A stretch of 61,333 nucleotides of DNA from Acidimicrobiia bacterium (GTDB lineage Bacteria; Actinomycetota; Acidimicrobiia; Spongiisociales; UBA5794): NCBI GenBank assembly GCA_036396535.1, contig DASWKR010000056.1, positions 1 through 61,333 of the forward strand, given 5' to 3'. A model generated the notes under the pieces. The model did no database searches. It was not told where the DNA came from and saw nothing but the letters and a program-made list of their open reading frames with translations. Positions 1 through 61,333 of the stretch are shown one piece after another. The stretch's first letter is position 1. Every line of letters begins with the position of its first letter. The translations under genes were made by a program, and so were the position numbers.

Positions 1-672
1 CGATCCAGCTTCGCCGACCTTCCCAGGCTCATGAGGCTGATGACGGGGGACGAGAAGCACTCCCCGAGCGCCCACTCGACCCTCGACGTCCTCCAGGTCC
101 TCTACGAGAGGATCCTGCGGGTCGATCCGTCGAACCCGCACGACCCGAATCGGGACCGATTCCTGCTGTCGAAGGGCCACGGACCCATGGCCTACTACGC
201 CGTGCTCGCAGCGAGAGGGTTCATCTCGGAGTCAGATCTGGCGAGTTTCGCCGAGCACGAGTCGATCCTCGGCAATCACCCCGACCGGGTGCTGGTTCCA
301 GGCGTCGAGATCTCGAGTGGCTCGCTCGGGCACGGAATGCCGATCGCCGTCGGTGTCGCGCTGGGGCTGCGCGCCGCCGGCCGAGAGATCCCCAGGGTGT
401 TCTGCCTCGTTGGAGACGGCGAGCTCGACGAAGGAAGCAACCATGAGGCGATCGCCATCGCCGGGCGGCTGGGCGTCGGCAGCCTGACGGTCATCGTCGT
501 CGACAACGGCTCGAGCACGCACGGCTGGCCCGGCGGGATCGCATCGAGGTTCACGACCGAAGGCTGGGCCGCCGAGACCGTCGACGGGCACGACCACGAC
601 GCCTTCGAGCGGGCGGTACGTGTGAGGCACACCGCTACACCTGGAGTGGTGGTCGCCGAGGTGACGCCGTGA
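1..672 (+). CDS. Transketolase N-terminal (TPP-binding) subunit, 5' partial
   Basis: This is the TPP-pyrophosphate-binding half of a split transketolase-like enzyme. Split transketolases transfer two-carbon units between sugar phosphates, or act on related substrates. The frame is open to base 1, so the true start lies upstream; the visible ATGs at 31 and 40 fall inside the conserved N-terminal helix. Seen: LSKGHG near visible residue 58 and the TPP motif GDGELDEG..N near residues 138-143, followed by VVDNG. About 223 residues are visible and split N-halves are usually 260-280, so some 40-60 residues are missing. It overlaps the C-terminal half by four bases (GTGA), so the two are translationally coupled. 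The sugar or other substrate cannot be told from sequence. Confidence 0.9.
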   Translation, partial: RSSFADLPRLMRLMTGDEKHSPSAHSTLDVLQVLYERILRVDPSNPHDPNRDRFLLSKGHGPMAYYAVLAARGFISESDLASFAEHESILGNHPDRVLVPGVEISSGSLGHGMPIAVGVALGLRAAGREIPRVFCLVGDGELDEGSNHEAIAIAGRLGVGSLTVIVVDNGSSTHGWPGGIASRFTTEGWAAETVDGHDHDAFERAVRVRHTATPGVVVAEVTP

Positions 673-1577
673 GGCATCGATTCGGCGAGACGGCAACCGC
701 CCTGCTCGACGAGCGCCCCGACGTCGTCGTCGTGCTGGCGGACATCGGCACCGCCCGCTTGGCGGAGACCGGAGCGGCGGAGCGCCACTCCACCCGTCTC
801 ATCAACGTCGGAATTCGCGAGCAAGCGATGGTCGCGGTGGCGGCCGGTTTCGCGCTCGAGGGTTTCAGGCCGATCGTGCACAGCTACGCCCCCTTCCTCG
901 TGGAGAGGCCCTTCGAGCAGCTGAAGCTCGACTTGGGACACCAGGGCGTCGGGGCAGTACTCGTGTCCATCGGCGCCACGTTCGATGCTTCCACCGAGGG
1001 CCGCACCCATCAGTCGACTGGAGATGTCGCGATGGTATCGAGCCTCCCTGGATGGCGAGTTCACGTCCCGGGACACCCGGACGAGGTGGAGCCTCTGCTG
1101 AGGGCGGCCGTGGAGGGAACGGGCTCGGAGTACATCAGGCTGTCCGCCGCGTCGAACCGCAAGCCGATGGCGCGACGTCCCGGCGAGGTGATTCCGGTTC
1201 GCCACGGATCGACGGGAGCACCCGTGGTGCTGGCCGTCGGGCCGATGCTCGACGTGGTGCTGGCAGCCACCGCCGCTCGGGACGTGACCGTGGCGTACGT
1301 GGCGACCGTGCATCCTCTCGACCGGCGAGCCGTCAGGGCGCTCGCATCGAGCGCCACGGAGATCGTCGTCGTCGAGCCATACCTGGCAGGCACGTCGGCG
1401 GCGGGCATCGCGGCTGCCTTGTGGGACAAGCCGCACCGGCTGCTGTGCGTGGGGGCACCGGCCGCCGAACTGCGCCGCTACGGCACGCGGGAACAGCTCG
1501 AGGCGGACGCCGGGCTCGACGCGGCAGGGATCGCCGCGCAGCTCGCAGGATTCCTCGACCTCGTGCAGGCGGCGTGA
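669..1577 (+). CDS. Transketolase C-terminal (pyrimidine-binding) subunit
   Basis: Partner half of the split transketolase, carrying the pyrimidine-binding domain and the C-terminal domain. The GTG start overlaps the preceding stop codon as GTGA. The catalytic glutamate that activates TPP is expected at Glu51 in NVGIREQAM. Other family motifs visible are the ADIGTA segment near residue 24 and the THQSTGD segment near residue 117. At 302 residues it has normal length for this half. The two subunits should form an alpha2beta2 cytosolic enzyme. Such split pairs often sit in specialised catabolic or cofactor clusters and not in the central pentose pathway, so a dedicated substrate is possible; this is inference. 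No downstream gene is coupled to it. Confidence 0.92.
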   Translation: MRHRFGETATALLDERPDVVVVLADIGTARLAETGAAERHSTRLINVGIREQAMVAVAAGFALEGFRPIVHSYAPFLVERPFEQLKLDLGHQGVGAVLVSIGATFDASTEGRTHQSTGDVAMVSSLPGWRVHVPGHPDEVEPLLRAAVEGTGSEYIRLSAASNRKPMARRPGEVIPVRHGSTGAPVVLAVGPMLDVVLAATAARDVTVAYVATVHPLDRRAVRALASSATEIVVVEPYLAGTSAAGIAAALWDKPHRLLCVGAPAAELRRYGTREQLEADAGLDAAGIAAQLAGFLDLVQAA

Positions 1578-1617
1578 GCGAGACATTCGTGGTCGCCGAT
1601 GCAACCGTGTGTCGTCC

Positions 1618-1688
1618 CCTGATCACAGGCCGTGCTGCTTGTGATCAGGCGATCACAGGGTTGCTGCCTGTGATCAGGCGATCACAGG
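1618..1688. repeat. Cluster of five alternating GATCACAGG repeats
   Basis: Five copies of a GATCACAGG core lie within 71 bases in alternating orientation: 1618-1629 (CCTGATCACAGG), 1638-1649 inverted, 1651-1659, 1667-1678 inverted and 1680-1688. Copies 1/2 and 3/4 each form a short hairpin, so the block reads as a tandem duplication of a roughly 30-base inverted repeat. It lies in the gap between the transketolase pair and the MFS gene. It could be a multi-site operator for the MFS gene or a transcript 3'-end structure; the sequence does not decide between these. Confidence 0.6.
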
Positions 1689-1854
1689 CGGTCGCGCCCG
1701 GGCGATGCGCGGCACACCCACAACGGCGAGGTAGTTTCCCGGCAACTCCCCCTGCACGAACGAGCACCAAATCTTCAGAACCTTCTTCGTCGACGTATCG
1801 CCCCTCCGAGAGTCCCGCGAGTACCGGCTTCTCTTCGGCGGCCAGATCATCTCG

Positions 1855-3027
1855 TTGCTCGGCAGGCAGCTTGCGCTGGTGGCGGCTCCGTTCCAGCTCT
1901 ACGAGCTGACAGGGTCGACGCTGGCCGTCGGTCTCCTCGGCCTCGCCCAGTTCCCAGCGCTCGTCGTCGGCTCGTTCTTCGGAGGGACCCTCTCGGACGC
2001 ATTCGACCGTAGGAGGATCCTGATGATCGTCCAGGTCATCATGGCGGCCACCAGCGTCGGCCTCGCCGTCAACGCAGGGCTCGAGGCGCCGACGGTCTGG
2101 GCCATCTACGCCTTCACGACGGCCAACGCCTTCTTCTCCGCCATCGACTCGCCCGCTCGCAGCGCGATGATCCCGAGGCTCGTCTCGGCCGCACGGCTCC
2201 CGTCGGCCTTCGCCCTCAACATCCTCGAGTACACAACGGGGGCCGCCGTCGGCCCGGCGATCGCCGGTTTCATCATCGGGAGCGCCGGCATCGCCGAGGC
2301 TTTCTGGATCGATGCCGGCTCCTTCGCGATCGCCCTGTTCGCCCTGTTCCTGATGCGTCCACTTCCGCCCGAAGGCGGCGGAACCGCGGTTGGGTGGTCC
2401 TCCGTCGTCGAAGGATTCCGATTCCTGCGCGGCAAGCAGGAGCTCAAGGGCGTGTTCGCCGTCGACATCTCCGCCATGGTCTTCGGGATGCCGCGGGCGC
2501 TCTTCCCCGAGTTCGGGTTGAGCGTGCTCGGTGGCAATGCCCAGACGGTCGGCCTCCTCTACGCAGCCCCCGGTATCGGCTCCGTTGCGGCCGCAGCCAC
2601 TTCCGGATGGGTCGGCAAGGTGACGCAGCCCGGCAAGGCGACCGTCGCCGCCGTGCTCGTGTGGAGCGCCGGGGTGGTCGGATTCGGACTGTCGCCGACG
2701 GCGTTGCCTGCCATCCTGTTCCTCGTCATGGCAGGTGCAGGGGACGCAATCTCTGCGGTGTTCCGGCAGACGATCCTGCAGGTGACGACTCCCGATCGCC
2801 TGCGGGGGAGGCTCTCGGCCGTCCAGATCGCGGTGGTCGCCGGCGGGCCCAGGGTCGGCGACGCCGAGGCCGGAGTCGTCGCCGGTGCCTATGGCCCGCG
2901 CGTTTCCGCCTGGACGGGCGGGCTTGCGTCCGCCATCGGCGCCGTCGTGGTTGCCTTCGCCTACCCGGCGTTCCGCGATTGGCGCGACCCGGAGACGTCA
3001 CGCGGGCAAGAGAGGAGAGCGGGATGA
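1855..3027 (+). CDS. MFS exporter (DHA3/EntS-like), start uncertain
   Basis: Major facilitator transporter of the 12-TM drug or siderophore exporter type. The loop signature after TM2 reads DAFDRRRIL near residue 42, and the segment VAGGPRVGDAEAGVVA in TM11 is typical of EntS-like proteins. The first standard start in frame is TTG at 1855, but it cuts inside TM1. The frame upstream is open from 1735 and encodes the usual family N-terminus (FFVDVSPLRES then REYRLLFGGQ) with no ATG, GTG or TTG. The true protein is therefore about 25-35 residues longer, starting at a non-standard codon (ATC at 1771 is one candidate), or a base error hides the start. Its stop overlaps the next ATG (ATGA), which couples it to the methyltransferase. 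Confidence 0.8.
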   Translation: MLGRQLALVAAPFQLYELTGSTLAVGLLGLAQFPALVVGSFFGGTLSDAFDRRRILMIVQVIMAATSVGLAVNAGLEAPTVWAIYAFTTANAFFSAIDSPARSAMIPRLVSAARLPSAFALNILEYTTGAAVGPAIAGFIIGSAGIAEAFWIDAGSFAIALFALFLMRPLPPEGGGTAVGWSSVVEGFRFLRGKQELKGVFAVDISAMVFGMPRALFPEFGLSVLGGNAQTVGLLYAAPGIGSVAAAATSGWVGKVTQPGKATVAAVLVWSAGVVGFGLSPTALPAILFLVMAGAGDAISAVFRQTILQVTTPDRLRGRLSAVQIAVVAGGPRVGDAEAGVVAGAYGPRVSAWTGGLASAIGAVVVAFAYPAFRDWRDPETSRGQERRAG

Positions 3028-4079
3028 CGAACCAGGACATCGCACTCGAGGACCGCATCGTGTCGGCTGCGACGGCGGCGCTGGAGCTGCTGTCGATCCA
3101 CTTGGGGAGGCGCCTCGGCCTCTACCAGGCGGTCACCGTCCCGCGCACTCCCGGCGAGCTGGCGGCCGCGGCGGGCATCCACGAGCGCTACGCCAGGGAG
3201 TGGCTCGAGCAGCAGGCCGTGGCGGGTCTCGTCGACGTGGCGGCGCCGTCCCCCAAGTGGGACGAACGCTCGTACGTGCTCACCGACCACCACACGGCAG
3301 TGCTCATCGACCCCGAGCACCCGGCCCACGTGGCACCGCTCGCCGACATGTTCGCCGGCATCGCCGGGGTCCTCGACGACGTTGCGGCCGCCTACCGAAC
3401 CGGTGGCGGAGTCCCGTACGCCGAGTACGGGACGATCTTCAGGAACGGCCAGGCAGGCATCAACCGGCCGGCCTTCACCCACGATCTCGTCTCGTGGCTC
3501 CAAGCGGTCCCCGACGTTGCGGCTCGCCTCGCCGAAGGAGGCAAACTCGCCGACCTCGGCTGCGGAGCCGGCTGGTCGACGATCGCCCTCGCCACGGCGC
3601 TTCCCCACACCGAGGTGATCGGCTACGACTCGGATCCGGCGAGCATCGCGGACGCCGCGGCGAACGCCGCGGAGAGAGGCGTCGACGTCGCCTTCGAGCT
3701 CGCCGACGCCTCAGCCCTCGAAGCACACGGTCCTTTCGACCTCGTCGTGATCCTCGAGGCGCTCCACGACATGGCCCGGCCGGCCGAGGTCCTGGCGGCG
3801 GCGAGGCGAGCGCTGGCGTCCGACGGGGCCGTGCTCGTCGCCGACGAGAAGGTCGCAGACGAGTTCACGTCGCAGGGCGACGAACTGGAGAGGATGATGT
3901 ACGGGTGGAGCATCGTCCACTGCCTCCCCGCCGCACTCGCAGAGTCGCCTTCTGCGGCGATCGGGACAGTGATCCGGCCTGCGATGGTCGAGGCGCTGGC
4001 CGCCGAAGCCGGGTTCTCGGCGGTGCATGTGAGCGACATCGACGCAGGCTTCTTCAGGTTGTACGGCCTGAGGGTGTGA
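3024..4079 (+). CDS. Class I SAM-dependent methyltransferase with winged-helix N-terminus
   Basis: Predicted cytosolic methyltransferase of 351 residues. Residues 1-95 look like the winged-helix dimerisation domain found in small-molecule O-methyltransferases. The SAM-binding domain follows, with motif I DLGCGAG at 177-183, the acidic loop GYDSDP near 200 and the EALHDM segment near 247, as in the Rv2258c-type family. The ATG at 3024 is preceded by AGAGGAGA and overlaps the exporter stop, so it is probably made together with the exporter. That pairing suggests modification and export of one metabolite, which is inference. The acceptor substrate is unknown. A longer open frame extends upstream but is a shadow of the exporter gene. 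Confidence 0.85.
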   Translation: MTNQDIALEDRIVSAATAALELLSIHLGRRLGLYQAVTVPRTPGELAAAAGIHERYAREWLEQQAVAGLVDVAAPSPKWDERSYVLTDHHTAVLIDPEHPAHVAPLADMFAGIAGVLDDVAAAYRTGGGVPYAEYGTIFRNGQAGINRPAFTHDLVSWLQAVPDVAARLAEGGKLADLGCGAGWSTIALATALPHTEVIGYDSDPASIADAAANAAERGVDVAFELADASALEAHGPFDLVVILEALHDMARPAEVLAAARRALASDGAVLVADEKVADEFTSQGDELERMMYGWSIVHCLPAALAESPSAAIGTVIRPAMVEALAAEAGFSAVHVSDIDAGFFRLYGLRV

Positions 4080-4149
4080 CCGTGCTGCCGGTTGCGATGA
4101 CGCCGGATTATCTTCCGACCACCGACAACGCAGCGAGGAAGGGCTCGTC

Positions 4150-4665
4150 ATGTCGACCGAACACCGACCGCAGGTCGATCGACCGATCATGCCGGCTGGC
4201 TACGGAGTGCCCGGGTCGCCGGACGGACTCCTCTCGTGGCAGGCAGTCGAGGAGAGGCTCCGATCGGCGCATGTGTACTGGATGGCGACGAATCGGCCGG
4301 ACGGCAAGCCGCACGTCGTGCCACGGTGGGGGGTCTGGGTGGATGGAGCTTTCTGGTACGACGGGTCACCCGAGACGCTCCACGCCAGGAACCTCGCCTC
4401 GAATCCGAGCTGCGTGCTCCACCTCGAAGACGGGTCGGCCGCCACCATCCTCGAAGGAACCTCCGGAGCGGCGACGCCGCCTGCCCCGGAGCTCGCTGCT
4501 GCCATCTCGGCGGAGTTCATCCGCAAGTACGAGGAGCACGGGTACGCGCCCGGCCCCGACTCCTGGAGCGGAGAGCACGCAGGCGGCCTCTCCCGTTTCG
4601 TGCCGGCCAAAGCATTGGCGTGGCAGGAGTTCCCGAAGGACGTGACCCGCTTTCGGTTCGACTGA
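4150..4665 (+). CDS. Pyridoxamine 5'-phosphate oxidase-fold protein (FMN or F420 family)
   Basis: Small split-barrel protein of 171 residues. The pattern VYWMATNRPDGKPHVVP near residues 42-58, followed by GVWVDGAFWYDGS, is the typical strand pair of the PNPOx-like superfamily, which in actinobacteria includes many F420- or FMN-binding reductases. The ATG at 4150 follows an AGGAAGG ribosome site. It stands alone between the methyltransferase and a convergent F420-type reductase. The lysines and arginine needed for true pyridoxamine phosphate oxidase activity cannot be confirmed, so a general redox or cofactor-binding role is safer. Confidence 0.82.
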   Translation: MSTEHRPQVDRPIMPAGYGVPGSPDGLLSWQAVEERLRSAHVYWMATNRPDGKPHVVPRWGVWVDGAFWYDGSPETLHARNLASNPSCVLHLEDGSAATILEGTSGAATPPAPELAAAISAEFIRKYEEHGYAPGPDSWSGEHAGGLSRFVPAKALAWQEFPKDVTRFRFD

Positions 4666-4685
4666 CACGTCGTCAGCGCCGCGAG

Positions 4686-5069
4686 TCAGCCGGCGGGTCG
4701 GAACTCGATCAGCGGGGAGGTCTCCACCCAGTGCTCGATGTCTGCCTCCACCTCGGCCGGATCGACCCCCCAGCTCTCGACGCGGACCCTGCCGATCACG
4801 CGGCGCTTCTCGTCACGATCGGTGATGACGTCGGCAATCGCAGCCAGGTCGTGGGTGAGGCCCCTCTTGAAGTGGACCGTCATCGCAGGATCAGCGACGA
4901 GGTTGGCGATCCAGTCGCGCGAGAACCCTGGTCGCCCTGTGATGTAGTAGCGACCGTCGAGGTTGTGGAAGTAGATCTCGATGCGCCTCGCCGTGCCGGA
5001 CTTTCGGCCCGTTGTGGTGATGTCGACGATGCCGCCGCGCTGTAGTGCGCTCTCGAGTGATTGGTCCAT
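4686..5069 (-). CDS. Deazaflavin (F420)-dependent nitroreductase family protein
   Basis: 127-residue protein of the Ddn/DUF385 family, enzymes that use reduced F420 to reduce small organic molecules. The family signature is clear: DITTTGRKSG near residues 16-25, then RRIEIYFHNLDGRYYITG. The length is normal for the short single-domain type. The start is the ATG at 5069 and no clear ribosome site precedes it. It is convergent with the PPOX-fold gene and divergent from the winged-helix gene. Its presence implies that the host makes F420, which fits an actinobacterium. The substrate is unknown. Confidence 0.88.
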   Translation of the reverse strand: MDQSLESALQRGGIVDITTTGRKSGTARRIEIYFHNLDGRYYITGRPGFSRDWIANLVADPAMTVHFKRGLTHDLAAIADVITDRDEKRRVIGRVRVESWGVDPAEVEADIEHWVETSPLIEFRPAG

Positions 5070-5206
5070 GCGGGGTCAACCCGGGCATTCTCGACGTATT
5101 CCGGGGTCACGGCTCGTGGCCGGCCGACGCCTGGCACGCCGGCAGAGGCACACGAGGTAGCGCCCCAGCTCGCCTTACTCGAACCTGCCCGCTCTACCCT
5201 CGCAAC

Positions 5207-6391
5207 GTGGGCGGGACGCGGATCCAGATCGACGATGGGCAGCGACGGGCTCGTCTGGGGAGACGCCACCACCTCGCGAAGGCGGCGGCCGACGTCGCAA
5301 CGGCGGCGAGATCGCTCGTGGGGCTCCACTCGTCCGACCCGGCATCGGTGTACCTGGCGGCGCAAGCCAGGGTCGCCGGTGTCACGCCCGATGACGTCGC
5401 AGCCGCCCTCTACGACGAACGATCGCTCGTGCGGGTCCTCGGCATGCGCCGCACGATGTTCGTGGTGCCCACCGATCTGGCGAGGGTCATCCACGCCGCC
5501 GTGACGCAGCATCTGGCGGCAGGCGAGCACACCCGCACGATCAAGATGCTCACCGACGCAGGCGTCGCAGACGCCGAGGCCTGGCTGGACGGTGTCGCCG
5601 AGGCCACTGTGTCTGCTCTGCGCCGCCGAGGCGAGGCCGTGGCCACCCAGCTGCGCGACGACGTCGCCGGGCTCCGTGAGAAGGTGAGAGTCGGAGTCGG
5701 CACGAAGTGGGAGGGAGACATCGGACTGTCGACCCGCACGCTGTTCCTCCTCGCCACGGAGGGGAGGATCGTGCGCGCCAGACCGCGCGGGACCTGGATC
5801 AGCACGCAGTACCGCTGGGCGCTGGCCGAGGACTGGCTCGGCGAGCCGCTGGCCGGGATCGCCCCGCGAAGGGCAGCTGCCGACCTGCTGGGAGCCTGGC
5901 TGCGGGCGTACGGTCCCGGCACCCTCGTCGACATGAAGTGGTGGACGGGTTGGACCGTCGCCAAGACCAAGGCGGCGCTCGCGGACGTCGGAGCCGTGGA
6001 GGTCGATCTCTCGGATGGTATCGGTTTCGTGCTCCCCGGGGACATCGAGTCGGTGGACGAACCGGACCCGTGGGTGGCGCTGCTCCCCGGGCTCGACTCG
6101 ACCGTCATGGGTTGGAAGCAGCGCTCCTGGTACCTCGGTGACCACTCGGCGAGGCTGTTCGACAGCAACGGCAACGCAGGGCCGACCGTGTGGTGTGACG
6201 GCCGGGTCGTCGGGGGTTGGGCGCAGCGGCGCACGGGCGAGGTCGTCACGGAGCTACTCGACGATGTCGGTCGGGCGCGACGTGCCGTCATCGACCGCAA
6301 GGCCGCCGAGCTGGAGGAATGGATCGGCGACCTGCGGGTGACGCCCCGGTTTCGGACTCCGTTGGAGCGCCTCATCATCGCCGAGGACTGA
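5207..6391 (+). CDS. Winged-helix DNA-binding protein, AlkZ/HTH_42-like
   Basis: 394-residue protein of the HTH_42 family, which includes the DNA glycosylases AlkZ and YcaQ. The GTG at 5207 is chosen because the family N-terminus (QIDDGQRRARLG) starts just after it; upstream codons are not family-like. A TACCCT box ending about six bases before GTG hints at a leaderless transcript. At residues 41-57 it reads VGLHSSDPASVYLAAQA. From memory, AlkZ carries a catalytic Gln-x-Gln at this place, so the HSSD form here may define a different activity or a non-glycosylase branch. No partner gene is coupled to it. Confidence 0.8.
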   Translation: MGGTRIQIDDGQRRARLGRRHHLAKAAADVATAARSLVGLHSSDPASVYLAAQARVAGVTPDDVAAALYDERSLVRVLGMRRTMFVVPTDLARVIHAAVTQHLAAGEHTRTIKMLTDAGVADAEAWLDGVAEATVSALRRRGEAVATQLRDDVAGLREKVRVGVGTKWEGDIGLSTRTLFLLATEGRIVRARPRGTWISTQYRWALAEDWLGEPLAGIAPRRAAADLLGAWLRAYGPGTLVDMKWWTGWTVAKTKAALADVGAVEVDLSDGIGFVLPGDIESVDEPDPWVALLPGLDSTVMGWKQRSWYLGDHSARLFDSNGNAGPTVWCDGRVVGGWAQRRTGEVVTELLDDVGRARRAVIDRKAAELEEWIGDLRVTPRFRTPLERLIIAED

Positions 6392-6439
6392 GGCGCGCCA
6401 GCCTCAAGCGCAACAGGCAAATCGCCGAAAACCTCATTG

Positions 6440-7603
6440 ATGGCAACGAGCCACACTCTCCATCATCGCGACGAGCTCGAGTTGATCGCCTCCGCCGCCG
6501 CCGTCCCGATGCTCATCGTCGACTACACCCCGATCATCGAGCACTTCGCAGGTTTGGCGCCGCCCGAGGTGGCGCTGCGGCTGGCAGACGACGGAGAGCT
6601 GATCCGCTGCCTACGGCTGCCGCGCGTCCTCGCCGTGAGCCCGCAGTGGATCGACCTCTACGGGTCCCCGCTCGCCCCCGAGCCGCCCGACCTCGATGCA
6701 CGCCAGTTCACGCCTGCCACCCACCCCGACCTCGCCACCTCGATGCGGCTCCAGTTCCTGGCGCCCTTCACAGGTGAGACGTCGATCGTCCGTGAGCACT
6801 CGGCGCCCACGATGCTCGGCGACGTCGTGGTCCGATCGCATTGGAAGGCGGCTCTCGACGGCGGCCGGCCGGATTACACGAGGGTCGTGATCGTCGACCA
6901 CAACGTCACGGACCTGCGGGCGGCTCTCAGATCGCTCGAGGACGCCCTCGAGTCGCGGGACCGCCTCGTGGCGACTGTTGGTCACGAGCTGAGGCACCCC
7001 GTCAGTGCCATGGTCGGGTTCGGGGCGATCCTCCTCGACGGCTGGGACGACCTGTCCGACGAGGAACGCAAGGAGCTCGTCGGAACGCTCGTCACACAGG
7101 CCGACGACATCACGGTTCTGATGGACGATCTGCTCACCGCCGCCACCAGCAGGTCGATGGCCGTCGCTTCCGAGCAGCTCGACATGGCGACCGTCCTGGA
7201 ATCGGTCGACCTGCGCGAGGTCGACGTGATGGTGGAGGTTGGGCTTGCGGTGCTCGGCGACGCGCTGCGCATCAGGCAGATCGTGCGAAACCTCGTCGGG
7301 AACGCCCGGAAGCACGGCGGGGGGCGCGTCGAGCTCGCAGCGACGACGGCGGCGCACGGCGTCACCGTCACGGTCACCGACGACGGCGCCGGGATACCGG
7401 AGGATGTCGCCGTTCGGTTGTTCGAGCTGTTCGCGCACGGCGGGGCGTCGGGATCGCTCGGAATCGGGCTGGCGGTGTCCCGCATGCTGGCGCGCGCCAT
7501 GGGAGGCGACCTGAGCCTCGTGAGCGCCCGAGGCCCGACGATCTTCGAGCTGACGCTGCCGGGCGTCGATTCGCCGGTGCCGGCATCCGGCCTACCCGGC
7601 TGA
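6440..7603 (+). CDS. Orphan cytosolic sensor histidine kinase
   Basis: 387 residues with no membrane segment. An N-terminal PAS-like sensor region spans about 10-155. A short helical linker (LRSLEDALESRDR) leads to the HisKA domain, whose phospho-acceptor is His182 in GHELRHP; the residue after LR is His where most kinases have Thr. The ATPase domain has its N-box at LVGNARKH (Asn288), DGAGIP at 315-320 and GIGLA at 341-345. The start is ATG 6440; a TTG lies just before it and no good ribosome site is visible. No response regulator lies nearby, so its partner is encoded elsewhere. Confidence 0.85.
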   Translation: MATSHTLHHRDELELIASAAAVPMLIVDYTPIIEHFAGLAPPEVALRLADDGELIRCLRLPRVLAVSPQWIDLYGSPLAPEPPDLDARQFTPATHPDLATSMRLQFLAPFTGETSIVREHSAPTMLGDVVVRSHWKAALDGGRPDYTRVVIVDHNVTDLRAALRSLEDALESRDRLVATVGHELRHPVSAMVGFGAILLDGWDDLSDEERKELVGTLVTQADDITVLMDDLLTAATSRSMAVASEQLDMATVLESVDLREVDVMVEVGLAVLGDALRIRQIVRNLVGNARKHGGGRVELAATTAAHGVTVTVTDDGAGIPEDVAVRLFELFAHGGASGSLGIGLAVSRMLARAMGGDLSLVSARGPTIFELTLPGVDSPVPASGLPG

Positions 7604-7741
7604 CGAGAGCGCCGCACCCGCGAGGGTGCGCCACACCCGAGAGTGCCCCACCCCGAGCTCGCATCAGGTGGATCGAGCGGTTCAAGGTTGACCCGGGAGA
7701 CGACGACAATTGTCCGTGACCAACTACCGAGGATGACAACC

Positions 7742-8761
7742 ATGTCCCGCAGAATCCAGTTGCTCGTGTTCGCCTCCCTCACCGTCGTCGCGGCGTGCGG
7801 TGGGGCCGCAAGCGATGACCCGGCGACGACAGCGCCGGTCGAAACGGCGGCCACGTCGACGACCGAAGCATCCGAGACGACGTCCGCACCGACGTCCGCA
7901 CCGACGACGGCGCCGACGACGGCGCCGACGACGGTCGCTCCCGTGGACACCGGCGACGCCGCTGGCCTCATTGCCTCGGTCACCAGCGCCGGGAACGACG
8001 TGCAGTCCGCCGAGATGGTGATGACCTTCGCCGTCGAAGGCGTCGAGGGGCTGCCGGGATCATCCTTCGAGTTCGGCATGAACACGGCCTTCGATCTCGA
8101 GAGCCGCCTCTTCTCGATGTCGATGGACATGAGCGACCTGGTGGCCGCCGCCCCGGAAGGCGAGATCCCGCCCGAGATGGCCGACCTGTTCAGCAGCATC
8201 GAGATCCGGTCGATCGAGGACACCGCATACGTGAAGTTCCCGTTCTTCAACTCAATCCTCGGAGTCGAGACCGAGTGGATGAGCATGGCCGCCGAGGATG
8301 CCGACCTGGCGGCCGAGGGCTTCGGCGCCAACGCTCCGACGAACCCTGCCGAGATGCTCGAGGCGTTCGAGGGCTTCGAGGGAGCGACTGTCACGGAGCT
8401 GGATCGCGAGACGCACAACGGCATCGAGACGACCCATTACGCCATCGTCGTCGACATGGAGCAGGCGACCGAGCTCGCCGACCCCGCGGATCTCGAGGAC
8501 CTCGAGCAGTTCGGCGCCTTGCCCGGGGGTGAGCTGCCGATCGACCTCTGGGTGAGCGATGACGGTCTCATCCGCAAGCTGCAGATGGTGTACGCCGGCG
8601 ATGGGCTCGAGCTCTCCCCCGAGCAGACGTTCGAGTCGATGACGATCACGATGGAGGTGACCTCCTACAACATGCCCATCGTCGTCGAGGCACCGCCCGC
8701 CGGCGAGGTCACCGACGTATCCGACATCGCAGGCGACATGTTCTCCGGCTTCACCGGCTGA
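7742..8761 (+). CDS. Secreted lipoprotein, LppX/LprG-like fold
   Basis: 339-residue predicted lipoprotein. The signal peptide ends in a lipobox VVAAC with the lipidated Cys at residue 19. A Thr/Ala/Pro-rich linker with repeated TSAP and TTAP units (about residues 30-62) leads to a globular domain of about 270 residues with alternating strands and acidic surface segments. The domain resembles the LppX/LprAFG lipid-carrier fold of actinobacteria, but this is recognition by general pattern and not by a firm motif. The ATG at 7742 is preferred over 7733 because the GAGG site is nine bases away. A perfect inverted repeat follows the stop codon. The ligand is unknown. Confidence 0.75.
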   Translation: MSRRIQLLVFASLTVVAACGGAASDDPATTAPVETAATSTTEASETTSAPTSAPTTAPTTAPTTVAPVDTGDAAGLIASVTSAGNDVQSAEMVMTFAVEGVEGLPGSSFEFGMNTAFDLESRLFSMSMDMSDLVAAAPEGEIPPEMADLFSSIEIRSIEDTAYVKFPFFNSILGVETEWMSMAAEDADLAAEGFGANAPTNPAEMLEAFEGFEGATVTELDRETHNGIETTHYAIVVDMEQATELADPADLEDLEQFGALPGGELPIDLWVSDDGLIRKLQMVYAGDGLELSPEQTFESMTITMEVTSYNMPIVVEAPPAGEVTDVSDIAGDMFSGFTG

Positions 8762-8770
8762 GCACCGCCG

Positions 8771-8814
8771 TCTTGCGTCCCCCCATCGCTTCGATGCGGC
8801 GAGGGGACGCAAGA
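8771..8814 (+). terminator. Perfect 12-bp inverted repeat after the lipoprotein gene
   Basis: TCTTGCGTCCCC at 8771-8782 pairs exactly with GGGGACGCAAGA at 8803-8814 around a 20-base loop, nine bases after the lipoprotein stop. There is no U-run after it, which is common for actinobacterial terminators. A terminator or transcript-end stabiliser is the likeliest role. Confidence 0.6.
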
Positions 8815-8840
8815 ACGAAGCCCGAACGGAGCAAGACCGT

Positions 8841-8887
8841 ACAAACTACTTGCGGAGGTTTGTTTGTTTAGTTAACTTTCATTCCTG
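8841..8887 (+). promoter_or_regulatory. Promoter and ROK-type operator of the amino-sugar operon
   Basis: A -35-like TTGCGG (8850-8855) and a -10-like TAACTT (8873-8878) are 17 bases apart. The -10 box ends nine bases before the ATG, so the first transcript is probably leaderless. The region is AT-rich against a GC-rich background and holds ACAAAC (8841-8846) inverted against GTTTGT (8858-8863, repeated at 8862-8867), plus the palindrome AGTTAACT (8870-8877) over the -10. GTTTGT-type arms resemble operators of ROK/XylR repressors, so autoregulation by the next gene is likely. Confidence 0.55.
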
Positions 8888-10066
8888 ATGTCCCTCGCAC
8901 CAATCCGCTCGACGACCGATCTGCCGAAGGCGACGAAGCGCGATGCCCGGGTCCGCAACCTCAGAACGATCCTCCAGGCGCTCTACAGCGGGCGCGCCTC
9001 CACCAGGGCCGAGTTGTCACGAGCGACCGGACTGACGCGAGCCGCCGTCTCGAACCTCGTGTCCGAGCTCATCGACGAGTCTCTCATCAACGAGGCGGGC
9101 ACCTCGGCCAACCCGCTCGGGGGCAAACCGGCGACCCTGCTCACGGTCAATGAGGCGGCCCGCACCATCGTCGTCATCGATCTGGGCCACCGTCCGATCC
9201 GCGGCGCGCTCCTCGACCTCGCCGGCACCGTACTCCATCGCGAGTCCCACTCTCCCGCCAACGGTCGCCCTTCGGTCGACGACGTCGTTGCGCTCGCCTC
9301 CCGACTCCTCGCCTCGGCGACGACCCCGGTGCTCGGCATCGGGGTCGGCACGCCGGGTGTGGTGGATGCGAACGGAACCGTCGTCGAGGCCTCGAACCTC
9401 GGCTGGCACGACGTCCCGCTCGCCGACCTTTTGACCGAGCGGCTCGGACATCCCACGGTGGTCACGAACGACGCCCACGCCGCAGCCCTCGGCGAGCTGC
9501 GCCTCTTCGAGACCGACGCCGACAGCCTCGTCCTCGTCGAGCTCGGCGAGGGTGTCGGAACCGGGCTCGTCCTCGCCTCCTCGATCCACCGCGGCGATCA
9601 CGGCGCCGCCGGGGAGCTCGGCCACGTCGTCGTCGACCCGGAAGGTCCCCTCTGCCGTTGCGGCAAGCAAGGCTGCCTCGAAACCTTCGCCTCGGTGCCG
9701 GCGATCATCAGGAGAGCGGCAGGCGGCCTCGACCCGGACTCGATCCCGTGGACCCGGGAGGCCGTCGCCGGCGTTGCAGGCACCGCCGCCACCGACGAGG
9801 CGATCGCATTCGCCGGACGCCATCTCGGAGCCGCCCTCGCCCACGTCGTCGGCATCCTCGACGTGACACGTATCGTCGTCACCGCCGAGCTCGAGGGTGC
9901 GGACGACGCCCTGGTCACCGCCGTCGACGGGGAGCTCAGGCGCCGCCTCTTACGGGCGACGGCCGAGCATGTGACGGTCGAGGCGACCCGGATCGGGCCT
10001 GATCTCGTCCTCGCCGGTGCCGGCGCAGCCGTGCTGGCCGATCAGCTCGGAGTCGTCCTGCGATGA
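8888..10066 (+). CDS. ROK-family transcriptional repressor (NagC/XylR type)
   Basis: 392 residues. A winged helix-turn-helix spans about 22-80 (TRAELSRATGLTRAAVSNLV). It is followed by a sugar-kinase-like ROK domain with GIGVGTPG near 153, an acidic VTNDAHAAALGE segment near 195, GELGH near 240 and the zinc motif CRCGKQGCLE near 257-266. It should bind an operator in its own promoter and release it when an amino sugar or its phosphate is bound. It begins the operon and overlaps the kinase gene by ATGA. The usual DIGGT phosphate loop is replaced by IDLGHRPI, so it is a regulator and not a kinase. Confidence 0.9.
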   Translation: MSLAPIRSTTDLPKATKRDARVRNLRTILQALYSGRASTRAELSRATGLTRAAVSNLVSELIDESLINEAGTSANPLGGKPATLLTVNEAARTIVVIDLGHRPIRGALLDLAGTVLHRESHSPANGRPSVDDVVALASRLLASATTPVLGIGVGTPGVVDANGTVVEASNLGWHDVPLADLLTERLGHPTVVTNDAHAAALGELRLFETDADSLVLVELGEGVGTGLVLASSIHRGDHGAAGELGHVVVDPEGPLCRCGKQGCLETFASVPAIIRRAAGGLDPDSIPWTREAVAGVAGTAATDEAIAFAGRHLGAALAHVVGILDVTRIVVTAELEGADDALVTAVDGELRRRLLRATAEHVTVEATRIGPDLVLAGAGAAVLADQLGVVLR

Positions 10067-11049
10067 GCGACCTCATGGGCGGGATCGACATCGGCGGTAC
10101 GACGATCGACTCCGTCGTGCTCGGGCCGGACCGCACGGTCCTCGGCAGAGACACGCGGCCGACCCTCGTCATGGCAGGCAGGCGGCTCATCGACTCGGTC
10201 CTCGAGTCCTTCTCCGAGGCACTCGCAGCGGCTGGAGAGACGATCGACCAGATCGCGGCGGTCGGCGTCGGGGTCCCGGGCAGGGTCGACCCCGAGACGG
10301 GGAGCGTCCACACGGCCGTCAACCTCGGTATCGGCGAAGAGGGCTTCCCGGTCGGCCCAGAGCTGGCACACGCCCTGGCAGTGCCCGTGACCGTCGAGAA
10401 CGACGCCCGGGTGGCAGCGGTCGGGGCAGCCGACCACTACGGAGACGGAACCCCGGTGCGCCACCTCGTCTACCTGGGTCTCGGCACCGGAGTCTCGGCC
10501 GGGATCTTGCGGGACGGCCAGCTGGTGCGAGGGAGCCACGGGCTCGCGGGCGAGATCGGCCACGTGCCCGTCTTCGACGACGGAGCGATCTGCTCGTGCG
10601 GTCTCGTCGGCTGCCTCGAGACGGTCATCTCCGGGCCGGCGATCTCGAAGGCATGGCCGCAGGTCGCGTCGGATCACGCCAGACACATGTTCGCGATGGC
10701 CGAAGAGGGGCGGGAGGGCGCCCGCCGCATCGCCGACGACGTCGCCAAGCACGTCGCAACCGCCGTCCAGTGGCTGGCGGCGGTCCACGACCCGAGCCTC
10801 ATCGTGGTTGGCGGTGGAGTAGCCGTCTCCGGCGGAAGAGCGCTCGCCGACCGGGTCGTCGCCGTCCTCGCCTCGCGTGTGGAGGCGTCGAGCCTCGGGA
10901 GACGTCTGTTCGACCCGGCTCGCCTCAGGTTCGCGACAGGAGAAGTTCCCATCGGGGCTGTCGGAGCGGCTGCGCTCGCGCACCAGCGCTTCACGACCGT
11001 CCTCGCCGACAGGGCAATCAGCCATGCAGAGACAGGAGGAGGCACATGA
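10063..11049 (+). CDS. ROK-family sugar kinase (probably N-acetylglucosamine kinase)
   Basis: 328-residue kinase. The ATP phosphate loop GIDIGGTT lies at 7-14, the catalytic Asp114 in VENDARVA, the substrate-side GEIGH with His167, and the structural zinc motif CSCGLVGCLE at 177-186. Unlike the preceding repressor it has an intact DIGGT motif and no DNA-binding domain. Operon context (GH3 hexosaminidase, NagA, SIS deaminase) points to phosphorylation of N-acetylglucosamine at O6, but glucose or mannose derivatives cannot be excluded from sequence. It overlaps its neighbours by ATGA on both sides. Confidence 0.85.
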   Translation: MSDLMGGIDIGGTTIDSVVLGPDRTVLGRDTRPTLVMAGRRLIDSVLESFSEALAAAGETIDQIAAVGVGVPGRVDPETGSVHTAVNLGIGEEGFPVGPELAHALAVPVTVENDARVAAVGAADHYGDGTPVRHLVYLGLGTGVSAGILRDGQLVRGSHGLAGEIGHVPVFDDGAICSCGLVGCLETVISGPAISKAWPQVASDHARHMFAMAEEGREGARRIADDVAKHVATAVQWLAAVHDPSLIVVGGGVAVSGGRALADRVVAVLASRVEASSLGRRLFDPARLRFATGEVPIGAVGAAALAHQRFTTVLADRAISHAETGGGT

Positions 11050-12476
11050 GAAGACTCACACCGCTCGTCCTCGTTGTCGCGTTCGCAGTGGTCGTCGGGG
11101 CGTGCGCCGACGGCTCGAGCACGACGACGCGGGCGCCGAGCGACACGACAACGGCGACCACAGCAGGAGAGACGACGACCAGCGGCGCCACGGAGACCAC
11201 CGCGGCACCCACGACGACAGAGGCGGTGGCAACAGGCCCGTACGAGTTCCTCGATCGGGCAAAGGCCGGCGAGTTCGCAGGCACGGAGGTCGAGATCCTC
11301 GCTCAGTGGATCGACGCCGAAGCCGCCAACTTCCAGGCGTCTCTCCAGCCGTTCATCGACGCCACGGGGATCGACGTCAACTTCGAGGGGATCACCGACT
11401 ACGAGACGGTGCTGCGCACCCGGGTTGATGGAGGCAACGCCCCCGATCTCGCCCAGATCGCCCAGCCGGGCCTGATGCAGTCTCTCGCTTCGGAAGGCAA
11501 CCTCGTCGACCTGTCGGGGTGGTTCAACCTCGATCAGCTCTCGCAGGACTACATCGCGTCCTTCGTCGACCTGGCGACCTACGAGGGGAGCGTCTACGGG
11601 GTGTACTTCAAGGGCGACCTGAAGTCGATCGTGTGGTACCCGGTGGAAGCCTTCGCAAGCGCCGGATACCAGATCCCGAACACCTGGGACGAGCTCATCG
11701 CGCTCAGCGACCAGATCGTCGCCGACGGCAACGGGTCACCGTGGTGCGTCTCGATGGAGCACGGAGACGTGTCGGGCTGGGTGGCGACGGACTGGATCGA
11801 GGACGTGCTGCTGAGGACCGCCCCGCCGGAGACATACGACGCATGGGTCAACCACGAGATCGCATTCGACGATCCGGCGGTGCTCAACGCTGCCGGCCTC
11901 GTCGGTGAAGTGTGGTTCGCGGACGGATACGTCTTCGGTGGCACCGACGCCATCAACGGCACATGGGTCGGGGACACACAGACGCCGATGTTCGACGCGG
12001 CCGGGCCCAAGTGCTGGATGCACAAGCAGGCGGCCTGGATCCCCGAATTCTGGCCGGAGGGCACGCAAGCCGGAGTCGACAGCTCCTTCTTCTACTTCCC
12101 CCCGATCGACGCCGACTACGGGTCACCCGTGCTCGGCGGCGGTGACATGTTCGTCATGTTCGACGACAGGCCGGAAGTGAGGGCGACGCTCGAGTACCTG
12201 GCGACCGCGGAGGCCGCCAAGGGCTGGATCGACGCCGGAGGCTTCGTGTCGCCGAACCAGAGCGTGCCGCTCGACTGGTACTCGACCTACCCGAACGACG
12301 CGCTGGCCGAGATCCTCGCAGGCGCATCGACATTCAGGTTCGACGCCTCGGACACCATGCCGGCGGCGGTCGGCCAAGGATCGTTCTGGGCGGGCATGAT
12401 CGACTGGGTGGCCGCCAACGGTGGCGGCACCGAGGAAGTGTTCGCCGAGATCGAAGCGAGCTGGCCGGCGAGCTGA
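11046..12476 (+). CDS. ABC sugar-binding lipoprotein (amino-sugar importer)
   Basis: 476-residue extracytoplasmic solute-binding protein of the carbohydrate (CUT1) type. Lipobox VVGAC with Cys20, then a Thr-rich linker (about 23-62), then a two-lobed binding domain containing the typical NTWDELIAL segment and a Trp-rich ligand face. The ATG at 11046 has an AGGAGGAGG ribosome site and overlaps the kinase stop. In this operon it resembles DasA/NgcE-type proteins that bind N-acetylglucosamine or chitobiose. A strong hairpin follows it, which should keep its mRNA more abundant than that of the permeases. Confidence 0.88.
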   Translation: MRRLTPLVLVVAFAVVVGACADGSSTTTRAPSDTTTATTAGETTTSGATETTAAPTTTEAVATGPYEFLDRAKAGEFAGTEVEILAQWIDAEAANFQASLQPFIDATGIDVNFEGITDYETVLRTRVDGGNAPDLAQIAQPGLMQSLASEGNLVDLSGWFNLDQLSQDYIASFVDLATYEGSVYGVYFKGDLKSIVWYPVEAFASAGYQIPNTWDELIALSDQIVADGNGSPWCVSMEHGDVSGWVATDWIEDVLLRTAPPETYDAWVNHEIAFDDPAVLNAAGLVGEVWFADGYVFGGTDAINGTWVGDTQTPMFDAAGPKCWMHKQAAWIPEFWPEGTQAGVDSSFFYFPPIDADYGSPVLGGGDMFVMFDDRPEVRATLEYLATAEAAKGWIDAGGFVSPNQSVPLDWYSTYPNDALAEILAGASTFRFDASDTMPAAVGQGSFWAGMIDWVAANGGGTEEVFAEIEASWPAS

Positions 12477-12498
12477 CGTAACGTGCGACGTGTTCGCT

Positions 12499-12532
12499 GC
12501 TCGGGGAGCGCCGTGCGTGGCGCTCCCCGAGC
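12499..12532 (+). terminator. Perfect 14-bp hairpin between binding protein and permease
   Basis: GCTCGGGGAGCGCC (12499-12512) and its exact complement (12519-12532) enclose a six-base loop GTGCGT in the 77-base gap. There is no U-run. It probably acts as a partial terminator or as an RNA 3'-end stabiliser, giving more binding protein than permease. A similar hairpin sits in the same place in the second importer at 27.8 kb. Confidence 0.65.
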
Positions 12533-12553
12533 GTCGCAGGAGCGAGGTGACCC

Positions 12554-13720
12554 ATGAGCCGAGCCGTGGAAGGGCGCACCAGGCGAGCCCGCGACCTGAC
12601 GACGGCTCTGGCAGGGCTCGTGGCCCTCGGACTGGCGTTCGCCGGCGGCTACCTCTTCCTCAAGGCGGACGCCGGGCCCGAGAGGCTCATGACGTGGCTG
12701 TACCGCCGCATCGGCCTCGAGGGTCAGGCGGACGCCATCGCATCCAGAGGGTTCGACCCCCTGGCCGCCAAGCTGATGGTCGCCGTCGTGGCGATGCTGC
12801 TCGGCGTCGGCGGCATCTGGGGCGTCTACCTCGCCACCAACAGGCTCGTGGACCAGTTCCCCGACCGCACCGCCCGGGCCCTGCGCCCATGGGTCTTCGT
12901 CGGGCCCGCCGTCGTCATGCTCGGGTTCTACCTCGTGTTCCCGGCCGTGGGCACGCTCGTACGGGCTCTCAAAGACGACGGCGGCGTGATCGAGAACCTC
13001 AAGTTCGTGTTCACGGAGCCGGACGTCCTGTCGGCGTGGCGCAACAACGTCCTCTGGATCGTCGTCGGGACGGCGGGAAGCGTCCTCATCGGCCTGGCGT
13101 TCGCAACGCTCGTCGACAGGGTGAAGCGCGAGGCACTCGCCAAGACGTTCGTGTTCCTCCCCCTCGCCATCTCCATGGTCGGTGCGGCTGTTATCTGGCG
13201 GTTCGTCTACTACTGGAGGCCTGCAGGAGAGGAGCAGATCGGGCTCCTCAACGGAGTGTTCGCAGCGCTCGGCCGGGAGCCAACGCCGTTCCTGCAGACG
13301 CCGGTGCTCAACACGCTGTCGCTCATCGTCGTGATGATCTGGCTGCAAACCGGGTTCGCCATGGTCGTCCTCTCTGCGGCGATCAAGGCCGTGCCGACGG
13401 AGCTGCTCGAGGCGGCCCGTATCGACGGGGCGAGCGAGCCGCAGACGTTCATGCGGGTCGTCCTGCCGTCGATCCGCGGGGCGGTGCTGACGGTGGCGAC
13501 GACGATCCTCATCGCAATCCTCAAGGTGTTCGACATCGTCTTCGTCACGACGGGAGGCCGATTCGACTCGGACGTGATCGCCAACCGGATGTTCCAAGAG
13601 ATGATCCGCTTCAGGAACTTCGGGCGAGCGTCGATGCTGGCGGTCGCCCTGCTCCTCGTCGTCGTTCCCGTGATGGTGATCAACGTGCGGAACCTGCGTA
13701 AACAGGGAATCGGCGCATGA
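12554..13720 (+). CDS. ABC sugar permease, MalF-like
   Basis: 388-residue inner-membrane permease with about eight predicted TM segments, including an extended N-terminal pair (residues 15-35 and 75-95) before the core, as in MalF. The EAA loop that docks the ATPase reads EAARIDGASEPQTF near residue 285, followed by VVLPSIRGA. It is paired with the MalG-like permease that overlaps its stop by ATGA. No ATP-binding subunit is encoded in the operon. Actinobacterial amino-sugar importers of the Das type share a general ATPase (MsiK), and the same is inferred here. Confidence 0.9.
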   Translation: MSRAVEGRTRRARDLTTALAGLVALGLAFAGGYLFLKADAGPERLMTWLYRRIGLEGQADAIASRGFDPLAAKLMVAVVAMLLGVGGIWGVYLATNRLVDQFPDRTARALRPWVFVGPAVVMLGFYLVFPAVGTLVRALKDDGGVIENLKFVFTEPDVLSAWRNNVLWIVVGTAGSVLIGLAFATLVDRVKREALAKTFVFLPLAISMVGAAVIWRFVYYWRPAGEEQIGLLNGVFAALGREPTPFLQTPVLNTLSLIVVMIWLQTGFAMVVLSAAIKAVPTELLEAARIDGASEPQTFMRVVLPSIRGAVLTVATTILIAILKVFDIVFVTTGGRFDSDVIANRMFQEMIRFRNFGRASMLAVALLLVVVPVMVINVRNLRKQGIGA

Positions 13721-14625
13721 CCGCCCCCGTGACGACCCGCCAAACGAGGGGGACCGGAGGCGCTCGCATCCACCCGGTCGGGACCGGCTTCTGGTCGAAG
13801 ACGCCCGTGAGAGTCGGCGTCGTACTCATCGCCGTCACCTGGTCGATGCCGACCGTCGGCGTTCTCATCAGCAGCTTCCGTAGCCCGAACGACATCAATT
13901 CGTCCGGGTGGTGGACCGTGTTCGCCCACCCATTCGAGACGACGTGGACGTTCGTGAACTACCAGAACGTCCTCACCTCCGACGGGATGATCGATGCCTT
14001 CTTCAACAGCCTCATCGTCACCATCCCGGCGACCGTGATCCCGATCACCATCGCCGCTTTCGCGGCGTACGCCTTCGCCTGGATCGACTTTCGCGGACGT
14101 GCCTTGCTCTTCGCCGTCGTCGTCGGGCTGCTCGTCGTACCGTTGCAGATGACGCTCGTGCCGCTGCTACGGGCGTACAACGTCCTCGGCCTGACCGGCT
14201 CGTTCGTCGGCACATGGCTGGCGCACACCGGGTTCGGGCTTCCGCTGGCGGTCTACCTGCTCTTCAACTACATCTCGTCGCTTCCTCGCGACATCCTCGA
14301 GTCGGCCTCGGTCGACGGCGCCTCGCACCTCACGACGTTCACCCGCCTCGTGCTGCCCCTCTCGATGCCTGCCCTCGCCGCCTTCGCCATCTTCCAGTTC
14401 CTATGGGTGTGGAACGACCTGCTGGTCGCCCTCGTGTTCCTCGGGACAGACTCCGAGGTGGCCGTGCTCACCGCCAGGCTCAACGAGCTCGTCGGCTCCC
14501 GCGGCCAGGACTGGCATGTCCTCACCGCCGGGGCGTTCGTGACGATGATCGTGCCCGTCGCGGTCTTCCTCGGGCTGCAGCGGTACTTCGTGAGGGGCCT
14601 GCTCGCCGGGTCTGTCAAGGGATGA
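13717..14625 (+). CDS. ABC sugar permease, MalG-like
   Basis: 302-residue permease with six TM segments. The EAA loop reads ESASVDGASHLTTF followed by LVLPLSMPALA (about residues 192-216), which is standard for CUT1 permeases. It forms a heterodimer with the preceding MalF-like protein. Its stop overlaps the start of the GH3 gene (ATGA), so import and hydrolysis are made from one message. Substrate preference is taken from context only: amino sugars. Confidence 0.92.
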   Translation: MTAPVTTRQTRGTGGARIHPVGTGFWSKTPVRVGVVLIAVTWSMPTVGVLISSFRSPNDINSSGWWTVFAHPFETTWTFVNYQNVLTSDGMIDAFFNSLIVTIPATVIPITIAAFAAYAFAWIDFRGRALLFAVVVGLLVVPLQMTLVPLLRAYNVLGLTGSFVGTWLAHTGFGLPLAVYLLFNYISSLPRDILESASVDGASHLTTFTRLVLPLSMPALAAFAIFQFLWVWNDLLVALVFLGTDSEVAVLTARLNELVGSRGQDWHVLTAGAFVTMIVPVAVFLGLQRYFVRGLLAGSVKG

Positions 14626-16223
14626 GTCCCGACGCGTCGACCGAGAGACCGGACATCGGCCCCCGCATGCTGCTCGCATTCGATGGACCCACCCCCCCGC
14701 CATGGCTCACGGACGTCATGGCCTCCAGCGACGTGGCCGGGGTCACGCTGTTTCGCGCCAGCAACATCGTCGACCCCGAGCAGACGAGGAAGCTCACCGC
14801 CACCTTGCAGTCGTCGCGAGGCGGGACGCTCCCGTTGCTGATCGCGGTCGACCAGGAGGGCGGCCAGCTGCGCGGCGCCGGTGCAGGCACGACGGCCTTC
14901 CCGGGGAACATGGCGGTCGGGGCGACCGGAGACCCGGCGCTGGCGAGGCGGGTCGCCTCGGCAACCGGCCGGGAGCTAGCCGCCCTCGGAATCAACGTCG
15001 ACTACGCCCCCGTGTGCGACATCGCATCGAACCAGGCCAACCCGTCGTTGGGCATTCGGTCGTTCGGGGCCGATCCCGAGAGGGTCGCAGCCTTGAGCGC
15101 AGCAACCGTGTCGGGCCTTGCCGAGGCCGGCATCGCAGCCGTGGCCAAGCACTTCCCGGGGAAAGGCGAGGCGACGATCGACCCTCACTGGGCACTGCCT
15201 TCGCTCTCCGTCGACGCAGCCCGCCTCGAGTCGTTCGAGCTCGTCCCGTTCCGTGCTGCGATGTCCGCCGGGGCCTCGATGCTCATGGTCGGGCACTACG
15301 ACGTGCCGGCGATCACGGGGGCCCCCGGGACGCCGACCAGCGTGAGCCGCGACGCCGTGTGGTTCGCCCGGAGCCGGCTCGGCTTCGACGGGGTCGTCAT
15401 CACGGACGCCATGGACATGCACGCCCTCGGGCAAGGGGCCGAGTCGATCGTGGAGGCAATAGCCGCCCTGGCAGCCGGGGTCGACGTTCTCCTGTGCGTC
15501 GGCGACGCCTCGAGCCAGCAGGCCTTGCGGGCAGGCCTCGCCAGGGCGCTGCAGCGGGGACTGATCGCCCACACCGACCACGACGCAGCCGTGGCGAGAA
15601 TCGCGGCGCTGCGAGAGCATGTGGAACCGCTCGTCCAGCCGGACCTCGACGTCGTCGGGTGCGCCGCGCACGCCGACCTGGCCGCCGAAGCGGCCGCCAG
15701 AGCCCTCACGCTGGTGAGAGACGGCGCCGTGCTCCCGCTCAGCCCGGGCCCGGACGACACCGTGGTCGCCGTGATCCCCGAGCCGCGCGACCTGACTCCG
15801 GCCGACACGTCGAGCGCCGAGCCGGCAGCATTGGGGGACGCGTTGCGCCGCCACCACGGGCGCACCGTCGAGGTGAGGACCCGGCACTCACCGACATCCG
15901 CCGACATCGAAGCGGTGCGACGCGCCGCAGCCGGAGCGAGGTACGTGGTGGTAGCGACGATCGACGCCTGGGCGAACCCTGCCCAGGCGGCGCTCGTCGA
16001 CTCGGTGCTCGACCTCGGCGGAGACGTCGTGACGGTCGCCGTGCGCAACCCGCACGACCTCGTGGCATACCCCGGTGCGCCCACCTACGCATGCACGTAT
16101 GGGATCGTCGAGCCATCGCTCGGCGCCTTGGCGGCTGCTCTGTTCGGCGCCGCCGGCTTCCCAGGGACGCTTCCTGCGCCGATACCCGGCCTCTATCCAA
16201 CAGGTCACGGAGTCCGCACGTGA
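14622..16223 (+). CDS. nagZ: Glycoside hydrolase family 3 beta-N-acetylhexosaminidase
   Basis: 533-residue two-domain GH3 enzyme that would release N-acetylglucosamine from chitin or peptidoglycan fragments. The NagZ signature is KHFPGKG (Lys176, His177), followed by the acid/base pair Asp187-x-His189 in IDPHW. The nucleophile is Asp262 in ITDAMDMHAL. The family more often has GHGDT or GHGNT where this has GKGEA. A C-terminal domain of about 200 residues makes it like the long Bacillus-type NagZ. No signal peptide is seen, so it acts in the cytosol on imported sugars. The coupled permease genes support this. Confidence 0.88.
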   Translation: MSPDASTERPDIGPRMLLAFDGPTPPPWLTDVMASSDVAGVTLFRASNIVDPEQTRKLTATLQSSRGGTLPLLIAVDQEGGQLRGAGAGTTAFPGNMAVGATGDPALARRVASATGRELAALGINVDYAPVCDIASNQANPSLGIRSFGADPERVAALSAATVSGLAEAGIAAVAKHFPGKGEATIDPHWALPSLSVDAARLESFELVPFRAAMSAGASMLMVGHYDVPAITGAPGTPTSVSRDAVWFARSRLGFDGVVITDAMDMHALGQGAESIVEAIAALAAGVDVLLCVGDASSQQALRAGLARALQRGLIAHTDHDAAVARIAALREHVEPLVQPDLDVVGCAAHADLAAEAAARALTLVRDGAVLPLSPGPDDTVVAVIPEPRDLTPADTSSAEPAALGDALRRHHGRTVEVRTRHSPTSADIEAVRRAAAGARYVVVATIDAWANPAQAALVDSVLDLGGDVVTVAVRNPHDLVAYPGAPTYACTYGIVEPSLGALAAALFGAAGFPGTLPAPIPGLYPTGHGVRT

Positions 16224-17377
16224 GCCTCGTGATCGGCGGAGGCAGGGTCGTCACCCCTCAGGGGACGATCGAGGCGGACATCCACGTCGCAGACGGCCGC
16301 ATCGCCGGTATCGGGACGAGCCTGCGCGGCGGTGAGGCGCTCGACGCCTCCGGCTGCACGGTCGTTCCCGGATTCATCGACCTCCAGGTGAACGGCGGGT
16401 TCGGCCACGACTTCACGTCGCAGCCGCGCAGTATCTGGGATGTCGGCGCCCGGCTGCCGGAGCACGGAGTCACCTCCTTCATGCCGACGATCGTCAGTGC
16501 CGAGCGCCGCAGGATCGACGAGGCGATCTCCGTCGTCGCGGCGGGCCCGCCTGCCGGGTATCACGGCGCCGGCGTCTTGGGACTGCACATCGAGGGACCA
16601 TTTCTTGCCGCCGACAGGCGGGGCGCCCACCGGCAAGACCACCTGGCGGCGCCCGACCTCGATACGGTGGCGGAGTGGCGGCCACCCGGCGTGCGGATGG
16701 TCACGATCGCCCCCGAGCTGCCGGGCGCCGAGGGGGTCGTCCGTGAGCTGGCAGGTCGAGGAGTGGTCGTCGCCGCCGGGCACAGCAGCGCCGGATGGGA
16801 GACCCTCGAGCAGGCCAAGGGCTGGGGCGTGACGCACGGCACCCATCTGTTCAACGCGATGTCGGGCGTCTCGCACCGCCACCCCGGGCTCGCCGGATTC
16901 CTACTCGCCGATCCCGACCTGACCTGCGGCATCATCGTCGACGGATGGCACCTCCACCCGGGCGCGGTCCGGCTGGCATGGCGCGCCAAGGGACCAGGCG
17001 AGATCGCCCTGGTCACCGACTCCATGGCCGGCCTCGGGATGGCTGATGGAAGGTATTCACTCGGCGGAGTGACCGTAGATGTGACGAGCGGGGTTGCCCG
17101 CACGACCGAAGGCCGCCTGGCGGGCGGCGCCGCCTCGTTCGACACCGCATTGCGCCTACTCATCGAAGCCACCGGATGCCGCCTCGAGGAGGCCGCCCTG
17201 GCAGCGGCCACCACCGCCGCCACGATCATCGGCGACCGCGAACGGGGCCGCCTCCTGGAGGGGGCGATCGCCGACCTCACCGTGCTCGACGGCGACCTGG
17301 CCGTCGCCGCAACGGTCGTCGGCGGATCCGTGGCCCACGAACGCGGACACGAGGGGCGTGACCATGGCGATGCGTGA
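16220..17377 (+). CDS. nagA: N-acetylglucosamine-6-phosphate deacetylase
   Basis: 385-residue amidohydrolase that removes acetate from N-acetylglucosamine-6-phosphate. The GTG start overlaps the GH3 stop. Metal-site and substrate motifs are all present: PGFIDLQVNGGFGHDF near 53-68, GLHIEGPF near 119, AAGHSSA near 184, GTHLFNAMS near 206 and the catalytic Asp in LVTDSMAGLG near 266. The length is normal. It overlaps the SIS gene by 14 bases. This is the most specific member of the operon and fixes its role as amino-sugar catabolism. Confidence 0.95.
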   Translation: MSLVIGGGRVVTPQGTIEADIHVADGRIAGIGTSLRGGEALDASGCTVVPGFIDLQVNGGFGHDFTSQPRSIWDVGARLPEHGVTSFMPTIVSAERRRIDEAISVVAAGPPAGYHGAGVLGLHIEGPFLAADRRGAHRQDHLAAPDLDTVAEWRPPGVRMVTIAPELPGAEGVVRELAGRGVVVAAGHSSAGWETLEQAKGWGVTHGTHLFNAMSGVSHRHPGLAGFLLADPDLTCGIIVDGWHLHPGAVRLAWRAKGPGEIALVTDSMAGLGMADGRYSLGGVTVDVTSGVARTTEGRLAGGAASFDTALRLLIEATGCRLEEAALAAATTAATIIGDRERGRLLEGAIADLTVLDGDLAVAATVVGGSVAHERGHEGRDHGDA

Positions 17378-18392
17378 CGAGATCCTCCAGCAGCCGGAGC
17401 GCCTCGAGGCACTCCTCTGCGACGGTCCCGCCGAAGCCGCGGCAATCGCACGGTCGATCGCGGGCCGGTTCCAGCATGTCGTCGTCGCCGCCAGGGGGTC
17501 GTCGGACAACGCCGCCCGGTACGCCCAGTACCTCTGGGGAATCCACAACCGACTCGTCGTCACCCTGGCGGCGCCTTCGATCTTCAGCCGGTACGGCGCC
17601 AGGCCGTCACTCGAGGGGGCGCTCGTCGTCGCCGTCTCTCAATCGGGGCAATCCCCGGACCTCATCGAAGTCGTCTCCGCCGCAGCCGGCCAAGGCGCCC
17701 CGACGATCGCCATCACGAACGACGTCCATTCCCCGCTTGCCGGTGTCAGCGACTTCGTCATGTGGATGCGAGCGGGCGAAGAGCGAGCAGTGGCCGCCAC
17801 GAAGACGTACACGGCGTCGCTGACCGCCGTGGCCCTCCTCTCCGACGCCATGGATCCCGGCGCCGGGCTCGTCGACGATCTGCGACGAGTGCCCGCCGCC
17901 GTCGCCGCGGCGCTCGACGACGAGGACCACGTGGCGGAGGTCGCAGCCGCGCTGGCCGCCGAGACGGCCTGCGCGGTGCTGGGCCGCGGCTATCACTACG
18001 CGACCGCCTTCGAGTGGGCGCTCAAGCTCGAAGAGCTCGCATACATCGTCGCCCAGCCACACTCGACCGCCGACTTCGAGCACGGTCCCCGGGCGATGGT
18101 CGGGGCCGGCTTCCCGGTCCTCGCCGCCGTTGCCGACGGCCCGCTCTTCGCGGAGGCCGCGGCGCTCCTCGAGGACCTCCGGGTCGATCGCCGGGCGACG
18201 ACCGTCGCCATCACGAACCGTGGCGACCTGGGGGCGACGCACCTCCTCCGGATCGATGCGGACATCGCCGAGCGGTGCGCCCCGATCGTGGGGATCGTGC
18301 CTGCTCAGCTGTTCAGTCATCACATCGCGATCGCCAAGGGCCATGACCCCGACAACCCGCGCGGCTTGGAGAAGGTGACCCGCACCCGATGA
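17364..18392 (+). CDS. SIS-domain glucosamine-6-phosphate deaminase/isomerase (NagB-II type)
   Basis: 342 residues with two SIS sugar-phosphate domains, like the isomerase half of GlmS without its glutaminase. Motifs: ARGSSDNAARYA near 43-54, the phosphate-binding SQSGQSPD near 93-100, TKTYTASL near 148, and the GRGYHYATAFEWALKLEE segment near 210. With NagA next door, and no classical NagB in the window, the likely reaction is conversion of glucosamine-6-phosphate to fructose-6-phosphate and ammonia. AgaS-type activity on galactosamine is the main alternative. It is the last gene of the operon. Confidence 0.87.
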   Translation: MAMRDEILQQPERLEALLCDGPAEAAAIARSIAGRFQHVVVAARGSSDNAARYAQYLWGIHNRLVVTLAAPSIFSRYGARPSLEGALVVAVSQSGQSPDLIEVVSAAAGQGAPTIAITNDVHSPLAGVSDFVMWMRAGEERAVAATKTYTASLTAVALLSDAMDPGAGLVDDLRRVPAAVAAALDDEDHVAEVAAALAAETACAVLGRGYHYATAFEWALKLEELAYIVAQPHSTADFEHGPRAMVGAGFPVLAAVADGPLFAEAAALLEDLRVDRRATTVAITNRGDLGATHLLRIDADIAERCAPIVGIVPAQLFSHHIAIAKGHDPDNPRGLEKVTRTR

Positions 18393-18467
18393 ATCGCTGC
18401 CGATGCCGCCCGGAAGGTCCGCGGTACGATGCCACGTACATGGAGCCGATCCTGAGGTGGCTGGTGG

Positions 18468-19865
18468 ATGAGGCGGATCGTACGGACGCCGCGGGAGATG
18501 GCTCGGTCGCTGCGCCTCCTGGCGCGCCGTAGGCCGCGTCACGCCGAGGATTACCTGCGAGGTCACGCCACCGAGTGGCCGGCTCTCGCCGAGGCGAGCC
18601 CGAGCGACGCCGCCGACATCCTCGAGGCGATCGACGAGGAGATCGCCGGCGAGCTGATCGCCGATCTCGACCCTGGGAAGGCGGCGGAGCTGCTCGAGGA
18701 GCTGCGCGACGACCTCGCCGCCGACATCATCGAGGACCTCACCACCGAAGACGCCACCAGGCTCCTCGAGGAGATGCCCCCTGAGGCGGCCGCCGATGTG
18801 CTGGCGGCCGTGGACGACGCAGCCATCGTCAACGACCTGCTGGACAGCATGCAGGCGGAGAGTGCAGTCGAGATCCGCGAGCTGCTCGCCTACGGCCCGG
18901 AGTCGGCCGGCGGCCTGATGACGACTGACATCGCCGCCCTCCCGATCGGCATGACGGTCGGGGAAGCCGTCGAGCGGATCCGCGGGCTCCACGACGAGTT
19001 GGAGGACCTCTCGTACGTGTACATCGTCGATCCGCACGGTCGCCTGATCGGGGTCGTCTCGTTCCGGGACCTCGTGTTCCGGCGCCCGGGTGATGGGCTC
19101 GACGAGGCGATGCTGCCGAGCCCGATCTCGGTGACGACTTCGACCGACCGTGAGGAGATCGCCGACCTCGTGCAGCGCTACCACCTGTTCGGGCTGCCCG
19201 TCGTCGACGACGAGGGCCGGCTCGTCGGCATGGTCACGACCGACGCCCTCATCGAGGCGATCCAGGAAGAGGCATCGGAGGACTTCGCGGTCGCGGTCGG
19301 CACCAGGGCGGAAGACTCGGTCTACGTCCCGGTCAGAGAGTCGATCCGGCACCGCCTGCCGTGGATCGCCATCGACATCGTCATGTCGGCGCTGGTCGTC
19401 TGGTCGGTCACCCAATTCGATGAGGTCCTCACCACGTTCGTCGTCCTCGCCGCCCTCATGCCCCTCGTCGCCCGGATCGGCGGCGACTCCGGGGCGCAGA
19501 GCCTGGCCGTCGTCATCAGGGGGCTGGCGACCGACGGGATCCCCGGGAGCGACGTGACTCGGGTGATCGGTCGGGAGGTGTCCATCGGAATCGTCAACGG
19601 TGCGGTGATCGGCGTCCTCGCCGGCGGCCTCGGCTACGGGCTACAGACACTCCGAGCCGGGCCTGATCCGTACCGGGTCGGCCTGGCCATGGCCGTGGCG
19701 GCATGGGCCAACCTCGTGCTGGCGGGCCTGGCAGGCGCCGCCATTCCCCTCACCCTCCGCAAGTTCGGGTTCGACCCTGCGCTCGGGTCGAACCTGTTCC
19801 TCACGACGTTCACGGACCTGGTCGGATTCGCCGGTTTCCTGGCGGTCGCCACCGCGTTGCTCTGA
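18468..19865 (+). CDS. mgtE: Magnesium transporter MgtE
   Basis: 465-residue Mg2+ channel with the standard order: N-terminal acidic superhelical domain (about 25-150, with repeated EELRDDLAADI-like helices), a CBS pair (about 155-275, ending VGMVTTDALIEAIQEE), and five TM segments (about 300-465) with the pore motif RIGGDSGAQS near 341-350. The cytosolic Mg2+-sensing domains gate the pore. Start at ATG 18468; a weak GAGGTGG lies 12 bases upstream. It is separate from the amino-sugar operon and has no clear promoter. Confidence 0.95.
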   Translation: MRRIVRTPREMARSLRLLARRRPRHAEDYLRGHATEWPALAEASPSDAADILEAIDEEIAGELIADLDPGKAAELLEELRDDLAADIIEDLTTEDATRLLEEMPPEAAADVLAAVDDAAIVNDLLDSMQAESAVEIRELLAYGPESAGGLMTTDIAALPIGMTVGEAVERIRGLHDELEDLSYVYIVDPHGRLIGVVSFRDLVFRRPGDGLDEAMLPSPISVTTSTDREEIADLVQRYHLFGLPVVDDEGRLVGMVTTDALIEAIQEEASEDFAVAVGTRAEDSVYVPVRESIRHRLPWIAIDIVMSALVVWSVTQFDEVLTTFVVLAALMPLVARIGGDSGAQSLAVVIRGLATDGIPGSDVTRVIGREVSIGIVNGAVIGVLAGGLGYGLQTLRAGPDPYRVGLAMAVAAWANLVLAGLAGAAIPLTLRKFGFDPALGSNLFLTTFTDLVGFAGFLAVATALL

Positions 19866-19912
19866 GAACGGCCGCCACGACCCCGCAGACCTCGGTACCG
19901 CAGGAAGCGGGC

Positions 19913-20815
19913 TCAGTCGGGCCGCGCGTCGGCGAGCGAAGCCCACAGGTGCATTGCGGCATACGCCCTCCACGGTCGCCACGCCTCCGACTGGGCGGCC
20001 AACTCGCTTCCGGGGGCGAGCCTCTCGATCGCCCTTCGCAACCCGAGGTCGCCTGTCGGCATCGCGTCGGGGTCGCGAAGGGCCCGCATCGCGATGTAGT
20101 CGGCGGTCCACGGTCCGATTCCCTGGATGGCGAGCAGCCGGCGGCGCCCCAGCCGGGAGTCGGCGGCACGATCGAGCACGACGTCGCCTGCCGCGACGGC
20201 GGCGGCGAATCGGGTGACGGTGTCGCGCCGCGATTGCGGCATCCCGATTCTCGACAGGTCGGCTGCTGCGACGTGCCGAGGCGTCGGGAACAGATGGGTG
20301 ACCGTGCCGGCCGGGGTCTCCAGCGGCTCGCCCAAGGCCGCGACGAGCCGGCCCGCCAGCGTCGAGGCACCCTTGACCGTCACTTGCTGCCCGAGGATCG
20401 CCCTGACACCGAGCTCGAAGGGGTCGAGCGTCCCCGGAACCCGCAGTCCGGGACGCCGAGCGACGAGCGGGCGCAACAGCCGGGAGCCGCTCAGGTGCCG
20501 GTCGACGACGTGCGGGTCGACGTCCATGCCGAACATGACGCTGATCCCGGCCACGAGGGCTTCGGTGAGCGACGAGCGCCGGGACGTGGACAGCCGGATC
20601 CCGGCGGGGCCGGCGTCGACCGTGACGACGGTCGCCCCTCCCTCTGAGGCGATGGAGCGCCGGTAGCTGAGGGCATCTGCCTCTTCGACGCCCGGAATGG
20701 CTCGGGCTGCGACGAAGTCGAAAAGCTCCTGTCTGGCGAATGGTTCGTTCACAGGGAGGAGGCGCGCCGATCCCGGCGCCGATCCTCTCCCGAGACCCGT
20801 CATCGCCGGCACCAT
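19913..20815 (-). CDS. alkA: DNA-3-methyladenine glycosylase II (AlkA type)
   Basis: 300-residue base-excision repair enzyme. The AlkA N-terminal domain covers about residues 20-110. The helix-hairpin-helix domain follows with GQQVTVKGAS near 141, and the DNA-gripping hairpin LLAIQGIGPWTADYIAMR near 229-246. The catalytic Asp sits in PTGDLGLRRA near 258. Many actinobacterial homologues are the C-terminal part of a larger Ada-AlkA fusion; here the Ada part is absent. The start is uncertain, because GTG near 20752 would also keep the whole domain. It is convergent with mgtE. Confidence 0.88.
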   Translation of the reverse strand: MVPAMTGLGRGSAPGSARLLPVNEPFARQELFDFVAARAIPGVEEADALSYRRSIASEGGATVVTVDAGPAGIRLSTSRRSSLTEALVAGISVMFGMDVDPHVVDRHLSGSRLLRPLVARRPGLRVPGTLDPFELGVRAILGQQVTVKGASTLAGRLVAALGEPLETPAGTVTHLFPTPRHVAAADLSRIGMPQSRRDTVTRFAAAVAAGDVVLDRAADSRLGRRRLLAIQGIGPWTADYIAMRALRDPDAMPTGDLGLRRAIERLAPGSELAAQSEAWRPWRAYAAMHLWASLADARPD

Positions 20816-20971
20816 ACGTCTTCACCGAGGCGCTCGGGTGGCGACTCGAAGGCGCACCCCCCGAAGAGAGCCTCCACCCCCACGCCGGTGCGGACCGGGC
20901 TCGCCGCCTGTACCGCGAGTCGGCCCCGGCGGCCTTGTCTACTCTTGCGGCGGGCAGACGAGAAGGAGGCC

Positions 20972-21976
20972 ATGGTGTCACTCGCCCCCGACGTCGACTC
21001 GAGGTCGGCGGTCGGCAAGCTACCTCTGGCGTGGGGTCTGGCACTCGTCGCCGTCGCGGCCGCCCTCTGGGGCGCGGACGGCGTCTTCCGGCGCGGGCTG
21101 GCGCTCGAACTGCCGGCGGCGACCGTTGTCTTCTGGGAGCACGTGATCCTCGTCCTCGTGACGATCCCGGCTCTCCAGCGGGGCATCGCCTCGGCTCGCA
21201 GGCTCGGAGCACGAGAGTGGGTGTACCTGATCCTCATCGGGGCGGGCGCATCTGCCACGGCCACGGCCCTGTTCACGGCTGCCTTCCGCTACGGCGACCC
21301 GAGCACCCCGCTCCTCCTCCAGAAGCTCCAGCCGCTCGTCGCCATCGTGGCCGCCCGCATCCTCCTCCAGGAGCGCCTCCGACCGCGCTTCTCGCTCTTT
21401 CTGGTCGCCGGGCTGGCAGGCGCCTGGCTCATCGCCTTCAGCGATCCGACGGAGGTCGCGGTCGGGGCGACGAAGGTCGCCCTGCTGGCGATCGGAGCCG
21501 CCGTGCTGTGGGGCATGGGAACGGTCCTCGGCCGCCACATGACGGCTCATCTCCCGTCCCAGGAGATCACGGCGTTACGGTTCGCCATTGGGCTCCCGGC
21601 GGCGGGAGCGCTCGCCGTGATCGACGGTGGCACAGGCAGCCTGGCCATCGGGTTCGGCGACGTCGACGCTCTGATCCTCCTGGCTCTCGTCCCGGGACTG
21701 CTCGCCCTGTCGATCTACTACCGAGGCCTGCGGTCGACGCCGGCTTCGCTGGCGACACTGGCCGAGCTGGCTTTCCCCGTCTCGGCCATCACGCTGAACT
21801 ACGCCTTCTTCGACACCACCCTCACGGGGACGCAGTGGCTCGGCGTAGCGGTTCTGTCGGCGACGCTCGTCACCATGAGCTACACCGCCCGCAGTGCGGG
21901 GTCTCGCGCCCTCGGCGTCGACGCCCCCGGGGTGCTCCGCCCCGGCGACGCCGACCCGCAGCCGGCGTCGAGCTGA
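20972..21976 (+). CDS. EamA/DMT-family transporter
   Basis: 334-residue inner-membrane protein with ten predicted TM segments as two EamA repeats. The first repeat has AALWGADGVFRRG near residue 27 and the second AVLWGMGTVLGRH near 170. Members export amino acids or other small metabolites. The ATG at 20972 has a strong AAGGAGG site six bases upstream, which rules out the longer frame beginning further upstream. It stands alone. The substrate cannot be told. Confidence 0.88.
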   Translation: MVSLAPDVDSRSAVGKLPLAWGLALVAVAAALWGADGVFRRGLALELPAATVVFWEHVILVLVTIPALQRGIASARRLGAREWVYLILIGAGASATATALFTAAFRYGDPSTPLLLQKLQPLVAIVAARILLQERLRPRFSLFLVAGLAGAWLIAFSDPTEVAVGATKVALLAIGAAVLWGMGTVLGRHMTAHLPSQEITALRFAIGLPAAGALAVIDGGTGSLAIGFGDVDALILLALVPGLLALSIYYRGLRSTPASLATLAELAFPVSAITLNYAFFDTTLTGTQWLGVAVLSATLVTMSYTARSAGSRALGVDAPGVLRPGDADPQPASS

Positions 21977-21985
21977 CCGCTCCTC

Positions 21986-22012
21986 AGCCGGGAGGCGCCT
22001 CGTCGCCCGGCT
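21986..22012 (+). terminator. Weak inverted repeat after the EamA gene
   Basis: AGCCGGG (21986-21992) pairs with CCCGGCT (22006-22012) around a 13-base loop that itself contains the palindrome AGGCGCCT. It starts nine bases after the transporter stop. The stem is short and has no U-run, so a terminator role is only possible. Confidence 0.35.
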
Positions 22013-22106
22013 CGGCCTGCGATGGGATGATCGGCCGCGAAGAGGTGAGCCCAGTGCTCACCGCCGCCGTGGATCGTCACCCTCGTGTCGAACACCATTG
22101 CGTTTC

Positions 22107-22150
22107 GCGGTGAGAGCATTCTCATCGGCATCTCATGGTGATCTCACCGC
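22107..22150 (+). promoter_or_regulatory. Tandem TCTCA repeats with 11-bp spacing, inside an inverted repeat
   Basis: TCTCA occurs at 22120-22124, 22131-22135 and 22142-22146, exactly 11 bases apart, which puts all three on one face of the helix. This is the layout of OmpR/PhoP-type response-regulator sites, and the unit resembles the CTCAG repeats of the mycobacterial MprA box. In addition GCGGTGAGA (22107-22115) and TCTCACCGC (22142-22150) form a perfect 9-bp inverted repeat. The site lies about 52 bases upstream of the secreted repeat-protein gene. Confidence 0.5.
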
Positions 22151-22201
22151 TGCCCGGCAGTCTGGTGCTCAGGAATCACCACCGCCATGAAAGGCTCCCT
22201 C

Positions 22202-22786
22202 ATGAAACGCCTGCTGTTCACGATCACGCTCGTGATGTCCGCATCCCTGCTCGTCGCCGCTCCGGCCTCAGCCGATGATCGTCGCTGCACCGGAACGATC
22301 GGTGCGACTCATATCGACGGCAACGTCATCGTCCCACAAGGTGCAGATTGCACCCTGCGAGGCACCCGCGTCGACGGAAATGTGATCGTCAAGGGAGACG
22401 CCAAGCTCGTCGCACGCGGCGTGAAGGTGGACGGGAACATCCAGGCGGAGAACCACCGCAACGTGATCGTGACCACCCGTGAGGTCGGTGACCGGACGGT
22501 GAAGTCCCGCGTCGAGGGAGACATCCAGCTCGATTCCGGCAAGCGTGGCAGGGTCGCCAAGGCCGTCATCGGCGGCGATCTCCAGGTGAAGCAGAACTCC
22601 GGGCGTCAGGTCGCCGTCCACAATCGGATCGATGGTGACCTGCAGGCGTTCAGCAACGACGGCGGCTTCCGCATCTATCGCAACCAGATCGACGGCAACC
22701 TGCAGTGCAAAGGCAACGACCCGAAGCCTCACGGTGGCCAGAACCAGGTGTCGGGCAACAAAGAGGATCAGTGCAGCAGTCTCTGA
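22202..22786 (+). CDS. Secreted beta-solenoid-like repeat protein
   Basis: 194-residue exported protein that I do not recognise as a named family. A signal peptide (residues 1-21, ending in APASA) is followed by about seven units of the form (R/K/H)-(I/V)-D-G-(N/D)-(V/I/L)-(I/Q), such as HIDGNVIV, RVDGNVIV, KVDGNIQA, RIDGDLQA and QIDGNLQC. Units are roughly 18-25 residues apart, as expected for a right-handed beta-helix of the bactofilin type. Three cysteines (one near each end of the repeats and one near the C-terminus) could form a disulfide. An ATG 15 bases upstream (22187) is possible, but AAAGG precedes the one chosen. The promoter carries a response-regulator-like site. Confidence 0.7.
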   Translation: MKRLLFTITLVMSASLLVAAPASADDRRCTGTIGATHIDGNVIVPQGADCTLRGTRVDGNVIVKGDAKLVARGVKVDGNIQAENHRNVIVTTREVGDRTVKSRVEGDIQLDSGKRGRVAKAVIGGDLQVKQNSGRQVAVHNRIDGDLQAFSNDGGFRIYRNQIDGNLQCKGNDPKPHGGQNQVSGNKEDQCSSL

Positions 22787-22876
22787 CCTGGCCGACGGCA
22801 TAGCCGCACCACCGACCGAACGCAGGCTTCCTCCGGTGCCGGAGCGTCGGCAGTCGGGCCATCGATCCGCCAGAAT

Positions 22877-22889
22877 GTGCATCATGCAC
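22877..22889 (+). promoter_or_regulatory. Palindrome GTGCAT-C-ATGCAC over the start codon of the molybdenum hydroxylase
   Basis: GTGCAT (22877-22882) and ATGCAC (22884-22889) form a perfect palindrome with one central base, and the second arm contains the proposed ATG. A CAGAAT box at 22871-22876 could be a -10 for a leaderless transcript. A repressor bound here would block both transcription start and ribosome access. The core TGCATCAT also occurs in the shared operators at 29.1 and 58.1 kb, which may be chance. Confidence 0.4.
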
Positions 22890-25175
22890 GATCGCGTCCG
22901 CCTGACGGGCGGCTCACTGCTCGGCCACGCCGTGAAACGACGGGAAGACCCTGCCCTGATACGGGGACTCCGGCCGTACATCGGCGATCTCGACCGCGAC
23001 GGCATGCTCCACGCCGTGTTCGTTCGATCTGCGATGGCCTGGGCCGACGTCACCGGAGTCGACGCCTCGCACGTCGCCGATGGTGTGCGCATCTACACGC
23101 ACGACGATGTCGACATCGTGATCCAACCGGCTCACATGCTCGACCAGCGATTCGGCCGTCCCGTGCTCGCAGCAGGCGTCGTCCGCTACGTCGGCGAGCC
23201 GATCGCGGTCGTGCTCGCCGATTCGGAAGCGGCTGCCGTCGACGCCGCATCGCTCGTGTTCGTCGAATACGACCCGCGAGACCCCATCGTCGACCCGAAG
23301 GCGGCGCTGGCCCGCGATGCCCCGCTGCTGTTCCCGGAAGCGGAGAGCAACCGGCCCTTCGAACGGAAGTTCGCCAGCGACGGCGACCCCCTCGAGCACG
23401 CCGAGGTGATCGTGAGGCAGGACTTCGTCCAGCAGCGGGTCGCTCCCGTCCCGATGGAGGGTGGCGCGATCCTCGCCGAACCGGACGGTTCCGGAGGGCT
23501 GCTCGTCAACCTGGGCACCCAGGACCCGTCCAGGGCGAGGAACGTCATCGCCGACGCCATCGGGATGCCGCGTGACAGGTTGCGGATCGTGGTTCCCGCC
23601 ATGGGCGGCGGCTTCGGTGCGAAGGGTCCGACGTACCCGGAGCACGTCGTCGTGTCACAGCTGGCGAGGCGGCTCGACCGTCCGATCAGGTGGGTGGAGA
23701 GACGCACCGAGAACCTCGTCAACATGGTGCACGGGAGGGCACAGCTGCAGTCTGCGGAGTTGGGGGCGACCCGCCACGGCAGGATCGTCGGGCTGCGGGC
23801 CCATGTGATCAACGACGCCGGTGCGTACCCGACCATCGCGGCGTCGTTCGGCAACTACACCATCCAGATGAGCTCCGGTGTCTACGACATCCCGCGCATC
23901 GAGATCACCGCAGAAGCGGCGGTCACGAACCTCACGCCAACGGGGGCGTACCGGGGGGCGGGACGACCCGAAGCGGCACAGATGCTCGAGCGGCTCATGG
24001 ACCTCTTGGCGCTCGACCTCGAGATGGACCCGGTCGAGGTCCGCAGGATCAACTACCTCGAGCCGTTCGCCGAGCCGCGCACGGTCGCCAGTGGAGCCAC
24101 GTACGACTCAGGCAACTACGAGGCAGCACTCGATCTCGCCCTGGACCGAGCCGGCTGGAAGGACCTCATCGCGGAGCGCGACGAGAGGAGACGGCGCGGT
24201 GACCGGATCCAGCTCGGGGTGGCGGTTGCGTCGTACATCGAGACGACGATCGGGATCCTGCCTCCCCGCGAGTTCGGGGCTGTGCGGGTCGAGGCCGATG
24301 GCACCATCACAGTGCGCATCGGTGGCAGCTCACACGGCCAGGGGCACGTCACGACGATGTCTCAGCTCGTCGCCGGCACGTTCGAGGTGCCGATCGAGCA
24401 GGTCACGGTGCTGCAGAGCGACACCGCCGCCGTCCCGGAGGGAGTGGCGGGGACCTTCGCATCCCGCACGCTCCAGCTGGTCGGCTCTTCGATCGTCGTC
24501 GCGTCGGACAGCGTCATCGACGCAGCTCGCAAGGTCGCCGCCGACCTCCTCGAGGCCGCCGAGGACGACCTCGTCGTTCGTGAAGGAGGCGTCGGGGTCG
24601 TAGGCGTGCCCGGGGCCCACGTCTCGTGGGGCGACCTGGCAACCAGGGCGGCCGAGCTCGGAGAGACGCTCGAAGCGGATGGGCTCTTCTCCGTCGACGG
24701 CAACACATACCCGTTCGGCGCCCATGTGGCAGTCGTCGAGCTCGACATAGAAACCGGGTGGGCCAGGCTCGTCCGCCACGTCGCCATCGACGACTGCGGA
24801 ACGGTGGTGAACCCGATGCTCGCCAGGGGCCAGCAGCACGGGGGCGTGGCCCAGGGAGCGGGTCAAGCGCTCTTCGAGGGGGTGCGCTACGACAGCCACG
24901 GCCAGCCGCTGACGGCCAACCTCACGACGTACCCGATCCCCACCGCGGTCGACCTTCCTTCCTTCCAAGTGGGAGGAACGGTGACACCCTCGCCGCTCAA
25001 CCCGCTCGGTGCCAAGGGGATCGGCGAGGCGGGCACGCTCGGGTCGACTCCGGCGATCCACGGCGCGGTGCTCGACGCGCTGCGCCCCTTCGGGGTTCGC
25101 CACGTCGACATGCCGCTCACACCGCAGCGCATCTGGCACGCCATCCAGGAGGCGACCAGGGACGGGGACGCCTGA
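22884..25175 (+). CDS. Molybdenum hydroxylase large subunit (xanthine dehydrogenase/aldehyde oxidase family)
   Basis: 763-residue catalytic subunit of the CoxL/XdhB-like family that carries the molybdopterin cytosine dinucleotide cofactor. Visible family segments are VKRREDPALIRG near residue 15, MGGGFGAKG near 239-247, AYRGAGRPEA near 355, GTFASRTLQLVG near 523 and PLNPLGAKGIGEAGT near 706-720, the last holding the active-site Glu. The AYxCSFR loop of true CO dehydrogenase is absent, so the substrate is probably an aldehyde, purine or N-heterocycle. The FAD and 2Fe-2S subunits that normally adjoin it are missing here. An ATG nine bases upstream (22875) is an alternative start. Confidence 0.88.
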   Translation: MHDRVRLTGGSLLGHAVKRREDPALIRGLRPYIGDLDRDGMLHAVFVRSAMAWADVTGVDASHVADGVRIYTHDDVDIVIQPAHMLDQRFGRPVLAAGVVRYVGEPIAVVLADSEAAAVDAASLVFVEYDPRDPIVDPKAALARDAPLLFPEAESNRPFERKFASDGDPLEHAEVIVRQDFVQQRVAPVPMEGGAILAEPDGSGGLLVNLGTQDPSRARNVIADAIGMPRDRLRIVVPAMGGGFGAKGPTYPEHVVVSQLARRLDRPIRWVERRTENLVNMVHGRAQLQSAELGATRHGRIVGLRAHVINDAGAYPTIAASFGNYTIQMSSGVYDIPRIEITAEAAVTNLTPTGAYRGAGRPEAAQMLERLMDLLALDLEMDPVEVRRINYLEPFAEPRTVASGATYDSGNYEAALDLALDRAGWKDLIAERDERRRRGDRIQLGVAVASYIETTIGILPPREFGAVRVEADGTITVRIGGSSHGQGHVTTMSQLVAGTFEVPIEQVTVLQSDTAAVPEGVAGTFASRTLQLVGSSIVVASDSVIDAARKVAADLLEAAEDDLVVREGGVGVVGVPGAHVSWGDLATRAAELGETLEADGLFSVDGNTYPFGAHVAVVELDIETGWARLVRHVAIDDCGTVVNPMLARGQQHGGVAQGAGQALFEGVRYDSHGQPLTANLTTYPIPTAVDLPSFQVGGTVTPSPLNPLGAKGIGEAGTLGSTPAIHGAVLDALRPFGVRHVDMPLTPQRIWHAIQEATRDGDA

Positions 25176-25183
25176 GGCAGCGG

Positions 25184-25924
25184 TCAGGTGGCGACGAGGT
25201 CGAGCTCCTCGAACTTGCGCAGCACCTGCGCCTTGGCGACGGCGACCCGCTCGTCGGCGGGATCGCGCGGGAACGGCAGGTCGACCGTGATGTCGTCCTC
25301 CAGCTTGCCACCCTTGGCGAAGACGACGATGCGATTGGAGAGCTCGACGGCCTCGCCGACGTCGTGCGTTACGAACAGGACGGTCTTCCTCGTCTCCTTC
25401 CACATCTCGTGGAGCTCGCGCCTCAGGGAGCGAGCCGTGATGGCGTCGAGGTGGCTGAACGGCTCGTCCATGAAGAGCACGTCGGGCTCGATCGAGAAGG
25501 CGCGGGCGATCCCGACCCGCTGCTGCATGCCGCCCGACAGCTCCCCGGGGTACTTGGTTCCCTTGTCTCCGAGCTGGACCATCTCGAGATATCGCTGACA
25601 GCGCGCCCTGGTCTCCGCTGTCTGTTCCTTCTGCACGAACAGGAGGTTGTCGAGCACCGTGCGCCACGGGAGGAGCCGGGCCGCTTGGAACACGTAGCCG
25701 GGGGCCGCCTCGTGACCCTCCTGGGTTATCTCGACCTTGCCCGACGTCGGGGTCTCGATGCCGCTCAGGATGTTCAGCAGGGTCGACTTGCCACACCCCG
25801 AGGGCCCGACGATCGAGACGAACACGTGCCCGCCGACCTCGAGGTTCACGTTCTCGAGCGCCACCACCTTGTCGGCGCCGATGCCGAACTCCTTGTGCAG
25901 GTTGCGCACCGAGATCTCAGCCAT
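25184..25924 (-). CDS. ABC importer ATPase, NitT/TauT family
   Basis: 246-residue ATP-binding subunit of the nitrate/sulfonate/taurine-type importer. Walker A GPSGCGKST near 39-47, Q-loop VFQAARLLPW near 78, signature LSGGMQQR near 132, Walker B VLFMDEPF near 152-159 and H-loop FVTHDVGEAV near 188. The ATG at 25924 overlaps the end of the permease gene by eight bases. It is the last gene of the four-gene minus-strand operon 29037-25184 and should pair with the two adjacent permeases. Confidence 0.93.
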   Translation of the reverse strand: MAEISVRNLHKEFGIGADKVVALENVNLEVGGHVFVSIVGPSGCGKSTLLNILSGIETPTSGKVEITQEGHEAAPGYVFQAARLLPWRTVLDNLLFVQKEQTAETRARCQRYLEMVQLGDKGTKYPGELSGGMQQRVGIARAFSIEPDVLFMDEPFSHLDAITARSLRRELHEMWKETRKTVLFVTHDVGEAVELSNRIVVFAKGGKLEDDITVDLPFPRDPADERVAVAKAQVLRKFEELDLVAT

Positions 25925-26897
25925 CGATCCTGTCTCCTTCGCCGTCGGGTTGGGCACTTGCGTCGGCCACCGTGGCCATGTCGAGAGCCAGCCGCGGCTC
26001 GTCGAACATCTTCTCCACCAGCTGGAGGTTCGTGATCTGCGGGCGCCACTTGAACACTCGCCTCTGGATCGGGTCGAAGACGATCTTCTCGAGGACGATC
26101 GCGAAGAGGATGAAGAAGAAGGCGTACCCGACGACGGCGTGCGCCCGGTGAGCGTCATACCAGAACTTGATCGTCCAGCCTGCCCCGTCCTGGCCGCCGA
26201 ACACCTCGGCGATCACGAGCCCCTTCCATCCGATCGAGAAGGCGTAGCGAACCGCGGCGAACATGAACGGCATCAGGGACGGGACGAGGACGTGGCGGGT
26301 TATCCGCTGCTGCGGGACCTGGTACGAGCGGGCCATGTCGAACAGCTCACGCGGCGTGTTCCTGACGCCTTCCCTGATGTTGACGATCACGAACGGGATT
26401 CCGGTGAGGATCACCGTCAGGATCGGGCCGGTGTGGCCGAAGCCGAATGCCAGGCTCAAGAAGAGCGCCCAGGCGAGCGCCGGCATGGCGAGGATCGCCA
26501 TCACCCAGTCGTGGAAGAAGGCGTCGACCGACTTCGAGAGGCCCATGGCGAGGCCGATGATCGTGCCGAGCACCATGGCGATGGCGAAGCCTGCGCCGAG
26601 GCGAATGAGCGATCGGCCGAACGTGGCGTAGACGTTCGCCCTCGTCGCTGCCTGGATGCCGTCGACGAACGGGTCGATCAGCTCGTCCCACATCGCGCCC
26701 CACACCTCGAGCGGCGTGGGGAGGACTTCGGCCATGAACGGCCAGATCGAGATGATGACGTTCATGGCGCCGAGCCAGAAGAGGATGACGGCAACGGGGA
26801 ACAGCATCCTGGCGAACCCGGGCGACTTCATGAAGCTCCAGAAGGCGTTGCCCACACCACGGCGAGGCGCCGAGAGCTTGCGAGCAACGTTTGCCAT
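25917..26897 (-). CDS. ABC importer permease 1, NitT/TauT family
   Basis: 326-residue membrane subunit with about six to seven TM segments. The ATPase-docking loop reads SYQVPQQRITRHVLVPSLMP near 208-227, typical of SsuC/TauC-like permeases. The N-terminus carries a cytosolic stretch before TM1 (SPGFARMLFPVAVILFW). The C-terminal tail of about 60 residues after the last TM is longer than usual. The start is ATG 26897; the frame continues upstream only as a shadow of the next permease. Two different permeases in one operon imply a heterodimeric channel. Confidence 0.9.
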   Translation of the reverse strand: MANVARKLSAPRRGVGNAFWSFMKSPGFARMLFPVAVILFWLGAMNVIISIWPFMAEVLPTPLEVWGAMWDELIDPFVDGIQAATRANVYATFGRSLIRLGAGFAIAMVLGTIIGLAMGLSKSVDAFFHDWVMAILAMPALAWALFLSLAFGFGHTGPILTVILTGIPFVIVNIREGVRNTPRELFDMARSYQVPQQRITRHVLVPSLMPFMFAAVRYAFSIGWKGLVIAEVFGGQDGAGWTIKFWYDAHRAHAVVGYAFFFILFAIVLEKIVFDPIQRRVFKWRPQITNLQLVEKMFDEPRLALDMATVADASAQPDGEGDRIDG

Positions 26898-26910
26898 CAG
26901 GTCGCTCCCA

Positions 26911-27750
26911 TCACGCCGCCGCCACTTCTTGGCGCCACCGGAAGAACCGTCGCTCGAATGCTTGGAGCACGACCTTCTCGAGGAACAACGCGAAGAAGAA
27001 GAACATGAGCACCCAGGCGAGGAACTCGTCGGTCTGGAAGAGCTGGGTGGCGAGGCGCATCTCGAAGCCGATGCCACGCGACGACGAGAACACCTCGGTG
27101 AGGACGGTGACCTTCCAGGCGATCGAGAACCCGAAACGAAGGCCTGTGAAGAGGTACGGCGCCAGGTGGGGGATGACGATGTGCCGGTTGCGGCGCAGCA
27201 GGCCCACGTCGAACGCCTTTCCCATGTCGACGAGATCCTTCGGCAACGCCCGGATCCCCTCGGAGACGTTCACCGTCACGAGGGCGAACGTCGTCAGGAC
27301 GATGGCGATGATCGGGCCGATCTCCCGGTTGCCGAAGACGATGGCGGTGATGAGCGCCCATATCAGCCCGGGGGCAGTGAGCGAGACGAGCACCGCGTCC
27401 TTGAAGAACCCCTCCAACCACCGGTTCTGGGAGATGATCCCGATGATCGCCCCGATGAGGAACGAGATGGTGAAACCGACGAAGATCCTCAGCAGCGTTG
27501 CGCGGAAGGCGTCCGGGACGTCGCCGCGTCCCCAGATGTCCCCGATCGTCTGGGCGACGCGGGTCGGACCCGGGATGAGCGCCTCCTCGAGGATCCGACC
27601 CGAGGCGAACTCCCAGATCCCGAGGAAGAACACGTACCCCAGGAACCGGAAGACCAGTTTGTTGATTCGCTCGCGCCGGAGTCGTTGCCTGAGGAGCGCT
27701 TCTTCGGTAGACGCCGCCTCAGGTCGCTCCTGCTCGACCGTTGTCGCCAC
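26911..27750 (-). CDS. ABC importer permease 2, NitT/TauT family
   Basis: 279 residues with six TM segments. Docking loop AFDVGLLRRNRHIVIPHLAP near 175-194. A GTG start at 27750 is preferred over the ATG at 27828: it has a GGGGAGAG ribosome site, while the upstream stretch overlaps the strong hairpin at 27787-27819. It is a paralogue of permease 1 (both carry a Phe-Ser-Ile-x-W-K segment after the docking loop), which supports a heterodimer. It lies 90 bases after the binding-protein gene. Confidence 0.9.
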   Translation of the reverse strand: MATTVEQERPEAASTEEALLRQRLRRERINKLVFRFLGYVFFLGIWEFASGRILEEALIPGPTRVAQTIGDIWGRGDVPDAFRATLLRIFVGFTISFLIGAIIGIISQNRWLEGFFKDAVLVSLTAPGLIWALITAIVFGNREIGPIIAIVLTTFALVTVNVSEGIRALPKDLVDMGKAFDVGLLRRNRHIVIPHLAPYLFTGLRFGFSIAWKVTVLTEVFSSSRGIGFEMRLATQLFQTDEFLAWVLMFFFFALFLEKVVLQAFERRFFRWRQEVAAA

Positions 27751-27786
27751 GGCCGCTCTCCCCTCGGATGTCTGTGTCCGGTTCGT

Positions 27787-27819
27787 CCGGGTGCGGGCCG
27801 CTGAGCGGCCCGCACCCGG
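27787..27819 (-). terminator. Perfect 15-bp hairpin between binding protein and permease
   Basis: CCGGGTGCGGGCCGC (27787-27801) pairs exactly with 27805-27819 around a TGA triloop. It starts 22 bases after the stop of the binding-protein gene and precedes the permease genes on the minus strand. There is no U-run. It probably causes partial termination or protects the upstream mRNA, so that binding protein exceeds permease. Confidence 0.7.
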
Positions 27820-27840
27820 TTGTCGCATTCAGCGTCGCCG

Positions 27841-29037
27841 CTAGGGCGCGATCGCCTCGAAGCGTGGCTGGGTGAAGCCCTCGGGCAGCACGTTCGGGTT
27901 CTCGGGATGGAGGCCGGTCATGAAGTCCCAGATCGCCCGCTCGTTCTCGATCCACGCGTCGTCGAGATACACCGACTCGACGAACCAGTCGTTGGCACCC
28001 TGCATGAACTCGGTCATCCAGGCGATGTCCTCTTCGCTCTCGACCGAGAAGTGCTGCGGGTAGATCGAGACGATCTCTGCCGTGTTGGCATCCCACAGCT
28101 CGATGCCGATCTGCCACAGCTCGAGGAACGCCTGTGCCTCGGCCGCGTGCTCCTCGTACCACCCCGCCGTCGCGGTGAACAGGTTCGACATCACGTGGTT
28201 CTCGCCATCGTCGATGGGTGAGAACTGGTTGTAGAGCTGGAACGGCATCTGCCCGTCGTACATCAGCTCGATCTCGCCCGACCGGAGCTGGGGAGCGGCC
28301 GCCTCCGGGATGATGACCGCCACTTCGCAGTCACCGCGGAGCAGGTTGCCCGGGTTGACGAAATGGTCGTTGACGAGCAGGTTGAAGTCGCCGCCGCCGA
28401 CGCGATAGTCGAGGTCATGCAACTGCTGCGCCGCCACAGTCCAGAACCCCGTGTTGGACACCGGGCTGCTCACGCAGATGTTCGAGCCGAGCGGCACGTC
28501 GGCGAGCGTCTCGTAGGGATCGCCGGCGCGCTTCATCATCGGCGAGCGCTGGAAGTTGTACTTGCCGAACGTCACCGTCTCGATCGACGTCGTCGCCTCG
28601 AGCACCGGGATCTCCTGGGTACCCATCGAGACGATGTCTCCATGGCCGCCCGCGAAGTACGTGAACTCATCCCACGTCGTGCTCGTGACGATGCGGATGT
28701 TGTTCGCCTCTTCCCACGCCGCCAGTGTGCCGGTGTCCGTCAGGTAGTCCCACACCGGGTCCGGTGCGAACGAGAACCTGATGATGGACGCCGGCTGGTC
28801 TTCCGGAACGGCGGGTTCGCCTCCACTGTCGGCGGCAGCGTCCTGTGCGTCCTGGATCGCCTGGTCGGCGGCGGCCTGAGCGGCCGCAGCGTCTTCCTGT
28901 GCCTGGTTCGCCGCGTCTATCGCTTCCTGCAGGTCCTCCTGAGTCACGCCCTCCCCGTCGGTCGAGCCGTCCGACCCACAGGCGGCCGCCAAGAGCGTCA
29001 ACATTGCGAGGAGTATGAGCCAACGCATGCGTCTCAT
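27841..29037 (-). CDS. ABC importer solute-binding lipoprotein, NMT1/TauA-like
   Basis: 398-residue binding protein. Lipobox LAAAC with Cys20. Residues about 32-75 are an unusual Ala/Gln/Asp-rich helical stretch (EAIDAANQAQED and similar) predicted as a coiled coil between the lipid anchor and the receptor. The binding domain then begins near IIRFSFAPDPVWDYL and has NMT1-like features (GHGDIVSMGT, LRGDCEVAVI). The ATG at 29037 has GGGAGGAAGG upstream; ATG 29028 is an alternative. Ligand unknown, but the shared operator links it to the catabolic genes downstream. The lead gene of the importer operon. Confidence 0.88.
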   Translation of the reverse strand: MRRMRWLILLAMLTLLAAACGSDGSTDGEGVTQEDLQEAIDAANQAQEDAAAAQAAADQAIQDAQDAAADSGGEPAVPEDQPASIIRFSFAPDPVWDYLTDTGTLAAWEEANNIRIVTSTTWDEFTYFAGGHGDIVSMGTQEIPVLEATTSIETVTFGKYNFQRSPMMKRAGDPYETLADVPLGSNICVSSPVSNTGFWTVAAQQLHDLDYRVGGGDFNLLVNDHFVNPGNLLRGDCEVAVIIPEAAAPQLRSGEIELMYDGQMPFQLYNQFSPIDDGENHVMSNLFTATAGWYEEHAAEAQAFLELWQIGIELWDANTAEIVSIYPQHFSVESEEDIAWMTEFMQGANDWFVESVYLDDAWIENERAIWDFMTGLHPENPNVLPEGFTQPRFEAIAP

Positions 29038-29116
29038 TGTCTTCGTAACCTTCCTCCCGTCGCCGTGCAACATCGCCGATCGTGCGCCATCTCCCCCCGG
29101 CGCCCTCCGACGAGGT

Positions 29117-29146
29117 CTTGAATGCATCATATATCACATATGATTC
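29117..29146. promoter_or_regulatory. Divergent promoter/operator of the importer (site A)
   Basis: The 146-base gap between the divergent binding-protein and ATPase genes holds an AT-rich core. ATCATAT (29126-29132) and ATATGAT (29138-29144) form a perfect 7-bp inverted repeat with a 5-base spacer. Each arm includes TATGAT, a good -10 box, one for each direction; CTTGAA at 29117-29122 is a possible plus-strand -35. The 13-mer AATGCATCATATA at 29121-29133 is identical to one at 58135-58147. A GntR-type repressor site is the best guess. Confidence 0.6.
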
Positions 29147-29183
29147 CCGTGCTGAGGAACGCGTCCAGCGAAGGGGAACCCGC

Positions 29184-29942
29184 ATGCAGGTGACCGTCGC
29201 CGGAGTCTCGCTGATACGACCGGCGCAGGACGGGTCGGTGAATCACACCCTGCGGGAGGTCGACTTGGTCGTCTCCGAGGGATCCGTTCACGCCATCGTC
29301 GGCCCGAACGGCTGCGGCAAGACATCGCTGCTGCGGGTCATCGCGGGCCTCGAGGAGCCGTCGTCCGGAACGATCTCGTTCACGGGTACTCGCCGCAGAG
29401 AGAATCAGGTGGCGTTCATCTTCCAGGACCCGACTCTCCTCCCGTGGTGGAACGTCGAGCGTAACGTCGGCATCGGCGCCGAGTTCAGCGGCAAACCGCG
29501 GGCCTGGTACCAGCGGGTGACCCGGTTCCACACAGAACAGTTCGGCCTGAGCGAGTTCCGCCATCGGGCTCCTCGGGCGCTCTCGCGCGGCATGCAGACG
29601 AAGGCCTCCATAGCCAGGGCATTCGCGCACGACGCGGACGTCGTCCTGCTCGACGAGCCATTCGTGCACCTCGACGCCATCTCGCGAAGGCTCATGCAGG
29701 AGGAGCTGGAGACCCATTGGCAGCTCGAGCCGCGCACATTCATCCTCGTGACCCACGACGTCGAAGAAGCCGTGCTCCTCGCTGACAGGGTCTCCGTGAT
29801 GTCGCACGCCCCCGGCCGGATGGTCGACACGATCACGGTCGACCTCGCCCGGCCCCGCTCCGGTCGCCAGGCAGAGCCCGGCTTCCGCGCCGCCATCGGA
29901 CACGTGTGGGAGGCGCTGGGACGCGGAGGAGCCATGTCGTGA
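29184..29942 (+). CDS. Second ABC ATPase, NitT/TauT family
   Basis: 252-residue ATPase divergent from the importer operon. Walker A GPNGCGKTS near 40-48, FIFQDPTLLPWW near 79, Walker B VVLLDEPF near 155 and H-loop LVTHDVEEAV near 190. The signature helix reads LSRGMQTK where most have LSGGQ or LSGGM, so the first Gly is replaced by Arg. The importer thus has two different ATPases and two permeases, and may use an ATPase heterodimer with one weak site. ATG 29184 follows AAGGGG. Its stop overlaps the next gene as GTGA. Confidence 0.9.
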   Translation: MQVTVAGVSLIRPAQDGSVNHTLREVDLVVSEGSVHAIVGPNGCGKTSLLRVIAGLEEPSSGTISFTGTRRRENQVAFIFQDPTLLPWWNVERNVGIGAEFSGKPRAWYQRVTRFHTEQFGLSEFRHRAPRALSRGMQTKASIARAFAHDADVVLLDEPFVHLDAISRRLMQEELETHWQLEPRTFILVTHDVEEAVLLADRVSVMSHAPGRMVDTITVDLARPRSGRQAEPGFRAAIGHVWEALGRGGAMS

Positions 29943-31222
29943 GCAGCCGTGCGGGAGCGCACTTCGATCGCAGACCGGGTGCTCGCAGCGGGACGCCGGG
30001 CGGAGCGCCTCCTCGCTCGGCGTCACGATCGCAACGGCTCACCGCCACGGTGGGCGCCGGCATCGCCCTCGTGGTCATCTGGCAAGCAGCGGGCACAGGA
30101 CCCCGTCCGACCCCGGCGCCGGCAGTCGACGTCGACGCACCCGGCGAGATCACGACGGACCTCGTCGCCTGGTCGGGGCCGGCGCCGGCCATCTCGATCA
30201 ACCCGCGCACGGTGGCGGCCTTCGATGGTGGCTTTGCCGCCGTCGGCGCGACCCCTGCATCGACACCCGGGGTCTGGTGGACGACCGACGGGATCGATTG
30301 GCGGGAGGCGGCTCTTCCTGCAATGCCGACCGGGATCGTGGGAGACGGCAAAGGGGTCATCTCATTCCGAGGAGCATCCGGCACCCGCCTGGAACGTGCC
30401 GGAGACGCCCTGGCGATCGTCGCCGAGTTCGAGTTGCCGGCCTTCGTGCGGCTCGGCTACGACTCAGCCCGACCGGCCATCACCGTCACCTCGCGCGGCC
30501 TGGCGATCCAATCGGTGTACGGCGAGCTGTTCTTCGGCGAGCCGCATGGCGGATTCGCCCAAGCCGTCGAGCGGGGGCAATGGGGGCTGGCGATCGACGA
30601 CCCGTGGCTGGCCGCCACCGCCCCGCGTTCTCGTCTCCCGTGTCACCCGAGACAGCTGGCATCCAACGACTACGCCCCACTCGTCGAGGCCCCGGCGGGC
30701 CTCTACGCCTTCGTGTCGGGGTCACCCGACGCCCCCCATGGCCTCTACCCGGGGTGCAGCCCGCAGCCGTGGTTCTCCGAGTCCGGCCTTGGCTGGGCGC
30801 CACTGTCCCCGGTCCCGGTCTTCCCCGAAGAGGCGCACATCTACGACGTGGCGTACCGGGAGGGGGTCTTCGTCGCTGTCGGCGGGATCGGTGACGCCGG
30901 AGTCGTCTGGACCTCGGCCGACGCCGTCGAGTGGAGCGCCCTCTCCCCCGGCTCCCTGACCCCCCTGGGAGACTCGTTTCAACCGATCTCGGTGGCTGCC
31001 GGCCCTGCAGGATGGATCATCCTCGCCGAGGACACGAGCGGCGACGGGACGCTCGGCTGGGTGTCGATCGACGGCTCGTGCTGGGATCCGCTTCCGGACG
31101 AGATCGGCGGGATGCATGCGTCGGTCGGGCGTGACAGGATCCTCGTCGCAGGGAGCGCTGCCCGTCCCGAGCTGTGGGTCGGCGAGGTGCGGCACGTCGC
31201 TGCCTCGTGCGAGAGGGGTTGA
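29939..31222 (+). CDS. Membrane-anchored protein with beta-propeller-like repeats
   Basis: 427 residues, not a recognised family. The GTG start overlaps the ATPase stop, so the two are co-translated. A basic N-terminus (about 1-32) and one TM segment (about 36-52, VGAGIALVVIWQ) are followed by an extracytoplasmic domain with sialidase-like repeats: VWWTTDGIDWREA near 111, ESGLGWAPLSP near 284, VVWTSADAVEWSAL near 322 and WVSIDGSCWDPLP near 373. This W-x-S/T-x-D-G-x-x-W pattern is seen in BNR/Asp-box-type propellers. Four cysteines lie in the outer domain. Coupling to a transporter ATPase is odd and may mark it as an accessory substrate-binding or scaffold protein. Confidence 0.65.
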   Translation: MSSRAGAHFDRRPGARSGTPGGAPPRSASRSQRLTATVGAGIALVVIWQAAGTGPRPTPAPAVDVDAPGEITTDLVAWSGPAPAISINPRTVAAFDGGFAAVGATPASTPGVWWTTDGIDWREAALPAMPTGIVGDGKGVISFRGASGTRLERAGDALAIVAEFELPAFVRLGYDSARPAITVTSRGLAIQSVYGELFFGEPHGGFAQAVERGQWGLAIDDPWLAATAPRSRLPCHPRQLASNDYAPLVEAPAGLYAFVSGSPDAPHGLYPGCSPQPWFSESGLGWAPLSPVPVFPEEAHIYDVAYREGVFVAVGGIGDAGVVWTSADAVEWSALSPGSLTPLGDSFQPISVAAGPAGWIILAEDTSGDGTLGWVSIDGSCWDPLPDEIGGMHASVGRDRILVAGSAARPELWVGEVRHVAASCERG

Positions 31223-31298
31223 GGCATGGTCTGCACGCACCTCGACGGGTCGTGACCGCCGAAACAGGGGACGGGATCGAGGGAACCGGTGGCGTCGC

Positions 31299-31880
31299 TC
31301 AGAGGGCGAGGGCACGCCGCAGCCTGGCAACCCTGCCGGCGTGATCCGTGTGGGAGACGGCGGGCAGCGGCTGCGAGTTGGTCACGGGAAGCACCACGAA
31401 GTGCGGCCCGGCTGCGGTGAGCAGCCCGCCGACCGCCGCCTCGAACTCCGACAGGGATGCGATCCTGCGCACCGTCCCGCGGCCGGTTGCGCCACCACCC
31501 TCCACGCCGCAGGCGACCCCGAGCTTCACGAAGTCGACGCGCTCCGGCAAGGGCTGACCACCCGTGATCTCGTAAGACCTGTTCTCCATGAGGAGGACGA
31601 TGAGGTTCTCCGGACCGTGGCGGGCGATGGTGACGAGCGAGCCGAGGCTCATCAGCAACCCGCCGTCTCCCTTGAGCACGATGACCCTGCGCTCGGGGCG
31701 CGCCAGCGCTAGCCCGAGCCCGAAGTCGGAGGCGTGCCCCATCCCGAACGCCAGGAAGTCGAAATCGAGGTCACTGTCGGAGACGAGGGGCCACTGCAAC
31801 GTGGTCGTCATCGTCATCACCACGACCTCGTCGGTTCGATGCCTGGCGAGCGCTCGAAGGACGTCCATCCGCTCGATCAT
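31299..31880 (-). CDS. TPP-dependent decarboxylase, TPP-binding subunit (sulfopyruvate/phosphonopyruvate type)
   Basis: 193-residue beta-type subunit of a split TPP decarboxylase like ComE or the C-terminal half of phosphonopyruvate decarboxylase. The diphosphate-Mg motif is GDGGLLM near 72-78, ending with ENRSYEITGG near 100. FGMGHASDFGLGLALA near 45-60 is the preceding TPP contact. It overlaps the alpha subunit by ATGA. The pair would decarboxylate a 3-substituted 2-oxo acid to an aldehyde; the actual substrate is unknown. The two genes are convergent with the propeller-like gene. Confidence 0.85.
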   Translation of the reverse strand: MIERMDVLRALARHRTDEVVVMTMTTTLQWPLVSDSDLDFDFLAFGMGHASDFGLGLALARPERRVIVLKGDGGLLMSLGSLVTIARHGPENLIVLLMENRSYEITGGQPLPERVDFVKLGVACGVEGGGATGRGTVRRIASLSEFEAAVGGLLTAAGPHFVVLPVTNSQPLPAVSHTDHAGRVARLRRALAL

Positions 31881-32380
31881 GGGAGGAACGGGTACCCGGT
31901 GAGGACGGCCGACGGCATCGACGTGGCAGCGGCCGTTCGGTCCATCTCCTCGATCGTCCCGATGTCATCGTCTGACATGAGTGGCACGTACGGGATGCCC
32001 CACGCGGCGAGCACCGGCTCGGTGTAGGTGTAGGCCGAATCGATCGGACGGCGGCCGGCCTCCCACCCTTCATGCCCGCGCCAGCCGATCATGAGTCGCA
32101 ACGGGATGCGAGGACCGAGCCCGCACCCGCGGATTGCGTCCCCGGCTTCCATCAGCCCCGTGTTCTGTATGACGACGATCGGCTTGGCGCCACCAGTCCA
32201 CAACCCGGCGGCGATGGCGATCGACTCGCCTTCGCGGCACGGGCAGATGACGTCGATCGAGCCGGAAGCGCCGAGAGAGTCGAAGAGCCGGGCGCTCTCG
32301 CTGTCGGGGATGACGATGGCGTGGGTGAAGCCGAGCCGCTCCAACTCGAAGACCGTGAGGGCGGCGCTGACCCCCGTCAC
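31877..32380 (-). CDS. TPP-dependent decarboxylase, pyrimidine-binding subunit
   Basis: 167-residue alpha-type (ComD-like) subunit. The catalytic Glu that activates TPP is in CREGESIAIAAG near 47-58. IVIPDSESARL near 24 and VVIQNTGLMEAGDAI near 70-84 are typical. The GTG start at 32380 overlaps the stop of a short upstream frame as GTGA. With the next gene it forms a two-subunit 2-oxo acid decarboxylase. In the island it could handle a pyruvate derivative released by aldol-type cleavage; this is inference. Confidence 0.85.
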   Translation of the reverse strand: MTGVSAALTVFELERLGFTHAIVIPDSESARLFDSLGASGSIDVICPCREGESIAIAAGLWTGGAKPIVVIQNTGLMEAGDAIRGCGLGPRIPLRLMIGWRGHEGWEAGRRPIDSAYTYTEPVLAAWGIPYVPLMSDDDIGTIEEMDRTAAATSMPSAVLTGYPFLP

Positions 32381-32526
32381 AGCTCGAGGTCCACATTCAG
32401 TCGGGAGGCGGTGCGCTCGAACTGCTGTCGGACCGCGGGCGTGATCGGCACCCCGACCGCTTCGAACAGTCGGCGGGTCATGGCGGCGATCTCCTCTGCC
32501 GGGCGGCGAATCGTCCCGTCCGGCAC
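32377..32526 (-). CDS. Possible small coupled protein, maybe frameshifted
   Basis: A 49-residue frame from GTG 32526 reads as an amphipathic helical protein (RRPAEEIAAMTRRL, then VPITPAVRQQF). Its stop overlaps the GTG of the decarboxylase alpha subunit as GTGA, the same coupling style as its neighbours. A good ATG at 32543 with a GAGGAGG site eight bases upstream lies just before it, but one base out of frame. Either the real gene starts at ATG and is broken by a one-base change (natural or error), or the GTG is used. No family recognised. Confidence 0.35.
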   Translation of the reverse strand: MPDGTIRRPAEEIAAMTRRLFEAVGVPITPAVRQQFERTASRLNVDLEL

Positions 32527-32638
32527 GAAGCCGACTCGACCATCGTCTCGACCTCCTCGGTGCCGCCCGCGGCGGGCGATCGCCGCGCCGTCCGGCGACG
32601 AGCAAGGTAGCTTGCACGATCTCGTCGAAGGATGTCGC

Positions 32639-34261
32639 TTGCGGTCAGGAGCCACGGTGCTCGTCGAATCACTGCTCGCCCAGGGGGTCGACACGCTCTT
32701 CGGCATCCCGGGGGTCGACACGCTCGCGATCTACGACGCCTTCCTGGACTACCCGGACATGCGGGTGATCAACGTGCGCCACGAGCAAGCGGCAGTGTTC
32801 ATGGCAGACGGCTACTACCGGTCGAGCGGTCGCATCGCCGCGGCGCTGACGAGCGGAGGTCCAGGCGCCCTGAACACGGTGACGGCCATGTCGACGGCAT
32901 TCACCGACAGCTCGGCGGTGCTCCACGTGATGAACGAGAACCCACCCGGGGTGCGCCGCAAGGCCCAGGGCTACTTCCACGACCTGTCCGACCAGTTCGG
33001 GATCTTCCGTCCCGTGACAGGCTTCGGCACCCAGGTCATGCTTGCTGCCGAGATTCCGGCCGCCATCGAGCGAGCTGTGTACGCCATGCGCAACCGGCGG
33101 CCGAGGCCCGCTGTCGTCGAGATCGCCTCGGAAGCCATCGCCGAGCAAACGAGCGCGCCGGCGGCGGCCCCGGCACGCATCGAGCACCGCATGCCGGATC
33201 GGGACGCGGTACGTCGGGCTGCCTCGATCGTGGCGGCGGCGGAGCGCCCCGTCATCTGGTCGGGGGGAGGCGTCATCGCCGCCGAGGCCGCCACCTCCCT
33301 GCGACGGCTCGCCGAGTGGACGGGAGCCCCCGTGCTGACGTCGCAAGCAGGGAAAGGGTCCTTCCCGCCGGAGCATCCGCTCTACCTCGGCAACTGGTCG
33401 AACGAGCAGCCGGTCCGCGACCTGCTCGCCCGCTCCGACGTCCTCGTGGCAGTCGGGACCCGGTTCTCGTACTTCCCGACCGGGGCGTGGTCCCTGCGCC
33501 TCCCGGAGACGATCGTGCAGATCGACATCGACCCGGAGGAGCTCGGACGCAACTACCGGGCGACGATCGGCATCGCAGCCGACGCGGCGATCGGGCTCGA
33601 TGCGCTCGGCGAGGCGCTCGCCGAGCTCGGATACGGCGGGCGCCCCAGCCGGGCCGACGAGGTCGCGGGCGCCCTGGCACGCATCGCGGCTGCAGTCGGC
33701 TCGTCAGATGAGCTGGCGGTGCTCGACCAGATGCGGTCGGCCATCCCGGCGTCGGCTCGCGTGTTCAACGACCCGACGACCATCGCCTTCTGGGCGCGGT
33801 CCTCGTGGATGGCCCAGGAGCCGCGAACCTGGTTCGTCCCGTCCGGATTCGGCACGCTCGGGTTCGCGTTGCCTGCCGCCATCGGGGCCAAGGTGGCTAC
33901 TCCCGAGCATGCCTCGGTGGCGGTGATCGGCGACGCCGGTGTCATGTTCACCATTCAGGACCTGATGACTGCGGTCGAGCACCGCATCCCCGTCATCGTG
34001 ATGATCTTCAACGACGAGGGGTACGGCGTCGAGCGCCGCCACCAGGACCACCTCTATGGGCGCCGCAGCGGCGTCGACATGATGGCGCCCGACTTCGTGG
34101 CGCTCGCCAAAGCCTTCGGCGCCGCCGGCGTGCGCGTCGACGACCTCGCAGACGTCGGCAAGACTGTCGAGTCGGCCCTAGACGCGACAGAGCCTGTCGT
34201 GATCGAGATCCCCAACCGCTTTCGCCACCCCGGCTACGGCGCGTGGGCGAGCTACGAGTGA
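32639..34261 (+). CDS. TPP-dependent enzyme, acetolactate synthase-like (1)
   Basis: 540-residue three-domain TPP enzyme of the AHAS/benzoylformate decarboxylase/IolD superfamily. Catalytic Glu in RHEQAAVFMADGY near 47-59; TPP motif GDAGVMFTIQD near 432 ending in FNDEGYG near 458. A TTG start at 32639 is chosen from the GAAGGA site and from the conserved N-terminus (GATVLVESLLAQGVD); nothing better is in frame. A GCAAG-GTAG-CTTGC inverted repeat sits 24-37 bases upstream. It ends two bases from the convergent second TPP enzyme. The reaction is not known; 2-oxo acid decarboxylation or cyclic diketone hydrolysis are both possible. Confidence 0.85.
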   Translation: MRSGATVLVESLLAQGVDTLFGIPGVDTLAIYDAFLDYPDMRVINVRHEQAAVFMADGYYRSSGRIAAALTSGGPGALNTVTAMSTAFTDSSAVLHVMNENPPGVRRKAQGYFHDLSDQFGIFRPVTGFGTQVMLAAEIPAAIERAVYAMRNRRPRPAVVEIASEAIAEQTSAPAAAPARIEHRMPDRDAVRRAASIVAAAERPVIWSGGGVIAAEAATSLRRLAEWTGAPVLTSQAGKGSFPPEHPLYLGNWSNEQPVRDLLARSDVLVAVGTRFSYFPTGAWSLRLPETIVQIDIDPEELGRNYRATIGIAADAAIGLDALGEALAELGYGGRPSRADEVAGALARIAAAVGSSDELAVLDQMRSAIPASARVFNDPTTIAFWARSSWMAQEPRTWFVPSGFGTLGFALPAAIGAKVATPEHASVAVIGDAGVMFTIQDLMTAVEHRIPVIVMIFNDEGYGVERRHQDHLYGRRSGVDMMAPDFVALAKAFGAAGVRVDDLADVGKTVESALDATEPVVIEIPNRFRHPGYGAWASYE

Positions 34262-34263
34262 GG

Positions 34264-35943
34264 TCACTGCGTGACGGCGAGCGGCGCCAGTGCCTCGATC
34301 TCCGTCACGACGTCGACCACCGCCGGCCGTCCGGAGGCGAACGCCCTGTCGAGGGCCGGGCCGATCTGGTCCGGCTTCTCCACCCGAATGCCCACGGCGC
34401 CGATGTGCTCGGCGAGCGCTGCGAAATCGACATCGGTGAATTCCCACAGCTCCTTGCGGGCCCGCTCCGTCTGCTTGCCTCCGTACGCCCGATCGAATCC
34501 GCGCAGCGACTGGTTGCCGGAGTGGTTGTTGTTGACGACGGTCACCGAGGCGATGTTCCACCGAACCGCCGTCTCGATCTCGGCAACGTGGTACCAGAAC
34601 CCCGAGTCGCCCGTGAAGCAGACAACCGGACGATCGGGAACGCCGCACTTCACTCCGAGCGAGGCCGGGAAGGCCCACCCCAGGTGGCCGGCGGAGCGCA
34701 CGTAGCTCTGTGTCGTAGCCCGCGTGTCGAAAATGCCCCCCATCCACATTCCGGCGTGGCCGGTGTCGACGACGACGAACACGTCGTCGGGCGCGTGGTC
34801 CGTGAGCTCGGCGCACAGCCGCTCCGGGCGGATCGGGACGTCCGCGGAGCCGAGGAGGGGGGAAACCTCGTCGCGCCACCCGTCGACGGCGGCGGCCGCC
34901 CGTGCCACCCACCCGGTTCGATCGACGCCCGGATCGGCACCGACCTCGGCGGTCATCAGCCGGAGGACCGACCTGGCGTCCCCGTTGACGGCCACGACCG
35001 GCGGGTAGTTGCGGCCGATCACTTCCGGATCGATGTCGATCTGGATGCACGGCGTCCCGATCGGCGGCACCTGCCAGAAGTGCGTCGTCATCCCGGCGGC
35101 GCTCGTCCCGACGAAGCACACGAGGTCGGCCTGGTTCACGATGCGGTTGGCCGGCGCCCTGGAATACGTGCCGACGACCCCGAGCGCCAGAGGATGCGTG
35201 CCCGGGATCGTGTCCTTGCCGTTGAGGGAGGTGGCCACCGGGATCCGGAGACGCTCCGCGAGGGCGACGAGGTCTGCGGCCGCCAACGAGGCGCGCACCC
35301 CGCCGCCCGAGATGATCACGGGCCGATGCGCGGCCCGGAGCTGTGACACTGCGCGCCGCACCACCTCGGCGTCGCCGGGCACCGGCCGGTGGGGGGGCAC
35401 CGCCGTGTACTCCTGCTCGACGGAGGCGTCCATGTCGGCTTCGTCCAGGTCGACCTGCCCCTCGTTACCGCGGAACTGGAGGTGCACCGGGCCGGGCGCT
35501 CCGGTGGTCGCCACCCGGAACGCCTGACGGAGCATGTCGGGGAAGCGCTCCACCGAGTCGACCGTGGCGTTCCACTTGGTCACCTGCTCGAACCCCGGAA
35601 GGTCGTCCACCTCCTGGTAGACCCCGCGGAACTTCGTGTGCGGGTCACGGCCACCCGTGAAGGCGATCACCGGCGAATGAGCCAAATGGGCGTCCCGCAG
35701 CCCGGCAGCCAGGTTGAGAGCCCCGACGACCTGCGCCATGCAGACGCCCGGCCTTCCCGATGCCCTGGCGTATCCGTCGGCCATGTAGGCGGCGGGCTTC
35801 TCACCGTGTGGCCTGACCCTCTTGATGTCGGTGAGCCGCTCGATCTCCGCCATCGTGCGACGGAGAACAGCCGGGACGTGGAAGACGTGGGTCACGCCGT
35901 ACCCGTCGAGCATGCCCGCCATGACCTCGGCGCCCGTTGCCAT
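34264..35943 (-). CDS. TPP-dependent enzyme, acetolactate synthase-like (2)
   Basis: 559-residue TPP enzyme, a distant paralogue of the convergent one. Catalytic Glu in RPHGEKPAAYMADGYA near 44-59; TPP motif GDSGFWYHVAEIE near 445 ending NNNHSGNQ near 471. GDSG and NNNHSG are unlike true acetolactate synthase and closer to oxalyl-CoA/2-hydroxyacyl lyase or cyclic diketone hydrolase branches, but no branch is certain. It follows the MaoC genes directly with no spacer, so it belongs to the 37950-34264 operon with two hydratases and an acyl-CoA dehydrogenase. Confidence 0.85.
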   Translation of the reverse strand: MATGAEVMAGMLDGYGVTHVFHVPAVLRRTMAEIERLTDIKRVRPHGEKPAAYMADGYARASGRPGVCMAQVVGALNLAAGLRDAHLAHSPVIAFTGGRDPHTKFRGVYQEVDDLPGFEQVTKWNATVDSVERFPDMLRQAFRVATTGAPGPVHLQFRGNEGQVDLDEADMDASVEQEYTAVPPHRPVPGDAEVVRRAVSQLRAAHRPVIISGGGVRASLAAADLVALAERLRIPVATSLNGKDTIPGTHPLALGVVGTYSRAPANRIVNQADLVCFVGTSAAGMTTHFWQVPPIGTPCIQIDIDPEVIGRNYPPVVAVNGDARSVLRLMTAEVGADPGVDRTGWVARAAAAVDGWRDEVSPLLGSADVPIRPERLCAELTDHAPDDVFVVVDTGHAGMWMGGIFDTRATTQSYVRSAGHLGWAFPASLGVKCGVPDRPVVCFTGDSGFWYHVAEIETAVRWNIASVTVVNNNHSGNQSLRGFDRAYGGKQTERARKELWEFTDVDFAALAEHIGAVGIRVEKPDQIGPALDRAFASGRPAVVDVVTEIEALAPLAVTQ

Positions 35944-36327
35944 CTACACCTCCTCGAAGACCGCATGGCCCTCGGTCGTGACGGTCCCGTCTGCCTTCCT
36001 CGCCCACACCTCGACGGTCACGAGCCCACCTGCTGCGTCGACAACGGTGCCACCGCACGTGAGCGTGTCGCCGAGATGAGCCGGCGCGGTGTGGCGATAC
36101 ATGATCGAGGCGAGGCGCCGCGGCCGCATGGCCGCCACGGCTGTCTGCATCAGGTACACGCCCTGGAGGGGTCCGTGGATGAGGAGGCCGGGGTGGCCGT
36201 CGTGTTCGGTGGCGAACGGCACGTCGTAGTGGATGCGGTGCACGAGCCAGGCAGCCGCGCTGAACATGAAGAGGTCGGCGGCCGTCGGGGTCCGCTCGAC
36301 GGGCGGGATCTCGGTGCCCGGGGTCAT
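35944..36327 (-). CDS. MaoC-like dehydratase, C-terminal-type half (hot-dog)
   Basis: 127-residue hot-dog protein. HRIHYD near 31 and HPGLLIHGPLQGVYL near 45-59 match the catalytic half of MaoC/mesaconyl-CoA hydratase-like proteins. It overlaps the other half-size MaoC gene by ATGA, so the two should form a heterodimeric hydratase equal to a double hot-dog enzyme. Likely substrate is an alpha,beta-unsaturated acyl-CoA. With CitE and a CoA-transferase nearby, mesaconyl- or itaconyl-CoA-like substrates are attractive candidates (inference). Confidence 0.82.
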   Translation of the reverse strand: MTPGTEIPPVERTPTAADLFMFSAAAWLVHRIHYDVPFATEHDGHPGLLIHGPLQGVYLMQTAVAAMRPRRLASIMYRHTAPAHLGDTLTCGGTVVDAAGGLVTVEVWARKADGTVTTEGHAVFEEV

Positions 36328-36806
36328 CGGTAGATGCGGGTGAAGCGCTCTCGCATGACGAGATCACCCTCCTGGTTGTGGAACGTGAACTCGGTCGTCA
36401 CGAGGGCGAGCGGCCCGGAGCGGCCGTGCTTCTCGGTGAGGTCGACGATGCGCTTGTCGATGGTGATGGCGTCTCCTGCGCAGATGTCGCTGCCGAACTC
36501 GATGGCGGTCTCGCCTGCCATGGCGCGTCTGGCCGGAAGCGGGGGCACCTCGGCGGACGACGAGCCGTCCGGCTCGAGGTCACCTGCCAGCGTGGTCGCC
36601 TGGACTCGCAGCGTGTACGGGAAGTACACGGGGGCGACGACGTCGCGGTGGCCGGCTGCGACGGCCACTTCGCGATCGAAGTGGATCGGGTCGGTCTCGC
36701 CGATCGCCCTGGCGTAGCGGGCGATGTCGGTCCGGCTGACGGTCACGGTGTGCGGAGGGAACGCCTGCTCCGCCCAACGCCTCGCCTCATTCGTGACGAG
36801 TGCCAC
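36324..36806 (-). CDS. MaoC-like dehydratase, N-terminal-type half (FAS1-like)
   Basis: 160-residue hot-dog protein of the FAS1-like dehydratase type. ARAIGETDPIHFDREVA near 32-48 and VVAPVYFPYTLRV near 56 are the usual N-half segments. The Asp/His hydratase dyad is normally in the partner half, so this chain is probably structural and substrate-binding. It lies one base after the acyl-CoA dehydrogenase gene and overlaps the second half-gene, so all four genes from 37950 to 34264 should be on one transcript. Confidence 0.82.
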   Translation of the reverse strand: MALVTNEARRWAEQAFPPHTVTVSRTDIARYARAIGETDPIHFDREVAVAAGHRDVVAPVYFPYTLRVQATTLAGDLEPDGSSSAEVPPLPARRAMAGETAIEFGSDICAGDAITIDKRIVDLTEKHGRSGPLALVTTEFTFHNQEGDLVMRERFTRIYR

Positions 36807-36807
36807 G

Positions 36808-37950
36808 TCACAGGCCCATCGTCTTGGCGATGATGTTGCGCTGGATGTCGGACGTGCCCGCTCCGATCACGCCGAGCCTGGACTCCCGGTAGTGGCGCTG
36901 CAGGTCGTACTCCATCGTGTACCCGTATCCGCCGAGCACCTGGAGCCCCATGTCGGCGACCGACTTGTACGCCTCACAGGCGTACAGCTTCAAGATGGCG
37001 GCGTCCCGGGTGGTGGCCGAACCCGTGTCGAGCCGCGAGGCATAGCGGTACACGAGCATCTCGGAGATCTCGGTGAGCATCTGCATCTCGGCAAGACGGT
37101 GGCTGACGGCCTGGAACTCCGATATCGGGCGATCGAACTGCTTGCGCTCCTTGGCGTATGCGATCGAGTCGGCCAGCGCCGCCTGGGCTGCCCCCGTTCG
37201 AGCCGCCGACAGGCACAGCCGCTCATAGCGCAGGTAGACGCCCAGGTCCGCCCAGCCCTCGTGGAGCCTCCCGAGCATCCTGCTCCTGGGCACCCTCACG
37301 TCGTCGAAGAAGACCATGGCGGTCCCGAGCGGCCAATGGCCGAGGGTCTCGATCTCAGTGGCGCTCACGCCGGGCGAGTCCGTGTCGACGACGAAGTTCG
37401 TGATGCCGTGGTGCTTCTTGCCATCCGTCGACGTCCTGGTGGCGACCAGGTCGTAGTCGCTCGCCTTGAACCCCGAGGTGAACACCTTCTGGCCGTTGAG
37501 CACGAAGTCGTCCCCGTCGGCGACCGCCGACAGGGAGATCGAGGCGGCGTCCGATCCGGCCTGCGGCTCTGTGAGCGAGAAGCAGATCGTCTTCTCACCT
37601 GCAGCGATCTGCGGGAGCAGCTCGGCCTTCAGCGCGTCCGATGCGTCACGGCCGATGGCGAGTCCGCCCCACGTGACGGTGCGGAACACCCAGAACGAGA
37701 GGTCGAGGAACACCCTGCCGAGCTCGTGGAGCAGGATGGCGACGTCGACCGCACCCCCGCCTGCCCCCCCGTGCTCTTCGGCGATGTTGATCCCGAGCCA
37801 TCCCTGCTCGCCGAGCTTGTCGTACATCTGGCGCGGCGGGCGGTGCTCCCGATCGCACTCCCGAACGTACTGGCGCGAGATCTCCCGTTCGCAGAAGTCA
37901 CGGACCGTCGAACGGAACAGATCCTGCTCCTGGGTGAGATCCGTCTCCAA
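36808..37950 (-). CDS. Acyl-CoA dehydrogenase
   Basis: 380-residue flavoprotein. CFSLTEPQAGSDAA near 122-135 binds flavin and substrate, and YERLCLSAARTG near 222, QFQAV-type helix ISEFQAVSHRLAEMQ near 255 and QVLGGYGYTMEYDLQRHYR near 337 are the C-terminal family motifs. After the last motif GAGTSDIQRNIIA closes the fold. The expected catalytic Glu lies in the GYGYTMEY segment. The TTG start at 37950 is chosen because METDLTQEQDLF matches family N-termini and a GGGGG site precedes it; a GTG at 37983 is the alternative. Head of the minus-strand CoA operon. Confidence 0.88.
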   Translation of the reverse strand: METDLTQEQDLFRSTVRDFCEREISRQYVRECDREHRPPRQMYDKLGEQGWLGINIAEEHGGAGGGAVDVAILLHELGRVFLDLSFWVFRTVTWGGLAIGRDASDALKAELLPQIAAGEKTICFSLTEPQAGSDAASISLSAVADGDDFVLNGQKVFTSGFKASDYDLVATRTSTDGKKHHGITNFVVDTDSPGVSATEIETLGHWPLGTAMVFFDDVRVPRSRMLGRLHEGWADLGVYLRYERLCLSAARTGAAQAALADSIAYAKERKQFDRPISEFQAVSHRLAEMQMLTEISEMLVYRYASRLDTGSATTRDAAILKLYACEAYKSVADMGLQVLGGYGYTMEYDLQRHYRESRLGVIGAGTSDIQRNIIAKTMGL

Positions 37951-37963
37951 GCGGCCCCCGTGA

Positions 37964-37993
37964 TTGACAGCCTTGATCGCCACAGCATATTGT
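37964..37993 (+). promoter_or_regulatory. Sigma70-like promoter of the plus-strand CoA operon
   Basis: TTGACA at 37964-37969 and TATTGT at 37988-37993 are 18 bases apart in the divergent gap between the acyl-CoA dehydrogenase and cyclase genes. Transcription would start near 38000 and give a leader of about 60 bases before the cyclase gene. The consensus -35 is rare in this GC-rich window. Confidence 0.5.
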
Positions 37994-38059
37994 CGGCGCA
38001 GCCAGCAAGCCAGTGTCTCACTAGGCAAGACGGCCGCTCACACGCCGAGACGACCATGG

Positions 38060-39034
38060 ATGGCCATGACGACGCCGAGCATCGACACCGTGCGCGCCCT
38101 CGCCAAGCGCCACTCCAATTGGGGTCGCTGGGGCGACGACGACCAGAAGGGGACGCTCAACCTCATCACCCCCGACCACATCGTCGGCGCCGCTCGCCTC
38201 GTCCGGCAAGGGAAGGCGATCTCCATGGCACTCCCCTTCGACGACGCCGGCCCACAGACGGGTGGGCTGCGCCGGTTCAATCCCATCCACCTGATGCTCC
38301 GTGACGGGGCAGACGTCGTCGCCGGCACGGCCGTTCGCGACTTCTACGGGGGGGTCGACCGGCATTTCAGGGGGACGGACGACCTCGTCATCATGCCGCT
38401 GCAATGCGGTACCCAGTGGGACGCCCTCGGCCACGTCGTGTTCGAGGACCACATCTACAACGGCTTCCCGGCGACCGAGGTGACGAGCCTCGGTGCCCTC
38501 AAGAACGACGTCACCCAAGGCGCCGGGTCGATGGTCGGACGAGGCGTCCTCCTCGACGTCGCCCGGACCATGGGGGTCGAGTGGCTCGAGCCGGGCCACG
38601 CCATCGGAGGCGATGACCTCGACGCCGCCGCCGCCGCCGCAGGAGTCTCCGTCGGGATAGGTGACATCGTGTTCGTCCGCACCGGGGCGATGACCCAGGT
38701 GCGTCGCCGCGGTGCGTGGGGGGACTACGCAGGCGGCGAAGCGGCCGGCCTCGGGCTCGACTCGGTCGATTGGATCGCCGAGCGCAGCGTCTCCGCCGTC
38801 GCCACGGACACGTGGGGCCTGGAGGTGAGGCCCAACGAGACTCCCGACACGAACCAGCCACTCCACATCGTGCTCATCGTCCACATGGGCCTGTGGCTCG
38901 GCGAGATCTTCGACCTCGACCCGATCGCCGCCGACTGCGCCGCCGACGGTGTCTACGAGTTCATGTTCTGCGGGCCTCCGCTGCCTTTCACACGAGCCGT
39001 CGGCTCGCCGCTCAACCCGATGGCGATCAAATGA
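38060..39034 (+). CDS. Cyclase-family metal-dependent hydrolase
   Basis: 324-residue protein of the cyclase/KynB superfamily, metal enzymes that hydrolyse amides or lactones or close rings. It belongs to the long subgroup with GTQWDALGHVVFEDHIYNG near 113-131, where the first His of the classical HxGTHxD metal motif is replaced by Gln. SNWGRWGDDDQKGTLN near 18-33 is the subgroup N-terminus. ATG 38060 or 38066 may start it. It begins the six-gene coupled operon ending at 45518. Ring-opening of a lactone or cyclic diketone is a fair hypothesis. Confidence 0.82.
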   Translation: MAMTTPSIDTVRALAKRHSNWGRWGDDDQKGTLNLITPDHIVGAARLVRQGKAISMALPFDDAGPQTGGLRRFNPIHLMLRDGADVVAGTAVRDFYGGVDRHFRGTDDLVIMPLQCGTQWDALGHVVFEDHIYNGFPATEVTSLGALKNDVTQGAGSMVGRGVLLDVARTMGVEWLEPGHAIGGDDLDAAAAAAGVSVGIGDIVFVRTGAMTQVRRRGAWGDYAGGEAAGLGLDSVDWIAERSVSAVATDTWGLEVRPNETPDTNQPLHIVLIVHMGLWLGEIFDLDPIAADCAADGVYEFMFCGPPLPFTRAVGSPLNPMAIK

Positions 39035-39044
39035 GCCGGGCGTG

Positions 39045-39941
39045 ATGCACCCGATCCGCTCGATGTTGTTCACGCCTGGCCACCGCAGAGACCTCATCGA
39101 GAAGGCGATCCGCTCCGGAGCGGACGCCGTCATCGTCGACCTCGAGGACGCGGTGGCGATCGGCGAGAAGTCGAGCGCCAGGGATGGCCTCGCCGACCTC
39201 CCCGACTCCACCGTTCCCCTCTTCGTGCGTACGAACGGGCCGGAGACGGCGATGTTCTGGGAAGACGTCGTCGCATGCGGGCTGGCCGGCGTCGCCGGCA
39301 TCGTCATCCCGAAGGCGGAGCACGCCGAGCTGCTCACGGCCGTGGACGGCGCCCTGCGCGCCATCGAGATGACGAGCGGGCACGAGGTCGGCTCGATCGT
39401 CGTGGTCCCCCTCATCGAGAGCGCCATCGGCGTGCGCAACACGTACGACATGATGCTGGCGGCCGACCGGGTCACCACCGTCATGTTCGGAGGTGGCGAG
39501 CAGGGCGACCTCGTCGCCGACTTGGGAGTCGAGTGGACCCCTGAGGGGACGGGGCTCCACCACGCCCGGGCAAGGGTCCTGCTCGAGGCGAGGGCCGCCG
39601 GAGTGACCGACCCCATCGACGCCGTGTTCATGGACTTCAGGAACCTCGAAGCCCTCGACGTCGAGGCGCAGCTCGTCCGCAGGCTCGGCTATGTCGGGAA
39701 AGTCGCGATCCATCCGGCCCAGGTCCCGGTGATCAACGAGGTGTTCACGCCTTCCGCCGCCGAGGTCGCCCACCACCGCCGCATCATCGAAGAGTTCGAG
39801 AGAGCCCTCGCCTCGGGATCGGCGTCGATCGCAGTCGACGGGAAGATGGTCGACTACGCCGTAGCTCGAGTAGCCCGTGCCGTGCTGGCGCGTGCCGAGC
39901 TGGCCGAGCACGCTGCCGCCCGAGCCGAAGGAGCGTCGTGA
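39045..39941 (+). CDS. CitE-like acyl-CoA lyase (HpcH/HpaI aldolase family)
   Basis: 298-residue TIM-barrel lyase. LFTPGHRRDLIEKA near 8-21, VDLEDAV near 33-39, the metal/substrate Glu in PLIESAIGVRN near 124 and GGEQGDLVADLG near 150 are CitE/Mcl signatures; AIHPAQVPVINEVFTPS near 226 closes the site. Homologues cleave citramalyl-CoA, malyl-CoA or other beta-hydroxyacyl-CoA to acetyl-CoA and a 2-oxo acid. The ATG at 39045 follows a GTG in frame. Placed with MaoC halves and a CoA-transferase, it resembles the last step of C5-dicarboxylate (itaconate/mesaconate) catabolism. Confidence 0.87.
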   Translation: MHPIRSMLFTPGHRRDLIEKAIRSGADAVIVDLEDAVAIGEKSSARDGLADLPDSTVPLFVRTNGPETAMFWEDVVACGLAGVAGIVIPKAEHAELLTAVDGALRAIEMTSGHEVGSIVVVPLIESAIGVRNTYDMMLAADRVTTVMFGGGEQGDLVADLGVEWTPEGTGLHHARARVLLEARAAGVTDPIDAVFMDFRNLEALDVEAQLVRRLGYVGKVAIHPAQVPVINEVFTPSAAEVAHHRRIIEEFERALASGSASIAVDGKMVDYAVARVARAVLARAELAEHAAARAEGAS

Positions 39942-41050
39942 TGGCGAGCACGTCGAATCGCACCAGGTACATCGATGGCGGGGTCGGCGTCGCCGTCATC
40001 GGCTCCGGCTCGATCGGGACGCTACGCGCCCAGATCGCCCACCGCCACCCTTCGGTCGACTTCATCGGGGTGTGCGACGTCGTCGACGAGAGGGCGCGGC
40101 GTCTCGGCGAGGCCTGCTCGGCCGATGCCGTGACGCACGATGCCCGAGAGTTGATCGAGAGGGACGAGGTCGACTGCGTGATCGTCGCTTCGACCGAGGA
40201 CAGCCACTTCGAGCCCGCCATGGCGGCGATCCAGGCAGGCAAGCACCTCCTCATCGAGAAGCCGTTCACCATCCTGCCGAGCGAGGGTGAGAAACTGCTC
40301 GCGGCGGCCGACGAATACGGCGTGTACGTGTACACGGGGTTCACCCAGCGCTTCAGGCGGCGCTACCTGGCCATCAAGGAGCACGTGAACCAGGGGTATG
40401 TCGGGGATGTGACGAGCGCCAAGGCGACGATCTACCTCACCCAGGCAGTGGCCCGCTCGGTGATCTCGAGGGCGGGCACGACGACGCCTTCGATCAACAC
40501 CATGACCTACCTCTTCGACCTGCTCATCTGGTATTTGGGCGGCGCCAAGCCGGTATCGGCATACGCGGCGGGCGGCAAGGGCGCCATCCACGAGGAGTAC
40601 GGGTCGCTCGACTCGACGTGGTGCGTGCTGACCTTCGACGGCGGAGCCGTCGCCAACCTCGGCGTGAGCTGGGAGCTGCCGGAGTTCTGGCCGGCATATG
40701 TCGCCTCGATGGACTTCGAGCTGTTCGGCAGAGAGGGTGTCATCAGCGTCAAGGACGACCACCGCGACATTCTCATGGCGTCCCGCAAGCCCGTCCCGGC
40801 TCCGTACACGCCACACGTCACCATGAACGTGGCGATGCTCGGCTCGTACATGCCGGGCGACTGGGCGCTCGGCGAGCATTTCGGCGCCATGCAGGAGGAG
40901 ACCCATGCCTTCGTCAACAGCGTCGGCCAGCGCAGGCAGGACCCGATCTTGGCGACGGGTCGCCAAGGCCTCGACGTGCTGGCGGTCTCGCGAGCCGTCG
41001 ACCAGTCGGCGACGACCGGTGAGGTCGTTGCGATCACCTGGGGGATGTGA
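39941..41050 (+). CDS. Gfo/Idh/MocA-family oxidoreductase (1)
   Basis: 369-residue NAD(P)-dependent dehydrogenase. Rossmann motif AVIGSGSIG near 19-27, the EKPF motif (Glu-Lys-Pro, with the usual catalytic Lys) near 107, and a C-terminal substrate domain. Its closest relative in the window is the dehydrogenase at 53.2 kb: both share TQRFRRR after EKP and a long insertion near the C-terminus. The family oxidises hydroxyls on sugars, inositols and cyclitols. The ATG overlaps the previous stop by one base (TGATG), with AAGGAG upstream. Confidence 0.88.
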   Translation: MASTSNRTRYIDGGVGVAVIGSGSIGTLRAQIAHRHPSVDFIGVCDVVDERARRLGEACSADAVTHDARELIERDEVDCVIVASTEDSHFEPAMAAIQAGKHLLIEKPFTILPSEGEKLLAAADEYGVYVYTGFTQRFRRRYLAIKEHVNQGYVGDVTSAKATIYLTQAVARSVISRAGTTTPSINTMTYLFDLLIWYLGGAKPVSAYAAGGKGAIHEEYGSLDSTWCVLTFDGGAVANLGVSWELPEFWPAYVASMDFELFGREGVISVKDDHRDILMASRKPVPAPYTPHVTMNVAMLGSYMPGDWALGEHFGAMQEETHAFVNSVGQRRQDPILATGRQGLDVLAVSRAVDQSATTGEVVAITWGM

Positions 41051-41053
41051 CCG

Positions 41054-42256
41054 TTGGCGGGCATGCTCGAAGGCGTGACGATCCTCGAGCTCGGGCAGGT
41101 GATCGCCGGCACGTTCGGTGGGGTCATCCTCGCCGATCTGGGCGCTGAGGTCATCAAGATCGAGCCCCCGCGCGGCGACACGGCGCGCAACGCCGGCATC
41201 GCGCCGCTCGGAGGCGAAAGCGCCATCCATCTCTTCATGAACAGGGGCAAGAAGAGCGTGGTCCTCGACCTCAAAGACGAGCAGGGCCTCGAGGTGTTCT
41301 ACCGGCTCGTGGCGTCGGCGGACGTCGTGGTCGACAACTTCCGTCCCGGTGTCATGGCTCGCCTCGGCATCGACCACGAGAGCCTGGTGCGTCACAACCC
41401 GCAGGTCATCACCGTGAGCGTCACCGGGTTCGGCGAGACGGGCCCCCTCAAGGACAAGGCGGCGTTCGATCTCGTCGTCCAGGCGTACAGCGGCCACATG
41501 GACATCACGGGCGAGGCGGGAGGATCGCCCGCCCGCGCCGGAGTCCCTCTCGCCGATCTGAGCGGAGGCATCTACTGCTGCATCGCAGTCCTCGCCGCCC
41601 TCGTCGGACGGTCGCTCCACGGCGAGGGGCGCCACGCAGACGTGGCGATGCTCGACGCCATGATCCACCTGCTGGCTTACGACGCCCTCGATCACCTGAC
41701 GACCGGCGCCAGCGTCGAGCGGCAGGGCTCCGGACATGCCCATATCGTCCCTTGGCAGGCGTTCGCGGCCAGCGATGGACATGTCGTGGTGGCCGCCCGC
41801 GACGAGAAGTTCTGGCAGAACCTCTGTGGCGCCCTCGGGAAACCGGAGCTCAAGTCGGACCCGCGCAGCATCGACAACGCCGCTCGCGTCGCCAATCGGG
41901 ACTGGCTCGTGCCCGTGCTCGAGGAGGCGTTCGCGGCGAGAACGCGAGACGAGTGGATCGCCATCCTCGACGAGAACGACATTCCGTCCGCGCCCGTCAA
42001 CGACCTCGCCTCTCTCTTCTCCGACCCGCACGTCGAGCAGCGCGGCATGATCAAGAGCTACGAGCACCCGACGATCGGGAAGGTGACGTTCCAGCCGAGC
42101 CCCGTGAAGTTCAGCGGCTGGGAGCTGCCGAATCGGCCGGCCCCGATGCTCGGGGAGCACACCGACCAGGTCCTCCTGGAGAGGGCAGGGATCGCCGAGG
42201 GGGATCTTGCGGCTCTCGTCGAGCGCGGCGTCGCCGTCACGTGGCGGCGGGGGTGA
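41054..42256 (+). CDS. Family III CoA-transferase (CaiB/BaiF) (1)
   Basis: 400-residue CoA-transferase that moves CoA between carboxylic acids. LELGQVIAG near 12-20, GAEVIKIEPPRGD near 31-43, the catalytic Asp in VPLADLSGG near 167-175 and HTDQVLLE near the C-terminus are diagnostic. A TTG at 41054 or ATG at 41063 starts it, three or twelve bases after the dehydrogenase stop. It probably activates the acid that is then hydrated and cleaved by the MaoC and CitE proteins, but the acid is unknown. Confidence 0.9.
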   Translation: MAGMLEGVTILELGQVIAGTFGGVILADLGAEVIKIEPPRGDTARNAGIAPLGGESAIHLFMNRGKKSVVLDLKDEQGLEVFYRLVASADVVVDNFRPGVMARLGIDHESLVRHNPQVITVSVTGFGETGPLKDKAAFDLVVQAYSGHMDITGEAGGSPARAGVPLADLSGGIYCCIAVLAALVGRSLHGEGRHADVAMLDAMIHLLAYDALDHLTTGASVERQGSGHAHIVPWQAFAASDGHVVVAARDEKFWQNLCGALGKPELKSDPRSIDNAARVANRDWLVPVLEEAFAARTRDEWIAILDENDIPSAPVNDLASLFSDPHVEQRGMIKSYEHPTIGKVTFQPSPVKFSGWELPNRPAPMLGEHTDQVLLERAGIAEGDLAALVERGVAVTWRRG

Positions 42257-43458
42257 TCGAACAGACGAGCTCTCCCTCCACCGGAGCGCCGGAGCGCGTC
42301 GTCGGACCTGTCGCCGCCCTCGTGGTCGCCACCGTTTCGATCGCCCTGGCTGCGCTGCCGGTGTTCCTCCTGGGGGCACTTGCCGTGTTCATCCGCGCCG
42401 AGCTCGGGTTCGGCGAGGCGGCCCTCGGGGTCTCCGCCTCGCTGTACTACCTGACGTCTGCGCTCTCCTCGGTCCCGGGAGGCCGGCTGACCACGCGGGT
42501 TGGAGTGAGAAACAGCATCGCTCTGGCGGCTGTGGGGAGCACGGTTGCGCTGTTCGGGGTCGCCGTCCTCGGACGAAGCTGGCTGGTTCTCACCGGATTC
42601 ATGATGGTCGCAGGGGCTGTGAACGGCGTCGCCCTTCCTGCGTCGAACGTGGCGCTGGCGCGCCGCGTCCCCGCCAGGCACCAGGGCGTCTCGTTCGGGC
42701 TGAAGCAGTCGGCCGGACCGATCGCGACGCTCCTGGCAGGAGCGTCGGTGCCGGCGCTCGGCGCGACGGTCGGATGGCGATGGGCGTTCGTGTTGGCGGG
42801 GCTCATCGCACTGCCCCTCGTATTCGTGGGCCGCGGTCTCGGCAGGCGATCGGGCAAGGCGACGAAGGCGAGAAGCGGCCGGCTGCCGACGGCTGCTCTC
42901 GTGGCGCTCGCCGTCGCCGCCGCCCTCGCTGTGGTGGGCGGCAGCTCGCTGGCGGCGTTCTATGTCGAGTCCGCAGTCGCATCGGGGAGGTCGCCGGCTG
43001 TGGCGGGCACGCTGCTGGCGGGCGGGAGCGTCCTCGGGATCGGTGCCCGCATCGCCTGGGGATGGCTCAGCGGTGTGCGCCACGCGTGGCACGTCTCGAT
43101 GATCGTCTGGATGCTCGTGATCGGCAGCCTCGGTTTCGCGGCACTCGGACGGGCCGGCTCCGTCTCATCGCTCGCCATCGCCACCGTCCTCGTGTTCGGG
43201 TTCGGGTGGGCCTGGCCGGGCATCTTCAACTTCGCCATCGTCTCGCGGACCCCGGAGGCTCCCGCCGTCGCCTCGGGGATCGTGGCAACCGGCACGTACG
43301 CAGGGGGCACCGTGGGCCCCGTGATGTTCGGGGCACTCGTCGAGTGGCGCTCGTACGAGGTCGCCTGGCTGGCGGTCGCCGGCTCGATGCTGGCGGCCGC
43401 GGTGCTCATGCGGACCGGGGGACGCATGCTCGAGCGATCAAGAGGACACGTGAGATGA
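42253..43458 (+). CDS. MFS transporter, cyanate/organic-acid permease-like
   Basis: 401-residue 12-TM carrier. TM1-2 contain AALPVFLLGALAVFIR, and the loop after TM2 reads GRLTTRVGVRNS near 78-89, the usual MFS signature position. ARHQGVSFGLKQSAGP near 139-154 is typical of the CynX/NimT-like and organic-acid branch. The GTG start overlaps the CoA-transferase stop (GTGA), and the stop overlaps the next ATG, so it is embedded in the catabolic operon as an uptake or efflux carrier for a pathway acid. Confidence 0.85.
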   Translation: MIEQTSSPSTGAPERVVGPVAALVVATVSIALAALPVFLLGALAVFIRAELGFGEAALGVSASLYYLTSALSSVPGGRLTTRVGVRNSIALAAVGSTVALFGVAVLGRSWLVLTGFMMVAGAVNGVALPASNVALARRVPARHQGVSFGLKQSAGPIATLLAGASVPALGATVGWRWAFVLAGLIALPLVFVGRGLGRRSGKATKARSGRLPTAALVALAVAAALAVVGGSSLAAFYVESAVASGRSPAVAGTLLAGGSVLGIGARIAWGWLSGVRHAWHVSMIVWMLVIGSLGFAALGRAGSVSSLAIATVLVFGFGWAWPGIFNFAIVSRTPEAPAVASGIVATGTYAGGTVGPVMFGALVEWRSYEVAWLAVAGSMLAAAVLMRTGGRMLERSRGHVR

Positions 43459-45518
43459 GCCCCCTTCTCGACCGCCTCCTCCGCCCGCGGTCGATCGCCA
43501 TCGTGGGGCTCTCAGCCGACGAGGCGAAGCACGGCGCCAGAGTGCTGGCGAACCTCGGCAAGCTCGGCTTCCAGGGCACCGTCACCGGAGTCAACCCGCG
43601 ACTTCCGGCCATCCCCGGCGTCGAGGTCGTCGCGTCGATCGCCGATCTAGCCACCGCTCCCGACGTCGCAGTCATCGCGATCCCGGCGTCACGGGTGCCC
43701 AGCGCCGTCGAGGAGGCAGGCGCAGCCGGAGCCTCATTCGCGGTCGTCTTCTCGGGCGGGTTCTCGGAGACGGGACCTCCAGGCGCCGAGCTCGAGGAAC
43801 GGCTGCGGGCCGCAGCGGCGAGCACCGGGATCCGGGTTGTCGGCCCCAACTCGGGAGGAGTCATCGCACCCGCCGACGGAGTCGCCATGAGCTTTCTCAC
43901 GTGCCTCGACCGCCCCGCCGACCAGATCAGGCCGGGCCCCGTCGGGCTGGTGACCCAGAGTGGCGGCACGGGCAGCTACGTGCACAACCTGGCGGCGGAG
44001 CGCGGTGGTGGGCTGGCGATCTCGATCTCGACCGGGAACGAGACCGACCTCGACGTCGCAGACGGGATCGCGGCACTCGTCGCCAGACCCGACGTCGGCG
44101 CCGTCGCAGTCGTCCTCGAGACGGTGCGCCGAGGCGAGCCGTTCCTGGACGCCGTGCGCGCTGCCGTAGCTGCCGGAAAGCCGGTCGTCGTCAACAGGAT
44201 CGGGACGACTGCCCGCGGCAGGGCGATGATGCGCACCCACACCGGGGCGATGGCGACGAAGGAGCGGGTCATCGAGGAGGTGTGCATCTCCGTCGGCGCA
44301 ACCCTCGTCGAGACGCCCGCCGAGATGCTCGACGTCGCAGAGATCATGGCGCGCACTCCGCAGCCGGCGGGCGATCGGACCGCCGTCGTCTCCCACTCAG
44401 GAGGGATCGCCATCCTCCTAGGCGATCTCGCCGAGCGGCACGGTCTCAGGCTCGACCCGCCGAGTGCCTCGCTCGCCGCCCGGCTGGAACCGCTCCTCGA
44501 ACAGGCCCGCCCGTCCAATCCGCTCGACATGGGGGGCATCATCGGAGGCCCGGGACGGTTCGCCGAGACCGTGGGAGCTTTCGGTGCCTCGGGTGAGTAC
44601 GACCTGACGCTCGCCGTGACGTCGGCGCACCCTCCGTCCCACACCCGGTTGCGGGTCTCCGGTCTTCTCGGGCTCCCGGACCATCCGCCGATCGTGCACC
44701 TGTGGATGGCCGGCGACCTCGGCGCCGAGGGCCTCGCCGACCTGCGGTACGCCGACGTGCCGGTCACCGAAGAGCCGCGAGCCGCCATCATCGCGCTCGC
44801 CGGCATGATGTCGCGGCGCGCCGCGACAGAGGAGGATCACGTCCTCGTCGAGGTGTCCCCGTCGTCGCCGCCCGGGCAGATGACGGAGCGCCAGGCGAAG
44901 GACCTCGTCGCCGCGTGGGGCATCCCGGTCGTCGAGGGAAGGCTGGCGTCGTCGGAGGAGGAGACGGTCTCCGCCGCGGCGGCCATCGGCTACCCGGTCG
45001 TGGTGAAGCTCAGCTCACCCGACGTGACCCACAAGGAAGCGATCGGAGGCGTCCGCACCGCCGTCGGCGACGAGCACGCCGTTCGCCTCGCCCATCGGGC
45101 GATCCTCGTCTCAGCAGCCAGTCGTGCGCCGGATGCCGTCGTCGACGGAGTCCTCGTGGAGCGTGAGGTCAGGGGACTCGAGCTGATCGTCGGCGCCCTT
45201 CGCGACGAGACGTTCGGGCCCGTGGTGCTCGTCGGCTTCGGCGGGACCCTCGCAGAGGCCGTTTCGACGGTAGCCATGGCGCCAGCTCCGCTCGGTTTCG
45301 GTCGGGCGGGCTCGTTGGTCACCCGCTCCCCGGTGGCCGCTGCCGTGGCACGGCTTGGAACCGAGGGGGCGGCCGAATCATTGGCGACGGTCGTCGCTCG
45401 ACTCGGTGCGGGCCTGGTGGCGACGCCCGTGATCGACGAGGTCGAGCTCAATCCGCTCGTTTGGGACGGCCGCGGGTGGCTGGCGCTCGACGCCGCTGCC
45501 ATCCCGGGCAGTGGATGA
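43455..45518 (+). CDS. NDP-forming acyl-CoA synthetase (ACD family)
   Basis: 687-residue single-chain acyl-CoA synthetase. The CoA-binding domain (RPRSIAIVGLS near 10-20) leads to two succinyl-CoA-synthetase-like ligase domains with VTQSGGTGSYV near 168-178 and the phospho-histidine His262 in MRTHTGAMA, then VSHSGGIA near 314. The ATP-grasp domain covers about 475-685 (YPVVVKLSSPDVTHK near 513, DEVELNPL near 664). It makes or uses acyl-CoA coupled to ATP or ADP. It lacks the GNAT domain of Pat. Last gene of the operon that starts at 38060. Confidence 0.9.
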   Translation: MSPLLDRLLRPRSIAIVGLSADEAKHGARVLANLGKLGFQGTVTGVNPRLPAIPGVEVVASIADLATAPDVAVIAIPASRVPSAVEEAGAAGASFAVVFSGGFSETGPPGAELEERLRAAAASTGIRVVGPNSGGVIAPADGVAMSFLTCLDRPADQIRPGPVGLVTQSGGTGSYVHNLAAERGGGLAISISTGNETDLDVADGIAALVARPDVGAVAVVLETVRRGEPFLDAVRAAVAAGKPVVVNRIGTTARGRAMMRTHTGAMATKERVIEEVCISVGATLVETPAEMLDVAEIMARTPQPAGDRTAVVSHSGGIAILLGDLAERHGLRLDPPSASLAARLEPLLEQARPSNPLDMGGIIGGPGRFAETVGAFGASGEYDLTLAVTSAHPPSHTRLRVSGLLGLPDHPPIVHLWMAGDLGAEGLADLRYADVPVTEEPRAAIIALAGMMSRRAATEEDHVLVEVSPSSPPGQMTERQAKDLVAAWGIPVVEGRLASSEEETVSAAAAIGYPVVVKLSSPDVTHKEAIGGVRTAVGDEHAVRLAHRAILVSAASRAPDAVVDGVLVEREVRGLELIVGALRDETFGPVVLVGFGGTLAEAVSTVAMAPAPLGFGRAGSLVTRSPVAAAVARLGTEGAAESLATVVARLGAGLVATPVIDEVELNPLVWDGRGWLALDAAAIPGSG

Positions 45519-45538
45519 TCATGTGCCGCCGGGCTCGG

Positions 45539-46345
45539 TCACGTGGCGATCCGTGACACGAGGAATCCGAGGCGACCGGAGAGAACCGAAGCGGAGTCGC
45601 GCACCCCGGCTCCGATGAGGTCCTCGTCGCGGCCCTCCATGCGGCTCAGCGGGCTGGTGAACACCACAGAGCCCTGGCATGCCCCGGTGTGATCGAAGAA
45701 CGGCGATGCGATGGCGAGGCCGCCCTCGACACGCTCCTGATGGCTCACCGACCAGCCGCGCTCCCGGTCGGCGCGGGCCATCTCGAGCAGCTCGGCGGGG
45801 TCGGTGATCGTCCACTCGGTGAGCGGGTACGGCGGAGCGGAGGACAGCAGCGATGCGGCCTCGTCGTCCGGCAAGCCGGCGATGATCGCCCTGCCGGCGG
45901 CGCCTGCATGCAACGGAACCGGGCGGCCCAGCTCGACGACGTAGCGGAGGGGCTTGGTGGCCTGTTTTTCGTACAGGAAGACCACCGACTCGCCCCGCCG
46001 CATGCAGACGTAGCAGGCCTCGTCGAAGCGAGCCACGAGGTCGGCGAGCACGGCATTGACGGCATTCGGGAGGGTGTCGAGCGAGCCGAGCATGCGCGAC
46101 AGCATGAAGAGGCGGGGTCCGGCGATGTACCCCGAAGAGACCCGCTCGAGCACGTCGATGTCCTCGAGTTGCTGCATGATGCGTCCAACCGCGCTGCGGT
46201 CGACGCCGGTGGCTCGCGCCAGGGCGCGCGGGCCGACGGGCTCGCCCTCATCCACGAGCGCCTCGAGCACGGCGATGATCCGTTCGAGGAGGTTCTGCGC
46301 CGGCCGGTCTGCCGTTTCCTGATCGTCCAGAGTCCCTCGCCTCAT
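45539..46345 (-). CDS. IclR-family transcriptional regulator
   Basis: 268 residues. N-terminal winged helix-turn-helix about 18-75 (VGPRALARATGVDRSAVGRI), then the GAF-like effector domain with the LHAGAAGRAI segment near 145-154 and the SHQERVEGGLAIASPFFD motif near 200. IclR proteins usually control degradation of organic or aromatic acids, often next to their own gene. It is the only DNA-binding regulator encoded in the island and lies between its plus- and minus-strand operons, so it is the first candidate for control of one or both. Confidence 0.92.
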   Translation of the reverse strand: MRRGTLDDQETADRPAQNLLERIIAVLEALVDEGEPVGPRALARATGVDRSAVGRIMQQLEDIDVLERVSSGYIAGPRLFMLSRMLGSLDTLPNAVNAVLADLVARFDEACYVCMRRGESVVFLYEKQATKPLRYVVELGRPVPLHAGAAGRAIIAGLPDDEAASLLSSAPPYPLTEWTITDPAELLEMARADRERGWSVSHQERVEGGLAIASPFFDHTGACQGSVVFTSPLSRMEGRDEDLIGAGVRDSASVLSGRLGFLVSRIAT

Positions 46346-46369
46346 CGGATCGTCATCGATGGTATTGGG

Positions 46370-46504
46370 TCACGCGCCGGTCGGCGTTCGCATGAAGCTC
46401 TCGGCGTTGCGATGCCGCACGCCCTCGAGATCGTCGTCCGCCGGACCGAGCGCCTCGACCGCGCCGACCGGGATCCTCCAACGAGCGGTGACCGGCCTCA
46501 GCAT
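46370..46504 (-). CDS. Possible short frame after the CMD-like gene
   Basis: A 44-codon frame from ATG 46504 overlaps the stop of the CMD-like gene by seven bases and fills most of the gap before the IclR gene. Its end (RHRNAESFMRT) looks protein-like, but no family is recognised and no ribosome site is visible. It may be a small coupled gene, a remnant, or chance. Confidence 0.2.
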   Translation of the reverse strand: MLRPVTARWRIPVGAVEALGPADDDLEGVRHRNAESFMRTPTGA

Positions 46505-47010
46505 GCCCCCGTCGCCCCCATGACGTAGCTCAGGAAGGTGTAGTAGCCGGCGAGGGCGCTCAACTCGACGACACCCGTCTCGCCGATCGCCGAGGCGGCC
46601 GCGGCGTACGTCGCGTCGGAGACGGCGGCTCCGGCGCACAGCTCGGTGACGAAGTCGACGATCACCCGTTCCGACTCGTCCAGGCTGCCGGCTCCGCTGC
46701 GGACCGCCCCGATCGCAGCTTCCCGGACGCCGGCGGACCTGGCGAGATCGACGTGGCTGTCCCATTCGAAGGCGCATCCGTGACTGGCGGCCACGGTGAG
46801 GATGGCGAGCTCCCGGTCGTGGTCGCGCAATGTCCCCTCGAAACGGATGACGTGTCCCAACTCGGCTGCCGGGCGAGCAAGCGCCGGGACGTGGAGGAGC
46901 ACCTCGTACGGCCTGATCATCTTCCCGCGGCTGGCGACGATCCAGTCGAAGGCCTCGGCCTGCGGTCCATCGGGCACCGGGCGGTTCGTGACGAGCGGCA
47001 GACGTGCCAT
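46498..47010 (-). CDS. Carboxymuconolactone decarboxylase-family (AhpD-like) protein
   Basis: 170-residue all-helical protein of the CMD family. ELGHVIRFEGTL near 50 and ELAILTVAASHGCAFEWDSHVDLARSAGV around 67-95 hold the Glu, Cys and His of the subfamily that lacks the CxxC of AhpD. It could be a true lactone decarboxylase or a member of unknown function that often accompanies ring-cleavage genes. ATG 47010 overlaps the stop of the amidohydrolase gene by one base (TGATG), so the two are co-translated. Confidence 0.85.
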   Translation of the reverse strand: MARLPLVTNRPVPDGPQAEAFDWIVASRGKMIRPYEVLLHVPALARPAAELGHVIRFEGTLRDHDRELAILTVAASHGCAFEWDSHVDLARSAGVREAAIGAVRSGAGSLDESERVIVDFVTELCAGAAVSDATYAAAASAIGETGVVELSALAGYYTFLSYVMGATGAC

Positions 47011-48068
47011 CAGCGCGGGATCCCGAAGAGCCTGGCGGCGTTGCCGCCGACGATCAGGTCGCGCTGGCGCTCGGTGAGCCGGGCGCCCGCCAGAAAACCG
47101 AGCGGATCGGTCGGACCCATGTCGAACGGGTAGTCGGTTCCCATGAGGACGTGGTCCTCCCCGAACTCGGCCACCAGGTACTCCACCATCTCCGGCTTGA
47201 ACACCGTGGTGTCGAAGTTGAGGAGGTGGAGGTATTCGCTCGGGGGCCGGCTGATGTGCTTGCGCAGCTCGGGGCGCACTCCGTAGGCGTGGTCGGTCCT
47301 GGCGAAATAGAACGGCAGGTAGCCGCCGCCGTGGACGACCACCATCCTCAGGTCGGGATGGCGCTCCCAGACGCCGCCGAGGATCATCCGGGAGACCGCA
47401 ACCGTCGAGGCCAGAGGCATGCAGATCACGTTGACGAGGTAGTAGTCGTCCATCCGCTGCCCATGCGTGAAGCCCATCGGATGGAGGATCACCGTCATGC
47501 CGAGCTCGCACGCCCTGTCCCAGATCTGGTCGAAGCGACGCTCGTCGTAGTCGGCCCCGTTGACGTCGCCGTTGATCTCGAAGCCGTTGAACCCGTACGT
47601 CTCCTTGGCCTCGACCATCACCTCGACTGCAACGTCCGGGTGCTCCATCGGGAGGTTGGCGACCGCGACGAACCGGTCGGGGAACTCGGAGACGACCTCG
47701 GCGAATCGCTCGTGTTGGAGGTGGACCGCCCGACGACCGTTCTCTGGGTCGAGCCAGTAGAAGTACTGCGGGGGCGCCACGGAGAGGACCTGCATGTCGA
47801 CGCCCTGCTTGTCCATGTCCTCGATGCGCGCCTCCGGCTCCTCGAACTTGTGCGCCATCGCCGCCCTCAGCTCTTCGTTGTATCGCCTGCTCTCGGCGGG
47901 CGAGAAGAACGTCCGGGGATCCATCTCGGGCTGGAAGAACGGTTTGGCGAGTGCCCCAGCCTCGGGAACGACCAGGTGCGTGTGGACGTCGATGGTCTTG
48001 GCGGGAGGCCTCTGCGCCGTCGTCGGCTCCCACCTGGGGGCGAGCTCCTGCCACCACTCACCACTCAT
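47010..48068 (-). CDS. Amidohydrolase (ACMSD-like) (1)
   Basis: 352-residue TIM-barrel metal hydrolase or decarboxylase of the amidohydrolase-2 group. Metal motif DVHTHL near 27-32, GFEINGDVNG near 148, ILHPMGFTHG near 178, VVHGGGY near 233 and the catalytic Asp in MGTDYPFDMG near 310-319. ACMSD-type members decarboxylate acidic ring-cleavage products without oxygen. A close paralogue is encoded at 52183-53199. ATG 48068 has GAGGAGG and overlaps the CoA-transferase stop by ATGA. Confidence 0.88.
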   Translation of the reverse strand: MSGEWWQELAPRWEPTTAQRPPAKTIDVHTHLVVPEAGALAKPFFQPEMDPRTFFSPAESRRYNEELRAAMAHKFEEPEARIEDMDKQGVDMQVLSVAPPQYFYWLDPENGRRAVHLQHERFAEVVSEFPDRFVAVANLPMEHPDVAVEVMVEAKETYGFNGFEINGDVNGADYDERRFDQIWDRACELGMTVILHPMGFTHGQRMDDYYLVNVICMPLASTVAVSRMILGGVWERHPDLRMVVVHGGGYLPFYFARTDHAYGVRPELRKHISRPPSEYLHLLNFDTTVFKPEMVEYLVAEFGEDHVLMGTDYPFDMGPTDPLGFLAGARLTERQRDLIVGGNAARLFGIPR

Positions 48069-49282
48069 GCGCCCTCCTCGCCGTCGTGGTGTGCCTGGGT
48101 TATGCCCGCCGCCGCCAGACGAGCCAACTCGTACTCGTCGATCCCGAGCACCTCGCCGAGCACCTCGCTCGTGTGCTCGCCCAGGGTGGGCGGCGGGCGG
48201 CGGATCGTCGGCGGTGTGCCGAAGAGCGAGAAGGGGATGCCGGTCATCGGCAGCGTCCCGACGAGCGGATGCGTTACCTCCGTGACCATGCCCGCGACGC
48301 GCGCCTGCTCCGAGGCGAGCGCCTCCGAAACCAGGTTGATCGGACCGGACGGTATCCCGGCTGCCTCGAGGAGCACCACCCATTCCGCCCTCGTCCTCGT
48401 GGCGACGACCCCGGCGATCAGAGCGTCGATCTCGGCCCGGTTGGCGACGCGGTCCCGGTTGCGGGCGAATCGCGGATCGTGCGCCCAATCGGGCCGGCCG
48501 GCGACGGCCGAGAATCTGGCGAACTGGGCGTCGTTTCCGACGGCGAGCGCCAACTCCCCGTCGGCCGCCGCATACGTCCTGTACGGGACGATGTTGGGAT
48601 GGCCGTTGCCGTGACGGGCCGCCTCGGCGCCCGACACGAGGTGATTGGCGGCGACGTTGGCGAGCATCTGTATGCCCGTGTCGTGCAGGGACACCTCGGT
48701 CCGCTGGCCCTTCCCGGTCACGTCTCTGGCATGGAGCGCCCCGAGGATCGCGATCGACGCCAGCATGCCGGTGCAGATGTCGACGATGGCGACGCCGAGC
48801 TTCATGGACTCGCCTCCCGGCTCTCCGGTGATCGCCATGAGCCCGGTCTCGGCCTGAAGGATGAAGTCGTAGCCGGGCATCCCCGATTTCGGTCCCGTGG
48901 AGCCGTACCCGCTGATCGTGCAGCGCACTGCCCGCGGCGCAACCTGTTCGAAGAAGGCGTCGTCGAGTCCCCAACGCTCGAGCGTGCCCGCTTTGAAGTT
49001 GTCCACGACGACGTCGGCGCCCGCCGCCAGCCGGCGCAGGATCACGATGCCTTCCTCGCCTCCGAGGTCGAGCGTCACGCTGCGCTTGTTCCGGTTGACA
49101 CCCAGGAAGTAGGCGGACTCCCCCGCGGCGAACGGCGGCCCCCACGATCGGGTGTCGTCGCCGCCGTCCGGGCGCTCGATCTTCACGACGTCGGCCCCCA
49201 TGTCACCGAGCCACATCGTGCACAGCGGACCGGCGAGCACCCGGGTCAGGTCGAGCACGCGCAGGTCGGCAAGGGCCGTCAT
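48065..49282 (-). CDS. Family III CoA-transferase (CaiB/BaiF) (2)
   Basis: 405 residues. LDLTRVLAGPLC near 10-21, GADVVKIERPDGGDDTR near 29-45, and AIVDICTGM near 166-174 with the catalytic Asp. Only distantly related to the transferase at 41.0 kb; the second half differs much in sequence, so a different acid is likely. It sits between a crotonase and an amidohydrolase in the minus-strand operon that begins at 52087. Formyl-, succinyl- or acetyl-CoA could be the donor. Confidence 0.9.
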   Translation of the reverse strand: MTALADLRVLDLTRVLAGPLCTMWLGDMGADVVKIERPDGGDDTRSWGPPFAAGESAYFLGVNRNKRSVTLDLGGEEGIVILRRLAAGADVVVDNFKAGTLERWGLDDAFFEQVAPRAVRCTISGYGSTGPKSGMPGYDFILQAETGLMAITGEPGGESMKLGVAIVDICTGMLASIAILGALHARDVTGKGQRTEVSLHDTGIQMLANVAANHLVSGAEAARHGNGHPNIVPYRTYAAADGELALAVGNDAQFARFSAVAGRPDWAHDPRFARNRDRVANRAEIDALIAGVVATRTRAEWVVLLEAAGIPSGPINLVSEALASEQARVAGMVTEVTHPLVGTLPMTGIPFSLFGTPPTIRRPPPTLGEHTSEVLGEVLGIDEYELARLAAAGITQAHHDGEEGA

Positions 49283-49286
49283 CCGG

Positions 49287-50171
49287 TCAGGCCTCCCTCG
49301 CAGCCGCCGACCGCTTCGACTGGTTGCGGCCCTCGGCGAAGTCGTCGAGATAGGTCGCCAGGGCGGCCTTGCTCCTGACCCGGAACTGATGGAAGTCCGG
49401 GGGACGCTTCTCCAGGAAGGCGTTCATGCCTTCGAGGGACTCCTCGCTTCCCCAGATGTTGGCAAGCAACTCCATGCCGTGCTGCCACGACGGGTACAAC
49501 CCATCCGAGTCGAAGTTGAGCGACACCTTCGTCGCCCTGATCGTCTGCGAGCTGTAGCCGCGGATCTGCGACACGATCTCCTCGACACGCTCGACGAGGC
49601 GCTCCGTCGGGACGGCCTCGTTGGCGAGCCCGATCTGAGCCGCCTCGGCGCCCGTGTACCGTTTGCAGAGGAAGATCATCCCCTTGGCGCGCCGCTCGCC
49701 GATCAGCTTGCCGATGTACTGAGTGGCCCCGACGGTGGGGCAGGCGCCAACCATGGCGCCGGTCTGACCGAAGACCGCGTCCTCGGCGGTGATCACGAGA
49801 TCGCACCAGAGCATCAACTCGTGGCCTCCGCCGACGCATGCGCCTTCGACCATGGCGATGACGGGGATCGGAAGGTTGCGGCAGGTCATGGCGACCATCT
49901 GCATGCGGTCGTTCCACATCGCCGAGTTCGCCTTGTTGAGCCTCATCATGGCGTGGAAGTCACCGCCGGCCGAGAAGTGGCCGGCTACCCCGTAGACCAC
50001 CACGGCGACGATGGTCGGATCCTCCCGGGTCCGGTTGAGTGCGTCTGCGATCTCGTCGAGTGTCTGCTCCCTGAAGGCGTTGCGCACCTCGGGCCGGTTG
50101 ATACCGATCCACGCCGCGTCGTTGCGCACCTCGTACACGATCTCGCGATATGCGATCTCCCGTCCGGCCAT
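49287..50171 (-). CDS. Crotonase-fold enzyme, MenB/BadI-like
   Basis: 294 residues. The oxyanion segment GHFSAGGD near 65-72, the second GACVGGGHELMLWCDLVI near 108-125 and FGQTGAMVGACPT near 132-144 match the MenB/BadI group better than ordinary enoyl-CoA hydratase, as does FLCKRYTGAEAAQIGLAN near 164-181. BadI cleaves the ring of 2-ketocyclohexanecarboxyl-CoA and MenB closes one by a Dieckmann reaction. The start is ATG 50171 with GAGGAGG upstream. This is the strongest hint that the pathway handles a ring-shaped CoA ester. Confidence 0.85.
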   Translation of the reverse strand: MAGREIAYREIVYEVRNDAAWIGINRPEVRNAFREQTLDEIADALNRTREDPTIVAVVVYGVAGHFSAGGDFHAMMRLNKANSAMWNDRMQMVAMTCRNLPIPVIAMVEGACVGGGHELMLWCDLVITAEDAVFGQTGAMVGACPTVGATQYIGKLIGERRAKGMIFLCKRYTGAEAAQIGLANEAVPTERLVERVEEIVSQIRGYSSQTIRATKVSLNFDSDGLYPSWQHGMELLANIWGSEESLEGMNAFLEKRPPDFHQFRVRSKAALATYLDDFAEGRNQSKRSAAAREA

Positions 50172-50333
50172 CGCCGTCCTCCTCATGCCGTCATCGGCGC
50201 CGAAACCTGCCCTCCGGCGATCCTACGGGAGACCGCTCGGAGCGTGCCGAGCAGACGGTTTTGCCAGGTCCGGAGCGAATGCTGTTCCCATGATCGGAGC
50301 GATCCTGGAGGCGGCGCGTGTGGGCCAACCCCA

Positions 50334-51212
50334 TCACTCGTGGCGGCCGATCCCTGCTCTGCGCCGCATGACCTCCATCACAGACGAGTTGTCGGCGTCC
50401 GAGAGGCCACCATCCTCGGCGTCGACGAGCGCCCGACGCACCGCGTCGGCGAGCACGTGGGACGCCCCGACGGACTCGGCGAACCCGTTGATGAGCCGCG
50501 AGTCCTTGTGGCTCTGCCGCACGCGAGACGACGGCGGGTAGTGGTCGGCGGCGACCATGCGGTCTCCCCAGATGTCCATCGCCTTGGAGTACGCCGCCGA
50601 GTCGCGCAGGATGAGCAGCATCTCCTCCAGGTCGACTCCCGCCTTCTCGGCAACCGTGAGCCCTTCGGCGACCGCGGCTCTGTTGATGGACAGCACGTGG
50701 TTGACGATCAGCTTGGCGATGGCGCCCGACCCGACCGGCCCGACGTGGTAGACGGCCCGCCCGAGCGGCCGCAGCAGCGTGGTGGCCACCGCCACCGCCT
50801 CCTGCGAGCCGCCCGCCATGAAGATGACGTCCCTGACCGCCGCCTGGGCGGCATTGCCGGAGATGGTGGCGTCGACGAAGTCGGCGCCCGCCTCCGCAAG
50901 CGCCCGCCATGCGGCAACGGCATCGTCGGGCTCGCCGGTGGTCGTGTCGACCACGAGGAGGCCGTCGCGGGTCGAGGACGCGATCTCATGCACCACCTCG
51001 AGCATGACCGAGCTGTTCGGGAGGGACAGCAGCGCCACCTCCACACCGGCGACCGCCTCCGCAACGGAGGAGGCGACGACGCCACCGCGCCCCGCGTGCT
51101 CGCCGGCGCGCTCGGCCTCGGGATCGAACCCGACCACTGCGTGGCCGTCTGCGAGGAGATGCCGTGCCAGCGTCCCACCCATCAACCCGAGCCCGATGAC
51201 TGCGAGATCCAT
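50334..51212 (-). CDS. NAD-dependent 3-hydroxyisobutyrate dehydrogenase-family protein
   Basis: 292-residue beta-hydroxyacid dehydrogenase. Rossmann motif IGLGLMGG near 6-13, the substrate segment DATISGNAAQAAVRD near 114-128 (family DAPVSGG), GPVGSGAIAKLIVNH near 158-172 with the catalytic Lys168, and a C-terminal helical domain. It oxidises a 3-hydroxy acid to a semialdehyde or ketone. DATISGN is a variant of the usual DAPVSGG, so the substrate may be larger. ATG 51212 lies two bases after the PDC-lactonase-like gene. Confidence 0.88.
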   Translation of the reverse strand: MDLAVIGLGLMGGTLARHLLADGHAVVGFDPEAERAGEHAGRGGVVASSVAEAVAGVEVALLSLPNSSVMLEVVHEIASSTRDGLLVVDTTTGEPDDAVAAWRALAEAGADFVDATISGNAAQAAVRDVIFMAGGSQEAVAVATTLLRPLGRAVYHVGPVGSGAIAKLIVNHVLSINRAAVAEGLTVAEKAGVDLEEMLLILRDSAAYSKAMDIWGDRMVAADHYPPSSRVRQSHKDSRLINGFAESVGASHVLADAVRRALVDAEDGGLSDADNSSVMEVMRRRAGIGRHE

Positions 51213-51214
51213 GC

Positions 51215-52087
51215 TCAGAAACGGTAGAAGGCGGCGGGGTTGTCGACGGCGATGGCAGCCCGCAGCGACTCGTCCGCGACCCACCCGCCGAATGCGTCCA
51301 CCAGGTCGCCGTCGTTCGGGTTCGCCTCGTACTTGTTGGGGTGCGGCCAGTCGGTTCCCCACATCACCCTGTCGGACGCCGCCTCGATGAGGGCGTGCGC
51401 CATCGGGGCGACGTCGTCGTACGGCGGCAGGTCGGTGGCGCTCACCCTGTTTGCCCCGGAGATCTTGATCCAGGTGTTGCCGCGGCGCACCAGCTCGAGC
51501 AGGACCTGGAACCCGGGTGCGGCGACACCGGCGGCCGCCTTCTGGTACGCGAAATGGCCGATCGACATCGGAACGGGAAGCCGGGTGAAGACCGGCATCA
51601 GCTCGACGATGGCCTCGCCGGGAAAGAGGAATTCGACATGCCAGCCGAGCTCACCGACCCTCTCGGCCAGCCTCGGTACGTCACCGATCTCGATCGGCAT
51701 GCCTCCGGCGTTGTCCATGTTGAGCCTCACGCCGCGAGCCCCACGCTTCTCGAGCGCAGCCAGCTCGACGTCCGGCACGTCGAGGGAGACTGCCACCACG
51801 GCGCGCGCCCGACCGGGCGTCTCGTGATTGAGCGCATCGGCGGCATCGAGGATGGCGGCGTTGTCCGTGCCGTAGACGGACGGCTGCGTGAGCACGACCC
51901 GGTCGATGCCGAGCGTCGCGTGGAGATGTCCCAAGTCGTCGAGCGTCGAGTCCGGCGGGTCGTATCCCCTGGCAGCGGTCATCGGGTACCGGCGGTCGAA
52001 CACGTGCACGTGGCTATCGATCGACCCGGCGGGAAGCACCGTCTGTGGGCGGCGCGGGTTGCGGTCTGGTGGGAGGCAGGCTCTCAT
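51215..52087 (-). CDS. Amidohydrolase (2-pyrone-4,6-dicarboxylate lactonase-like)
   Basis: 290-residue TIM-barrel hydrolase like LigI. Metal-site DSHVHVFD near 24-31, LTQPSVYGTDN near 64-74, RGVRLNMDN near 113, and MWGTDWPHPN near 241-250 with the catalytic Asp. LigI-like enzymes hydrolyse the lactone 2-pyrone-4,6-dicarboxylate; related ones act on sugar lactones. ATG 52087 is used; ATG 52105 upstream lies inside the operator. It opens the minus-strand operon and is divergent from the second ACMSD-like gene. Confidence 0.85.
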   Translation of the reverse strand: MRACLPPDRNPRRPQTVLPAGSIDSHVHVFDRRYPMTAARGYDPPDSTLDDLGHLHATLGIDRVVLTQPSVYGTDNAAILDAADALNHETPGRARAVVAVSLDVPDVELAALEKRGARGVRLNMDNAGGMPIEIGDVPRLAERVGELGWHVEFLFPGEAIVELMPVFTRLPVPMSIGHFAYQKAAAGVAAPGFQVLLELVRRGNTWIKISGANRVSATDLPPYDDVAPMAHALIEAASDRVMWGTDWPHPNKYEANPNDGDLVDAFGGWVADESLRAAIAVDNPAAFYRF

Positions 52088-52095
52088 CCGCAGAT

Positions 52096-52114
52096 CGTAT
52101 ATCATGCAATATCG
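52096..52114. promoter_or_regulatory. Divergent operator-like site (site C)
   Basis: TATATCATGCAAT at 52098-52110 is, on the other strand, an 11-of-13 match to the AATGCATCATATA of sites A and B. It sits in an AT-rich imperfect palindrome (ATAT, CATGCA, ATAT, then CGG) in the 95-base gap between two divergent amidohydrolase genes. TATCAT and, on the minus strand, TACGAT may serve as -10 boxes. Confidence 0.5.
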
Positions 52115-52182
52115 GAAGGCGGCGGCGAGAAGGGAGGACCTTCGCTCGGGCGCAGCCTGTTCCACGGGGAAGGAGTCCTGGG

Positions 52183-53199
52183 TTGACGAGAGCGAAGAGA
52201 TCCGATGGTCCGGTCATCGACATCCACTGTCACCGGGAATGCGTGCCGGCAACCGAGATCATGGAGGCCGAGGAGGCACGTCTCGGCCGGGTGAGGCTCC
52301 AGTACGGCTCGGAGCTCACCAGGGAGGTGAACCGCAAGCAGCTCGAGCAGATCCGCCCGAAGATGGAGAGCCTCGAGCACCGGCTGGCCGACATGGACGC
52401 CATGGGCGTCGACGTGCAAGCGGTCGCAGTGGCGGTGTATCAGTACTACTACTGGGCGGACGCCGAGATCGGCGCCAAGGTCGCCAGAGTCGTCAACGAC
52501 GAGTTGGCTGAGGCGACCGCCAAATACCCAGATCGCCTCCTCCCCCTCGGCTCCGTCCCTCTCCAGGACGCCGACGCCGCCATCGCAGAGCTGCGCTACT
52601 GCGCCGATGAGCTGGGGTTTCGCGGCCTCGAGATCAACAGCAACGTCAACGGCTCCGAGATCTCGGACGCCAGGCTCGACCCGTTCTGGGCCGAGGTCGA
52701 GCGGCTCGGCTCCGTCGTGGTCGTCCACACGAACGGACACACCGAGCGGGCCCGCCTCCAGGAGCACAATTTCCTCAACATCCTGGGCCACGCCTTCGAG
52801 ACGACGCTGGCGACGGCGGGGCTGATCTTCGACGGCGTCATGGAGCGCCATCCCGGGTTGAAGATCGTGATGGTGCACGGCGGCGGCTACCTGGCTTCCT
52901 ACGCAGGGAGAATCGACCACGCCTGGCGCGCCCGGCAAGACGTGCGGGCCGGCGTCCCCAATCCGCCCGGCACCTACCTGCGCAAGTTCTACTTCGACAC
53001 CATGGTGTTCGATCCTGATCAGGTGAGATTCCTCGTCGACAAGTACGGTGCCGACCACGTGATGCTGGGCACCGACTACCCGTTCGACATGGGCGAGGAC
53101 GACCCGCTCGGGCTCCTCGGCCGGGTCCCGGGGCTCGGCCAGGAACAGATCGACCTCATCGCGGGCGGCAACGCAGCCCGCTTGCTCGGGATCGTCTAG
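52183..53199 (+). CDS. Amidohydrolase (ACMSD-like) (2)
   Basis: 338 residues. DIHCHREC near 13-20, GLEINSNVNGSEI near 149-161, VVHTNGHTERA near 178, MVHGGGYLASY near 227 and MLGTDYPFDMG near 296-306. It is a paralogue of the amidohydrolase at 47.0 kb: the VHGGGY, TDYPFDMG and GGNAARL segments are nearly the same. A TTG start at 52183 is chosen because GAAGGAG lies ten bases upstream. It leads a three-gene plus-strand operon with two Gfo/Idh/MocA dehydrogenases. Confidence 0.87.
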   Translation: MTRAKRSDGPVIDIHCHRECVPATEIMEAEEARLGRVRLQYGSELTREVNRKQLEQIRPKMESLEHRLADMDAMGVDVQAVAVAVYQYYYWADAEIGAKVARVVNDELAEATAKYPDRLLPLGSVPLQDADAAIAELRYCADELGFRGLEINSNVNGSEISDARLDPFWAEVERLGSVVVVHTNGHTERARLQEHNFLNILGHAFETTLATAGLIFDGVMERHPGLKIVMVHGGGYLASYAGRIDHAWRARQDVRAGVPNPPGTYLRKFYFDTMVFDPDQVRFLVDKYGADHVMLGTDYPFDMGEDDPLGLLGRVPGLGQEQIDLIAGGNAARLLGIV

Positions 53200-53220
53200 G
53201 CCAAGGAGGGTGTGAACGGC

Positions 53221-54345
53221 ATGGCCGGCATAGGGCTCGCCGTGATCGGGTGCGGCACGATCGGGCGCGTCCGCGCCGTGCTGGCACGTGAGCACCCGAA
53301 CATCGCCTGGCTCGGCCTGTGCGACACGCACGAGCCGACTGCCAAGCGGCTCGCCGCCGACACCGGAGCCGACTTCGTCACCACCGACGTCGCCGACCTG
53401 CTGGCACAGCCGCAGGTGACTGCCGTGATCGTCGCCACGACCGAGAACGATCACGTCGACCCGATCCTCCAGTCGGTCGCGCACGGGTTTCCGCTGTTCA
53501 TCGAGAAGCCGCTGGCGACGGATCCGGTCGAGTCTGCAAGGGTGCTCGCCGCCATCGAGGAGGCCGGCGTCGACGCCGTGGTCGGGTACACGCAGCGATT
53601 CAGGCGGAGATTCCTCACCGTCAAGCAGCGCCTCCGCGACGGGCAGATCGGCGACGTCACCAGCGTCGTGACCAGGGCGTTCATGAATCGCATGGTCCCC
53701 TATGCCACGCTCCAGAAGACCGAGGATCGGACAAACCTGACCCCAATGGTCGTCTCAGGCACCCACGCACTCGACATGTGCATGTGGCTGATGGAGGGCA
53801 AGACGCCCATCGAGGTGTACGCCCGCTCCGTCGATGCCGTCCTCGGAGAGTGGGGTACGAAGGACGGCACATTCGGAGTCGTCACGATGGACGATGGGGC
53901 GGTCTTCTCCATGAGCATCAACTGGGCGCTGCCCGAGGTCTGGCCGGGCGCCGTCTACGGCCTCGAGATCGGCATCGTCGGAACGAAGGGGGTCATCGAC
54001 ATCGAGGACACCCACCGCGACGTGATCATCGCCTCCGAGGTCGCCCAAGGCGCCGGGTACAGGAGTCGCGGGTTCGACGCGGCTGCCCCGCGCCATGTCG
54101 ACTTCGTCGGCTCGTATCCTCCGGGCGACGTGTCGGACGGGATGCTGTGGGGCCCCATGCGTGAGGAGACGCTCACCTGGTACAACCGGCTGGCGAAGGG
54201 GTTCAAGACCCCGCACGCCACCGCCCGCGACGGTCACAACAACCTCATGCTCACGATGGCGATGGACTATTCGGCTCGGAGGGGTGAAGCGGTCGTGCTC
54301 CCGATCGAGCCTGATGCACTGCTCCAGCGGAGGGACGATCGATGA
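53221..54345 (+). CDS. Gfo/Idh/MocA-family oxidoreductase (2)
   Basis: 374 residues. Rossmann motif AVIGCGTIG near 7-15, EKPL with the catalytic Lys near 96, TQRFRRRFLTVK near 123. It parallels the dehydrogenase at 39.9 kb along its length, and the two are probably recent duplicates. ATG 53221 is preferred (AAGGAGG 11 bases upstream), though GTG 53212 is in frame. It overlaps the third dehydrogenase by ATGA. Substrate probably a polyol or hydroxylated ring. Confidence 0.88.
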   Translation: MAGIGLAVIGCGTIGRVRAVLAREHPNIAWLGLCDTHEPTAKRLAADTGADFVTTDVADLLAQPQVTAVIVATTENDHVDPILQSVAHGFPLFIEKPLATDPVESARVLAAIEEAGVDAVVGYTQRFRRRFLTVKQRLRDGQIGDVTSVVTRAFMNRMVPYATLQKTEDRTNLTPMVVSGTHALDMCMWLMEGKTPIEVYARSVDAVLGEWGTKDGTFGVVTMDDGAVFSMSINWALPEVWPGAVYGLEIGIVGTKGVIDIEDTHRDVIIASEVAQGAGYRSRGFDAAAPRHVDFVGSYPPGDVSDGMLWGPMREETLTWYNRLAKGFKTPHATARDGHNNLMLTMAMDYSARRGEAVVLPIEPDALLQRRDDR

Positions 54346-55415
54346 CCCAGGTCAACGTCGGCATCATCGGCACCGGATGGTGCGGCGGCATCCGCGCCGT
54401 GGCGTGCGCCAACAGCGCCCTGGTCGACGAGCTCCACATCGCGGAGACCAGGCCCGATCGACTCGACGAGGTCAAGGCGCTCACCCACCCGGTCTCGGCC
54501 ACCGCCAATTGGGAGGAGCTGGTCGCCAATGAGGCGATCGACATCATCATGGTGTCCGCCACCCCCGAGACGCTCCACTATCCGATGACGAAGGCGGCCC
54601 TCGAGGCGGGCAAGCACGTGTTGCTCGAGAAGCCGATGGCACTCACGCTCGACGAGGCCGACGACCTCGTGGAGACGTCCGAGTCGCGTGGGCTCAAGCT
54701 GACGATCGGCTACTCGCAGCGCTTCAGCGCCAAGCAGGCGATGATCAAGCGAAGCCTGATGGAGGGCACCCTCGGTGAGCCGGTCAGCGTCCTCGTGAGC
54801 CGGCACATCACCCGATCCCTCGGTGCCAAGATCGGGGGCCGCATCAAGTTGTCGCCGGCAGCCATGGAGGCGACCCACGACATCGACTTCGCCTTGTGGT
54901 GCCTGCAGCCCCGGCGTCCCGTGCGGGTCTACTCGCAATCGGCGTACGGGGTGCGGGCTCCGATCCACGGGCTCGCAGACACGCAGATGAGCGTCATCAC
55001 GATGGACGACGGCGTGGTGGTCACGGTCCAGGCAGGCATGTCGCTGCCCCCCGGCTATCCGAACGCCTGCACGACGTGGATCGAGTTCATCGGCACGGAC
55101 GGTGCCATCATCGCCGACGACAGCCACCGGGACGTCGTCCTCAACACTGTCGAGAACGGCGTCGTGTTCCCGCTGTCGACGATGCCGGGCGAGTACGTCG
55201 ACCACGTTTACGCCGGTCCGATGGAGCGCGAGACGATCCACTTCGTCGAGGCGGTCGCCTTCGACCGTCCCGTCATGGTCGAGCCGCGCCTCGCCCGGAC
55301 CACGATGGAGGTCTACATGGCCGCCGACCTCTCTGCCGCGAGCGGCGAGGTCGTCGAGTTGCCACTCTCGCAGGAGGCGGCCGCCCAGGCGGTCGCCGCC
55401 TCGATGAACGGCTGA
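54342..55415 (+). CDS. Gfo/Idh/MocA-family oxidoreductase (3)
   Basis: 357 residues, more distant from the other two. Rossmann motif GIIGTGWCGGIRA near 7-19, EKPM near 92-95, YSQRFSAKQ near 122-130 and THDIDFALWCL near 176-186 as the active-site segment with His and Asp. Members with THD-x-D often oxidise inositols and glucosides. It ends the plus-strand operon. Together with gene 2 it may make successive oxidations on one molecule. Confidence 0.88.
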   Translation: MTQVNVGIIGTGWCGGIRAVACANSALVDELHIAETRPDRLDEVKALTHPVSATANWEELVANEAIDIIMVSATPETLHYPMTKAALEAGKHVLLEKPMALTLDEADDLVETSESRGLKLTIGYSQRFSAKQAMIKRSLMEGTLGEPVSVLVSRHITRSLGAKIGGRIKLSPAAMEATHDIDFALWCLQPRRPVRVYSQSAYGVRAPIHGLADTQMSVITMDDGVVVTVQAGMSLPPGYPNACTTWIEFIGTDGAIIADDSHRDVVLNTVENGVVFPLSTMPGEYVDHVYAGPMERETIHFVEAVAFDRPVMVEPRLARTTMEVYMAADLSAASGEVVELPLSQEAAAQAVAASMNG

Positions 55416-55476
55416 TCCGGGCTCCTTCCCGCTCTCCCCGGTGGCGATCGATCGCCGACTCGGTCCGGCTGGCATG

Positions 55477-55968
55477 TCACATCGAGGCCCACACGACCTC
55501 ACCGTCCTCGTCGATCTCTCCGGTCGGCGTCAGCCCGACGGATGAGGCGACCCGCCCCGACGCGGTGTGGTCGGGGTGGATGTGGGCGGTCAGCCGTGTG
55601 ACGCCGCCGGCAGTCAGCCAATCACACATGGCGCCGGCGGCCTCGGATGCGATCCCACGTCTCTGCCACGGGACGCCGACCACCCAGGCGACGTCGGCCG
55701 TCGCCCCGACGACTGTCGCCTGGACGTACCCGACTGACACGCCTGCGAGCCTGATGATCCAGTTGTGCCACACCTCGCCGGGGCGCGGCGACCCCGCCAC
55801 CTGGAATCGATATCGAGACTCGACGTCGTCGAGGCTCGGCGGGTCGCCGCCCGTGTACTCGTAGATGCGGGCGTCCCCGAGTACCGCGACCATCTCCTCG
55901 GCGTCGTCGACCTCGAGCGGCGCCAGCACCAGCCGACCGGTTCGCAACTCCGTGTGGGGAGACGTCAT
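55477..55968 (-). CDS. GNAT-family N-acetyltransferase (RimJ/RimL-like)
   Basis: 163 residues. TGRLVLAPLEVDDAEEM near 10-26 is the start of the RimJ/RimL-type fold; the acetyl-CoA loop reads VGVPWQRRGIASEAAGAM near 93-110. HTASGRVASSVGL near 132-144 matches the conserved N-x-A-S-xxxxxK/L-x-G segment, with His in place of Asn. The ATG at 55968 has a short upstream open stretch that is not family-like. It is probably a housekeeping or resistance enzyme not linked to the island. Confidence 0.87.
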   Translation of the reverse strand: MTSPHTELRTGRLVLAPLEVDDAEEMVAVLGDARIYEYTGGDPPSLDDVESRYRFQVAGSPRPGEVWHNWIIRLAGVSVGYVQATVVGATADVAWVVGVPWQRRGIASEAAGAMCDWLTAGGVTRLTAHIHPDHTASGRVASSVGLTPTGEIDEDGEVVWASM

Positions 55969-56058
55969 GGAGCGACTATCGCACAGAGGACGACCCGTTC
56001 CGGCGTACCTCCGTCGCACATATGACCCGCCGGGACGCCGGAACCGGTCCGGGTCGGC

Positions 56059-57234
56059 CTAGGCGAGTGCCCTTCGGAGGGCGTGGAGCGCTCCGACCGC
56101 CGCGAACCTGCGGACTCGGTCGTCTCCGCCGTACAGGGCTACGGTGTCCGTCGTCGTCCCGGCAGGGGTCCTGACGGCCACGCCGACCGATCTCGTGGAG
56201 TCGTCCGGCGTGACCTGCCTGTCGACGCCGCCGATGGCCAGGACGACGTCGGCCTCGAGAAACCCGTCGACGACGCCGAGCAACTCGGCTGCCCGCCCTT
56301 CGTTCACCGCCGCCCCCGATGGGACCGTGAGCGTCCCGGCATAGACGGCCGTGCCCGCCGCCGCCTCGGCGATCCTCGACCCGACCGTGCCGAGGGTGAC
56401 CTCCTCGACCGTGGCGATCCGCCACCCCAAGTCCTGCAAGCGCGTGACGATGATCGATTCGATCGTCTCGTCGTCCCTCCCGAACACGACGCCGGCGAGG
56501 CGAGATGCCACCACGGCGTCGAGCTCGTCGATCATGGCGTCTGCGGCGGCGACGGACTCGGCCTTGGCGGTGATGCGCACCTTCACCTCTGAATCCGTGA
56601 TGAGGAAGGCGACCGTCGGGTTCGCGGAGGCATAGAGGTCATCGAGGATCTCGGCCACCCGCGACTCCCCCAGCCCCCAGGTCCTGATGACGCGGCTGCG
56701 CACCACGGCCGGTTCGCCGGAGGCTTCCCGCAACCTGGGCAGCACCTCCTCATCGACCATGGCGGACATCTCGCCGGGAACCCCCGGCACCGCGTACACG
56801 TGGACACCCTCGATCTCCATCGCAACGCCGAGGGCCACACCGTTGCTGTTCGGAAGTGGGGTGGCCGTCTCCGGGTAGTCCGCCATGCGCAGGGTGTTCT
56901 CAGAGACGGAGCCTCGCAGTCGCGTGATCCGATCCCGGATGGCCTCTGCGTGGGCTCGATCGCGGGCCATCCCGACCCCTGCGACCAGGCAAAGGGCCTC
57001 CCGAGTGAGGTCGTCCTGGGTCGGACCAATGCCGCCGGTCAGGACCACTGCGCCCGACCTGCCGATCGCCGTCCTGATCGTCTCGGCCAGCCTGTCGAGG
57101 TTGTCCCCGACCGTCACCTGGTGGTGGACGTCGAACCCGTCACGTGCCAGCCGCTCCCCGATGAAGGCGACGTTCGAGTTGACGATCTGGCCGAGGAGCA
57201 GCTCGGTGCCGACCGCCACGATCTCGACGATCAC
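56059..57234 (-). CDS. cinA: CinA-like protein with degenerate amidase domain
   Basis: 391 residues. The N-terminal COG1058 domain has AVGTELLLGQIVNSN near 7-21, TGGIGPTQDDLT near 65-76 and PGVPGEMSAM near 148-157, matching the ADP-ribose/NMN pyrophosphatase half of CinA. The C-terminal half is the PncC (nicotinamide-nucleotide amidase) fold, but the position of the active-site AESCTGG motif reads VEEVTLGTVG, so the nucleophilic Ser is lost and the amidase is probably inactive. A GTG start at 57234 lies one base after the FAH stop. Confidence 0.87.
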   Translation of the reverse strand: MIVEIVAVGTELLLGQIVNSNVAFIGERLARDGFDVHHQVTVGDNLDRLAETIRTAIGRSGAVVLTGGIGPTQDDLTREALCLVAGVGMARDRAHAEAIRDRITRLRGSVSENTLRMADYPETATPLPNSNGVALGVAMEIEGVHVYAVPGVPGEMSAMVDEEVLPRLREASGEPAVVRSRVIRTWGLGESRVAEILDDLYASANPTVAFLITDSEVKVRITAKAESVAAADAMIDELDAVVASRLAGVVFGRDDETIESIIVTRLQDLGWRIATVEEVTLGTVGSRIAEAAAGTAVYAGTLTVPSGAAVNEGRAAELLGVVDGFLEADVVLAIGGVDRQVTPDDSTRSVGVAVRTPAGTTTDTVALYGGDDRVRRFAAVGALHALRRALA

Positions 57235-57235
57235 G

Positions 57236-58111
57236 TCAAGCGACCGGGTTCACGAGGGTTCCGACTCCGTCGATCGACACCTCGACGGTGTCGCCCGACC
57301 TCAGATAGACCGGGGGGTCGAAGCCGATGCCGACGCCCGCCGGCGTGCCGGTTGCGATGACGTCACCCGCCTCGAGCAGGACCGCGGCGGAGATCGCCTC
57401 GATCAGGGTCGGTATGTCGAAGATGAGCCCCGAGATCGGCGACTCCTGGCGCAGCTCCCCGTTCACCGTCGTGCGCAGAACCGACGCGGTGATGTCGTCG
57501 ATCTCGTCCCGAGTGACGATGCACGGCCCCATCGGGCAATACGTCGCCGGGCTCTTGCCGATGAAGAACTGGACGTGCTGCTTCTGCAGCTCACGGGCCG
57601 TGACATCGTTGACGACCGTGTACCCGTAGACGTGGTCCCAGGCGTCTCCGGCGGAGATCCGTGACCCGCCGGGGCCGAGGACGACCCCGAGCTCACCCTC
57701 GTAGTCCGACGTGCCGAGCGGGTCGTTCGAGATCTCGATGGCGTCTCCCGGCCCGATGATCGATGACCCCGCCTTCGTGAAGATGATCGGGTGGTCGGGG
57801 ATCATCTGCTTCTCCGAGGCGTCGAATCCGCTCTCGGTGAACTCCTTGGCGTGGTCGTGGTAGTTGCGGCCGACGGCCATCACGTTGTTGCGGGGGCGGA
57901 TGGGAGCGAGGAGCCTCACGTCGCCGGGTGAGAGCCTCGGCGCAGTCTCGGCGATCGCCGCCGCGGCTGCGAGCCCGACTCGTCCGAGGGCGACGAAGTC
58001 GACCATCGCGGTCGGCAGCCCCGGATCGGCCGCCAAATCCGTCACCGAGCCGTCTCGACCGAGGACTCCGATGCCTGACTTGCCGCTGGCGGCGAACGTG
58101 ACCAGGCGCAC
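57236..58111 (-). CDS. Fumarylacetoacetate hydrolase-family protein
   Basis: 291 residues. NYHDHAKEF near 82-90, KAGSSIIGPGDAI near 112-124, the metal motif DYEGELGVVLG near 135-145 (two Glu), GKSPATYCPMGPCIV near 184-198, and GTPAGVGIGFDPP near 256-268. Members hydrolyse carbon-carbon bonds of acylpyruvates, decarboxylate oxaloacetate or hydrate dienoates. A GTG at 58111 with GGAAGG upstream starts it. Divergent from the enolase-superfamily gene across operator site B, which links it to the island. Confidence 0.9.
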   Translation of the reverse strand: MRLVTFAASGKSGIGVLGRDGSVTDLAADPGLPTAMVDFVALGRVGLAAAAAIAETAPRLSPGDVRLLAPIRPRNNVMAVGRNYHDHAKEFTESGFDASEKQMIPDHPIIFTKAGSSIIGPGDAIEISNDPLGTSDYEGELGVVLGPGGSRISAGDAWDHVYGYTVVNDVTARELQKQHVQFFIGKSPATYCPMGPCIVTRDEIDDITASVLRTTVNGELRQESPISGLIFDIPTLIEAISAAVLLEAGDVIATGTPAGVGIGFDPPVYLRSGDTVEVSIDGVGTLVNPVA

Positions 58112-58134
58112 TCTTCAACCTTCCGCCGACTGGA

Positions 58135-58151
58135 AATGCATCATATAGGAT
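58135..58151. promoter_or_regulatory. Divergent operator/promoter (site B)
   Basis: The 72-base gap between the FAH gene and the enolase-superfamily gene holds AATGCATCATATA at 58135-58147, the same 13 bases as in the importer promoter at 29121-29133. On the minus strand ATCATA gives a TATGAT -10 for the FAH gene; on the plus strand TAGGAT (58146-58151) is a possible -10. A repressor here would control both genes. Confidence 0.6.
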
Positions 58152-58183
58152 CCGCCCGTAGTGGCTCCGAGCGGAGATGACTC

Positions 58184-59266
58184 ATGAAGATCGTGTCGGT
58201 CGAGACGTTTCCCGTCAGTGTCCCGCTGACGAAGCCGGTCGTGATGTCGCACATCACCATCGAGAAGTCGGACAACGTGCTCGTCAAGGTGACGGCCGAC
58301 GACGGCACCTACGGATGGGGCGAGGGCGTCGAGGCGACCGACATCACCGGCGACACCCAGTCACGCATCAAGGACGGCATCGACTTCCTGGCACCGAGCC
58401 TCGTCGGCGCCGACCCGCTGCGGCGCACCGAGCTGTGGTTCGGCATGCAGCGCACCATCCAGGCGAACGAGACGGCCATCGGTGCGATCGACATCGCGCT
58501 CCACGACCTGGCGGGGCGACACCACGGCGTGCCGGTGAGCGAGCTGATCGGAGGCGCCGTCCGCGACCGGGTCCCTGCGCTCACCATGGTGGGGAGCGGA
58601 CGGCCCGAGGCCGATTTGGAGGCCGCTCTGGCCAAGTACGAGGCGGGGTTTCGCTGGTTCAAGATCAAGCTGGCGATCGCCGACCAGGACACCGAGATGG
58701 AGACGGTCACAAAGATCAGGACGGCGCTCCCGGCCGACGCCGTGGTGTGCGGTGACGCCAACCAGGGATGGTCGGAGCAGCAGGCGGTTGCGTTCCTCCG
58801 GAAGCTCGACGGGTACGACGTCCGGTTCGTGGAACAGCCGATACCCAGGGGCGACCACGGCGCCATGATCCGAGTCGCCCACCAGTCCCCCATCCCGATC
58901 TGTGCCGACCAGAGCGTCGGCTCGTTCGACGACATCCTCGCCTTCGGCCGCAGCGGGGTCGCCGGCGTCAGCCTCAAGCTGGTGAAGCAGGCCGGGATCA
59001 CCGGCGTCATGCGGGCCGCATCATTGTGCGACACGCTCGGGCTGGCGATAAACCTGTCCGGCAAGATCGCCGAGTCGAGCGTCGCCGCCGTCGCCAACGT
59101 CCACTGCGCGGCGGCGATGCACCGCGTCGACTTCGGCGCCAGCCCCGCCAATCAGGGTGTGGCCCGCGACGTGGTCACGGAGCCGGTCCAGGTCGTCGAC
59201 GGCCACTTCCGGGTACCGACGGCGCCGGGCCTCGGCATCGAGATAGACGAGTCCGTGCTGGGGTGA
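58184..59266 (+). CDS. Mandelate racemase/muconate lactonizing enzyme-family protein
   Basis: 360-residue enolase-superfamily enzyme. N-terminal capping domain to about 120; barrel domain with the Lys-x-Lys motif FKIKLAIAD near 164-172, metal ligands Asp in GDANQGW near 192, Glu in FVEQPI near 218 and Asp in CADQSV near 243, and the second catalytic Lys in LKLVKQAG near 265-272. This layout fits the MLE subgroup (cycloisomerase, racemase or dipeptide epimerase). ATG 58184 follows GGAGATG. Its substrate should be the carboxylate handled by the island. Confidence 0.9.
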   Translation: MKIVSVETFPVSVPLTKPVVMSHITIEKSDNVLVKVTADDGTYGWGEGVEATDITGDTQSRIKDGIDFLAPSLVGADPLRRTELWFGMQRTIQANETAIGAIDIALHDLAGRHHGVPVSELIGGAVRDRVPALTMVGSGRPEADLEAALAKYEAGFRWFKIKLAIADQDTEMETVTKIRTALPADAVVCGDANQGWSEQQAVAFLRKLDGYDVRFVEQPIPRGDHGAMIRVAHQSPIPICADQSVGSFDDILAFGRSGVAGVSLKLVKQAGITGVMRAASLCDTLGLAINLSGKIAESSVAAVANVHCAAAMHRVDFGASPANQGVARDVVTEPVQVVDGHFRVPTAPGLGIEIDESVLG

Positions 59267-59274
59267 GGTTCGTG

Positions 59275-59607
59275 TCAGAGTTCCGTATTGACGCAGCTGC
59301 CGATGCGATGCGCGCCTTCGGGCCGGCGTGTTTCGCGGGACACGACATAGTCGCAAAGACGCCCGCCGTCCTCGATGGCGATCAGCCTGACGTAGCCATC
59401 GGCGGTGCGGCAGTACGAGTAGCTGGGCAACTCCCCCGACGCGATCAGCGTCGAGAGCCTCGGCCCGCTCCCGCACTTCTCGAGGGACTGTGCGTCGGGG
59501 TACCGGGCATGCGCCCCCGACATCGTGAGGGACAACACAACTACGAGTGACCCCGCCAACCCCAGTGCTCGACGCGAACCTGGTCGTGCCACCATGCCGT
59601 TCATCAT
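59275..59607 (-). CDS. Small secreted protein with four cysteines
   Basis: 110 residues, no recognised family. A signal peptide spans about 1-35 (VVVLSLTMSGAHA). The mature part of about 75 residues has four Cys (EKCGS, SYCRT, RLCDY, GSCVN) that could make two disulfides, and no TM segment. Start at 59607 or at the ATG twelve bases downstream (MVARPG). It is convergent with the enolase-superfamily gene and separated by eight bases. Confidence 0.55.
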   Translation of the reverse strand: MMNGMVARPGSRRALGLAGSLVVVLSLTMSGAHARYPDAQSLEKCGSGPRLSTLIASGELPSYSYCRTADGYVRLIAIEDGGRLCDYVVSRETRRPEGAHRIGSCVNTEL

Positions 59608-59709
59608 CGGCGCACCGCTGTCGTGGATTGAGAGTGCCGGCCCGGCGCACCGTGCGCAGCCGGCAACACCGACTGTCGGGAGCGGCCTGCCCGAACGTCG
59701 GGGTTGGCG

Positions 59710-60513
59710 TCAGGGTGGTTGTCCGCTGGTGGTGTAGGTGTGGCCGAGTTGGGTGATCCATTGGTGGTCGCCGTTGGGGAGGGGGTGGTAGGTCCAGCCG
59801 GGGAGGTGTCGGAGGGTGTGGTCGTGGCGGCAGAGGGGGTCCAGCTTGGTGGTGTGGGTGGGTCCGCCTTGTGACCAGGGGGTGTGGTGGTCGATGTCGC
59901 AGGTGGTGGCGGGCATGCGGCAGCCGGGGAACACGCAGGTGGTGGCGCGGGTCTCGATGTGGCGGCGTTGGGTGGCGGTGGGTCGTCGTCTGGTGATGTC
60001 GGTGACGATGGTGGATCCGGTGGCGGGGTCGGTGACGGTGTAGCGCCATTGGGCGGTTTGTTGGTGTTGGGTGACGCGGCGGGCGATGTCGGCTATGACG
60101 GGTCCGTAGCCGGCGAGGTCGCCGGGGGTGTCGCAGAGTCGGGTGAGGGTGGCGAGGTCGACTCGGATGTCGACGACTCCGTGGGGGCCTCGGCTTGTCA
60201 CGGTCGGGTCGCCTTCGAGGAGGTCGAGGAGGGCGTCGGCGCGTAACTGGTCCATGGTGCGGGTCTCGTGTGAGGTTTTCAGGTTGCGGGCGATGCTGTT
60301 GAGGCGGCGGGTGACGGCGGCGACCCGGTCGGGGGGCAGGTCGAGGGCGAACAGGTGGCAGGTGCCGGCCACGTCGGGTTGGGTGACGATGCGCCGCTCG
60401 CCGACGGCCCGCTGGTATCGCTGGTGGGCGTCGTCGGGGGGCGTGTTGAATCCTTTGTGTGAGGTGTCCGATCGGCGACCCTGACCCGGCTGGGGCAGGG
60501 AGACAAGGAGCAC
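59710..60513 (-). pseudogene. DUF222-HNH endonuclease, 5' end lost to an IS element
   Basis: The remaining frame holds the end of the DUF222 domain (HQRYQRAVGERRI) and an intact C-terminal HNH motif (CVFPGCRMPATTCDIDHHTPW, split here as CVFPGC then DIDHHTPW, and PLCRHDHTLRH). Complete members are about 400-500 residues; here only about 245 remain. The first 20 or so codons, upstream of about 60445, come from the adjoining IS256-type element, so the original start is gone. Coding-strand DNA is very rich in C and A and poor in G compared with its neighbours. Such genes occur in many copies in actinobacteria and are common IS targets. Confidence 0.7.
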
Positions 60514-61333
60514 CTACACGTGGCTACTGATAGTGAGAAGGGTGGAGTGGAGCCGGCTCGAGGGGTGATCGACGAGGAGATGCTGGACCGGTTGATGGCC
60601 CAGGTCGATGAGGAGGGCTTGGAGCTGTTAGGTCCCGATGGGGTGTTGACCGAGTTGACGTCTCGGATCATGAACCGGGCCCTCGAGGTCGAGATGGCGG
60701 ATCATCTCGGCTATGAGAAGGGTGACCCGGCGGGGTGGGGATCGGGCAACAACCGCAACGGGGCGTATCCGAAGACGGTGCTGACCGACGCCGGCGGGAT
60801 CCCGATCGAGGTGCCCCGGGATCGGGAGGGCACCTTCAAACCGGCGCTGGTCCCGATACGGCAGCGACGGATCGCCGGGTTCAACGATCTGGTGATCGGT
60901 CTGGTGGCTCGAGGGATGACGGTGCGCGACGTTCAGGCCCATATCGCCGACGTGTATCGGGTGGAGATCTCCCCTGAGCTGGTTTCTCGGATCACCGACG
61001 CGGTGCTCCCCGAGCTGCGGGAATGGCAGTCACGGCCCCTCGACCCGGTGTATCCAATCCTGTATCTCGACGCCGTCGTGATCAAGGTCCGCACCGATGG
61101 CCGGGTCCGTAACCGGCCCGTCTATGTCGCCCTCGCCGTCGATCTAGACGGCCGCAAGCACGTCTTGGGCCTGTGGCTCGGGTCCGGCGACGAGGGAGCC
61201 AAGTTCTGGCTCGCAGTGCTCACCGAGCTCCGCAACCGGGGCGTCTCAGACGTGTTGATCGCCTGCTGCGACGGACTGACCGGGTTCGGTGACGCCATCG
61301 AGGCGGTCTGGCCCGAGACGGTGGTCCAGACCT
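60445..61333 (+). mobile_element. IS256-family insertion sequence, right part cut by the window
   Basis: The element contains the transposase gene at 60520 and runs past the window end. Its left end is placed near 60445, where the DUF222-HNH gene stops matching its family. The AT-richer stretch TTGAATCCTTTGTGTGAGG at 60446-60464 may be its terminal inverted repeat. The other end and the target duplication are not visible, so the boundary is approximate. Confidence 0.6.
60520..61333 (+). CDS. IS256-family (mutator-type) transposase, 3' partial
   Basis: 271 codons are visible with no stop. The N-terminal region has the family segment NRALEVEMADHLGYEKGD (about 51-68), then GNNRNG near 73 and VPRDREGTF near 98-106. 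Catalytic Asp184 lies in LYLDAVVIKV and Asp251 in CCDGLTGF, the first two residues of the DDE triad; the Glu falls outside the window. The GTG start follows AAGGAG by nine bases. No frameshift or stop is seen, so the element may still be active. Confidence 0.9.
   Translation, partial: MATDSEKGGVEPARGVIDEEMLDRLMAQVDEEGLELLGPDGVLTELTSRIMNRALEVEMADHLGYEKGDPAGWGSGNNRNGAYPKTVLTDAGGIPIEVPRDREGTFKPALVPIRQRRIAGFNDLVIGLVARGMTVRDVQAHIADVYRVEISPELVSRITDAVLPELREWQSRPLDPVYPILYLDAVVIKVRTDGRVRNRPVYVALAVDLDGRKHVLGLWLGSGDEGAKFWLAVLTELRNRGVSDVLIACCDGLTGFGDAIEAVWPETVVQT

Follow-up and report, generated by a model that had tools for sequence, protein, structure and literature searches.

A conserved four-box promoter element of Actinomycetota is linked to an OmpR-type two-component system and precedes a predicted exported beta-helix protein

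The window (the whole 61,333-nucleotide stretch of DNA analyzed here) contains a conserved unit that is four boxes plus a -10, rather than three boxes. The 22111–22163 segment is most likely a promoter, with a predicted -10 CAGTCT and no good -35. Taken together, the comparisons below make it likely that this promoter is activator-dependent and that an OmpR/PhoB regulator of the type encoded on contig C77 of the same genome turns on an exported surface beta-helix protein and its own operon. The reading that the sequences support best is control of the window gene by the C77-type two-component system, and in this reading binding, activation, autoregulation, and surface location are steps that we infer.

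The three TCTCA units described in an earlier note are present at 22120, 22131, and 22142, with a spacing of exactly 11. The perfect outer inverted repeat described there is also present, as the 9-base pair of arms GCGGTGAGA (22107–22115) and TCTCACCGC (22142–22150). The interval 22111–22146 reads TGAG-N6-CTCA-N7-CTCA-N7-CTCA and is followed by N11 and the -10-like CAGTCT. Column frequencies show that the TGAG core is conserved elsewhere and that the outer GCGG/CCGC part is not. The outer inverted repeat was rejected as a functional unit because it is not conserved. The features of the element are:

22107–22150, no strand assigned: perfect 9-base outer inverted repeat, of which only the TGAG/CTCA cores are kept elsewhere
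22111–22114, plus strand: TGAG, the inverted first box (TNAG), kept exactly 6 bases before the first CTNA
22121–22124, plus strand: CTCA box 1, within TCTCA 22120–22124, from the sequence and the 40-element alignment
22132–22135, plus strand: CTCA box 2, within TCTCA 22131–22135, from the same two sources
22143–22146, plus strand: CTCA box 3, within TCTCA 22142–22146, from the same two sources
22158–22163, plus strand: CAGTCT, inferred -10 hexamer (NANNNT), from the column bias at these offsets in 40 elements

The predicted -10 comes from an alignment of all 40 distinct exact copies of the element in the DNA examined, only two of which come from the window's genome. An A in 37 and a T in 35 of the 40 define NANNNT located 11 bases after the last CTNA, and the search pattern did not select these two columns. 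The boxes are tandem repeats of about 11-base period, as in direct-repeat promoters. The -10 columns and the 11-base distance place the array, by sequence, over the -35 and against the -10. Class II promoters activated by PhoB-type regulators have this layout, with boxes at an 11-base period in place of the -35. The repeats could instead be a repression operator or another DNA structure: part of the array is inverted (TGAG/CTCA), and a protein bound to the third box, between the -35 and the -10, could block polymerase. We regard this as decidedly unlikely. The fixed 11-base distance to the -10 with no -35, the placement on the same strand as the gene, and the presence of the element on the regulator's operon all fit activation, and the window sequence has no run of T downstream of the repeats.

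Conservation of the element was measured in the 220-base regions upstream of 27 actinobacterial homologues of the protein, a set that omits L032, L035, and L041 (no start or upstream DNA) and includes L031, whose start is doubtful. The common architecture is TNAG-N6-CTNA-N7-CTNA-N7-CTNA. It occurs at exact spacing in 10 of the 27 regions, compared to 0/27 for each of 124 alternative spacings, and in 11/27 with up to one mismatch. The repeats are kept before orthologues. The element ends 43–69 bases before the start codon in nine of the ten exact cases and 6 bases before it in the tenth, L031. Because individual boxes are shared, it is expected that some neighboring spacings also match, in up to 6/27 regions at one mismatch and 11/27 at two. 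At two mismatches, 12 regions also match on the opposite strand; therefore, weight is given only to the exact and one-mismatch counts. Sixteen of the 27 regions, some of them from distant homologues, lack the element even at one mismatch, and none of five non-actinobacterial upstream regions has it at up to two mismatches. Upstream of the Nonomuraea gerenzanensis homologue, the element is incomplete, with 2 mismatches. Boxes in family f71 can have CTAA in place of CTCA.

Genome-wide searches gave the same picture. Across 396 genomes of the phylum, the strict pattern matched 26 times, in 18 genomes that span 10 families, and the reversed control matched once. With up to one mismatch, 60 relatives gave 20 matches compared to three for the control. 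A set of 16 genomes that carry the protein gene gave 25 element matches versus one for the control. In the window's own genome (3.13 Mb), the pattern matches perfectly at two sites and with one mismatch at two more, and the reversed control matches once. The one-mismatch match on contig C34 of this genome falls where another kinase gene (L073) ends and was taken as chance. Short repeats can arise by chance, and the element might be no more than such repeats upstream of an unrelated gene. The likelihood of this is negligible, since a search allowing one mismatch found the TCTCA triplet at a single place in the window and in none of 100 dinucleotide shuffles, and the exact spacing is conserved in other families of the phylum.

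The gene behind the window element encodes a 194-residue protein with these features:

22202–22786, plus strand: exported right-handed beta-helix protein (predicted) of a DGN-repeat family, stop included
22189–22194, plus strand: GAAAGG, likely ribosome-binding site for ATG 22202, from the sequence
22202–22273, plus strand: likely signal peptide MKRLLFTITLVMSASLLVAAPASA, read from the sequence, with low pLDDT at residues 1–15

ATG 22202 is more likely the start codon than 22187 because it follows GAAAGG at a distance of 7 bases and marks the point where the Nocardioidaceae orthologue starts with MKRLLFT. This orthologue, from a metagenome-assembled genome (MAG), is 63% identical (L010). Homologues were detected in 3/60 relatives (the window's genome included), 6/395 genomes of the class, and 21/396 genomes of the phylum. 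Named homologues come from Nocardioidaceae, Chromatiaceae/Thiocapsa, Leptolyngbyaceae, and Anaerolineaceae MAGs or genomes, and the plasmid records contributed one, from Nonomuraea gerenzanensis.

The proposal that the protein is a beta-solenoid was borne out by structure prediction. The AlphaFold2 model (11 sequences) is all-beta, not disordered, with a mean pLDDT of 91.5 (about 98 in the core) and a pTM of 0.84, and the predicted parallel strands coil at one rung per about 20 residues into a right-handed beta-helix. Seven DG(N/D) repeats had been counted in the protein; five are strict DG[ND], and seven are reached only by counting EGD and GGD. Q128/Q148/Q168 and N132/N152/N172 recur at 20-residue steps and are invariant or nearly so. 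Cys29, 50, 169, and 191 are invariant along with Gly/Asn/Gln of the rungs. VIA-align matched the model to right-handed beta-helices at Z 13–15, including the alginate lyase 6kfn (Z 14.7, rmsd 2.6, 161 residues), and Foldseek against the PDB gave no match at E ≤ 0.001. The closest folds in VIA-align are alginate and pectate lyases and epimerases, so the protein might cleave wall or capsule glycans as a polysaccharide lyase or epimerase. This is unlikely given that the protein is short (about 170 residues) and only 4–16% identical to the lyase and epimerase rows, that no enzyme family reaches cut-off in Pfam or NCBIfam, and that the invariant residues are mainly rung G, N, Q, and D plus Cys.

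No Pfam or NCBIfam family of any kind reaches its cut-off with the window protein, and no named family for it was found in these libraries or in the open-licence papers searched. Its score with the beta-solenoid repeat PF24078 is 20.3 bits, below the gathering score of 27, and homologue L013 scores 30.7. Ten homologues were scanned for surface domains, and SLH was found in three, CWB2 in two, and RTX in one, which implies a surface role. The window protein has no SLH, CWB2, or RTX match at E up to 10, and it may be secreted or wall-associated. Gene structure varies within the family. In L013 and L014 (Anaerolineaceae), a single protein has two tandem C-terminal beta-helix domains, which in L013 follow DUF5667 and DUF5666. 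The beta-helix gene of L062 (G010:C240, about 8277–8848) has its signal peptide and its body in different frames, either because of an assembly frameshift or because it is a pseudogene.

The other perfect copy of the element in the window's genome (C77:2967–3002, minus strand) lies 56 bases before the gene for a 194-residue exported protein that contains ADSP repeats. Next come genes for a histidine kinase with HAMP, HisKA, and HATPase_c domains and then for an OmpR-type regulator. The tail of the ADSP-repeat protein has a calculated pI of 4.05. The C77 features are:

G000:C77 2329–2910, minus strand: ADSP-repeat exported protein (L072), head of the histidine kinase–response regulator operon
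C77:160–822, minus strand: OmpR-type response regulator

The regulator scores 90.6 bits with PF00072 and 97.5 bits with PF00486, and the receiver plus Trans_reg_C winged helix assign it to the OmpR/PhoB type. It falls below the TIGR01387 subfamily cut-off for heavy-metal response regulators (210.8 versus 279.2 bits). A one-mismatch copy of the element, C77:4234–4269, precedes a gene whose product we take to be APH-like; this protein has no Pfam or NCBIfam match. In G503, a genome of another family, an element with a kinase-fold gene, an element with the acidic protein, histidine kinase, and regulator genes, and an element with a beta-helix gene are contiguous. The beta-helix homologue is directly behind the regulator there, with a perfect element in between. 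The window itself contains a histidine-kinase-like stretch at 6914–7561 that is 31% identical to the C77 kinase.

Regulator orthologues (E ≤ 1e-75) were found at 37 places in 35 of the 396 phylum genomes, and these loci (387,819 bases) were picked by regulator similarity alone. The exact pattern gave 13 matches in 11 loci, compared to one for the other 124 spacings together. With up to one mismatch, the element is present in 20/37 loci and the reversed pattern in 0/37. One of the 20 instances, L212, is probably chance. The surrounding DNA examined at the other 17 loci, some on short contigs, has no element; four large genomes from a single genus (f78 g206) are among them. With kinship ignored, the element co-occurs across the 396 genomes with the regulator (13/18 versus 22/378, Fisher p 1.2e-11) and with the protein family (9/18 versus 12/378, p 1.8e-8), and the regulator co-occurs with the protein family (8/35 versus 13/361, p 1.5e-4). 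Three of the 60 relatives have the regulator (G000, G010, G057); all three carry element matches at up to one mismatch, and so do 10 other relatives. One named regulator homologue, again from Nonomuraea gerenzanensis, is in the plasmid records.

Another OmpR-type regulator, such as MtrA, could bind the element and have the C77-type system as just one more target. Five of the 18 element-bearing genomes lack a C77-type regulator at the E ≤ 1e-75 threshold. An excerpt of a 2026 study (PMC13189361) gives TCTCAAG as a half site of Streptomyces venezuelae MtrA at its own promoter, and the conserved MtrA letters in that excerpt, T at position 1 and C at position 4, are both satisfied by the TCTCA repeats. 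Against this, the element clusters at C77-type regulator loci and co-occurs with the regulator, which is itself not MtrA (189 bits with the equivalog NF040689, cut-off 300), and Streptomyces and mycobacterial MtrA sites, in the published excerpts, are GTnAC- or GTCACA-type repeats. We consider binding by another regulator quite unlikely and retain the C77-type regulator.

The recognition helix was considered as a source of the CTCA and CTAA variants. Family f71 regulators read VRYLRSK and most others VGYLRRK or VGYLRKK; no claim is made because VRYLRRK is also found with CTCA elements. Two f71 genomes of genus g285 (G573, G650) encode a more distant regulator, about 52% identical (L179, L181), with CTAA-type elements and a beta-helix gene within about 8 kb. 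In G523, a fragment that matches only the C-terminal half of the regulator (L068, 6353–6667) adjoins a beta-helix gene and may be a remnant or an assembly gap.

The targets of the 40 exact elements were tallied by reading the loci; beta-helix genes are over-represented among them because they served to choose many of the loci. Ten elements precede beta-helix genes; 11, small low-complexity exported proteins that are mostly Asp/Ser/Pro/Thr-rich; six, other exported proteins or lipoproteins; five, kinase genes of APH-like or Ser/Thr type, one confirmed by its Pkinase domain; two, enzymes (ATP-grasp-like and epimerase-like); and one, a paralogous regulator. One is likely chance, and four have no assigned target. 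Low-complexity, often acidic exported proteins are at the same place as the C77 one in L111, L118, L123, L189, and L196. Genes with a kinase fold (Ser/Thr protein kinase or APH-like) recur beside the two-component system or a beta-helix gene in L053, L118, L052, L072, L189, and L213 and have element copies of their own.

In the proposed mechanism, the phosphorylated OmpR/PhoB-type regulator of C77, encoded with its histidine kinase in the same genome, would bind CTNA-N7-CTNA-N7-CTNA as a tandem array, and TNAG would be an extra inverted contact. The array would lie directly upstream of a -10 with no good -35, and RNA polymerase would be recruited as at PhoB class II promoters. One output would be the beta-helix protein, exported to the cell surface and probably capped by disulfides. 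The regulator's own operon, headed by the acidic exported Asp-Ser-Pro-repeat protein, and the neighboring kinase-fold gene would be parallel outputs. The acidic protein could modulate the sensor or serve as its ligand, and the kinase could be a second input to the regulator. That the signal is some envelope or ionic stress is a guess, as is surface structure or glycan binding as the task of the beta-helix protein. The earlier note's broader reading stands in part: for the response-regulator-type element, through conserved spacing, a fixed -10, and linkage to an OmpR-type system, and for the beta-solenoid fold. The outcomes that the note set as refuting, a different or disordered fold and repeats that are not kept before orthologues, did not appear.

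We think it fairly probable that these loci form an undescribed Actinomycetota envelope regulon, in which one OmpR-type system acts at the four-box class II promoter TNAG-N6-CTNA-N7-CTNA-N7-CTNA-N11-NANNNT on its own operon, an APH-like or Ser/Thr kinase, and the surface beta-helix family. The mechanism is ordinary; the regulon and the protein family are apparently undescribed, and a search of open-licence PMC papers found no printed description of the element or regulon. An orphan motif and an unnamed secreted protein become a defined, testable regulon with a named regulator, putative site, -10 box, and targets, and the element can be searched for in any actinobacterial genome. The beta-helix family gains a first functional context across Actinomycetota, and a few other phyla have the family without the promoter element. 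The repeated grouping of a sensor and regulator with an acidic exported repeat protein and a kinase-fold gene raises the question of how envelope signals are sensed in these bacteria.

In the Pho-box promoters of Escherichia coli the array abuts the -10, and the window element likewise abuts its predicted -10. Direct repeats are usual at the sites of OmpR-type regulators, and Corynebacterium glutamicum MtrA and PhoR use direct 8-base repeats with a 3-base linker (PMC3353115, in excerpt); the 11-base-period direct repeats of the element resemble these boxes, to which winged-helix regulators bind. The element differs from the MtrA, PhoR, and Pho boxes in its letters (CTNA), in having three direct boxes and one inverted TNAG, and in its regulator and targets. 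The closest solved relative of the C77 regulator by sequence is PrrA of Mycobacterium tuberculosis (PDB 1ys6; 180 bits over receiver and winged helix), a likeness that gives the nearest solved structure only. CutRS and CssRS of Streptomyces (secretion stress) are similar as actinobacterial two-component control of exported proteins. CutR was rejected as the regulator of the element because its site is TAWATAAA (PMC12802291, in excerpt), whereas the window element consists of CTNA repeats. The predicted fold of the window protein is that of the right-handed parallel beta-helices of alginate and pectate lyases, NosD, and tapirin (Z 13–15), but the protein is smaller, its identity to them is 4–16%, and it has no family model at cut-off. 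Caulobacter YjbI is a secreted pentapeptide-repeat envelope protein, described in a paper that, in the portion available, also mentions two-component systems (PMC12864828). The window protein is likewise a predicted exported repeat protein, with DGN repeats and an actinobacterial host rather than the pentapeptide repeats and Gram-negative outer membrane of YjbI.
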